34,617 nucleotides of DNA from Prevotellaceae bacterium (GTDB lineage: Bacteria > Bacteroidota > Bacteroidia > Bacteroidales > UBA932): assembly GCA_031254635.1 (NCBI GenBank), contig JAIRUB010000144.1, positions 1 through 34,617 on the forward strand, given 5' to 3'. The notes under the pieces are model-generated. The model made no database searches. It worked only from the letters and a program-made list of their open reading frames with translations, and had not been told where the DNA came from. The translations under genes were made by a program, and so were the position numbers. Below, in pieces: positions 1-34,617 of the stretch. Each line of letters starts with the position of its first letter. The first letter of the stretch is position 1.

Positions 1-770
1 CGTTTATAAGCTCCTCCGCCAACAAAGGCTACAATAATCAATAAGAGAATTCCACTACCGGCTACCCGCGAAACTGTATCCATTTCTTCCCGTGAAAGAG
101 AAGAAAAATACCAAACCAACAAGGCTAAAGCCAAGGTAATGCCGCCGAGCCATAAAATAATGGTGCGCTGAAATAGATTGATCTTTTGTTTGATAGCAAC
201 AACAATCAGTCCGGCAAGGGTAGACACGTAGGTGGCAAAGAGAATGGGCAGAAACACATCGGTGGGGTTCGCAGCTCCCTGCACCGCACGTAGCGCCATA
301 ATGCTGACAGGGATAATCATAAGGGAAGAGGTGTTCAGCACTAAAAACATAATTTGGGCATTGGAGGCGGTATCTTTCTTCGGGTTGAGTTCCTGTAAGC
401 TGCTCATAGCTTTGAGTCCGAGAGGAGTAGCTGCGTTATCAAGTCCCAGCATATTGGCCGAAAAATTCATTAATATCTGTCCGGAGGCCGGATGTCCTTT
501 AGGGATTTCGGGGAACAGTTTGCTGAAAAAGGGGCCTACGATGCGTGACAGGACATTGACGGCACCTGCCCGTTCGCCGATAGTCATCAGTCCTAACCAC
601 AAGGCCATTATGCCGGTAAGCGGCAGCGCAACGTCCATCACCGCTAATTTCGACATAGCAAAAGTGCTGTCAATAATGCGACTGAAAACTTCCGTATCTC
701 CAAAGGCAAAAACAAAGCAAGCAACAGCAAAGGCTACCAAAAAAAAACCAATCCAAATTATATTCAGCAT
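1..770 (-). CDS. SpmA/SpmB-type nucleoside-recognition (Gate) membrane protein, 3' end cut by window edge
   Basis: This gene is not in the ORF track because its stop lies beyond base 1. I read it from the reverse complement: an ATG at 770 opens a frame with no stop to the window edge (about 256 residues). It begins MLNIIWIGFFLVAFAVAC and contains the Gate-family signature NMLGLDNAATPLGLKAM near residue 105, followed by PVSIMALRAVQG. Several hydrophobic segments indicate a polytopic inner-membrane protein. The visible part matches the SpmA half plus the linker into the SpmB half of the fused SpmA-SpmB proteins common in Bacteroidota. SpmA/SpmB are named for spore core dehydration in Bacillus; in non-sporulating Bacteroidota the substrate is unknown. 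The plus-strand ORF 232..885 is its antisense shadow. Family assignment is confident, function is not. Confidence 0.85.
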   Translation of the reverse strand, partial: MLNIIWIGFFLVAFAVACFVFAFGDTEVFSRIIDSTFAMSKLAVMDVALPLTGIMALWLGLMTIGERAGAVNVLSRIVGPFFSKLFPEIPKGHPASGQILMNFSANMLGLDNAATPLGLKAMSSLQELNPKKDTASNAQIMFLVLNTSSLMIIPVSIMALRAVQGAANPTDVFLPILFATYVSTLAGLIVVAIKQKINLFQRTIILWLGGITLALALLVWYFSSLSREEMDTVSRVAGSGILLLIIVAFVGGGAYK

Positions 771-790
771 AATGTTTGGAATTAAGATTG

Positions 791-798
791 TAAAGGTA
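791..798 (-). promoter_or_regulatory. Possible -7 element for the SpmAB-like gene (TACCTTTA)
   Basis: Read on the minus strand the site is TACCTTTA, 7 of 8 matches to the Bacteroidota TAnnTTTG element, 21 bases upstream of the ATG at 770. The same variant occurs before two other minus-strand genes (4751-4758 and 15322-15329). It is weaker than the exact matches listed elsewhere. Confidence 0.4.
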
Positions 799-892
799 GT
801 GATTTTTTTGATTTACAGCTTTGCTTATTTATTTAATAGCAAAAATAAAAAACCAGGGCAATATGAGTCAATGTTGGACGGTTGATTGACTG

Positions 893-986
893 TTGGCACA
901 TATTTTTCGATAGTAACGATTGCGGAATTAACGTTTGTTCCGACAATAATAAGAATCGTTACAGTTGTTCGATACTATATTGGCAC
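893..986. repeat. Nested inverted repeat flanked by short direct repeats
   Basis: GTAACGATT (913-921) is exactly complementary to AATCGTTAC (954-962), and inside it CGGAA (923-927) pairs with TTCCG (938-942). Outside lie two pairs of direct repeats, TTCGATA at 906 and 968 and TTGGCAC at 893 and 980. The element occupies most of the spacer between the SpmAB-like gene and the small secreted protein. It has no T-tract typical of a terminator. Its function is unknown. Confidence 0.5.
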
Positions 987-1042
987 CAAAACTCCGATTG
1001 CCCCGGTAAGTTGTATTTCCTATAATATTAATATTGTTTAAT

Positions 1043-1357
1043 TTATAATTTAAAAATTTTGTTATCAGCATTATAACAATCATTAGCTGCCTGTATAGTT
1101 AGTGTTTTTGCTGTACTATTCGGTTCAAGAGTAACGATAAAATCGTATGGCAAGGCAGTAACCCCTACAAAATTGGGTGCTGTTACATTCGACACATTGG
1201 TTAATATCGTTGTTTGAAACCGGTAGTCAATATCAAACACATTGGTTACTGTACCGCTTGTTACTAATTGTGCCGATAGTTTATTGGTAAATAAACCTGT
1301 TAAAAAGATAATAAGAAATAGAAAATTCCTTACGATTAGTCGCATAGATATACCCAT
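1043..1357 (-). CDS. Small secreted hypothetical protein
   Basis: The ORF track starts this frame at a TTG (1414). The ATG at 1357 (MGISMRLIVRN) or at 1345 (MRLIVRN) is a more natural start, placing a signal peptide with a hydrophobic core (FLFLIIFLTGLF) and a cleavage site after LSAQ at the N terminus. The mature part is only about 75 residues, rich in Thr, Val and Asn (TSGTVTNVFDIDYRFQTT), and looks beta-structured. I do not recognise the family. It could be a complete small exported protein or the N-terminal remnant of a longer surface protein. A TAAATTTG promoter lies upstream at 1425-1432, which argues that the gene is transcribed on its own. Confidence 0.55.
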   Translation of the reverse strand: MGISMRLIVRNFLFLIIFLTGLFTNKLSAQLVTSGTVTNVFDIDYRFQTTILTNVSNVTAPNFVGVTALPYDFIVTLEPNSTAKTLTIQAANDCYNADNKIFKL

Positions 1358-1424
1358 AATAGTATTCCTCTTAAGTAATAATATTATTTTGGAGAGAGAT
1401 GTGTTTACTTCCAAAAATTCACGA

Positions 1425-1432
1425 CAAATTTA
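1425..1432 (-). promoter_or_regulatory. -7 promoter element TAAATTTG for the small secreted protein
   Basis: This is an exact match to TAnnTTTG on the minus strand. Transcription would start near 1418, leaving a leader of about 60 bases before the ATG at 1357. Confidence 0.55.
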
Positions 1433-1495
1433 GGAGTTTTTTTTCAATAACAAAAATATTTATCGTGAAAGAAACGAAATTAATGGACATGCAAT

Positions 1496-1527
1496 AAAAA
1501 AGCGACAAAAGTACTACTTTCATCGCT
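1496..1527 (-). terminator. Rho-independent terminator of tRNA-Asn
   Basis: On the minus strand AGCGATGAAAGTA is followed by TACTTTTGTCGCT and then TTTTTT. The arms pair over about 12 positions, two of them G-U, and the T-run follows directly. It begins 10 bases past the tRNA 3' end. Confidence 0.8.
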
Positions 1528-1536
1528 TGGTTTGTG

Positions 1537-1610
1537 CTCCTCAGCCAGGACTTGAACCTGGGACCCCCTGATTAACAGTCAGGTGCTCTAACCAACTGAG
1601 CTACTAAGGA
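1537..1610 (-). tRNA. tRNA-Asn (anticodon GTT)
   Basis: The reverse complement folds as a cloverleaf of 74 nt. The acceptor stem is TCCTTAG/CTGAGGA with one G-U pair and discriminator G. The D arm contains AGCTCAGTTGGTTAGAGC, and the anticodon stem CCTGA/TCAGG encloses the loop CTGTTAA with anticodon GTT. The T arm is CCAGG-TTCAAGT-CCTGG. The 3' CCA is not encoded (the genome reads CA after the discriminator). It has its own promoter and terminator, so it is a single-gene transcript divergent from aroB. Confidence 0.97.
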
Positions 1611-1629
1611 ATTTTTTCAAAAGGGACTG

Positions 1630-1637
1630 CAAAAGTA
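1630..1637 (-). promoter_or_regulatory. -7 promoter element TACTTTTG for tRNA-Asn
   Basis: This is an exact TAnnTTTG match on the minus strand, 20 bases upstream of the tRNA 5' end at 1610. The predicted transcript would carry roughly a dozen leader bases to be trimmed. Confidence 0.65.
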
Positions 1638-1660
1638 GTAGAAATTTCCGAATTATGCAA

Positions 1661-1668
1661 TACCTTTG
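1661..1668 (+). promoter_or_regulatory. -7 promoter element TACCTTTG for aroB
   Basis: This is an exact TAnnTTTG match. It lies downstream of the ORF-track start ATG (1655) and just before the ATG at 1685, so it supports 1685 as the translation start with a leader of about 10 bases. Confidence 0.65.
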
Positions 1669-1684
1669 TAAAAATTTTCTGTAT

Positions 1685-2710
1685 ATGGAAAAAAGGCTTA
1701 TTAGCGGAATTTATAGGAAATCTCTTTTATTGATAGGAGAATCAGTAAATTACATTAATAAACACCTACCTAAATCCAAGGTTGTAGTTATTACCGATGA
1801 GAAGGTTTATAACTTATATCCGGCTTTTTTTCAGCCGTATGAAATTATTGTAATAGGCCGGGGGGAGCAAATTAAGAATCTAAGCACAATTGCTTATATT
1901 TATGAGAAATTTATTGAGTATGAGGTAGATCGTTCTACCTTTGTGCTTGGGGTCGGAGGAGGAGTGGTGTGCGATATAGCTGGTTTTGCTGCTTCTACTT
2001 ATCTGCGTGGACTTTGTTTCGGCTTTGTGCCTACCACGCTTTTAGCACAGGTTGATGCAAGTATCGGTGGTAAAAATGGAGTAAATTTCAACGGATTAAA
2101 GAACAGAGTCGGCACTTTTAATCAACCCGGCTTTGTGCTGTGCGACCCTGCTTTCTTCCAAACTTTACCGGGAAAAGAGTTTCGTTGCGGTTTGGGCGAG
2201 ATCGTTAAACACGCCCTTATTGCTGATGCCGAAATGTTTGAATACATGGAAAAAAATGTTTCAAATATTGTATCACGACAACCGGAAGTATTGCAACAGT
2301 TAGTAGCCGATTCGATGCGCATCAAGGCTGAGGTGGTTAACCGCGACGAAAGGGAGCAGGGCGAACGGCGCCTGTTGAATTTCGGACATACCGTCGGGCA
2401 TATCATAGAAGAACGCTCTACGCTTACCCACGGAGAAGCGGTAGCAGCAGGAATGGTGGTGGCTGCCCGACTGTCGCAACAGCGAGGGATGTTATCGGAC
2501 AATGCTTTTAATCGAATGATAACGCTGTTGAAAGCCTTGTCTTTACTGGTGGAGTGTCCCTTAACCAGCACTGAGATTATTGATGGTTTAGCTTGGGACA
2601 AAAAACGTGAAGGCAATGGCCTCTATTTTATCTTTCTTAAAGACATTGGCCATGCGGATATTGAAAAAGTGCCTCTGTCACAGTTAGAAGTTTTAATTAA
2701 TGAACAATGA
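1685..2710 (+). CDS. aroB: 3-dehydroquinate synthase
   Basis: This enzyme converts DAHP to 3-dehydroquinate, the second step of the shikimate pathway, using NAD and a divalent metal in the cytoplasm. The sequence has the nucleotide-binding stretch VLGVGGGVVCDIAGFAAS, the conserved block TTLLAQVDASIGGKNGVN, and the metal ligands in GLGEIVKHALI, NFGHTVGH and LTHGEAVAAGM. The ORF track begins at 1655, but a TACCTTTG promoter at 1661-1668 makes ATG 1685 (MEKRLISG) the likelier start, giving about 341 aa, normal for AroB. aroD follows 98 bases downstream, so the two shikimate genes may share a transcript through a spacer that contains interleaved inverted repeats. Confidence 0.96.
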   Translation: MEKRLISGIYRKSLLLIGESVNYINKHLPKSKVVVITDEKVYNLYPAFFQPYEIIVIGRGEQIKNLSTIAYIYEKFIEYEVDRSTFVLGVGGGVVCDIAGFAASTYLRGLCFGFVPTTLLAQVDASIGGKNGVNFNGLKNRVGTFNQPGFVLCDPAFFQTLPGKEFRCGLGEIVKHALIADAEMFEYMEKNVSNIVSRQPEVLQQLVADSMRIKAEVVNRDEREQGERRLLNFGHTVGHIIEERSTLTHGEAVAAGMVVAARLSQQRGMLSDNAFNRMITLLKALSLLVECPLTSTEIIDGLAWDKKREGNGLYFIFLKDIGHADIEKVPLSQLEVLINEQ

Positions 2711-2735
2711 ATAATGAATAACGAACAATTTACTA

Positions 2736-2799
2736 TTAGGGGATTGACTATTTACTATTTATCGTCCCTAATTATGGCATGCCTTTTTAAATAGTCAAT
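2736..2799. repeat. Interleaved inverted repeats (pseudoknot-like) between aroB and aroD
   Basis: Two inverted repeats cross each other: TTAGGG (2736-2741) pairs with CCCTAA (2766-2771), and ATTGACTATTTA (2743-2754) pairs exactly with TAAATAGTCAAT (2788-2799). The order a-b-a'-b' is that of an H-type pseudoknot if transcribed, though the two stems could also be alternatives. No T-tract follows. It ends 9 bases before the aroD start codon. Confidence 0.5.
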
Positions 2800-2808
2800 T
2801 ATATAAAT

Positions 2809-3450
2809 ATGCATACCCTCTGTACTTCCATCCCCTCCTTGCCCCTTGCTCAAATTCAGCAATTGGTAGAAAAAGCCGATATGGCAGAAGTGCGGCTTGA
2901 CCTTTTACGCCCGGCAGTAGAAGAAGTACAACAGTTATTTTCCGTATATGGGGAAAAAATGATTGCCACTTGTAGGTACGGGCATCACACGGAACTTGAG
3001 CGGACAGACTTGCTGAAAGCTGCCATTGATGCCGGTTGTGCTTATGTGGATTTGGAAATCGATGCCTCTGTTTTTTTTCTTGACTGCTTAATTCCTTACG
3101 CCAAAGCTAAAGGTTGTAAGTTGATTTTATCTTATCATAATTACAAAGAAACGCCTGAATGCGAAAGTTTGGAGTTAAATATTATTGAAGCAAGAGCTTG
3201 TGGCGCTGACATTGTAAAAATAGCTACAATGGTAAATATCCCTCAAGATATGGCGCGCCTGTTATCCTTGTATGGCCATCATCAAAATATAATTGTTATT
3301 GGAATGGGCGAGAAGGCAAAGATTAGTCGACCGGCTTCTTTGTTCCTTGGCGCACCTTTTACCTACGTGTCGCCTGATGGGGTAGAGGCTACTGCGCCCG
3401 GACAATTCTCCGAAAGTGAGATGCGGGAGCTGTTGCGAAAAGTGCCGTAA
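2809..3450 (+). CDS. aroD: Type I 3-dehydroquinate dehydratase
   Basis: The protein dehydrates 3-dehydroquinate to 3-dehydroshikimate through a Schiff-base lysine, the step right after AroB. At 213 residues it is a compact single TIM-barrel domain, slightly shorter than the E. coli enzyme. Visible signatures are AEVRLDLL near the N terminus, AYVDLEID, the catalytic histidine in LSYHNYKETP, the Schiff-base lysine in DIVKIATMVN, and the substrate-binding C-terminal stretch GVEATAPGQFS. It probably follows aroB in one transcript, because I see no TAnnTTTG element in the 98-base spacer. The gene converges with the outer-membrane protein gene on the minus strand. Confidence 0.95.
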   Translation: MHTLCTSIPSLPLAQIQQLVEKADMAEVRLDLLRPAVEEVQQLFSVYGEKMIATCRYGHHTELERTDLLKAAIDAGCAYVDLEIDASVFFLDCLIPYAKAKGCKLILSYHNYKETPECESLELNIIEARACGADIVKIATMVNIPQDMARLLSLYGHHQNIIVIGMGEKAKISRPASLFLGAPFTYVSPDGVEATAPGQFSESEMRELLRKVP

Positions 3451-3460
3451 TGTTTTTTAT

Positions 3461-3484
3461 CCTTTTAGAGGCGACCCTAAAAGG
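3461..3484. repeat. Hairpin between convergent aroD and outer-membrane protein gene
   Basis: CCTTTTAG (3461-3468) and CTAAAAGG (3477-3484) are perfect 8-base arms with an 8-base loop. The hairpin includes the stop codon of the minus-strand gene. Neither strand has a clean T-run after it, so it is at best a weak bidirectional terminator. Confidence 0.4.
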
Positions 3485-4703
3485 TATAACCCAAAGTTAG
3501 GCGAGGGTATAATTGTGTTTTGTTACATAAATAATTTGCAGCATATATAACACCTGCTGAAAAAAAGATAAAGCGATTTTGTTCGACTTTAAAATTTATG
3601 CCGGTTGAACCATTAAGGCCCATACTAAGGTTGATATTATTTATAGTATCGTATAATACGGCTGGAACCTTATATGTCTCACCATTACTACCTATTTTAT
3701 CTACCCAACCCGCATAACTATATATAATAGCATTTTTTGTATACGCCAACACTACTCCTCCCTCAATAAATGGACGGATAAAACCTTTATGATGAGTATA
3801 CCTTATTCCCACCATCAAAGACAACAAACTTTGATTTGTAGTAAAACCCACATAACCTTGACTTGGCTTTACAGGATTACTTATTGGAAGAGGATGACCT
3901 GTCCAAGATAAATCAAAAGTTACACCTAATGAGTTATAATATTTTGGCACTGAAATATTTAATCGACAACCGATGATGGGGAAAAAATGGGAAATTCCAT
4001 CAATTGTTGAAGCAAAAACACCACCATAAGCAGAAAATTTATATTCTGTATAATGCTTATCCGGTCTTGTTACAAACTCTACACAAGCTTCTCCTGTAGT
4101 ACAAGTCAAATAGTGATAGTTTTTAGTAATAGAAATCATAGCATCATGAGAAAAAAGAATATCTTTCGTTTCTTTTTTCAATTCCGGAATATCCTTAAAG
4201 ATATTTTTGATATCGGATTGATATTTTATGTCTTTAGCGATAAAATATTTAGTATCAAGAAATTTGTTGTCTGCAGTTTTTATAAATTCGTCTGGTTTCT
4301 TAGTAATATATCTCATTTCACCATTTTGCGACTCAAAAATATAATAATTGAGTTTGGTAATTACATCAGTATAAAAATATAAATTCATCATCCCCTGTAC
4401 TAAATATTCTAAAAACACTGTTTTTTTTATCTCCTTTATCTCAATTTCGCAGGAAATATAATATCTTCCTTTTTCTGTAAACCGGAAGCCGACAATTTGT
4501 CCGGGGAAATAAGTTTCAACAGGGCTTGTTTCGGTTTTCTTAAATTTACATATGTGGGCATTCATCTGATCGATCCTGTAGTCAATCAAACCCACAATTG
4601 TATCGTTTTTGTTGGTAATAATATAACCTTGTTTGAAATTAGACTGGGCATATAATGTCCCGTAGCTTAACACAAGCAACGATGATAACAATACAGGTTT
4701 CAT
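3477..4703 (-). CDS. Outer-membrane beta-barrel protein of unknown function
   Basis: The 408-residue protein starts with a signal peptide (MKPVLLSSLLVLSYGTLYAQ). A mature N-terminal domain (about residues 21-190) begins SNFKQGYIITNKNDTIVGLI and resembles the 'GYIIT..NDTI.G.IDYR' N-terminal domain seen in many uncharacterised Bacteroidota proteins. From about residue 215 the sequence becomes alternating and aromatic-rich (YKFSAYGGVFAST) and ends LTLGYTF, with the terminal phenylalanine typical of outer-membrane barrels. No catalytic motif is visible. It is monocistronic, convergent with aroD, with a weak TACCTTTA element 48 bases upstream. The localisation is a reasonable inference; the role is unknown. 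Confidence 0.7.
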   Translation of the reverse strand: MKPVLLSSLLVLSYGTLYAQSNFKQGYIITNKNDTIVGLIDYRIDQMNAHICKFKKTETSPVETYFPGQIVGFRFTEKGRYYISCEIEIKEIKKTVFLEYLVQGMMNLYFYTDVITKLNYYIFESQNGEMRYITKKPDEFIKTADNKFLDTKYFIAKDIKYQSDIKNIFKDIPELKKETKDILFSHDAMISITKNYHYLTCTTGEACVEFVTRPDKHYTEYKFSAYGGVFASTIDGISHFFPIIGCRLNISVPKYYNSLGVTFDLSWTGHPLPISNPVKPSQGYVGFTTNQSLLSLMVGIRYTHHKGFIRPFIEGGVVLAYTKNAIIYSYAGWVDKIGSNGETYKVPAVLYDTINNINLSMGLNGSTGINFKVEQNRFIFFSAGVIYAANYLCNKTQLYPRLTLGYTF

Positions 4704-4750
4704 ATTTAGGTTGGGTTAAAAAAAATAGTTAAAACAGAAATTAATTACTG

Positions 4751-4758
4751 TAAAGGTA
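4751..4758 (-). promoter_or_regulatory. Possible -7 element TACCTTTA for the outer-membrane protein gene
   Basis: On the minus strand the site matches TAnnTTTG at 7 of 8 positions and lies 48 bases upstream of the ATG at 4703. Confidence 0.35.
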
Positions 4759-4786
4759 ATATTTTTTTTAAAACACACAAAACATC

Positions 4787-5989
4787 CTACCTCTTCCCCA
4801 AATAGCGCGCTGGCAGCAGGGCGGCAACAAAACCAATGGCGGAAACGGAAAGCGCTACCAATAACACATCGCTCCATAATATGCGCACAGGGTAAGTATC
4901 AACCAGCAAACTGTCCGGAACGGTTAACAGGCCGAAACATTGCTGCAAGTAACAGAGAAACAGTCCGCTAACAATGCCGCAAACCACGCCAAGTAAGGAA
5001 ATCATCCAGCCTTCGAGTAAAAAAATCTGGCGAATTAGGCTATCATTGGCGCCCATACTTTTGAGAGTGGTTACATCATCTTTCTTTTCTATAATTAACA
5101 TGGCTAAAGAGCCTAATACGTTACAAGAAATGATAATCACAATAAATAACAAGATGGCATAAATCATAGCCTTTTCCGACATCATCATCAGATATACCGA
5201 TTCGTTTTGGAGGTAACGGTCCTTCACTACAAATTCATCGCCCAGTAGTTGCTGCACTCGTTTCATCATTTGTTGCTCGTTGATGCCTGCTTGCAAGCGA
5301 ATTTCCACAGCGCTAACTTCATCGGTGTAGCTTAACAAACGGCGCATAAATGCTAAGGGAACAAAAACATATTTATTGTCGAAAATTTGCTCAATAGAAA
5401 AGATGCCGGCGGGGTATAAAACACCGCGATTCAATGCTTCCGCTGGGCTCAGGATATTAATACTGCCTGCGCGTTTGGGAATATAAACTTCTAATGGGTC
5501 AAGGAAATAAATACCAACCCTCAGTTTGGCAGCTACAGCGCTTCCCAGCACTGCTTGCTCAATTTCGCCGGTGTGTAAAGAAAATTCGCCGATATGTACA
5601 GCATTTCTAACCGGAGTAGTAGCTTCAAACAGGCTATCCACGCCTTTCAGGGTTACAATATCCTGTTTATCGCAGTATTGCAGGAGTACATTCTCTTCTA
5701 TAATCTCACAAAAGGAAGCTACTTCGGGCAGGGTGCGTAATTCGTCAAAAGCGGCGGTGTGCGGGGAAAACACCTTTCCCTTGGCCGGCGTAATGCGCAA
5801 ATCGGGGTCAAAGGTGGTATGGAGCGATTTCACCAAGTCGTCGAATCCGTTATATACCGAGAGCACTACCACTAAGGCTAAGGTTCCCACAGCAATGCCC
5901 ACTACACTAATCATCGAAATAATATTGATGACATTGTGCGATTTTTTGGCAAACAAGTACCGGCGTGCAATAAAAAGCGCTAATCTCAT
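4787..5989 (-). CDS. FtsX/LolC-LolE-type ABC permease
   Basis: This is an inner-membrane permease of the MacB/LolCE type (400 aa). It has the usual layout: one N-terminal membrane helix (VINIISMISVVGIAVGTLALVVVLSVYNG, about residues 19-47), a large periplasmic domain, then three C-terminal helices (AMIYAILLFIVIIISCNVLG, IFLLEGWMISLLGVVCGIVSG and a final one near SDVLLVALSVSAIGFVAALL). The N-terminal pattern ARRYLFAKKSHNVINIIS is characteristic of LolC/E homologues, which with LolD extract lipoproteins from the inner membrane. The start codon overlaps the rbfA stop by 4 bases, so it is co-transcribed and translationally coupled with rbfA. No ATPase partner is encoded nearby, so the substrate cannot be fixed. 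Confidence 0.85.
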   Translation of the reverse strand: MRLALFIARRYLFAKKSHNVINIISMISVVGIAVGTLALVVVLSVYNGFDDLVKSLHTTFDPDLRITPAKGKVFSPHTAAFDELRTLPEVASFCEIIEENVLLQYCDKQDIVTLKGVDSLFEATTPVRNAVHIGEFSLHTGEIEQAVLGSAVAAKLRVGIYFLDPLEVYIPKRAGSINILSPAEALNRGVLYPAGIFSIEQIFDNKYVFVPLAFMRRLLSYTDEVSAVEIRLQAGINEQQMMKRVQQLLGDEFVVKDRYLQNESVYLMMMSEKAMIYAILLFIVIIISCNVLGSLAMLIIEKKDDVTTLKSMGANDSLIRQIFLLEGWMISLLGVVCGIVSGLFLCYLQQCFGLLTVPDSLLVDTYPVRILWSDVLLVALSVSAIGFVAALLPARYLGKR

Positions 5990-6330
5990 TTTTTTAGCAA
6001 TTCGTCAATATGATCCACATAATCAAGCGAATCGTCAACAAAGAAAGTCAGCTCCGGCACAATGCGCAGTTGCTTGCCGATACGCTTGCCTAACTCGCCG
6101 CGCAGAGTTCGCGACTGGTGTTCTATGCTATTCATTACTTCTTTTGCCTTCGACGAGGGGAAAATACTCAGGTGTACCCGTGCCAAGGCCAGGTCGGGAC
6201 TCACACGCACGGTGGTTACTGTTATCATAGCGCCTCCATACATAGCCATTCCCTGCTGCCGGATAATTTCGGCCAAATCTTTTTGCAATTGCTTTCCAAC
6301 CTTCTGTTGTCGTGTGCTTTCCTGTTCCAT
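5986..6330 (-). CDS. rbfA: Ribosome-binding factor A
   Basis: RbfA is a small KH-fold factor that binds the 30S subunit and helps mature the 16S rRNA 5' end. The frame encodes STRQQKVGKQLQKDLAEIIRQ at the N terminus, then ITVTTVRVSPDLALARVHLSIF, the conserved 'V.vspDl..A.vy.s.f' block, and ends in RIVPELTFFVDDSLDYVDHIDELL. The ORF track starts at a TTG (6336); the ATG at 6330 (MEQESTRQ) fits the family start better and gives 114 aa. A perfect TATCTTTG promoter lies at 6351-6358. It forms an operon with the overlapping FtsX-type permease. Confidence 0.93.
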   Translation of the reverse strand: MEQESTRQQKVGKQLQKDLAEIIRQQGMAMYGGAMITVTTVRVSPDLALARVHLSIFPSSKAKEVMNSIEHQSRTLRGELGKRIGKQLRIVPELTFFVDDSLDYVDHIDELLKK

Positions 6331-6350
6331 ATACAAAGTATTTTAAATAA

Positions 6351-6358
6351 CAAAGATA
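6351..6358 (-). promoter_or_regulatory. -7 promoter element TATCTTTG for the rbfA operon
   Basis: This is an exact TAnnTTTG match on the minus strand, 20 bases from the ATG at 6330. It is arranged divergently with the trpS promoter 40 bases away. Confidence 0.65.
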
Positions 6359-6397
6359 CTGTTTTTTTAGCAATTAATCATTAATCATTATTTTTCT

Positions 6398-6405
6398 TAT
6401 CTTTG
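6398..6405 (+). promoter_or_regulatory. -7 promoter element TATCTTTG for trpS
   Basis: This is an exact TAnnTTTG match followed by GCAAAA, 14 bases before the trpS ATG at 6420. It implies a leader of only a few bases and no Shine-Dalgarno. Confidence 0.7.
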
Positions 6406-6419
6406 CAAAAAATTATCTT

Positions 6420-7412
6420 ATGAAAGAAACCGTACTCAGCGGCATCAGGCCTACCGGCAACTTGCATCTTGGCAATTATTTCGGCGCTTTGCGTAATTTT
6501 ATCAAAATGCAGTACGAGCATCAGTGTTTCTTTTTTATAGCCGACCTTCATTCGCTAACCACCCATCCGAAACCCGACGATTTTCACGGCAACGTACGTC
6601 GCGTTTTAGCCGAATATTTGGCGGCAGGATTAGACCCTGAGGTAGCTACTATTTTTGTACAAAGCGATATTCCGGAAGTTTCGGAATTGTATGTGTTATT
6701 AAACATGTTAGCCTATAAAGGCGAATTGGAGCGCACGGCCTCGTTTAAAGAGAAGGTGCGCAAACAGGAAGATAATGTTAACGCAGGGCTCCTCACTTAT
6801 CCCGTGTTGATGGCTGCCGATATTTTAATACACCGTCCCACTAAAGTACCTGTGGGCAAAGACCAGGAGCAACACTTGGAAATGACTCGAGTGCTTGCCC
6901 GCCGGTTTAATAATTTGTATGGGCAAGAAATTTTCCCTGAGCCCACAGCCTTTAATTTCGGTAGTGATTTATTGAAAATCCCCGGCCTCGACGGTTCCGG
7001 AAAAATGGGAAAGAGCGAGGGCAACGGCATTTTCTTAGCCGACGATGAAAAGACTATCCATAAAAAAGTAATGAGAGCAGTAACCGGCAGCGGTCCTACC
7101 GAACCCAATAGCGCCATGCCTGAATCAATACAGAATATCTTTACCTTGTTGCGCGTAGTTTCTACCCCCGACACCGTACAGTATTTCCTCGACAAATACA
7201 ATGATTGCAGCATCCGGTACGGCGATTTGAAAAAGCAATTGGCAGAAGATATTTACAAACTGACGCTTCCTATCCGCGAGCGGATTGAGGCCATCAGCGC
7301 CGATAATGACTATTTACACCGCATAACCAAACACGGCGCCGAAAAAGCCCGCGAGAGCGCACAGGCTACTTTGAAATTAGTAAGGGGAGCGGTGGGGATT
7401 AAGAGGTTTTAA
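6420..7412 (+). CDS. trpS: Tryptophanyl-tRNA synthetase
   Basis: This class I aminoacyl-tRNA synthetase charges tRNA-Trp. At 330 residues it is the usual bacterial size. The ATP-binding HIGH-type motif is HLGNYFGALRNF (near residue 17), and the KMSKS-type loop is SGKMGKSEGNGIF (near residue 195). Other family blocks are FFIADLHSLTT, YPVLMAADILIHRPTKVPVGKDQEQHLEMTR and the C-terminal tRNA-binding region ending LKLVRGAVGIKRF. It is divergent from rbfA, and its stop codon overlaps the stop codon of the convergent LRR lipoprotein gene. Confidence 0.97.
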   Translation: MKETVLSGIRPTGNLHLGNYFGALRNFIKMQYEHQCFFFIADLHSLTTHPKPDDFHGNVRRVLAEYLAAGLDPEVATIFVQSDIPEVSELYVLLNMLAYKGELERTASFKEKVRKQEDNVNAGLLTYPVLMAADILIHRPTKVPVGKDQEQHLEMTRVLARRFNNLYGQEIFPEPTAFNFGSDLLKIPGLDGSGKMGKSEGNGIFLADDEKTIHKKVMRAVTGSGPTEPNSAMPESIQNIFTLLRVVSTPDTVQYFLDKYNDCSIRYGDLKKQLAEDIYKLTLPIRERIEAISADNDYLHRITKHGAEKARESAQATLKLVRGAVGIKRF

Positions 7413-8338
7413 TCAATCACACTCCAGTTTTTAGCTGTGGCTATGGTCGGATTATATCCGGCTTGGGTTACTCCCGAATTATTTCTTACATCTATACCGC
7501 CCATGGTTTTTCCGGTTCTGTCGGGCAAATCGTTGAACAGGGTATTCAGCGCTCCTGCATTCAGATTGTTATCCTGACAATACAGGTTTCGCAGCACAAT
7601 GTTTTCACTGATGTCTAATGAAGATAATTGATTATCGTTGCAATGCAGAGATTCGAGTACAGTACATTTTGATACATTTAAGGATGTTAATCGATTGCCT
7701 TGGCAATACAGGTATTTCAACATAGGGCTTTTGTTGACACTCAACGATGTTAATTGATTATTTTGGCAACCTAATTCTATCAATTCAGTATTTTTACTAA
7801 GGTCTAATATGGTTAATTGATTGTCGTAGCACATCAATTCTTCCAGCGCAGTATTTTTACTAATATCTAAGCCTGTTAAACGGTTACCGATACATTTCAA
7901 CTTTACCAATGCGGCGTTTTTGCTAAGGTTCAAACTTGTTAAATGTTCGTAGTTGCAATTCAAATATTTTAATGAGGGGCAAGCGGTTACGTCCAAAGCA
8001 GCTACAACCCCGCTCCGGTCAGTAGCCAATCCGGTGACTTTGTTGTTAGCTGTGATGGTAATGGTTTTCGTATTCGCAGTAGTGTAAGTGTGTGAAAATT
8101 CGTATTCGTAAATAAATCCTAAGTCGGGAGGGTCGATAAGTAGTGTTCTTTCGCTTTCGCCGTCACCCCAGTCAATGGTTGTCCAGCCGGTGCCAATGAT
8201 ACAAATCACTATCTCGCCATTAATGGTGGTTGTCATGGTAATCCGGTTATCTTCATGTTTTACGGTACTTTCAGAACATGATATAAAGGCAACTATAAAT
8301 ACAAATGCTGCTACAATGTATGGGAGATACTTGTTCAT
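7409..8338 (-). CDS. Leucine-rich-repeat lipoprotein
   Basis: This is a 309-residue predicted lipoprotein. The N terminus MNKYLPYIVAAFVFIVAFISC ends in a lipobox-like cysteine (C21). Residues of about 30-120 form a beta-rich domain (TIDWGDGESERTLLID, a PKD/BspA-adjacent type of sequence). From about residue 125 there are seven or so repeats of 21 residues on the pattern L..L.C..N.LT.LD.SKN, for example ALEELMCYDNQLTILDLSKN, with a cysteine in most repeats. Such repeats are widespread in Bacteroidota surface proteins and usually mediate binding. A TATATTTG promoter and repeated ATGATA motifs lie upstream. The ligand cannot be told from sequence. Confidence 0.85.
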   Translation of the reverse strand: MNKYLPYIVAAFVFIVAFISCSESTVKHEDNRITMTTTINGEIVICIIGTGWTTIDWGDGESERTLLIDPPDLGFIYEYEFSHTYTTANTKTITITANNKVTGLATDRSGVVAALDVTACPSLKYLNCNYEHLTSLNLSKNAALVKLKCIGNRLTGLDISKNTALEELMCYDNQLTILDLSKNTELIELGCQNNQLTSLSVNKSPMLKYLYCQGNRLTSLNVSKCTVLESLHCNDNQLSSLDISENIVLRNLYCQDNNLNAGALNTLFNDLPDRTGKTMGGIDVRNNSGVTQAGYNPTIATAKNWSVID

Positions 8339-8352
8339 GACAATATTATTTT

Positions 8353-8414
8353 ATGATATCAAATTATGATACCACAAATATACATCAAAAAATGATATTT
8401 TCCAAATTTATCAT
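8353..8414. promoter_or_regulatory. ATGATA/TATCAT repeat cluster around the LRR gene promoter
   Basis: ATGATA occurs at 8353, 8366 and 8392, and its complement TATCAT at 8409. An 8-base palindrome TGATATCA lies at 8354-8361. These sites flank the TATATTTG element at 8375-8382 and could form an operator. The sequence is A/T-rich, so chance is not excluded. Confidence 0.3.
8375..8382 (-). promoter_or_regulatory. -7 promoter element TATATTTG for the LRR lipoprotein
   Basis: This is an exact TAnnTTTG match on the minus strand, 37 bases upstream of the ATG at 8338, in the spacer after yraN. Confidence 0.6.
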
Positions 8415-8776
8415 ACTTTTGGATAAATAGCGTTGGGAAAATAGTCCAAAGAATGTGTTTCTCCATCGAATACGATAGACACCACATCTAATTGTACTTC
8501 CATACTAAGCCTATAATACTTGACATAAGCATTGGCGGCCGCAATGAGGTTGCGCTCCTTTACGCGGTCGATGCTTTGATATGGTTGCTGAAAGAACGAG
8601 GTGGTGAGCGAACGTACTTCCACGATATGAAGTCGGCCCTCTTTTTCGGCAACAATGTCAATTTCTTTGTGCCCCATGCGCCAATTGGTGTTGCGAATGG
8701 TAAAGCCCTGTTCGAGCAGATAGTCAACAGCTAATTGTTCAGCCCTTTGACCGGTTTCTTGTTTAGTGGCAAACAT
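8411..8776 (-). CDS. UPF0102 (YraN) family protein
   Basis: This 121-residue protein has the nuclease-like fold typical of the YraN family. The hallmark N-terminal stretch GQRAEQLAVDYLLEQGF is followed by the PD-(D/E)XK-like core MGHKEIDIVAEKEGRLHIVEVRS, where E/D and EVR correspond to the usual metal-site positions, and then by VKERNLIAAANAYV. The canonical VEVK is VEVR here. The cellular role of the family is not established. It lies 29 bases downstream of the LD-carboxypeptidase gene on the same strand, so the two are likely one operon from the 9735-9742 promoter. Confidence 0.92.
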   Translation of the reverse strand: MFATKQETGQRAEQLAVDYLLEQGFTIRNTNWRMGHKEIDIVAEKEGRLHIVEVRSLTTSFFQQPYQSIDRVKERNLIAAANAYVKYYRLSMEVQLDVVSIVFDGETHSLDYFPNAIYPKV

Positions 8777-8805
8777 AATAAAATAAAAATTAAGAGTGGT
8801 AAAAA

Positions 8806-9714
8806 TTACATTTTAAAATCAATAGCAACGAAGTCTTTATTTACTGAAAACTTCATAGAACTACCGAAAGGTAGGGCTAAATTCGGCTTTTCGTGCCCTG
8901 CCGGAAAGGCATAAGCTACCGGAATATTCAAGTCTTTTACTTGTTCGGCAATAATTTCATAAGCGGTTTTTCCAAAGGGCGTTTCACCGTCTTTTATATT
9001 GATAAATTGCCCTACCAACAAACCTGTAATACCGTTCAACTTTCCGCTTCTGCGCAGGTGAACCATCATGCGGTCGATAACATACAGCGGCTCATTAATA
9101 TCTTCTAAGAAGAGAATTTTCCCTTCGGTATTCCATTCGTCGGCAGAGCCGGTAAGGTGTGCTATGATGGACAGATTACCGCCCACAAGCATCCCTTGCA
9201 CTTCTCCGCAACAATTGAATGGATGTGGCGGGAGTTCATAGTGCAAAGCCTCACCAAATAAGGCCTTGCGCAAGCTTGCCATAGTACCATCGTCTTGCCC
9301 GTCAAGCGGAAAATGAGCCGACATGGCGCCGTGAATGCTCGCCAAACCCAAACGATGCCAACGGGCATGCAACACCGTAATATCACTAAAGCCTACCAGA
9401 AGTTTAGGCATCTTCAATAAAGGGGAAAAATCAATATCGTCAATGATACGACTGCTGCCGTAGCCGCCGCGGGCGCAAAAAATTGCTTTTATTTCCGAAT
9501 TATTGATGGCCTGCTGAAAATCTTCCCTCCGCAAATCATCAGCACCGGCAAAGGTATAATCTTGGGCATACACGTGTTTTCCTACCACGGGATGCAAGCT
9601 CCAACGCTTCAAGGCATATAGGAGCGGATCAAGTACACCCTCAGCTAATCTTCCGGCAGGAGCTACAACGGCAATCTTGTATCCGTGTTTCAAATAGTTT
9701 ACGTTCAGCAACAT
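8806..9714 (-). CDS. ldcA: LD-carboxypeptidase (S66 family)
   Basis: S66 serine peptidases cleave the terminal D-Ala from tetrapeptide stems of recycled murein (LdcA) or inactivate microcin C-like peptides (MccF). Seen here are GYKIAVVAPAGR at the N terminus, FCARGGYGSSRIIDDIDF, the nucleophile serine in LLVGFSDITVLH, the glutamate region ILFLEDINEPLYVIDRMM, and the histidine in AFPAGHEKPNLALPFG. The ORF track starts at 9813 with 33 extra hydrophobic residues, but a perfect TAACTTTG promoter lies inside that extension, so ATG 9714 (MLLNVNYLKHGYKI) is chosen, giving 302 aa, normal for the family. Peptidoglycan recycling is the likelier role over MccF-type immunity. Confidence 0.92.
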   Translation of the reverse strand: MLLNVNYLKHGYKIAVVAPAGRLAEGVLDPLLYALKRWSLHPVVGKHVYAQDYTFAGADDLRREDFQQAINNSEIKAIFCARGGYGSSRIIDDIDFSPLLKMPKLLVGFSDITVLHARWHRLGLASIHGAMSAHFPLDGQDDGTMASLRKALFGEALHYELPPHPFNCCGEVQGMLVGGNLSIIAHLTGSADEWNTEGKILFLEDINEPLYVIDRMMVHLRRSGKLNGITGLLVGQFINIKDGETPFGKTAYEIIAEQVKDLNIPVAYAFPAGHEKPNLALPFGSSMKFSVNKDFVAIDFKM

Positions 9715-9734
9715 AAAGAAAACAAATAATGAAA

Positions 9735-9742
9735 CAAAGTTA
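9735..9742 (-). promoter_or_regulatory. -7 promoter element TAACTTTG for ldcA-yraN
   Basis: This is an exact TAnnTTTG match on the minus strand. It lies downstream of the longer ORF start (9813) and 21 bases upstream of ATG 9714, which decides the start codon. Confidence 0.65.
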
Positions 9743-9884
9743 GGAAATTTATCGGCGGCAACAAAGAAAAACAGGTAATTATATATAAAAAAATAGACGT
9801 ATATTCGTGCCATGCCCCAAATATTTTTATATCCCCCGCTTTTATTTTCTTTGCGGAGTTCTCTAACATACAGGCATAATAAGT

Positions 9885-11120
9885 TTACCGCTTTTTCAAC
9901 AATTTCTTTACTGCCGATTCCAACGACTCTGAGGGGTCAATAATCGTATAATCCTGCCAAAAATTTTCATCATAAAAATTCCGTACGTTATCAGAATAAA
10001 CCTGACTTTTCTTAAAGGCAGGTTTGCCGGAAGGTAATTCCGCTACTTGTTTTATTCCTGTTATTACAGCCTCAGATACTATAGTATATTTTGTGGAAAA
10101 GAACCTGCGTTTCCAATCACATTTGAATTGCATTTCGTTCCTTGTATAATAGAGATAGCTTTTCCCATTGTGCTGCTTATAAACGCACAAATAGGATACC
10201 TCTTCCGGTGTAAAGCGCATAGTAGCCGGTTTCTTTTTCAGAATAATGTCGGTAACCATACTTTTATCTAACATGCTTAAGTAAAATTCGACACGCGAAA
10301 AAGTCAAATTTCCCTGATCTATATACATGGTTCCATGAAAAGGAGAGTCATGTGATACTCTTACCGGTGCAAAGCTTATAGTAAAATGAGCCCGATCATC
10401 CATCATTACTGATTGCTCTAAAGTATAACGATATAAGTGAACCTCTTTATTTGTTAAAAAGAAATCGTTGTTTTTCACCACGTCAAGCTGTATGGAAATC
10501 CAGGGGCCGCCTTCGAATTTTACCAATACGGTATCAAGTCTGCTATAATCGGCTAATTGACGTCCTTTTTCAACGAATACCCTGTCTGCATTAATTCCTT
10601 TAGTGTAAGGGGTTTTATAAATTTCTATTACTGCCTCTGCAATATTTACGTAATTGCTCCTCTTTTTAATAGTTTCTCTGTAGAAACCCGAAAATAAAGC
10701 TATATCCAGATTATAATTATCTCTAATCTTACGAATAGCTTGCTGCACTATTGTTTCGGGATTATCCGAATAAATAGTAACCGAATTTAATACTATAGCT
10801 CCCGGTGTAAGATAAATAGTTGTGTCCTTAATAGCCTTCCCCTGTATTGGAACAATCAATTTATTATACCCCAAACAGGTAAACTCAAGGTTCCCTTTTT
10901 CGCCCTGTTTCTTTATTTTAATAGTAAATGCCCCATCATCATTAGTAATAGTACTTACATTTTGTTCTAAATGGCGTATATTTACATAAGATAATTTTTT
11001 ATTTGTACGCTGTTCTTTTACCACTCCATTGACAACAATGTAATCCGGTGATTCCTGCTCCCCTGCATATAAAGGAAGCAAAAAGAAAAATGCAAGAAAT
11101 AAGGTAATAGTTGTTTTCAT
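9885..11120 (-). CDS. Secreted carboxypeptidase-regulatory-like domain protein
   Basis: This 411-residue exported protein has a signal peptide (MKTTITLFLAFFFLLPLYAG). Residues about 28-112 form a CarboxypepD_reg-like beta-sandwich: IVVNGVVKEQRTNKKLSYVN, then TITNDDGAFTIKI and LEFTCLGYNKLIVPI. In Bacteroidota this domain precedes TonB-dependent receptors and many outer-membrane or periplasmic proteins. The remaining 300 residues (starting near IVLNSVTIYSDNPETIVQQAIRKI) are an uncharacterised extension without plug or barrel motifs. It is not a SusC. It sits 103 bases downstream of the carboxyltransferase gene with a perfect hairpin between them, so the transcript relationship is open. Confidence 0.75.
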   Translation of the reverse strand: MKTTITLFLAFFFLLPLYAGEQESPDYIVVNGVVKEQRTNKKLSYVNIRHLEQNVSTITNDDGAFTIKIKKQGEKGNLEFTCLGYNKLIVPIQGKAIKDTTIYLTPGAIVLNSVTIYSDNPETIVQQAIRKIRDNYNLDIALFSGFYRETIKKRSNYVNIAEAVIEIYKTPYTKGINADRVFVEKGRQLADYSRLDTVLVKFEGGPWISIQLDVVKNNDFFLTNKEVHLYRYTLEQSVMMDDRAHFTISFAPVRVSHDSPFHGTMYIDQGNLTFSRVEFYLSMLDKSMVTDIILKKKPATMRFTPEEVSYLCVYKQHNGKSYLYYTRNEMQFKCDWKRRFFSTKYTIVSEAVITGIKQVAELPSGKPAFKKSQVYSDNVRNFYDENFWQDYTIIDPSESLESAVKKLLKKR

Positions 11121-11148
11121 AATTTGTGTTTATTAATGAATAATTTTT

Positions 11149-11170
11149 GGTCTTAACTACTATTAAGACC
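11149..11170. repeat. Perfect 8-bp hairpin GGTCTTAA/TTAAGACC
   Basis: The arms at 11149-11156 and 11163-11170 are exactly complementary around a 6-base loop. It lies between the carboxyltransferase stop (11224) and the next minus-strand start (11120). On the minus strand an A-run rather than a T-run follows, so it is not a standard terminator. It may be an RNA processing or stability element, or a protein-binding palindrome. Confidence 0.5.
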
Positions 11171-11223
11171 GGTTCGTCCACAAATACTCTAAAAATTTGC
11201 CTTACGCTTTACTTTTCACTTCA

Positions 11224-13005
11224 TTAATTAATAAAGGCAATTATTTGGTTTTTCTGAACATCAGCGCCTTGTCTCGTTTCGATATAAACCAATTTGCCAT
11301 CTTTTAATGCATGAATAGGTTCGACTCCATAATAGGTTTGAACAAAACAAATAATATCTCCTTTCTTAAATTCCGTTCCAACTACAGGAGCTGTGGACAC
11401 ATCGGTCATATCATATTGCCAGATAACCTGTCCTTTGTAAGGCGCTTGAACAGCTTGGGCATCCGGAAATTTTTCCATAATTCTGTTTACATCAAAACTT
11501 GGCATTTCCACTACCGGTCGTTTCACTATAATGGGAGCATTGGCTTTTTCTTTGGCTTGTTCTACTTCTTTTTTGAACCGTTCTTTTGCAAGGCCCGACT
11601 TGTAATCGCGGTATTGCCTGTCGTGCATGGCCAACTCAAATAATTCCTCATCGTCCTGGCCAAAATCCCATTTATTTTCCTTCATTTCTTTACGAAACTC
11701 ATCTAAAGCATCAGGATAAGGCGCCTGCGGGTCGCCTGTATAAAATTCTAAATTATTTTTCTTAGCTAATTCTATAATTTCCGGAGCTAATTCGCCGGGT
11801 AATTTCCCCATCTTTCCTAAAATCATATTCCAACTGTCTTTATCAATGGTTGAAAACCGGGCTTCTCCTTTTGCCATTGACAGGATATTCATTAAAGCAA
11901 TATTTTTCACATATTGGCTGAATGGCGTTACCAATGGCGGATAGCCTAACTTTGGCCACACATATTCTACTTCCTGAAACAATTGAACTACTAAGTCGTT
12001 TAAACTAACTTCTTGCTTTTTATTTTGACGAAGAGCCATGTTAATAGCGCCCCACATTCCTTTCAGGTCAGCCATCATAGATCCCATCATGCCGCCCGGA
12101 AGGCCACAGCCTACCAACAACGAGGTCATCTGTTTATTAGATTGGTCTATAAAGAAACCTAAGAAATCGTCGATAAATGTTTGTGTTAAATAACGTGCTT
12201 CCATATAGGCTTTCATGTTAATGTCGGGTACTAAAAAACCTGCATCTTTTAACATAGCATGTATGGTAATGATATCCGGATGAATCATACCCCAGGAAAG
12301 CGGTTCCATGGCGACGTCAACAAAATCGGCTCCTGCGCGAGCTACTTCCAACATAGAAGCAATAGAGAAACCGGGGCCTGTATGTCCGTGGTACTGGACA
12401 TTGATATGAGGATGCCGGTCTTTAATCCCTTTTACTATTTTCCCTAAGGAAACCGGACGGCCTATTCCTGCCATATCTTTCAGGCAAATTTCATCAGCAC
12501 CGCCTTCTATCAATTGGTTAGCTAAACCAACGTAATATTCAACTGTATGAATAGGGGAGTGGGTTATGCTCATAGCTGCTTGAGCTATCATTCCTGCTTC
12601 CTTGGCGTACCGGATAGAGGGCTGTATATTTCTGACATCATTTAATCCGCAGAAAGAACGGGCGATATCTACGCCTTGTGCTTTCTTGACTTTGAACATT
12701 AGCTTGCGGACATCGGCAGGAACCGGATTCATGCGTAATCCATTTAAAGCGCGTTCCAACATATGCGTTTGAATGCCTGCACGGTTAAAAGGTGCTGTCC
12801 ATTGCCGGACTGTTGTATTCGGATTTTCACCAAATAATAAATTTACCTGTTCGGAAGCGCCGCCATTGGTCTCCACCCGCGCAAAGCAACCCATGTCTAC
12901 AATTACAGGTGCAATTTGCACTAATTGGTCAACTCTTGGAACATATTTACCGGACGATTGCCACATATCGCGGTAAACGAGACTGAATTTAATTTCTTTT
13001 GCCAT
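11224..13005 (-). CDS. Pyruvate carboxylase subunit B / oxaloacetate decarboxylase alpha-type carboxyltransferase
   Basis: The 593-residue protein has the HMGL-like carboxyltransferase TIM barrel (about residues 1-290) and the conserved PYC/OADA domain (about 300-470), which move a carboxyl group between biotin and pyruvate/oxaloacetate. Visible motifs: VYRDMWQSS (the degenerate counterpart of LRDAHQS), the active-site lysine in EICLKDMAG, the metal histidines in YHGHTGPG, and LVGCGLPGGMMGSM. The C terminus is biotinyl-domain-like (APYKGQVIWQY to KNQIIAFIN), but where AMKM should be it reads TYYG, so the biotin lysine is absent. Either biotin is carried by another protein or the domain is structural. 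Biotin carboxylase, membrane beta subunit and separate biotin carrier genes are not in the window. A TAAATTTG promoter precedes it. Confidence 0.88.
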   Translation of the reverse strand: MAKEIKFSLVYRDMWQSSGKYVPRVDQLVQIAPVIVDMGCFARVETNGGASEQVNLLFGENPNTTVRQWTAPFNRAGIQTHMLERALNGLRMNPVPADVRKLMFKVKKAQGVDIARSFCGLNDVRNIQPSIRYAKEAGMIAQAAMSITHSPIHTVEYYVGLANQLIEGGADEICLKDMAGIGRPVSLGKIVKGIKDRHPHINVQYHGHTGPGFSIASMLEVARAGADFVDVAMEPLSWGMIHPDIITIHAMLKDAGFLVPDINMKAYMEARYLTQTFIDDFLGFFIDQSNKQMTSLLVGCGLPGGMMGSMMADLKGMWGAINMALRQNKKQEVSLNDLVVQLFQEVEYVWPKLGYPPLVTPFSQYVKNIALMNILSMAKGEARFSTIDKDSWNMILGKMGKLPGELAPEIIELAKKNNLEFYTGDPQAPYPDALDEFRKEMKENKWDFGQDDEELFELAMHDRQYRDYKSGLAKERFKKEVEQAKEKANAPIIVKRPVVEMPSFDVNRIMEKFPDAQAVQAPYKGQVIWQYDMTDVSTAPVVGTEFKKGDIICFVQTYYGVEPIHALKDGKLVYIETRQGADVQKNQIIAFIN

Positions 13006-13051
13006 ATAAAATTTTTGGTTATTAGATTTGTAAGGATTAATCTTCCAATCG

Positions 13052-13059
13052 CAAATTTA
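13052..13059 (-). promoter_or_regulatory. -7 promoter element TAAATTTG for the carboxyltransferase gene
   Basis: This is an exact TAnnTTTG match on the minus strand, about 46 bases upstream of the ATG at 13005. Confidence 0.6.
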
Positions 13060-13149
13060 AGAAAAAAAATCGATTATTTTTAATTTTTCACCATACTTTT
13101 GATCATTAGCCACAAATTCTAAAAAAAAGGATGTCGTCAATACTATCAC

Positions 13150-13794
13150 CTAATTAAATTCTGCAATATACGGATTCATTAGTTTTTCTTCACGAATGGT
13201 GGTAGCAGGGCCGTGTCCCGGATATATTACCGTGTTTTCAGGCAAGGGTGCAATCTTTTTCGAAAGACTTTCCATAATTTCATCATAATCGCCGCCGGGC
13301 AAGTCGGTACGGCCAATACAGGCTTGGAACAACAAGTCGCCGGTAAGAATAAAATGTTCTTCCGGAGAGTAAAAACATACGGAGCCTTTGCTATGGCCGG
13401 GCGTGTGCAGTACCTGTAGCTGCGATTGCCCGAAATGAAGAATTTGCCCATCTTCGAGTTTGCCGTCCGGCGGAGGCGGGTTTTTTGTCTTGTAACCAAA
13501 ACTCATGGCAATATTGGCGGTTTGAGCTAACATTTCTTTGTCGCCGGCGTGAATATAACTTTTGATGTTGTACGTATTAGCAAGAAAAGCATTTCCCATA
13601 GCATGGTCAAAATGCCCGTGGGTGTTCAGCAAGAGTACCGGCTTCAAATTGTTATCAGCAATAAATTTTTGCAAGCGGCTACATTCGTTTTCATTGCCGC
13701 AGCCGCAATCCACAATAACGCACTCACGCGTATCGTCCCACAACACATAAGTACATACGCGCAATTCGTTAAAATAAAAAATCTTTATCTGCAT
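13150..13794 (-). CDS. Metallo-beta-lactamase-fold hydrolase (glyoxalase II-like)
   Basis: This is a 214-residue single-domain MBL-fold hydrolase. The zinc-binding signature LLNTHGHFDHAMGN (HxHxDH) is intact, followed by the third-histidine motif LHTPGHSKGSVCFY, the bridging aspartate in FILTGDLLF, and the final histidine in IYPGHGPATTIREEK. This arrangement matches the YcbL/glyoxalase II group, which hydrolyses thioesters, but the C-terminal substrate domain of true GloB is absent, so the substrate is uncertain. It is the last gene of a tight three-gene operon (ROK kinase, membrane protein, MBL) with 4 bases separating it from the membrane-protein gene. Confidence 0.9.
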   Translation of the reverse strand: MQIKIFYFNELRVCTYVLWDDTRECVIVDCGCGNENECSRLQKFIADNNLKPVLLLNTHGHFDHAMGNAFLANTYNIKSYIHAGDKEMLAQTANIAMSFGYKTKNPPPPDGKLEDGQILHFGQSQLQVLHTPGHSKGSVCFYSPEEHFILTGDLLFQACIGRTDLPGGDYDEIMESLSKKIAPLPENTVIYPGHGPATTIREEKLMNPYIAEFN

Positions 13795-13798
13795 TATG

Positions 13799-14278
13799 CT
13801 AATCCTCTTTTTCAGTATTGTGAATATAATGTTGCACCATGCGGGATAAGCGATAAGTGTCGCGACGAAGCCCTATTAACAAAATGGGCGACTCCGAGTA
13901 ATCTAACACGATGGTATCTTCATAAAGCCGCATCAGGCGCGCTACGGCACTCTTGTGTCGAAACACTAATTTTTTGTCTTCGTCCGATACCAATACAAAA
14001 TTTAATTGTAAAAACATACGGATGACTTCCTGCTTATATTCATCAAAGGGTTTCGAAGCATAAATTTTTTGCTTCACGTAGCCAATCATAGGATATACAA
14101 AGCCGAAGGCAACGAGAAATATTACAAGCATGGGAATATTGCTCCGACGGATAAGGTCCATAAAAGTTATATCGGGATGACTGCCTCTTCCGAGATAATA
14201 ACTAAGTCCAAAGACAAGTGCTACCAAAATAAAGAGTAGCACAATTGTTTTTAAAGCTCTGAAAAAATAACGTTGCAT
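13799..14278 (-). CDS. Small two-helix membrane protein, unknown function
   Basis: The 159-residue protein has two predicted membrane helices (TIVLLFILVALVFGLSYYLG at about residues 10-30 and IPMLVIFLVAFGFVYPMIGYV at about 48-68). A soluble C-terminal part of about 90 residues, probably cytoplasmic, contains FVLVSDEDKKLVFRHKSAVARLMRLYEDTIVL. No known catalytic motif is visible and I do not recognise a named family, although the C-terminal part resembles PH-like small domains in pattern. It is squeezed between a ROK kinase (2-base gap) and an MBL hydrolase (4-base gap), so it is co-expressed with them. Confidence 0.75.
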   Translation of the reverse strand: MQRYFFRALKTIVLLFILVALVFGLSYYLGRGSHPDITFMDLIRRSNIPMLVIFLVAFGFVYPMIGYVKQKIYASKPFDEYKQEVIRMFLQLNFVLVSDEDKKLVFRHKSAVARLMRLYEDTIVLDYSESPILLIGLRRDTYRLSRMVQHYIHNTEKED

Positions 14279-14280
14279 AA

Positions 14281-15261
14281 TTATATTGATTTATAGTTTT
14301 TTATTAATTTTTTCCACACTAAAGCTGCCGAACCTAACACAGCAGCATTTCTGTCATCTAACTCGGAAGGCAACAATTTTACTTTCCCTTTCCACAGGCT
14401 GAGCATGTTGGCTTCCATGTGTTGGTAGGTAGGTTCAAAGATATATTTGCCGGCGTGGGTTAAACCGCCGCAGAGGATAATCGCTTCAGGGGCTGTGATG
14501 GCTACTAAATCAGCCAAGGCGCGGCCTAAGTATAAGCCGGTATGGGCAAAGGCTTCAATTGCAATGGGGTCGCCATTTTCAGCAGCTTTGCTAATCATGT
14601 CGGCGGAGAGTTCATTAAAGCTGATAGCTTTCAGTTCGCTTGCTCCGCGATGGTCGGCCAACAGTTTATATACCGTACGAACAATTCCGGAGGCCGAAGC
14701 GTAAGTTTCTAAACAGCCTTGGCGGCCGCAGCCGCATTCGCGTCCGTTGGGGCTTACAATAATGTGCCCAAATTCGCCGGCAAAACTATCATTTCCGTAA
14801 AGTAAATCGCCATTAACTACAATGCCGCTTCCCAAGCCGGTGCCAAGGGTAATCACCGAAAAATTTCTCATTCCTTTGGCAGCACCGTACAACATTTCGC
14901 CAATAGCGGCAGCGTTGGCGTCATTGGTAATAACCACCGGTAATTCGGGGTAATAGGCAGCTAATTTTTCCGCCACCGGCAACACCTCGCCCCATACTTT
15001 CAGATTGGCGGCATGTTCAATACGGCCGGTATAGTAATTTCCGCAAGGAGCGCCAAAACCAATGCCCGTCAATTCCGATGCTTCCTTTACTGATTCCTGC
15101 AATAATTGTAAACCATGTACTAAGGCTTCCAGAAACAAATCAAATTTTTGGTATTTCATGGTTGGGAAGCTGCCTTCGGCCATTATTTTGCCGTCTATAT
15201 CCACCAAGCCATATACGGTGTTGGTGCCTCCAATGTCGATACCGGCTACTAATTTTTTCAT
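14281..15261 (-). CDS. ROK-family sugar kinase (glucokinase-like)
   Basis: ROK kinases phosphorylate glucose or related hexoses with ATP. The 326-residue protein has the ATP-binding DIGGTNT motif in VAGIDIGGTNTVYGLVD, the catalytic region VVITNDANAAAIGEMLYG, the second phosphate loop ITLGTGLGSGIVVNG, and the ROK zinc motif ECGCGRQGCLETYASASG with the preceding GHIIV. The size and the absence of an N-terminal helix-turn-helix fit a glucokinase or N-acylhexosamine kinase rather than a ROK repressor. It is the first gene of the ROK/membrane-protein/MBL operon, divergent from the gldA-like gene, with a weak TACCTTTA element upstream. Confidence 0.92.
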   Translation of the reverse strand: MKKLVAGIDIGGTNTVYGLVDIDGKIMAEGSFPTMKYQKFDLFLEALVHGLQLLQESVKEASELTGIGFGAPCGNYYTGRIEHAANLKVWGEVLPVAEKLAAYYPELPVVITNDANAAAIGEMLYGAAKGMRNFSVITLGTGLGSGIVVNGDLLYGNDSFAGEFGHIIVSPNGRECGCGRQGCLETYASASGIVRTVYKLLADHRGASELKAISFNELSADMISKAAENGDPIAIEAFAHTGLYLGRALADLVAITAPEAIILCGGLTHAGKYIFEPTYQHMEANMLSLWKGKVKLLPSELDDRNAAVLGSAALVWKKLIKNYKSI

Positions 15262-15321
15262 ACTCAGTCGTTTTAAAGAAATCAGATATTCAGATATTCA
15301 ATTATTCGTTCTTTCAACAAG

Positions 15322-15329
15322 TAAAGGTA
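15322..15329 (-). promoter_or_regulatory. Possible -7 element TACCTTTA for the ROK operon
   Basis: The site matches TAnnTTTG at 7 of 8 positions on the minus strand, 61 bases upstream of the ATG at 15261. It lies 12 bases from the divergent gldA promoter. Confidence 0.35.
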
Positions 15330-15341
15330 CAAAAAAATTTC

Positions 15342-15349
15342 TAAATTTG
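15342..15349 (+). promoter_or_regulatory. -7 promoter element TAAATTTG for the gldA-like gene
   Basis: This is an exact TAnnTTTG match 18 bases before the ATG at 15368. Confidence 0.6.
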
Positions 15350-15367
15350 TAGATTATTCGTTTTCTT

Positions 15368-16069
15368 ATGTCGATAGTAGTAGAAAATATCAGTCATTTA
15401 TACGGCCAACAAAGGGCGCTTAATCAGGTTTCGCTCCATATTCCCGAAGGACAGGTTACCGGATTGCTGGGGCCTAATGGCGCCGGTAAATCCACCTTAA
15501 TGAAAATCCTTACGGGTTATTTAGTTCCTACCTCAGGAACAGTCCTGATTAATGGTTACAGTATTACAGAACGATCGTTGGAGGCTCGCCGCCACATCGG
15601 CTATTTACCGGAGCATAATCCTTTATACACAGAGCTTTATGTTAGAGAGTACTTGGAATTGATGGGCCGGTTGCAAGGATTAGGCGCAAAGGCTTTAAAA
15701 AGAGCCGATGAGGTAATTGAATTGACGGAAATTACCCCTGAGCGGCGTAAATTAATCGGGCAATTATCGAAGGGCTACCGGCAACGGGTGGGCTTAGCTC
15801 AGGCCTTGTTGCATGAGCCTAAGGTGCTGATATTAGACGAGCCAACCTCCGGGCTTGATCCTAACCAGATTGTAGGTATCCGCAAGCTGATTACCTCGTT
15901 GGGACGTGAACGCACGGTGTTGTTATCGACTCATATCATGCAGGAGGTGGCGGCTGTATGTAACCGTGTGATTATTATCAATAAAGGGAATATAGTATTA
16001 GACGGCAGCATGAGCCGCTTCAGCGGACAATCGTTGGAGGAGAAGTTTAGGGAGCTGACGATGAGTTGA
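15368..16069 (+). CDS. gldA: GldA-like ABC transporter ATP-binding protein
   Basis: This 233-residue ABC ATPase carries Walker A LLGPNGAGKSTLMKIL, the signature LSKGYRQRVGLAQALL, Walker B VLILDEPTSGLDPNQ and the H-loop STHIMQEVAAVCNRVIIINKG. The SKGYRQR and DPNQ-THIMQEV patterns are those of the Bacteroidota GldA group, which in Flavobacterium works with permeases GldF and GldG. The protein is shorter than flavobacterial GldA (about 300 aa) and stops right after LEEKFRELT. No gldF or gldG follows; instead a convergent gene begins 100 bases on. GldA membership is a family-level call; a role in gliding is not implied, and the permease partner must be elsewhere. Confidence 0.8.
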   Translation: MSIVVENISHLYGQQRALNQVSLHIPEGQVTGLLGPNGAGKSTLMKILTGYLVPTSGTVLINGYSITERSLEARRHIGYLPEHNPLYTELYVREYLELMGRLQGLGAKALKRADEVIELTEITPERRKLIGQLSKGYRQRVGLAQALLHEPKVLILDEPTSGLDPNQIVGIRKLITSLGRERTVLLSTHIMQEVAAVCNRVIIINKGNIVLDGSMSRFSGQSLEEKFRELTMS

Positions 16070-16167
16070 TTGTTTGGCAATCATTTTCCAATACCGAAGC
16101 AACCTCGCCACTTGCATGCTTTCCACAACGCCACTTATTTTTTTACCCTGTACCTTGTACCCTTTAC

Positions 16168-17175
16168 CTATTTCATCGCCTCTTCTATCGCTACCGCCAC
16201 AGAAACGGTTGCACCTACCATGGGGTTGTTGCCCATGCCTAAGAAGCCCATCATTTCAACGTGGGCGGGAACTGATGAGGAGCCGGCAAATTGAGCGTCG
16301 CTGTGCATGCGCCCCATAGTGTCGGTCATACCATAAGAAGCAGGGCCGGCAGCCATATTGTCGGGATGCAGGGTGCGGCCTGTACCGCCGCCTGATGCTA
16401 CGGAGAAATATTTTTTACCTTGCTCCATACACTCTTTTTTGTAGGTACCTGCAACAGGATGTTGGAAGCGGGTAGGGTTGGTAGAGTTGCCGGTAATGGA
16501 AACGTCAACGCCTTCTTTACGCATGATGGCTACACCTTCGCGCACATCATCAGCGCCGTAGCATTTTACCTTGGCGCGTTCACCGTTGGAGTAAGCAGTT
16601 TCTTTCACCACCTTTAAATCGCCGGTAGCGTAATCGAAGAGCGTTTCTACGTAAGTAAAACCATTGATGCGCGAGATAATCATAGCTGCATCTTTACCCA
16701 AGCCGTTGAGAATAACGCGCAGTGGTTCTTTGCGCACCCTGTTGGCCGACTTGGCAATGCCTATGGCGCCTTCGGCCGCAGCAAAGGATTCGTGGCCGGC
16801 CAAAAAGGCAAAACATTTTGTATCGTTGCGCAGCAGTTTGGCGGCCAAATTTCCGTGGCCAAGTCCCACCTTGCGGTCATCGGCAACCGATCCGGGAATA
16901 CAGAAAGCTTGCAAGCCGATGCCGATAGTTTCGGCAGCCTCAGCAGCTTTTTTGCAATCGTTTTTAATAGCAATGGCCGCGCCTAACACATAAGCCCATT
17001 TTGCATTTTCAAAGCAGATAGCTTGCGTTTCTTCACAAATCTTGTAAGGATTGATACCCTTAACCTCGCAAATAGCCTTAGCCTCTTCAAGGTCTTTGAT
17101 TTTATATTGTTTCAGTACCGTTTCAATATGTTTAATCCGGCGGTCGTAACTTTCAAACAGAGTCATAATTTTCAA
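16168..17175 (-). CDS. GGGtGRT family protein
   Basis: The 335-residue protein carries the family-defining motif SGGGTGRTLHPDNMAAG, followed by YGMTDTMGRMHSDAQFAG and FLGMGNNPMVGATVSVAVAIEEA. Earlier conserved blocks are KINGLGKDAAMIISR-like GLGKDAAMIISRINGF and VSITGNSTNPTRFQHPVAGTY. The family is named only for its motif; no enzymatic reaction is established. It is known to sit next to a NifU-like iron-sulfur scaffold gene, and does so here: the NifU-like start is upstream and 21 bases separate the genes. The protein is soluble with no signal peptide. A role tied to iron-sulfur chemistry is inferred only from this neighbour. Confidence 0.92.
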   Translation of the reverse strand: MKIMTLFESYDRRIKHIETVLKQYKIKDLEEAKAICEVKGINPYKICEETQAICFENAKWAYVLGAAIAIKNDCKKAAEAAETIGIGLQAFCIPGSVADDRKVGLGHGNLAAKLLRNDTKCFAFLAGHESFAAAEGAIGIAKSANRVRKEPLRVILNGLGKDAAMIISRINGFTYVETLFDYATGDLKVVKETAYSNGERAKVKCYGADDVREGVAIMRKEGVDVSITGNSTNPTRFQHPVAGTYKKECMEQGKKYFSVASGGGTGRTLHPDNMAAGPASYGMTDTMGRMHSDAQFAGSSSVPAHVEMMGFLGMGNNPMVGATVSVAVAIEEAMK

Positions 17176-17196
17176 CTTTCAATTATTAATTTTCAA

Positions 17197-17889
17197 TTAT
17201 TCGTGTCGTGGGTCAATATACTTGGCGGCTTCAGCGAAGCGGCCGTAAGTGCCGGTAGCTTTTTTCAAAGCTTCGTTGGCATCTGTACCTTTCTTGACGG
17301 CATCCATCATTTTGCCCAAGTGGATAAATTCATATCCGATTACTTCACCTTCTTTATCTAAGGCTACGCGGTTGATATAACCCTCTGCCATTTCGAGGTA
17401 ACGCACGCCTTTGTCGAGGGTGCTGAACATGGTTCCTACCTGACTGCGCAGGCCCTTACCTAAGTCTTCGAGACCGGCGCCGATAGGCAAGCCGCCTTCG
17501 GAGAAAGCGCTTTGCGTGCGGCCATACACAATCTGCAGGAACAATTCGCGCATAGCAACATTAATGGCATCGCACACTAAGTCGGTATTCAAAGCTTCGA
17601 GAATGGTTTTACCTACCAATGCTTCGGCAGCCATAGCAGCCGAGTGGGTCATACCTGAACAACCAATAGTTTCAATCAGGGATTCCTGAATAATTCCTTC
17701 CTTCACATTCAAAGTTAGCTTACATGCGCCTTGTTGAGGAGCGCACCAGCCCACACCGTGCGTTAAGCCCGAAATGTCTTTAACTTCTTTTGCTTTCACC
17801 CACCTTCCTTCTTCGGGAATAGGCGCAGAGCCATGATTAGGTCCCTGCTTCACAACACACATGTGCTGTACTTCATGAGAGTACTCCAT
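17197..17889 (-). CDS. NifU-like iron-sulfur cluster assembly scaffold
   Basis: This is a NifU_N/IscU-fold protein. The three positions for cluster-binding cysteines are visible in WCAPQQGACKLTLNV, ETIGCSGMTHSAAMAAEAL and TDLVCDAINVAMRELF, the middle one matching the classic 'GC..s.AsaS' block. The C-terminal third (from about residue 150) is an extension not found in short IscU proteins. The ORF-track start (17925) overlaps the upstream gene; ATG 17889 (MEYSHEVQHMCVV) leaves a 19-base spacer and fits the family better, giving about 230 aa. It forms an operon with the upstream outer-membrane protein and the downstream GGGtGRT protein. Confidence 0.85.
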   Translation of the reverse strand: MEYSHEVQHMCVVKQGPNHGSAPIPEEGRWVKAKEVKDISGLTHGVGWCAPQQGACKLTLNVKEGIIQESLIETIGCSGMTHSAAMAAEALVGKTILEALNTDLVCDAINVAMRELFLQIVYGRTQSAFSEGGLPIGAGLEDLGKGLRSQVGTMFSTLDKGVRYLEMAEGYINRVALDKEGEVIGYEFIHLGKMMDAVKKGTDANEALKKATGTYGRFAEAAKYIDPRHE

Positions 17890-17908
17890 AAATATAGTAT
17901 TTATATTT

Positions 17909-18442
17909 TTAAAATCGAATAGCAAAGCCTATTTGCGCCAAGGTAGAGCCAAGCCCTAACTCAACATTTACAGCAAAATTGTCTAAAAAGAAATAAGAAG
18001 CGCCAGCATATAAGCCGCCGTAAAAACGTAGATTACTTCCCGATTGTTTACTATAGGAAGCAAAGCCTATCCCCATGGCAATACCGCTATAAGTATCTAA
18101 GCCCGGAACATTCCAGCCATAATGGTAGCTACTACGCGGCGCTATATTGAAGCGCGAATAATTATTTCCCTGATACGAAGTCAAGCACATTCCTGCTTCA
18201 GCTCCCAGCGAAATAACACCAAATCCGGCTTGCCACAAGCCGTTCTGAGCAGCTACTTTAAAACCGAAGCCTTGCAGCCAAAACCCATCGCCATAGCCGT
18301 AACTGCTGAAGCCGACACCGGCATTAATCATCCAAGTGCCAACCTCTATAGGATCTGTGGGCTTATCTTGTGCACGTGTTTGTAAACTTGTTCCGAACAA
18401 TAGGCAAATAGCCAAACAAAGAGTAAAGAGCTTTTTCATCAT
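17909..18442 (-). CDS. Small outer-membrane beta-barrel protein, unknown function
   Basis: This is an exported protein of about 177 residues. The ORF track starts it at 18472, but a perfect TACCTTTG promoter (18470-18477) overlaps that position, so ATG 18442 or 18439 (MKKLFTLCLAICLLFG) is the real start, giving a clean signal peptide ending TRAQ. The mature part alternates aromatic and glycine residues (VGTWMINAGVGFSSYGYG, LRFYGGLYAGASYFFLDNF) and ends IGFAIRF, the terminal phenylalanine of a barrel; probably eight strands. The function is unknown. It shares a transcript with the NifU-like and GGGtGRT genes, an unexpected combination of an envelope protein with iron-sulfur genes. Confidence 0.72.
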   Translation of the reverse strand: MMKKLFTLCLAICLLFGTSLQTRAQDKPTDPIEVGTWMINAGVGFSSYGYGDGFWLQGFGFKVAAQNGLWQAGFGVISLGAEAGMCLTSYQGNNYSRFNIAPRSSYHYGWNVPGLDTYSGIAMGIGFASYSKQSGSNLRFYGGLYAGASYFFLDNFAVNVELGLGSTLAQIGFAIRF

Positions 18443-18469
18443 GTTATTTTTTAATTTAAAAATTTTCGG

Positions 18470-18477
18470 CAAAGGTA
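18470..18477 (-). promoter_or_regulatory. -7 promoter element TACCTTTG for the barrel/NifU-like/GGGtGRT operon
   Basis: This is an exact TAnnTTTG match on the minus strand, 27 bases upstream of ATG 18442. No other TAnnTTTG element is seen between the three genes. Confidence 0.65.
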
Positions 18478-18544
18478 ATATTTTTTAATTTAAAAATTCA
18501 AAGATTTAAGAATTTAATCCGTTGCGGGATTTACAAAAAGAGGA

Positions 18545-18586
18545 AAGATTTATATACAGTATTTTACAAAAAAACGTATAAATCTT
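18545..18586. repeat. Inverted repeat AAGATTTATA/TATAAATCTT
   Basis: Perfect 10-base arms at 18545-18554 and 18577-18586 enclose a 22-base A/T-rich loop in the spacer between the PBP gene stop and the barrel-protein promoter. No T-tract follows on either strand. It may be a weak terminator-like or protein-binding element. Confidence 0.35.
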
Positions 18587-18651
18587 ATGCTTCGCACACA
18601 GATAAAACGCCAAGTCGCAAAACCAAAAGAATTATTTGATAAAGTTGTTAC

Positions 18652-21012
18652 CTAAAAAAAGTCATCCTTTTTTTCTTCTTTTTGGTCGAGTTCCTCGTCA
18701 CTGCCGGTGCAATTGAGGCTGATGTTAAAATCGGCAGGGATCTCAAACCGGTCGGTGGGCCTTATGTTGAGTTTGGGGTCGGCCAATACTTTTTCCATAA
18801 ATAAGCCCCAAATAGGCAGTGCCATATTAGCACCGCTGCCAAAGGCAAGACTTTGAAAGTGAACACTGCGGTCTTCAGCGCCCACCCATACTCCGGCTAC
18901 TAATTTGGGCACAAAGCCCATAAACCAACCGTCTGATTGGTTGTTGGTAGTTCCTGTTTTGCCGGCTAATTCGCCCTCTATTTTATAAAGGCTACGTAGG
19001 CGATAAGCTGTTCCCTCATTTATTACTCCTTGCAACAGGTTCACCATCAGATAAGCTGTGCGGTTGCTAATGCTTTCCTGCCGGCGTGTAGTGAAGGTAG
19101 CTATTTGGTTACCGTGTTTATCTTCAATTCGGGTAACACATAGAGGCTCGTTGTGTACGCCTTTGTTAGCATAAGTACCGTAAGCACCTACCATTTCGGT
19201 AAGATACAAGTCGGACGGGCCAAGACAAAGCGATACCACCGGATCCATGTAGCTTTTTATGCCTAATCGTTTACACATATTTGCCATAGCTGTGGGGCCC
19301 AATTGTTTCATCAGGTAGGCCGAAATATTGTTACTACTCTTAGTCAGCCCCCATTTCAGTGTTACGTTTTTACCAATCCACTCGGGCTTGTCGGTGGTGG
19401 CAGGTGTCCAGGTAGTATCATTTACAATGAAAGTTTGGGATACATTCAATACCTTGTCGCAGGGTGTAAAACCTTCCTGCATAGCTAAGGTGTAAAGGAA
19501 AGGCTTGATGGTAGAACCCACTTGGCGGCGGCCTTGGCTGGCATTGTCATATTTGAAGTGACGATAATTCGGACCGCCTATATAGGCGCGTACCTGTCCG
19601 GTTTCCACATCCATAGCCATAAAAGCGGCGCGAAGTATGGTTTTATAATAACGTATGGAATCCAACGGGGTCATTACCGTATCTTTCTGTCCTTTGCTAT
19701 TCCATGCAAACACCGTCATTTTGGTTTTAGTGTTGAACGATTTATTTATTTCTTCATTAGTGGCGCCGGTCTGTTTCATGTTTCGGTAGCGGTCGCTCCA
19801 ACGCTTAGCTTGTTCCATAATATTGTTCACCTGTTCGCGTGTCAATTCATTATCAAAAGGCGGGTTTCGACGGTTTCTTACGTCGGCGCTGAATCGCCAT
19901 TGCAATTCATTCTTCAAATGTTGCGCTACAGCTTCTTCGGCATATTGTTGCATACTGGAGTTAATGGTGGTATAAATTTTTAATCCATCGCGGTCAATAT
20001 CATACAATGTACCATCAGACTTGGGATTTTTGCGTACCCAACCCATCAAGGGGTTGTCGTCCCATTCTTTCTTATCGGCATCGTAGTCGTATGGTCGTGA
20101 GCGGTAATTTTCTATTCGGGGTTCCTGTGCCAGCATAGTGCGGCGCAACATTTCACGGAAATAGGGGGCAAGTCCGGAATTATGGTCTTGCTGCATGAAG
20201 CTAAGGGTAATAGGAAGTACGGATAACGAATCGTAATATTCCCGGGAAATAAAGCCGTATTTACTCATCTGCGACAACACGTGGTTGCGGCGCATGGTGG
20301 CACGCTCTGGATTACGCACAGGGCTATAACGACTGGGGGCATTGATAACACCTATTAATAAGGCGGCTTCATCTATGGTAAGTTGCGAAGGCAGCTTAGC
20401 AAAGAATGTAGCTGCAGCCGCACGAATTCCAAAGGCATTACTGCCGAACTCGACAGTATTCAAATACATGGCAATAATTTCTTCTTTAGTATAATTACGT
20501 TCGAGTTTTACAGCCGTAATCCATTCCTTGAATTTTGCCGTGGCAATTTTTGGGAGAGACTTTACATTACGGGTAATAGTGGAGTCGCGAGGAAAAAGAT
20601 TTTTGGCCAATTGTTGTGAAATAGTACTACCACCTCCCGACTCACTGCTGCCGCCAAGAATGGTTTTTACCAATACGCGGGCAAGGCTCCGAAAGTCAAT
20701 CCCCGAATGTTGGTGATAGCGTACGTCTTCGGTAGCTATCAAAGCAGAGATCAAGTAGGGCGACAGTTCGTCGTAGGATACGTATGAACGGTTTTCAACG
20801 TGAAAAGTGCCCAACAACACGCCATCTTCCGAAATAATTTGAGTGGCCATTTTACTTTTCGGATTTTCCAATTCTTCAAAAGAAGGAATTGACCCGAATA
20901 AGGCCAATCCCATTAAAATTAATGCTAAAAGAATGAATGGCAAGCAAATGATGCCGAAAAACCATTTATTGAACCTCTTACGGTTTTTGATTTGAAGAAA
21001 TTTAAATTTCAT
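18652..21012 (-). CDS. Bifunctional class A penicillin-binding protein (PBP1A-type)
   Basis: This 786-residue protein polymerises and crosslinks peptidoglycan at the inner-membrane surface. A short cytoplasmic tail is followed by a membrane anchor (about residues 18-40, FFGIICLPFILLALILMG). The GT51 glycosyltransferase domain has its catalytic glutamate in IATEDVRYHQHSGID (E95) plus GGGSTISQQLAKNLFP and RNYTKEEIIAMYLNTVEFG. The transpeptidase domain has the active serine in GSTIKPFLYTLAMQ (near residue 500), the SSN triad in TKSSNNISAYL, and the KTGTTN motif in GELAGKTGTTNNQSDGWF. The C-terminal tail DQKEEKKDDFF is charged. Family assignment is secure; mrcA/ponA naming is not specific. It is divergent from topA. 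Confidence 0.96.
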   Translation of the reverse strand: MKFKFLQIKNRKRFNKWFFGIICLPFILLALILMGLALFGSIPSFEELENPKSKMATQIISEDGVLLGTFHVENRSYVSYDELSPYLISALIATEDVRYHQHSGIDFRSLARVLVKTILGGSSESGGGSTISQQLAKNLFPRDSTITRNVKSLPKIATAKFKEWITAVKLERNYTKEEIIAMYLNTVEFGSNAFGIRAAAATFFAKLPSQLTIDEAALLIGVINAPSRYSPVRNPERATMRRNHVLSQMSKYGFISREYYDSLSVLPITLSFMQQDHNSGLAPYFREMLRRTMLAQEPRIENYRSRPYDYDADKKEWDDNPLMGWVRKNPKSDGTLYDIDRDGLKIYTTINSSMQQYAEEAVAQHLKNELQWRFSADVRNRRNPPFDNELTREQVNNIMEQAKRWSDRYRNMKQTGATNEEINKSFNTKTKMTVFAWNSKGQKDTVMTPLDSIRYYKTILRAAFMAMDVETGQVRAYIGGPNYRHFKYDNASQGRRQVGSTIKPFLYTLAMQEGFTPCDKVLNVSQTFIVNDTTWTPATTDKPEWIGKNVTLKWGLTKSSNNISAYLMKQLGPTAMANMCKRLGIKSYMDPVVSLCLGPSDLYLTEMVGAYGTYANKGVHNEPLCVTRIEDKHGNQIATFTTRRQESISNRTAYLMVNLLQGVINEGTAYRLRSLYKIEGELAGKTGTTNNQSDGWFMGFVPKLVAGVWVGAEDRSVHFQSLAFGSGANMALPIWGLFMEKVLADPKLNIRPTDRFEIPADFNISLNCTGSDEELDQKEEKKDDFF

Positions 21013-21124
21013 TGTGCTTTTTTATCATTATAAAAATAACTATATCTGTCTTGTTTTTAGCGGTTTTAATAATATAAGGTTACTAAAGCGATAAACAAAA
21101 TAAAATGCAAAATAATAAAAAAAA

Positions 21125-21157
21125 TTTGGATTATACCTTATTTTATGACTTACTTTG
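21125..21157 (+). promoter_or_regulatory. Promoter of topA (-33 TTTG, -7 TTACTTTG)
   Basis: TTTG at 21125-21128 is separated by 21 bases from TTACTTTG at 21150-21157, close to the Bacteroidota -33/-7 layout. The -7 element matches TAnnTTTG at 7 of 8 positions. The ATG of topA follows at 21188. Confidence 0.5.
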
Positions 21158-21187
21158 CATTCTTTTTTATAAAATTCGTTAAAATTT

Positions 21188-23539
21188 ATGCAGGAAAATT
21201 TGGTTATCGTAGAGTCCCCGGCAAAGGCAAAAACCATTGAACGGTTTTTGGGGAAGGATTTTCTAGTAAAATCCAGCTATGGCCATATCCGTGACCTTTC
21301 AAAAAAACAATACGGAGTGGATATTGATAATAATTTTGAGCCTGATTATGAGATACCTGCCGATAAGCAAAAGATTGTGGACGAATTAAAGAAATTGGCT
21401 AAAAAATCAACTGCCGTATGGTTAGCATCCGATGAAGACCGTGAAGGAGAGGCTATTGCATGGCACTTACAAGAGGTGTTGGGTTTGGACGCGAAAAAGG
21501 CAAAACGCATTGTTTTTCACGAAATTACTAAAAATGCTATATTAAAGGCTGTTGAACATCCGCGGCAGGTGGATATGAATTTGGTGAATGCGCAACAAGC
21601 ACGCCGGATCCTCGACCGCTTGGTAGGTTTTGAGGTATCGCCAATTCTTTGGAAGAAGGTGAAACCCGCTCTTTCGGCCGGCCGCGTACAATCCGTAGCT
21701 GTCAGGCTTATAGTGGAACGTGAACGTGAAATATTAAGCTTTGCCGTTTCGTCGGCCTATCGTGTAAGCGCTGTGTTTGAACCGGTTGAAAAGGGGAATA
21801 AATTTAATTTGAAAGCCGAACTTTCGGAACGTTTTGCTACAGAGAGAGAAGCGTTTGCTTTTTTAGAAAAATGTAAGAAAGCCGATTTTATTGTTCGGTC
21901 TATAGAAAAGAAACCGGCAAAGAAATCGCCGGCAGCGCCTTTCACGACTTCTACTTTGCAGCAGGAGGCTTCACGCCGTTTTAATTTTTCCGTAAGCCAA
22001 ACAATGAGCATCGCACAACGTTTATATGAAGCAGGGTTGATTACCTATATGCGTACCGATTCCACCAACCTCTCGGATTTGGCTTTAAATACCTCGTGCC
22101 AAGCTATTGAAAATTTGTTCGGTAAACAATATTATAAACGTCGCCAATATGCTACTAAGTCGAAAGGCGCTCAGGAAGCCCACGAGGCTATTCGTCCGAC
22201 TTATATGGAAAATGCTGAAATAGAAGGAACTGCCCAAGAGAAAAAAATATACGATTTGATTTGGAAGCGTACCATTGCTTCACAAATGGCTGACGCACAA
22301 ATAGAAAAAACAACAGTAGATATTACTGTATCTACGGCTCCGCAGTTTTTTCAAGCTGTTGGCGAAATATTGTTGTTTGATGGATTTCTGAAAGTATATA
22401 TGGAGACTACCGACGACGAGCCTGATGAAACAGCCGATAGCGGCCTCTTGCCTCCTTTAAAAGAAAAGCAGGCTTTGTCGGCAAAAGAAATTACTGCCAC
22501 GGAACGTTTTACGCAGCGCCCGCCACGTTATACAGAAGCAGGTTTGGTGAAGCGGTTGGAAGAATTAGGTATTGGCCGTCCATCTACCTACGCACCAACT
22601 ATTTCTACTATTATGAATAGAGGATATGTGTTGAAAGAAGACCGCGCAGGCACGCAACGTGAATACGCTCGTTTAATTTTGAAGAAAGAAACGATAAATA
22701 AACAAATCCTTACCGAAATTGCCGGCGTTGAAAAAGGGAAACTCTTCCCCAGCGATATAGGTATTTTAGTCAATGATTTTTTGATAGAACATTTCAAAAA
22801 CATTCTGGACTATGGTTTCACGGCTAAGGTGGAAGAAGAATTTGACGAAATAGCCGAAGGGAAATTGATATGGAATAAGATGCTGGCTAAATTTTACAAA
22901 CCATTCCATAAGGTGGTAGAGAACACCTTGGAGGTATCGCGCCCTACGAATGCTGAACGTGTCCTGGGCGTAGATAAAAAGAGTGGCAAGTCTGTATTGG
23001 TACGTATCGGCCGCTTTGGGCCCGTAGCGCAATTAGGTGAAGCCGACGACGACAAGAAGCAATTTGCCAGTCTACAGAAAGGGCAGTTGATTGAATCCAT
23101 AACCCTTGAGGAAGCATTGAAATTATTTGAACTGCCGCGTCCGGTGGGTAAATATGAAGGAGAAGAAGTAATTGCAGCAGTCGGCCGTTTCGGCCCATAC
23201 CTTCGCCATGGTAAAGCCTTTACCTCATTGAAAAAAGATGATAATCCCTACACGGTAACCATTGAGCGGGCTGTAGAGCTGATAGAAGAAAAACGCAAAA
23301 AAGAGCGCGAAAAATTTATTAAGATTTTTGAAAAGGAAGACATACAAGTGTTGAATGGCCGCTTCGGTCCTTACATTGTTCATGCAGGAGCCAATTACCG
23401 TATTTCGAAAGGAAAGGATCCTGCCGCTCTTAGTTTGGACGACTGCAAAACTATTATCGCAGCACAAAGTAAAGGCAAGGACACTGCCGCAGCGAAGCCG
23501 AAAGCCAAGGTGGCGGTAAATGGTAAAAAGAGAGGGTAA
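21188..23539 (+). CDS. topA: DNA topoisomerase I (type IA)
   Basis: This enzyme relaxes negative supercoils through a 5'-phosphotyrosine intermediate. The 783-residue protein starts with the Toprim domain (LVIVESPAKAKTIERFL and the acidic ASDEDREGEAIAWHLQ), has the active tyrosine in GLITYMRTDSTNLS (Y287), and continues with the core EAHEAIRPT and GIGRPSTYAPTIS blocks. After about residue 590 come three C-terminal repeats containing GRFGP (RIGRFGPVAQLG, AVGRFGPYLRHG, LNGRFGPYIVHAG) instead of four-cysteine zinc fingers, usual for this phylum, and a lysine/alanine-rich basic tail (AAAKPKAKVAVNGKKRG). The next gene starts 5 bases after the stop. Confidence 0.98.
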   Translation: MQENLVIVESPAKAKTIERFLGKDFLVKSSYGHIRDLSKKQYGVDIDNNFEPDYEIPADKQKIVDELKKLAKKSTAVWLASDEDREGEAIAWHLQEVLGLDAKKAKRIVFHEITKNAILKAVEHPRQVDMNLVNAQQARRILDRLVGFEVSPILWKKVKPALSAGRVQSVAVRLIVEREREILSFAVSSAYRVSAVFEPVEKGNKFNLKAELSERFATEREAFAFLEKCKKADFIVRSIEKKPAKKSPAAPFTTSTLQQEASRRFNFSVSQTMSIAQRLYEAGLITYMRTDSTNLSDLALNTSCQAIENLFGKQYYKRRQYATKSKGAQEAHEAIRPTYMENAEIEGTAQEKKIYDLIWKRTIASQMADAQIEKTTVDITVSTAPQFFQAVGEILLFDGFLKVYMETTDDEPDETADSGLLPPLKEKQALSAKEITATERFTQRPPRYTEAGLVKRLEELGIGRPSTYAPTISTIMNRGYVLKEDRAGTQREYARLILKKETINKQILTEIAGVEKGKLFPSDIGILVNDFLIEHFKNILDYGFTAKVEEEFDEIAEGKLIWNKMLAKFYKPFHKVVENTLEVSRPTNAERVLGVDKKSGKSVLVRIGRFGPVAQLGEADDDKKQFASLQKGQLIESITLEEALKLFELPRPVGKYEGEEVIAAVGRFGPYLRHGKAFTSLKKDDNPYTVTIERAVELIEEKRKKEREKFIKIFEKEDIQVLNGRFGPYIVHAGANYRISKGKDPAALSLDDCKTIIAAQSKGKDTAAAKPKAKVAVNGKKRG

Positions 23540-23544
23540 ATTGC

Positions 23545-24486
23545 ATGTCGTTGAAGAAATTTATTCAAACATTACCACAAGCGCAGTTGGCGGTGATTAA
23601 TACAGGTAGCGATACTGTTTTCAACACCTTTAAAAAGTTGTATCCACACTCGGAATACAATATATCGTACTTGAAGTGCAGTGTAAAGAAAGTTTCGGCA
23701 GCTTTGTCTATCTGTGAAAAAGAAAATGTTTTTGCCTTAGTACTGGGTGTGGCCGAAACGACATTGCCAGAACAATCTTTTTCAGTGGCCGTAATTACAC
23801 CGGCCATCGATCTTAACAGATCTTATTTACATAAGCTTTTTCACCATCAGTCCTTAGGCTATTGCGCTGCGCTGGGTTTCCAAACTTGTCTCTCACCTCC
23901 GGCCGATATAAATTTCTTGCAATCACGTTACTTTGAATCCCTGCGTTTGGGAGTGCTAAGAGAGGATATAAGCTTGGCGGAGCCCTTATTGCGTGATGCC
24001 GATTATGTGTGGTTTGATTTAACCACTGTCCGTGCTTCCGATGCTCCGAAACAAAAACGCCTAACATCTAATGGCTTACATGCAGAAGAAGCTTGCCAGT
24101 TGATTCATTATGTAGCCCTTTCTAACCATGCTAAACGGCTGTTTGTGTATGGATTTAGCCGCTTACCTTCTTTAAACAGTATCACCAAACAGTTGTTAGC
24201 ACAGTTGATTTGGCACCTTGCCGAAGGGTTAAGTGGAAAAATTAGGGAGGAATTATTAAATGTTTCCAAAAATGTTGCTTTTAAAGAAATAATGGTTGAT
24301 ATGGGAGTAAAGGGCCAGGAATTGTACTTTTTATATAACGAAACCACTCAGCGATGGTGGATTAAAGTCCCTTATAACAAAGACAATATACGATTGATTC
24401 CATGTAATCATAAGGACTATCAGGTGGCTTGCCAGGGTAAGGTTCCGGTACGATGGTTATGGCATTATCAAAAATTAAATGGTTAA
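23545..24486 (+). CDS. Arginase/formimidoylglutamase-fold protein with degenerate metal site
   Basis: The 313-residue protein follows the sequence plan of the divergent Bacteroidota formimidoylglutamase-like family: LVLGVAETTLPEQ where ureohydrolases have GG.H, ITPAIDLNRS where they have DAHxD, then FESLRLGVLREDISLAEPLLRDADYVWFDLTTVRASDAP (the SFDiD...DP block) and SNGLHAEEACQLIHYVALS. Nearly all Mn ligands (His, and Asp of DAHxD and DxD) are replaced, so ordinary amidinohydrolase activity is unlikely; a structural or binding role is possible. It is 5 bases downstream of topA, clearly in its operon, and 81 bases upstream of the T9SS operon. From memory, topA and this family also lie near gldK in other Bacteroidota. 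Confidence 0.7.
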   Translation: MSLKKFIQTLPQAQLAVINTGSDTVFNTFKKLYPHSEYNISYLKCSVKKVSAALSICEKENVFALVLGVAETTLPEQSFSVAVITPAIDLNRSYLHKLFHHQSLGYCAALGFQTCLSPPADINFLQSRYFESLRLGVLREDISLAEPLLRDADYVWFDLTTVRASDAPKQKRLTSNGLHAEEACQLIHYVALSNHAKRLFVYGFSRLPSLNSITKQLLAQLIWHLAEGLSGKIREELLNVSKNVAFKEIMVDMGVKGQELYFLYNETTQRWWIKVPYNKDNIRLIPCNHKDYQVACQGKVPVRWLWHYQKLNG

Positions 24487-24524
24487 ATTTATAAGAAAAG
24501 ATAGTTAATTTAATAAATTTGTAT

Positions 24525-24532
24525 TAACTTTG
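24525..24532 (+). promoter_or_regulatory. -7 promoter element TAACTTTG for the T9SS operon
   Basis: This is an exact TAnnTTTG match followed by CAAGC, 35 bases before the porP-like ATG. No comparable element is seen in the spacers inside the operon, so it probably drives all five genes down to the terminator at 30232. Confidence 0.65.
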
Positions 24533-24567
24533 CAAGCTACTATCAGTTTGGATAGGCGTAGAAAATT

Positions 24568-25509
24568 ATGTCAGTTGTAAAAAAACTATGTTGCGGTGTC
24601 TTTTTTTTGTTGATGGTTTTCAGCACGAAGGCCCAACAAACGCCTCAATTTAGTTTAGGTTTTTTGAATAGGATGTTTAGCAATCCGGGGTATGCTGGCA
24701 ATACAACAGAAAATCTGTTTACAGCTACGGCGTTAAACCGTTTGGAAATGACCGGTTTTGAAGGCGCGCCAGTAATAACAGTGGTTGACCTTCATGGTCC
24801 GGTTGCGTTGTTTGGAATATCAAGTGGAGTAGGGGTTTCGTTGTATAACGATATGGCAGGCGCCTTGCGCGCTCCTGGTTTTAGTCTTACTTATGCTTAT
24901 CGTCATAAAATTTTTGATGGAACGATAGGCATAGGAGTAACAGCTGGTTTGGTTGCCAGTTGGTATACCAACCAAAATTGGCGATTGCCGGAAGGAGAGG
25001 GTTCAGACCCTTCGGTACCAACCAATGAAATAGCAGGAATGAATTTTGACATGGACTTAGGTGCTTATTATCAGAGTTCTACCTGGTTTGGCGGAGTAGC
25101 TTGCAAGCATCTTACTGAGCCAAGGTTAGGTGTTGATAAAAAGGGCTCATTACCCAGAACTTTATATGCGAATCTTGGCTATGCTTATGCTTTTGATGAG
25201 TCGGAATGGATGATTATGCCAATGGTCGATTTAGTTTCCGATTTTGCACAAACCGGTTTTAGTTTGAAAACTATAGTTTACTACAAAAAAATATACTGGG
25301 CAGGCTTGGCTTATAGATGGAATCAGGCGATAGTAGGCATGTTGGGAATAGAACTATTTGAAGGACTGAAAATAGCCTACGCTTATGAGTACCTGATATC
25401 CGAGTTGAACCGCTTTAGTGGCGGCTGTCATGAGTTGTTGTTAAATTACTCTTTTGCTATAACGATACCGAAAGGTTCGCAACGATACAAGAGTATAAGA
25501 TATTTATAA
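24568..25509 (+). CDS. porP: PorP/SprF-type T9SS outer-membrane protein
   Basis: This 313-residue outer-membrane barrel of the PorP/SprF family is a type IX secretion accessory. The signal peptide is MSVVKKLCCGVFFLLMVFSTKAQ. The mature N terminus QQTPQFSLGFLNRMFSNPGYAG corresponds to the family hallmark 'QDPqfsqYm.nplyyNPAYAG', with a Gly for the usual Ala. The rest alternates as barrel strands (FSLTYAYRHKIFDGTIGIGVTAG, WAGLAYRWNQAIVGMLGI) and ends in LLNYSFAITIPKGSQRYKSIRYL. In Porphyromonas the gene heads the por operon (porP-K-L-M-N), as here, which favours the porP name over one of the many sprF paralogues. gldK follows after 15 bases. Confidence 0.9.
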   Translation: MSVVKKLCCGVFFLLMVFSTKAQQTPQFSLGFLNRMFSNPGYAGNTTENLFTATALNRLEMTGFEGAPVITVVDLHGPVALFGISSGVGVSLYNDMAGALRAPGFSLTYAYRHKIFDGTIGIGVTAGLVASWYTNQNWRLPEGEGSDPSVPTNEIAGMNFDMDLGAYYQSSTWFGGVACKHLTEPRLGVDKKGSLPRTLYANLGYAYAFDESEWMIMPMVDLVSDFAQTGFSLKTIVYYKKIYWAGLAYRWNQAIVGMLGIELFEGLKIAYAYEYLISELNRFSGGCHELLLNYSFAITIPKGSQRYKSIRYL

Positions 25510-25524
25510 AATTATAATTCTAAT

Positions 25525-26865
25525 ATGAAGAAGTTGTTTTTTTTAACTTTATCTGCAGGATTGATTTGGAGTTGTGGATTTGGAGGTTCTGAATCCGGAG
25601 AAATTGATCGTGGTACCAAAGGCCGTAACTTAAGATACGCCGAAACACCACCTAATGGAATGTCATTCATACCTGCCGGAAGTATTCTCATTGGCCAGAA
25701 TGATGAAAACTTAAACAGTACCATGAATGCCGGTAATAAAGTGGTTGCTATAGATGCTTTTTGGATGGATCAAACAGAGATCACCAATTATGAGTATCGT
25801 CAATTCGTGTCGTATGTGAAAGATTCTGTAATGCGCCGTTATTTAGCCGACAACGGGTATCCCGAATTTTTGTTAGAAAATGACGACCAGTTCGACTCGG
25901 ATGCTGAACCGCCTTTAAATTGGCGTAAGCATATTAATTTGAAGAAAGACCCCGGCCAACGCGATGCGGTGAGAGAACTTGATTATTCACCGGAAGAATC
26001 GCTCTTCGGCCGTCGGGAATTCGATGTGCGCCGATTAGTGTATGAATATTCATGGTTTGATATGCAGCAAGCTGCTAAAGCTCGATACGATCATAAAGAG
26101 AAAAAATATATAGGCACGGTAATCAATGCACAAGGCGAAGTGGAAGAAATCAAAGGCCGTTCTTCTTTCATTATGAGAGACCGGACAGAAGTATATCCCG
26201 ACACCCTGTGCTGGATACGTGATTTTGAATATTCTTATAACGACCCCTTTGCGTCTCGCTATTTTTCTCATCGAGCATATAATAATTATCCGGTAGTAGG
26301 TGTAAGTTGGAAACAAGCTACAGCTTTTTGTCATTGGAGAACAAGCAAGATGGAAAGAGGTAAGCGTACTTATGGAGGTTTTGATTATCGTTTACCCGGA
26401 GAAATAGAATGGGAATATGCTGCCCGTGGTGGCCTGCAAGGCGGTTTGTACCCTTGGGGCGGTCCTTATACTACTAATAAAGAAGGATGTTATTTGGCAA
26501 ATTTTAAACCACAGCGCGGTAAATACAGCATTGACGGAGGCGTGCGGACTATGCCAGCAGCCTCATACGACCCTAACGATTATGGACTGTACGATATGGC
26601 CGGTAATGTAGCTGAGTGGACCAATACGGCTTATGATGCAAATGCCTATAATTTTTATCATGACCTGATGCCTCACTATACATACAATGCAAAAGAAAAC
26701 GATCCTATTGTAAAAAAACGTAAAGTGGTGCGAGGCGGGTCTTGGAAAGATATTGCATATTTCTTGCAATGCGGAACACGCAGCTATGAATACCAGGATT
26801 CAACTCATTGCTACATCGGGTTTCGTTGTGTACGTCTTTATATGGGAACATCAGCAGCCCGATAA
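25525..26865 (+). CDS. gldK: T9SS lipoprotein GldK/PorK
   Basis: GldK/PorK forms, with GldN/PorN, the periplasmic ring attached to the outer membrane in the type IX secretion system. The lipoprotein signal MKKLFFLTLSAGLIWSC ends at cysteine 17. The remainder is a formylglycine-generating-enzyme-like (FGE-sulfatase) fold: GMSFIPAGSILIGQND, FWMDQTEITNYEYRQFV, YPVVGVSWKQATAFCHWRT, YRLPGEIEWEYAARGG, LYDMAGNVAEWTNTAYD and VRGGSWKD. An insertion rich in charged residues lies between about residues 110 and 240, as in other GldK proteins. The family is structural in T9SS, and no enzyme activity should be assumed. The length (446 aa) is normal. Confidence 0.95.
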   Translation: MKKLFFLTLSAGLIWSCGFGGSESGEIDRGTKGRNLRYAETPPNGMSFIPAGSILIGQNDENLNSTMNAGNKVVAIDAFWMDQTEITNYEYRQFVSYVKDSVMRRYLADNGYPEFLLENDDQFDSDAEPPLNWRKHINLKKDPGQRDAVRELDYSPEESLFGRREFDVRRLVYEYSWFDMQQAAKARYDHKEKKYIGTVINAQGEVEEIKGRSSFIMRDRTEVYPDTLCWIRDFEYSYNDPFASRYFSHRAYNNYPVVGVSWKQATAFCHWRTSKMERGKRTYGGFDYRLPGEIEWEYAARGGLQGGLYPWGGPYTTNKEGCYLANFKPQRGKYSIDGGVRTMPAASYDPNDYGLYDMAGNVAEWTNTAYDANAYNFYHDLMPHYTYNAKENDPIVKKRKVVRGGSWKDIAYFLQCGTRSYEYQDSTHCYIGFRCVRLYMGTSAAR

Positions 26866-26912
26866 TCTTTAGCATAAATGAATAAACTAAGTGAATTTAA
26901 AAAATATAAAAC

Positions 26913-27710
26913 ATGAAAGATCAAAAAATTCCATTTAATCAGACTAAACAATGGAAAAACCTCATGATGAAACTTTATGGTTTTGGGGCAGCATTAGTGA
27001 TCATTGGAGCTTTGTTTAAACTACAATATTGGCCATATGCCGGAGTAATGTTGGGTCTTGGAATGTTTACGGAATTTTTCGTCTTTATTTTTTCGGCTTT
27101 TGACCCTCCTGCAAAAGAATACGCCTGGGATAAGGTACATCCCGAATTAGCCGATGATGCTGAATTTAATAGCTATCAACCTAAACTGCAACAGGGAATA
27201 GTTTCCGGATCTTTGCAGATTGACCCTAAGCTATCGGGAGAATTGAATAACAGCATGGCCAAACTTAACGATACCGTGAAAAGCTTACACAGCCTTTCGA
27301 CTATGGGCGAGTTGTCGAACAGCTTGCTTGGCGGCATACAACAAGTGGCCGGAAATATAAACAACTTTAACGGTTCGATGGCCACAGTGAATCAATCAAT
27401 GAACGTATTAAAAGATGTCTATCTGCAAATATCACAAGCTATACTTGCCGGCGGTAAACAAACCGGCACGAATCTTGAAGTGTTGAATAAACATCTTTCA
27501 TCGGTAAACGCATCGTATGAATTATACATTCAGGAGCACAAACAGTATGCAGTTTCTTGCGAACAAATGGTGGCTACGATGAAACAATCAGCCGAAAGTT
27601 CCAAACAGGTTGGTGCGCAAATGGATAAGTTGCACACTCAGGTAAATGATTTGAATGTTATCTACGGCTCTATGATATCTACAGCAAATACGGCATTAAA
27701 AAAACGCTAA
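26913..27710 (+). CDS. gldL: T9SS inner-membrane motor protein GldL/PorL
   Basis: GldL pairs with GldM to form the proton-driven motor of the type IX secretion system. The N-terminal region has two membrane helices (LYGFGAALVIIGALFKL at about 21-37 and YAGVMLGLGMFTEFFVFIFSAF at about 42-63). The second helix carries an acidic residue (E54) in the position expected for the conserved motor glutamate (Glu49 in F. johnsoniae GldL). The cytoplasmic tail (residues 90-265) is a long, heptad-like region, for example LSGELNNSMAKLNDTVKSLHSL, likely coiled coil. The 265-aa length fits the family. It has a 47-base leader spacer after gldK and is 3 bases from gldM. Confidence 0.95.
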   Translation: MKDQKIPFNQTKQWKNLMMKLYGFGAALVIIGALFKLQYWPYAGVMLGLGMFTEFFVFIFSAFDPPAKEYAWDKVHPELADDAEFNSYQPKLQQGIVSGSLQIDPKLSGELNNSMAKLNDTVKSLHSLSTMGELSNSLLGGIQQVAGNINNFNGSMATVNQSMNVLKDVYLQISQAILAGGKQTGTNLEVLNKHLSSVNASYELYIQEHKQYAVSCEQMVATMKQSAESSKQVGAQMDKLHTQVNDLNVIYGSMISTANTALKKR

Positions 27711-27713
27711 ATT

Positions 27714-29276
27714 ATGTCTCAAGCGAACCTGTCACCGCGGCAGAAAATGATTAATATGATGTATATCGTGCTAACGGCTTTGTTGGCATTGAATATATCG
27801 GCTCAAGTGTTAGACGCCTTTGTTTACCTTGATAAAAGTATTGAACATAGTATTCAAATTGTAGCGAAGAAAAACGCTGCGGCTTTAGCGGATTTTGAAA
27901 GAGAGGCAATAGAAAATGAAGCAAAGGCGGGCGATTACTTTAGACAAGCGCAACAAGTGGCTGAGGAGACTCAAAAATTATACCAATACATACAGGAACT
28001 CAAAATAGAATTGGTGTTGATGGGCGATGGGAAAAAAACAAAGGCTATTACCGAGGATAACAAGGTGAACCCGGAAGGCATAGATGCATTAGGGGGTACC
28101 GATGCAAGTAATCGAGTAATGATTGGCAGTCAAAAAAATAATGGAAAAGCATTCGAACTGCGTGCCAGATTAAAAGCCTACAGCGAGCGTGTAAGATCTT
28201 TTATTGACCCGCAGCGCGGAACAGCCGTCATTAATTCGATTGAAGAACTGTTAAAAGCCGAAGACGGATATAGTAAAAATAAAGAATACCGTAGTTGGGA
28301 GGTGAGCAAGTTTGAAGGAGTGCCTTTAATAGCAGCGCTTACGAACTTGTCGAAACTACAATTGGATATATACAATAGCGAAACAGAAGTCATCTCTTTT
28401 TTAGCAAGAGAGGTAACTGCCTCTGACTTTAAATTTTCCGACATAGAGGTAGCGGTAATTCCCAGTTCTAATTTTGTGGTAAAAGGCTCTGAATATACTG
28501 CCGAAATCTTTTTAGCGGCTTATGACCCTACTCAGCGGCCGGTATTGCGTATTGGTGAACAAACATTGAACGCCAACGAGAAAGGAAAGATTGTCTATAA
28601 AACCAGTCCGCAGGAAATAGGACAAAAAGCCGTTTCCGGTGAAGTTTGGATCACAACGGTTGAAGGACCAAAATCTTTTCCGGTGCAATTTAAATACACA
28701 GTAGTCAACCCTAATACGGTAATTTCACCTACCCGTATGAATGTACTTTACCGTGGTATTGAAAATCCGGTAAGTATTTCTGCATCCGGCGCCTCGCACG
28801 AACGAATGGAAGTGAGTATGACGAATGCTAACTGGTCGCGCCAGGGGGACACCTACATTGTAAAACCCGGCGATGGACGTACCTGCGAAATTTCTGTTAA
28901 AGTTGACGGCAAACAGCTTGACAAACCTCAATCGTTCCGCGTAAAAGACTTACCACTTCCTATGCCCATGCTTGATGGTCTTACTTCGAAGTTGGCAACA
29001 AAGGGAGAATTGCAGGCCTCTATGGGCGTTAAGGCTGAAATGCCACGCGATTTTGAATTCGACCTCAAATACCGTGTTACATCTTTTAGAGTATTTGCTT
29101 CTATTGATGGTTATGCTGAAGACGAAGTTTCTCAATCGAATACCTTTACCGACAAGCAAAAGAAAATATTTGACCGCTTGCGTTCCGGGCAACGGGTAAT
29201 ATTTACTGAAATTAAAGCAATAGGCCCCGATGGTAAAACCGTTGAGCTGTTTGATACATCTGTAAAAATTAGATAA
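27714..29276 (+). CDS. gldM: T9SS inner-membrane/periplasmic protein GldM/PorM
   Basis: GldM crosses the inner membrane once and extends through the periplasm to the GldK-GldN ring, transmitting motor torque. The start MSQANLSPRQKMINMMYIVLTALLALNIS holds the single helix and the arginine R9, the position known to be essential in the F. johnsoniae GldLM motor. A helical domain follows (residues 35-215, for example FEREAIENEAKAGDYFRQAQQ), then beta-rich domains from about residue 225 (VAVIPSSNFVVKGSEYTAEI, VSPTRMNVLYRGIENPVSISA-like block) corresponding to D2-D4. The 520-aa length is normal. gldN follows after 4 bases. Confidence 0.96.
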   Translation: MSQANLSPRQKMINMMYIVLTALLALNISAQVLDAFVYLDKSIEHSIQIVAKKNAAALADFEREAIENEAKAGDYFRQAQQVAEETQKLYQYIQELKIELVLMGDGKKTKAITEDNKVNPEGIDALGGTDASNRVMIGSQKNNGKAFELRARLKAYSERVRSFIDPQRGTAVINSIEELLKAEDGYSKNKEYRSWEVSKFEGVPLIAALTNLSKLQLDIYNSETEVISFLAREVTASDFKFSDIEVAVIPSSNFVVKGSEYTAEIFLAAYDPTQRPVLRIGEQTLNANEKGKIVYKTSPQEIGQKAVSGEVWITTVEGPKSFPVQFKYTVVNPNTVISPTRMNVLYRGIENPVSISASGASHERMEVSMTNANWSRQGDTYIVKPGDGRTCEISVKVDGKQLDKPQSFRVKDLPLPMPMLDGLTSKLATKGELQASMGVKAEMPRDFEFDLKYRVTSFRVFASIDGYAEDEVSQSNTFTDKQKKIFDRLRSGQRVIFTEIKAIGPDGKTVELFDTSVKIR

Positions 29277-29280
29277 AATT

Positions 29281-30165
29281 ATGAAAAAGACAATTCTTTT
29301 AACCGCGTTTTTGTTATTTTTTGCAATAGCACAAGCCCAACAAGTGGAAACTGATAAGAAAAGTTTAGTGCTTGATGATGTTGTTAAAAAGGAACAAATA
29401 GAAGAAAAGGAACCTATCCCTTATCCGCTCCTTACGGAGTCTGACATATTCATGAAACGACGAATATGGCGTGTTATTGATCTGCGCGAGCGGATGAATT
29501 ATCCCCTCTATTATCCTATTGAATTGCTGCAAACACGTAAAAGTTTTATACAGGCTCTTATTGGCGGTATAGAAAAAGATAAAATTACAGCCTACGATAC
29601 CGATAGCGACGAGTTTACCTCGGAAATATCGCTTGCCGATATATTGGCTAAATTTGATGCAGCCGACCGTGAAATAACCCGTAAAAATATGGACGACAGG
29701 GATACTACTTATGTCGTAAAAGGTGAAATCAACTGGGGTGAAGTACAGGAATTGCTCGTAAAAGAAGACTGGTTTTTCGATAAACGACACTCGCGCCTTT
29801 ATGTGCGCATTCTTGGTATTTGCCCGATTCGTGTTTACAACAAAGAGTTAAGAACAAACGGAGAGGAGGAGGAAGATATAGAGGGAGAATTGCTTAGACG
29901 CCAATTATTCTGGATTTATTATCCCGATGCTCGCAAACTGTTGGCTAATACTCCATGCTATCTTGGTGGCGACGGCCTTGCCCAGCTGTCATTTGACGAC
30001 TTGTTCCAGAGTCGCCGCTTTTCCTCTTATATTTCGGCTGTGTCAAATGCCCAAGGTAATCGTAGAGTGATATCCTATACCCGTACAGGTATAGAAGCCA
30101 TGCTCGAATCGCAACGCATCGAAAACGAATTAATGAATTTCGAAAGCGACCTTTGGGAATACTAA
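29281..30165 (+). CDS. gldN: T9SS periplasmic ring protein GldN/PorN
   Basis: GldN/PorN partners with GldK/PorK in the outer-membrane-associated ring of the type IX secretion system. The 294-residue protein has a signal peptide (MKKTILLTAFLLFFAIAQAQ) and the conserved core DIFMKRRIWRVIDLRERMNYPLYYP near residue 60, then VKEDWFFDKRHSRLYVRILGICPI and LFWIYYPDARKLLA. The C-terminal part includes LSFDDLFQSRRFSSYI. It is the last gene of the operon; a strong hairpin terminator lies 67 bases after the stop. Confidence 0.95.
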   Translation: MKKTILLTAFLLFFAIAQAQQVETDKKSLVLDDVVKKEQIEEKEPIPYPLLTESDIFMKRRIWRVIDLRERMNYPLYYPIELLQTRKSFIQALIGGIEKDKITAYDTDSDEFTSEISLADILAKFDAADREITRKNMDDRDTTYVVKGEINWGEVQELLVKEDWFFDKRHSRLYVRILGICPIRVYNKELRTNGEEEEDIEGELLRRQLFWIYYPDARKLLANTPCYLGGDGLAQLSFDDLFQSRRFSSYISAVSNAQGNRRVISYTRTGIEAMLESQRIENELMNFESDLWEY

Positions 30166-30231
30166 ATTAAAGTAACTAAGAAATTTAAGAGATTAGAATT
30201 TAAGAAATTAGGGTTCTTTCAAATAACTCAT

Positions 30232-30270
30232 AAAAAGGAGTAAAGATATTTTAAGTCTTTACTCCTTTTT
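30232..30270 (+). terminator. Rho-independent terminator of the T9SS operon
   Basis: AAAAAGGAGTAAAGA (30232-30246) and TCTTTACTCCTTTTT (30256-30270) form a perfect 15-base stem with a 9-base loop, ending in a run of T. The flanking A-run/T-run makes it potentially bidirectional. Confidence 0.9.
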
Positions 30271-30330
30271 CTATAACCCTAATCCCTAAGCTATAACTAA
30301 CTACTCTGTTTACAAATTTTTAACATCTTT

Positions 30331-30375
30331 GTTAAAAATTGTTAAAAAACACTCTGAATTGTTAAATAATGTTAA
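30331..30375. promoter_or_regulatory. Four GTTAA motifs phased on the DNA helix
   Basis: GTTAA begins at 30331, 30341, 30361 and 30371, spacings of exactly 10, 20 and 10 bases, so all face the same side of the helix. An inverted copy (TTAAC) lies at 30320-30324. The cluster ends 38 bases before the -7 element at 30413, the normal distance for an activator array. The factor is unknown. Confidence 0.45.
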
Positions 30376-30412
30376 TTTTTTTTTTAATATAATATATTTA
30401 TTTAAATTTGAC

Positions 30413-30420
30413 TGTTGAAA
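30413..30420 (+). promoter_or_regulatory. -7 promoter element TAAATTTG before the micro-ORF and adhesin locus
   Basis: This is an exact TAnnTTTG match. Transcription would start near 30427, giving a leader of about 190 bases before the 69-aa ORF, with the micro-ORF inside it. Confidence 0.5.
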
Positions 30421-30482
30421 AAGGACGGTTATTTGAGCATCTAATCCGTGTAAACCCGCGTAAAATGTTTAAATTTAACAAA

Positions 30483-30545
30483 ATGACGAATAATTATTAT
30501 GATGCATATAGACTTGCAGACCTTGTACTATTGTTGTTGCTTTAA
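30483..30545 (+). CDS. Leucine-rich 20-residue micro-ORF (possible leader peptide)
   Basis: An ATG at 30483 opens a 20-codon frame ending in TAA, encoding MTNNYYDAYRLADLVLLLLL; six of its last seven codons specify leucine and the other valine. It is too short for the ORF track. It sits between the TAAATTTG promoter and the 69-aa secreted protein, where a leader peptide would lie. No attenuator hairpin is evident directly downstream. It may be a regulatory or membrane-active peptide or a chance ORF. Confidence 0.3.
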   Translation: MTNNYYDAYRLADLVLLLLL

Positions 30546-30618
30546 GTGGCTAAATAATTAAAAATCAGAAGATTAGAAACAAAATTAAGAATTGAAAATT
30601 ATAAAATTATAAACATAT

Positions 30619-30828
30619 ATGAAAAGCGTAAGTTTAAAAATGACAATGATTATATTAGCCTGCATATTGCTGGCAAGTGTAATCGCACACGCCCAGGACG
30701 ATAACAAAAAGGTCCTGGAAGGGGAACGGGTCTTTAAAAGCATATCTTCCTTTGATGGAGAATGGACTCAGGATACTTCTGACAGTAAAACAGGGCAATT
30801 ATCTATTGTAATAACCTTCAGCCGGTAA
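30619..30828 (+). CDS. Small secreted protein upstream of the adhesin
   Basis: This is a 69-residue ORF with a convincing signal peptide (MTMIILACILLASVIAHAQ after MKSVSLK), leaving a mature peptide of about 43 residues beginning DDNKKVLEGERVFKSISS and ending LSIVITFSR. It has no cysteines after the leader and no known motif. The start is the ATG at 30619 (MKSVSLKM); ATG 30640 is an alternative that gives a shorter leader. It lies 40-46 bases upstream of the giant repeat protein on the same strand, so the two are probably co-transcribed. The family is not recognised. Confidence 0.55.
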   Translation: MKSVSLKMTMIILACILLASVIAHAQDDNKKVLEGERVFKSISSFDGEWTQDTSDSKTGQLSIVITFSR

Positions 30829-30874
30829 CTGGCTTTTGAAATATGTATACTAATAAAACCTAAATCGAATGACT

Positions 30875-33800
30875 ATGAAACCTTTTGCTATAATACAAAA
30901 AAGTTTTACACGCTTATTTTCCTTATTGTTAATAGGCATGTTTACAATAACCGGTTTGTTTGCACAACGCCCGGTGGTGAATCATAATATTAGTTCAACC
31001 AGTCTGACTATAGCATCGTCATCCTTTGGCAACGATTACAACATTACACAAAATCCGGGCACAACCAACAACAGGATTGTTGTAAACTCCGGTTACCAGG
31101 GAACCATTACCTTGAGTGGGGTAAACATGACTAGTCCCAATTTTTCGCCTATTGATATTCAGGGGCGGAACAACCAGTCAAATTTAGACCCTGTTACTAA
31201 GGTTGGCATTATTTTGAATGGCCAAAACACGATTAGGTGTTCAAGCGATACCTATTGCGCTATTCAGGTAAACCAGGGAGCGCAGGTGCATTTCAGCGCT
31301 ATTGACCCGAACGACCATAATAGCGGCAAGTTAAATGTATCTACCAGTGCCAGCGGTGGCGGCGCTACAATTGGTAGCCCACATAGCGCTAATCAGGGAT
31401 CTGCAACGATACAATGCTCAACGGGGTCTGCAGGCACGGTAACACGCACGGCCGGAGGGAATATGATTTTTTCCAGTGGAATTATTGACGCTACAGGTTC
31501 ACAACACGGCGCCGGAATTGGCAGCGGATGGTATACCTACTACAATGGGATAATTATTATATATGGAGGTCATGTTACCGCTCGTGGAGGAATACATTCT
31601 GCCGGAATTGGCAGCGGATGCCCGACAGGTCACGGAGTTATCGCTTGTTATGCTCCGAATAGTTCAATAATCGCCCTGCCCCCGGCTACCATTACGGCAA
31701 CCACAGCCCAGACCGTTACCCCTCAGGCGCTTGGCGGAACGGCAAACGTTACCTACTTAAACGACCCAAACAAACCGCTTATCAGGGTATGTACCGAAGA
31801 TTTTGAGCAAGATGCAACCATTTACCTTGACCTTAAGGAAAATGCGAATATAGTAAACATATTTGCCATGCTGGGCATTGACTATGATTTATCCAATGTA
31901 AGACTTGGCAGAACAGATGCTTCGGGATTTTTGAATCTTCGTGGAGAGTTTCAGCAAAATACTACTTTCTATACCGATGCTTCCAGTACCAACCCTGCCC
32001 ACTTAGACCGTCCTTATATGCCCGTTGTAACTACGGTATCGGGATCCTCATCAACAGTGGTGGATATAGTGTTGCCCTTGTTGCTCACAAATATTTCGTT
32101 TACCGATTATCCCTCTACCCCGTTAGAGTTTGGTTATACACCTATGCAAGCCGAGGCTAACGCCTATCGTATAGAAATTAGTTATGACGATGCAGATCCG
32201 ATGCTTAATGTAAGATTCTCCTTACAGGATGGCCTACATTTTTCTCCGCTGAAGTTTTACGCTGCCGATGGTATAACACCCATTTCAGCTCCCACAAGTT
32301 TAACTAAGGGTATGGTGATTTTCATTAGTTGCCCTATTAACAACGGCGAGGATATAGGAAATTATTCAGATGTGCTGCTAATTAACGGCAATTACCAGGG
32401 TGTGGCCTTGCCGGGCTATATCCGCCGTGTAATCCAACAGCGCGTGGTTGTTAACGATAGCTATGCCAACAATCATATTAAGGTAACGGCATCGCCAAGT
32501 TCTTTCACGGTAACTTACCCCTCAACGTATTCGGTGGATCTAACGCTAAACATTGACCATACGGGAACAAGTATTGTTTATGACCCCTTAGATGTGGTTG
32601 CAAAATATTTAATTACTACCGAACCTAATTTTAATTTAGCGCTGGCGGCAAATCCTATCAATGGCCCCAATTGGAGTTTACTGAATATTCCGCAAACTAA
32701 TAATACCAATGCCGCAAAAACCGTATATTTCGAAAATATACCACAGGGTACTTATTACATCCACTGGTACGTTGAATCGGGAGAAGTGTATGCCCATAGC
32801 CTTGATGTTACTGACCCACCTGCCCTTTATGGAGGCTTTGGCCCCTATAGAGATGTTTTGGAGATTTGTGACGGCAAAGGCGTAAGCTTTACGACTGTAC
32901 CAACCGATGGTGGTACGCCAAGCTATCAGTGGTTTAAAAATGGTACGGCTATTCCCGGCGCCACTGCTTCAACTTACTACTATGTCCCTGCAGACGGCGA
33001 TGAGATTTATTGTAGAATGATTTCTACTGTTGCTTGCGCCAGTCCGGCCACTGTGTATTCGCAAGCCATACCTATAAAAGCAACCCCCTCGCCTGTGGTG
33101 AGCCTTGCAGCCTTGCCTTCGGAAGTATGTTCGGGAGGTTCCACAACCTTAACGGCTACAGTTACAGGTAGTACGACAACTGCGATGACTTATACCTGGT
33201 ATCGTGGTGCTACACAGTTGGGAGTAACCACAACAAACACTTATAATTTAAGTTCGCTGACCTTAACAGAGGACTATTCGGTAGCGGTTCTTAATGAGAA
33301 CGGCTGTACGGGCAGCGCTACGGTAACTATAACAGTATACGACTTGCCGGTGGTGAATATATCAGCCAATCCTACCGCTGTCTGTTATGGTGAGGCGTCA
33401 ACCTTGACGGCGACAGTAACAGGTGGTACTACACCATCGATGACGTACACCTGGTACAGAGAGGCGGCACAGTTGGGTACAACAACGGTAAATAGCTATA
33501 ATGTGAGTACGGCCGGCACCTATTTGGTAACGGTATTCAATAGCAATGGTTGTACGGCAACGAGTTCGCCTGTAACAATTACAGTGGTTCCAACTGTGGA
33601 TTTGAGTTCTACTTATTCAGACGTATCGGTTGTTGCCGGAACAGTCATAGGCCCCTTCAATGCAGCGGGCACCTTGACAGGCGCGAGTTGGACTAACAGT
33701 AACACAGCTGTGGGCTTGGGCGCTTCGGGCACCATGCCTATAGGCGCATTTACGGCAACCAATTCAACAAGCGCTCCGATATCGAGTACAGTAACGGTTA

Positions 33801-34617
33801 CACCTTATTATGTATTGAACGGGGAAACTTGTATCGGCACTCCTGCTACCTTTATCATAACAGTAATGCCTGCGAGCGGAATAGTAATTTTACCTGAGGC
33901 ACCGGCTCCTATATGCGTGGGTGGCACGGTAAATTTAGCGCCGAGTACGCCTACCTTGAATTTGGGTGTTTGTACGCTCATTGGCACCAGCGGCACATGG
34001 ACCTTGGATGGCACAGACTTTATACCTCCGCTTACCCTTAATGCTGACGGCACTTATGTCTTAGGATATAGGATTAATACCAGTTGCGGCATCTTCAGTT
34101 CAAATACGGTAACGGTAACGGTAAATGCCTTGCCGGTAGTGAACATAGCGGCCAATTCCCCGACAGTATGTAATGGCGGTTCGTCAACTTTAACAGCAAC
34201 AGTTACCGGTGGTACGACCACAGCAACGACATATACATGGTACAGCGGGGCTACGCAATTGGGTACAACAACAGTAAATGATTATAATTTAAGCCCGGTA
34301 ACGGCAACAGCAGCCTATTCTGTTACGGTAATAAACAGCAATGGTTGTACGGCAACGAGTTCGCCTGTAACAATTACGGTACATGATGTACCATCGGTAG
34401 GAGACTTGACTGTTCCTTCCGCCTTGTGTTCGGGCGATCAGCTGGATGTTCCTGTTCCAACGGTTCAAGATAATGGTACAGTGATAACCGATGAGTTTTG
34501 GACCTTTGGCGGCAGTATAATAACCATGCCCTACACCGTAGCGTATAGTGAGGATGGCAATATTTTATATTACAGTGCTGTTAATGCTTGCGGCACTACC
34601 CCCTCTGCCACGGTAGC
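30875..34617 (+). CDS. Large secreted repeat/adhesin-like protein, 3' end outside window
   Basis: This frame is absent from the ORF track because it has no stop before the window end: ATG 30875 (or 30869, ATGACTATG) opens at least 1247 codons. It starts with a signal peptide (SLLLIGMFTITGLFAQ). Residues about 30-300 form a beta-helix-like region with IILNGQNTIRCSSDTYCAI and repeated GAGIGSG motifs about 30 residues apart. A long beta-rich region follows. From about residue 664 there are Ig-like modules: EICDGKGVSFTTVPTDGG, PVVSLAALPSEVCSGGSTT, PVVNISANPTAVCYGEAST and PVVNIAANSPTVCNGGSST, each with a TYTWY or YQWF core. Such proteins usually end in a C-terminal T9SS sorting domain, which is not visible here. 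The 33808..34053 minus ORF is its shadow. Confidence 0.88.
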   Translation, partial: MKPFAIIQKSFTRLFSLLLIGMFTITGLFAQRPVVNHNISSTSLTIASSSFGNDYNITQNPGTTNNRIVVNSGYQGTITLSGVNMTSPNFSPIDIQGRNNQSNLDPVTKVGIILNGQNTIRCSSDTYCAIQVNQGAQVHFSAIDPNDHNSGKLNVSTSASGGGATIGSPHSANQGSATIQCSTGSAGTVTRTAGGNMIFSSGIIDATGSQHGAGIGSGWYTYYNGIIIIYGGHVTARGGIHSAGIGSGCPTGHGVIACYAPNSSIIALPPATITATTAQTVTPQALGGTANVTYLNDPNKPLIRVCTEDFEQDATIYLDLKENANIVNIFAMLGIDYDLSNVRLGRTDASGFLNLRGEFQQNTTFYTDASSTNPAHLDRPYMPVVTTVSGSSSTVVDIVLPLLLTNISFTDYPSTPLEFGYTPMQAEANAYRIEISYDDADPMLNVRFSLQDGLHFSPLKFYAADGITPISAPTSLTKGMVIFISCPINNGEDIGNYSDVLLINGNYQGVALPGYIRRVIQQRVVVNDSYANNHIKVTASPSSFTVTYPSTYSVDLTLNIDHTGTSIVYDPLDVVAKYLITTEPNFNLALAANPINGPNWSLLNIPQTNNTNAAKTVYFENIPQGTYYIHWYVESGEVYAHSLDVTDPPALYGGFGPYRDVLEICDGKGVSFTTVPTDGGTPSYQWFKNGTAIPGATASTYYYVPADGDEIYCRMISTVACASPATVYSQAIPIKATPSPVVSLAALPSEVCSGGSTTLTATVTGSTTTAMTYTWYRGATQLGVTTTNTYNLSSLTLTEDYSVAVLNENGCTGSATVTITVYDLPVVNISANPTAVCYGEASTLTATVTGGTTPSMTYTWYREAAQLGTTTVNSYNVSTAGTYLVTVFNSNGCTATSSPVTITVVPTVDLSSTYSDVSVVAGTVIGPFNAAGTLTGASWTNSNTAVGLGASGTMPIGAFTATNSTSAPISSTVTVTPYYVLNGETCIGTPATFIITVMPASGIVILPEAPAPICVGGTVNLAPSTPTLNLGVCTLIGTSGTWTLDGTDFIPPLTLNADGTYVLGYRINTSCGIFSSNTVTVTVNALPVVNIAANSPTVCNGGSSTLTATVTGGTTTATTYTWYSGATQLGTTTVNDYNLSPVTATAAYSVTVINSNGCTATSSPVTITVHDVPSVGDLTVPSALCSGDQLDVPVPTVQDNGTVITDEFWTFGGSIITMPYTVAYSEDGNILYYSAVNACGTTPSATV
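31511..31620 (+). repeat. 20-nt exact direct repeat, 90 nt apart, encoding AGIGSG
   Basis: GCCGGAATTGGCAGCGGATG occurs at 31511-31530 and 31601-31620. The 90-base offset equals 30 codons, marking a 30-residue structural repeat in the adhesin. A diverged copy (GATIGS) is encoded near 31360-31377. Confidence 0.8.
33542..34377 (+). repeat. 41-nt exact direct repeat in Ig-like modules of the adhesin
   Basis: An identical 41-base segment beginning AGCAATGGTTGTACGG lies at 33542-33582 and 34337-34377, coding for the module end SNGCTATSSPVTIT. Flanking DNA is similar but diverged, for example the module starts near 33345 and 34129. This nucleotide identity points to recent duplication or gene conversion between modules. 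Confidence 0.85.

What the first reader, a model, noticed from the sequence alone, without database searches (positions are those of the whole stretch)
30875..34617. Giant adhesin-like repeat gene next to the T9SS operon, missed by the ORF track
An open frame of at least 1247 codons with a signal peptide, a GAGIGSG beta-helix-like region and at least four Ig-like modules starts 710 bases after gldN on the same strand. It is a natural candidate substrate for the neighbouring secretion machine, encoded beside it rather than dispersed as most T9SS cargo is.
Basis: partly seen in the sequence, partly recalled or inferred. Interest (0 to 1): 0.6.

Follow-up and report, generated by a model that had tools for sequence, protein, structure and literature searches.

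The report
Giant surface adhesin gene beside T9SS
In a probable insect-gut Bacteroidales bacterium, a very long gene for a repetitive cell-surface protein lies just after the genes of a protein-export machine (T9SS), and a complete relative of that protein carries the export tag for such a machine, so this is most likely ordinary cargo of that machine, a new member of a known kind.

Summary
The open frame is real: ATG at 30869 or 30875, 1249/1247 codons, 710 bases after gldN, with a chance of about 4e-30 of staying open. The contig ends inside it, so its C-terminus is not available. It has a signal-peptide-like start, a ~630-residue conserved all-beta region with a GAGIGSG beta-helix-like stretch, and at least six Ig-like modules (three pass as Ig_7/PF19081). 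Homologues (51-57% identical) occur in a congener, a Tannerella MAG and a Dysgonomonas MAG. The only complete full-size one (Dysgonomonas sp. UBA7710, 1427 aa) ends in a T9SS type A sorting domain above the NCBIfam cut-off. In one congener the orthologue also lies directly after gldN; in a second, an unrelated giant Ig-array gene follows gldN-manC; most other genera read lack one. It is not part of the gld operon: a terminator-like hairpin and its own promoter lie between. That promoter has four TGTTAA boxes in helical phase; in this genus every such array stands before a giant repeat gene or a T9SS sorting-domain gene. New member of a known kind; the shared promoter array is the least expected part.

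The parts
24568..25509 (+). PorP/SprF-like outer-membrane protein, first gene of the T9SS core operon
   Evidence: PF11751 175 bits
25525..26865 (+). GldK-like lipoprotein (FGE-sulfatase fold)
   Evidence: PF03781 172 bits; position in operon
26913..27710 (+). GldL
   Evidence: PF22827 93 bits
27714..29276 (+). GldM
   Evidence: four GldM domains
29281..30165 (+). GldN
   Evidence: PF19841 227 bits
30232..30270 (+). terminator-like hairpin that closes the gld operon
   Evidence: 16-bp stem with U-rich 3' arm, -19.2 kcal/mol, z -6.5; the simple terminator scan did not list it
30330..30375 (+). promoter array: four TGTTAA boxes at 0/10/30/40
   Evidence: 0 of 20000 first-order Markov shuffles of 30166-30868 hold it
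30403..30410 (+). TAAATTTG, matches the Bacteroidetes -7 element TAnnTTTG (consensus from own knowledge)
   Evidence: sequence; TA..TTT-type boxes at a similar distance after the other arrays
30619..30828 (+). small signal-peptide ORF (69 aa), possibly a shortened copy of the small calycin-like protein that precedes several giant genes
   Evidence: 14-25% identity to the others in the alignment, no Pfam hit; weak
30869..34615 (+). giant repeat surface protein, 3'-open; start ATG 30869 or 30875
30875..32866 (+). signal peptide and conserved all-beta N-terminal region (664 aa) with GAGIGSG beta-helix-like repeats
   Evidence: alignment of five homologues, 51-57% identity; AlphaFold pLDDT 68
32867..34615 (+). 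array of Ig-like modules, three of them Ig_7
   Evidence: PF19081

Best explanation
The gene encodes a large cell-surface adhesin-type protein that leaves the cell in two steps. A Sec signal peptide takes it to the periplasm, and a C-terminal sorting domain, encoded beyond the contig end, takes it through the T9SS whose core genes lie just upstream. Residues 30-650 form a conserved all-beta region, likely the binding head; the Ig_7 array that follows is a stalk. The gene is transcribed on its own from a promoter with four helically phased TGTTAA boxes, shared with other T9SS cargo genes of this genus, so one unidentified regulator probably switches on several surface proteins together. Shown: the frame, the domains, the homologues, the sorting domain of the complete homologue, the promoter array and which genes it precedes. 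Inferred: the sorting domain of this copy, export by T9SS, adhesion, and the regulator.
For: Frame and domains. Homologues found by the N-terminal region in two copies of the congener Th196P3bin81 (= G024), in Tannerella sp. Pmx449_bin3 and in Dysgonomonas sp. UBA7710. The complete Dysgonomonas homologue has TIGR04183 at residues 1364-1425, 30.4 bits against a cut-off of 23. Congener G024 has the orthologue 328 bases after gldN. Arrays precede G024 genes with type B (C3, C5) and type A (C9) sorting domains. G000 has 8 type A and 3 type B sorting domains, so cargo export is in use. In the termite ectosymbiont Synergitannerella mixotrichae, 51 of 56 Ig-like proteins carry both a signal peptide and T9SS C-terminal motifs (PMC12483993).
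Against: The C-terminus of this copy cannot be read. The PF18962 score of the Dysgonomonas homologue (23.1) is under Pfam's own cut-off of 27. Five tandem genes of the same genome, one of them (C232a, 59% identical to residues 481-663 of this protein) behind a similar array, end in a PSVTISGVPD-like tail with no known sorting domain. The Dysgonomonas and Tannerella homologues have no TGTTAA array. No experiment on binding exists.
Confidence: 0.74

Rival explanations
1. The gene belongs with the CTD-less tandem family of contigs C232/C126: a secreted Ig-array protein that ends after an Ig-like module with the tail PSVTISGVPD and is exported or anchored by another signal.
For: C232a shares residues 481-663 of this protein at 59% identity and ends in VPD; C126d stands behind the same array and ends in VPD; the tail is kept in the orthologue G024:C13.
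Against: The tail is confined to one tandem locus and its orthologue. The only complete full-size homologue has a type A sorting domain.
Confidence: 0.15
2. The reading frame stops soon after the contig end and the gene is a decaying fragment.
For: The small ORF before it is shorter than its relatives; giant Ig genes are often split in this genome.
Against: 1249 codons are open without a flaw, and the congener orthologue and paralogue are also open to their contig ends (853 and 1919 codons).
Confidence: 0.08
3. It is a gliding-motility adhesin of the SprB kind (type B sorting domain with a dedicated SprF partner), moved by the GldLM motor (a special case of T9SS cargo).
For: Giant repetitive Ig_7 protein next to gldKLMN; type B giants with a PorP/SprF neighbour exist in this genome (C220, C224).
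Against: The only PorP/SprF in the window is the first gene of the core operon; the complete homologue is type A, not B; no gliding-specific genes were sought.
Confidence: 0.1

Closest known systems
Ig-like proteins with T9SS sorting motifs in termite-gut Tannerella-like ectosymbionts (Synergitannerella mixotrichae, PMC12483993)
   Same: Bacteroidales of the insect gut; signal peptide, Ig-like domains, predicted T9SS export and adhesin role
   Different: C-terminus of this gene not seen; here one such gene lies next to gldN
SprB of Flavobacterium johnsoniae (type B cargo, SprF partner; PMC9143113)
   Same: very large repetitive surface protein linked to Gld/T9SS machinery
   Different: no dedicated SprF seen beside it; homologue has a type A ending; no evidence of gliding
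Dysgonomonas sp. UBA7710 1427-aa protein (L187:9941-14224)
   Same: same N-terminal 640 residues (57% identity), small calycin-like gene before it
   Different: few Ig modules, type A sorting domain, no gld genes in the 22 kb held, no TGTTAA array

Membership tests
T9SS substrate (type A, B or C) | Sec signal peptide | tested here: met
   Read by eye only: KSFTR followed by a hydrophobic stretch and ..LFAQ; no signal-peptide program was run
T9SS substrate (type A, B or C) | C-terminal sorting domain in this protein | not testable with these tools
   the contig ends inside the gene; no contig end read in the same bin overlaps it
T9SS substrate (type A, B or C) | sorting domain in complete homologues | tested here: met
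   TIGR04183 30.4 bits (cut-off 23) in L187, the one complete full-size homologue; type C model NF033708 32.6 bits, below its cut-off of 40
T9SS substrate (type A, B or C) | genome encodes a T9SS | tested here: met
   PorP, GldK-like, GldL, GldM, GldN in the window; SprA/Sov and PorV not searched
Ig_7 (PF19081, CHU_C-associated Ig-like) protein | Ig_7 domains above the gathering score | tested here: met
   67.8 bits, three stretches
SprB-type gliding adhesin | type B sorting domain with an adjacent cognate SprF | tested here: inconclusive
   3' end and downstream gene unknown; the complete homologue is type A
Beta helix repeat protein (PF18889) | score above gathering | tested here: not met
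   20.1 bits against 27

The most novel reading that the evidence does not exclude
In this insect-gut genus a single regulator, through a helically phased four-box TGTTAA array in front of a TAnnTTTG promoter, controls a set of dispersed T9SS surface-protein genes, including the one next to gldN. This would be a cargo regulon separate from the PorX/SigP control of the machine known in Porphyromonas.
Probability: 0.5. Interest if true: 0.45.

Novelty: new member of a known kind. Interest (0 to 1): 0.32.

Why it matters
It gives a gene family, with a complete homologue in the genus Dysgonomonas, for what insect-gut Bacteroidales put on their surface through the T9SS. It also gives a promoter signature that may predict further cargo genes without their sorting domains, which is useful because assemblies tend to break inside these repeat genes.

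Tried and rejected
Extending the contig: the window is the whole contig, and no overlapping contig end was found in the bin. Contig C224 (5'-open Ig_7 frame with type B domain and PorP) was considered as the missing 3' part; there is no sequence overlap, and the congeners gave no clear orthologue to decide it. A new sorting signal in the VPD tail: confined to one tandem locus and its orthologue, so not pursued. Solved structures: no sequence match; the fold search gave only generic beta-sandwich matches with TM of at most 0.17 by query length, not informative. Phage tail and Hoc hits in PHROGs are shared Ig-like folds, not phage origin. Rfam: nothing in 30100-30950 above chance. PorX site of P. 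gingivalis, CG(A/C)AAAAA-N5-T(T/A)TCTTTGC (PMC8265659), does not resemble the TGTTAA array. Paper searches for TGTTAA arrays or LytTR control of T9SS in Bacteroidetes found nothing relevant.

Full report
Observation. The frame 30869..34615 (+) is open for 1249 codons and runs off the sequence. Its chance of staying open is about 4e-30, and no other frame of that stretch exceeds 96 codons. The window is the complete contig G000:C72 of a 1.93-Mb, 81% complete genome, so the gene is cut by an assembly end. PorP/SprF, a GldK-like protein, GldL, GldM and GldN lie directly upstream.

Anatomy. After a signal-peptide-like start comes a region of about 630 residues shared with five other places in four genomes. 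These are two copies in the congener G024 (= Bacteroidales bacterium Th196P3bin81; Th196 is the termite Termes hospes, PMC7024585), one each in Tannerella sp. Pmx449_bin3 and Dysgonomonas sp. UBA7710, and a partial copy on G000:C232. Among the full homologues identity to this protein is 51-57%. The predicted structure is all-beta with moderate confidence (pLDDT 68), and solved structures give only generic beta-sandwich matches. Residues 666 onward are Ig-like modules, three scoring as Ig_7, at least six by eye.

C-terminus. It cannot be read here. The congener copies are also cut at contig ends, a hint that such genes break assemblies. The only complete full-size homologue (L187, 1427 aa) ends in a type A T9SS sorting domain above the NCBIfam cut-off, though below Pfam's. 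Other giant Ig_7 proteins of the genus end in type B domains.

Context. Of 150 genomes of the family, 49 have gldN; 41 loci were read downstream. A giant repeat gene follows gldN directly in G024. In G043 (same genus) a non-homologous 4439-codon Ig-array gene follows gldN and a manC on the other strand. G044 of genus g26 has the same layout with another giant gene. Genera g10, g15, g21 and g22 have other genes there. So the adjacency is conserved within the genus, not general.

Transcription. A 16-bp hairpin with a U-rich arm at 30232-30270 (-19.2 kcal/mol, z -6.5) probably closes the gld operon. At 30330-30375 four TGTTAA boxes stand at 0/10/30/40, followed by TAAATTTG at 30403-30410. A genome-pattern search found this array (up to 2 mismatches) at eight places in G000 and G024. 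All eight stand before giant repeat genes, their fragments, or genes with sorting domains: C72, C126 and C232 in G000; C3 (type B), C5 (type B), C9 (type A), C33 and C37 in G024. A ninth, at C13, has one changed spacing. G043 has none, and the few matches in other genera are short tandem repeats or matches at three mismatches. Spacings of 10, 20, 30 and 40 stand far above their neighbours in the distance histogram. The motif was noticed in these loci first, and only then sought in whole genomes, so the link with cargo genes needs an independent test. A single TGTTAA pair also occurs at C186 without an obvious cargo gene examined.

Small partner. A secreted protein of 120-170 aa precedes giant genes in G000:C126 and C220, G024:C5 and C33, L184 and L187. 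A low-depth model of it matches lipocalins and fatty-acid-binding proteins throughout the top 50 (TM 0.3-0.5, best E 1.7e-3), so a calycin barrel is likely but not certain. The window's 69-aa ORF at 30619-30828 is in the same position but only weakly similar.

Mechanism and verdict. Most likely this is a T9SS-exported surface adhesin with a beta-rich head and an Ig stalk, under its own promoter. Export and sorting are inferred from relatives; binding is inferred from architecture. Precedent is strong: in Synergitannerella mixotrichae 51 of 56 Ig-like proteins carry a signal peptide and T9SS motifs (PMC12483993). The finding is a new member of a known kind.

Noticed in passing
window 30330-30410; G000:C126 11587-11632, C232 38598-38643; G024:C3, C5, C9, C33, C37, C13: Helically phased TGTTAA array with a TAnnTTTG-like box, apparently marking surface-protein and T9SS cargo genes of the genus.
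   Followed up: partly
G000 contigs C232 and C126 (L039, L041); G024:C13 (L171): Tandem secreted Ig proteins all end in a PSVTISGVPD-like tail plus stop, with no known sorting domain; the tail is kept in the orthologue of another species, next to the same RND efflux gene.
   Followed up: partly
L187:9467-9898, L184:4292-4792, L167:13858-14310, L170:3878-4363, L040:8189-8665, L041:11054-11464: A small secreted calycin-like protein recurs directly before giant repeat genes.
   Followed up: partly
L039 end and L041 end: Contigs C232 and C126 share a 29-base end overlap and are probably neighbours.
   Followed up: yes
L037:9286-15018: In G024 the N-terminal region is fused in one frame to an IgGFc_binding domain (PF17517); by eye a similar domain lies in a separate gene (C232b) in G000, a fusion or fission between species.
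   Followed up: partly
G043:C73 2472-15791 (L094, L164): A 4439-codon Ig-array gene near gldN that is unrelated in its N-terminus; a 2-N gap lies near its 3' end.
   Followed up: no
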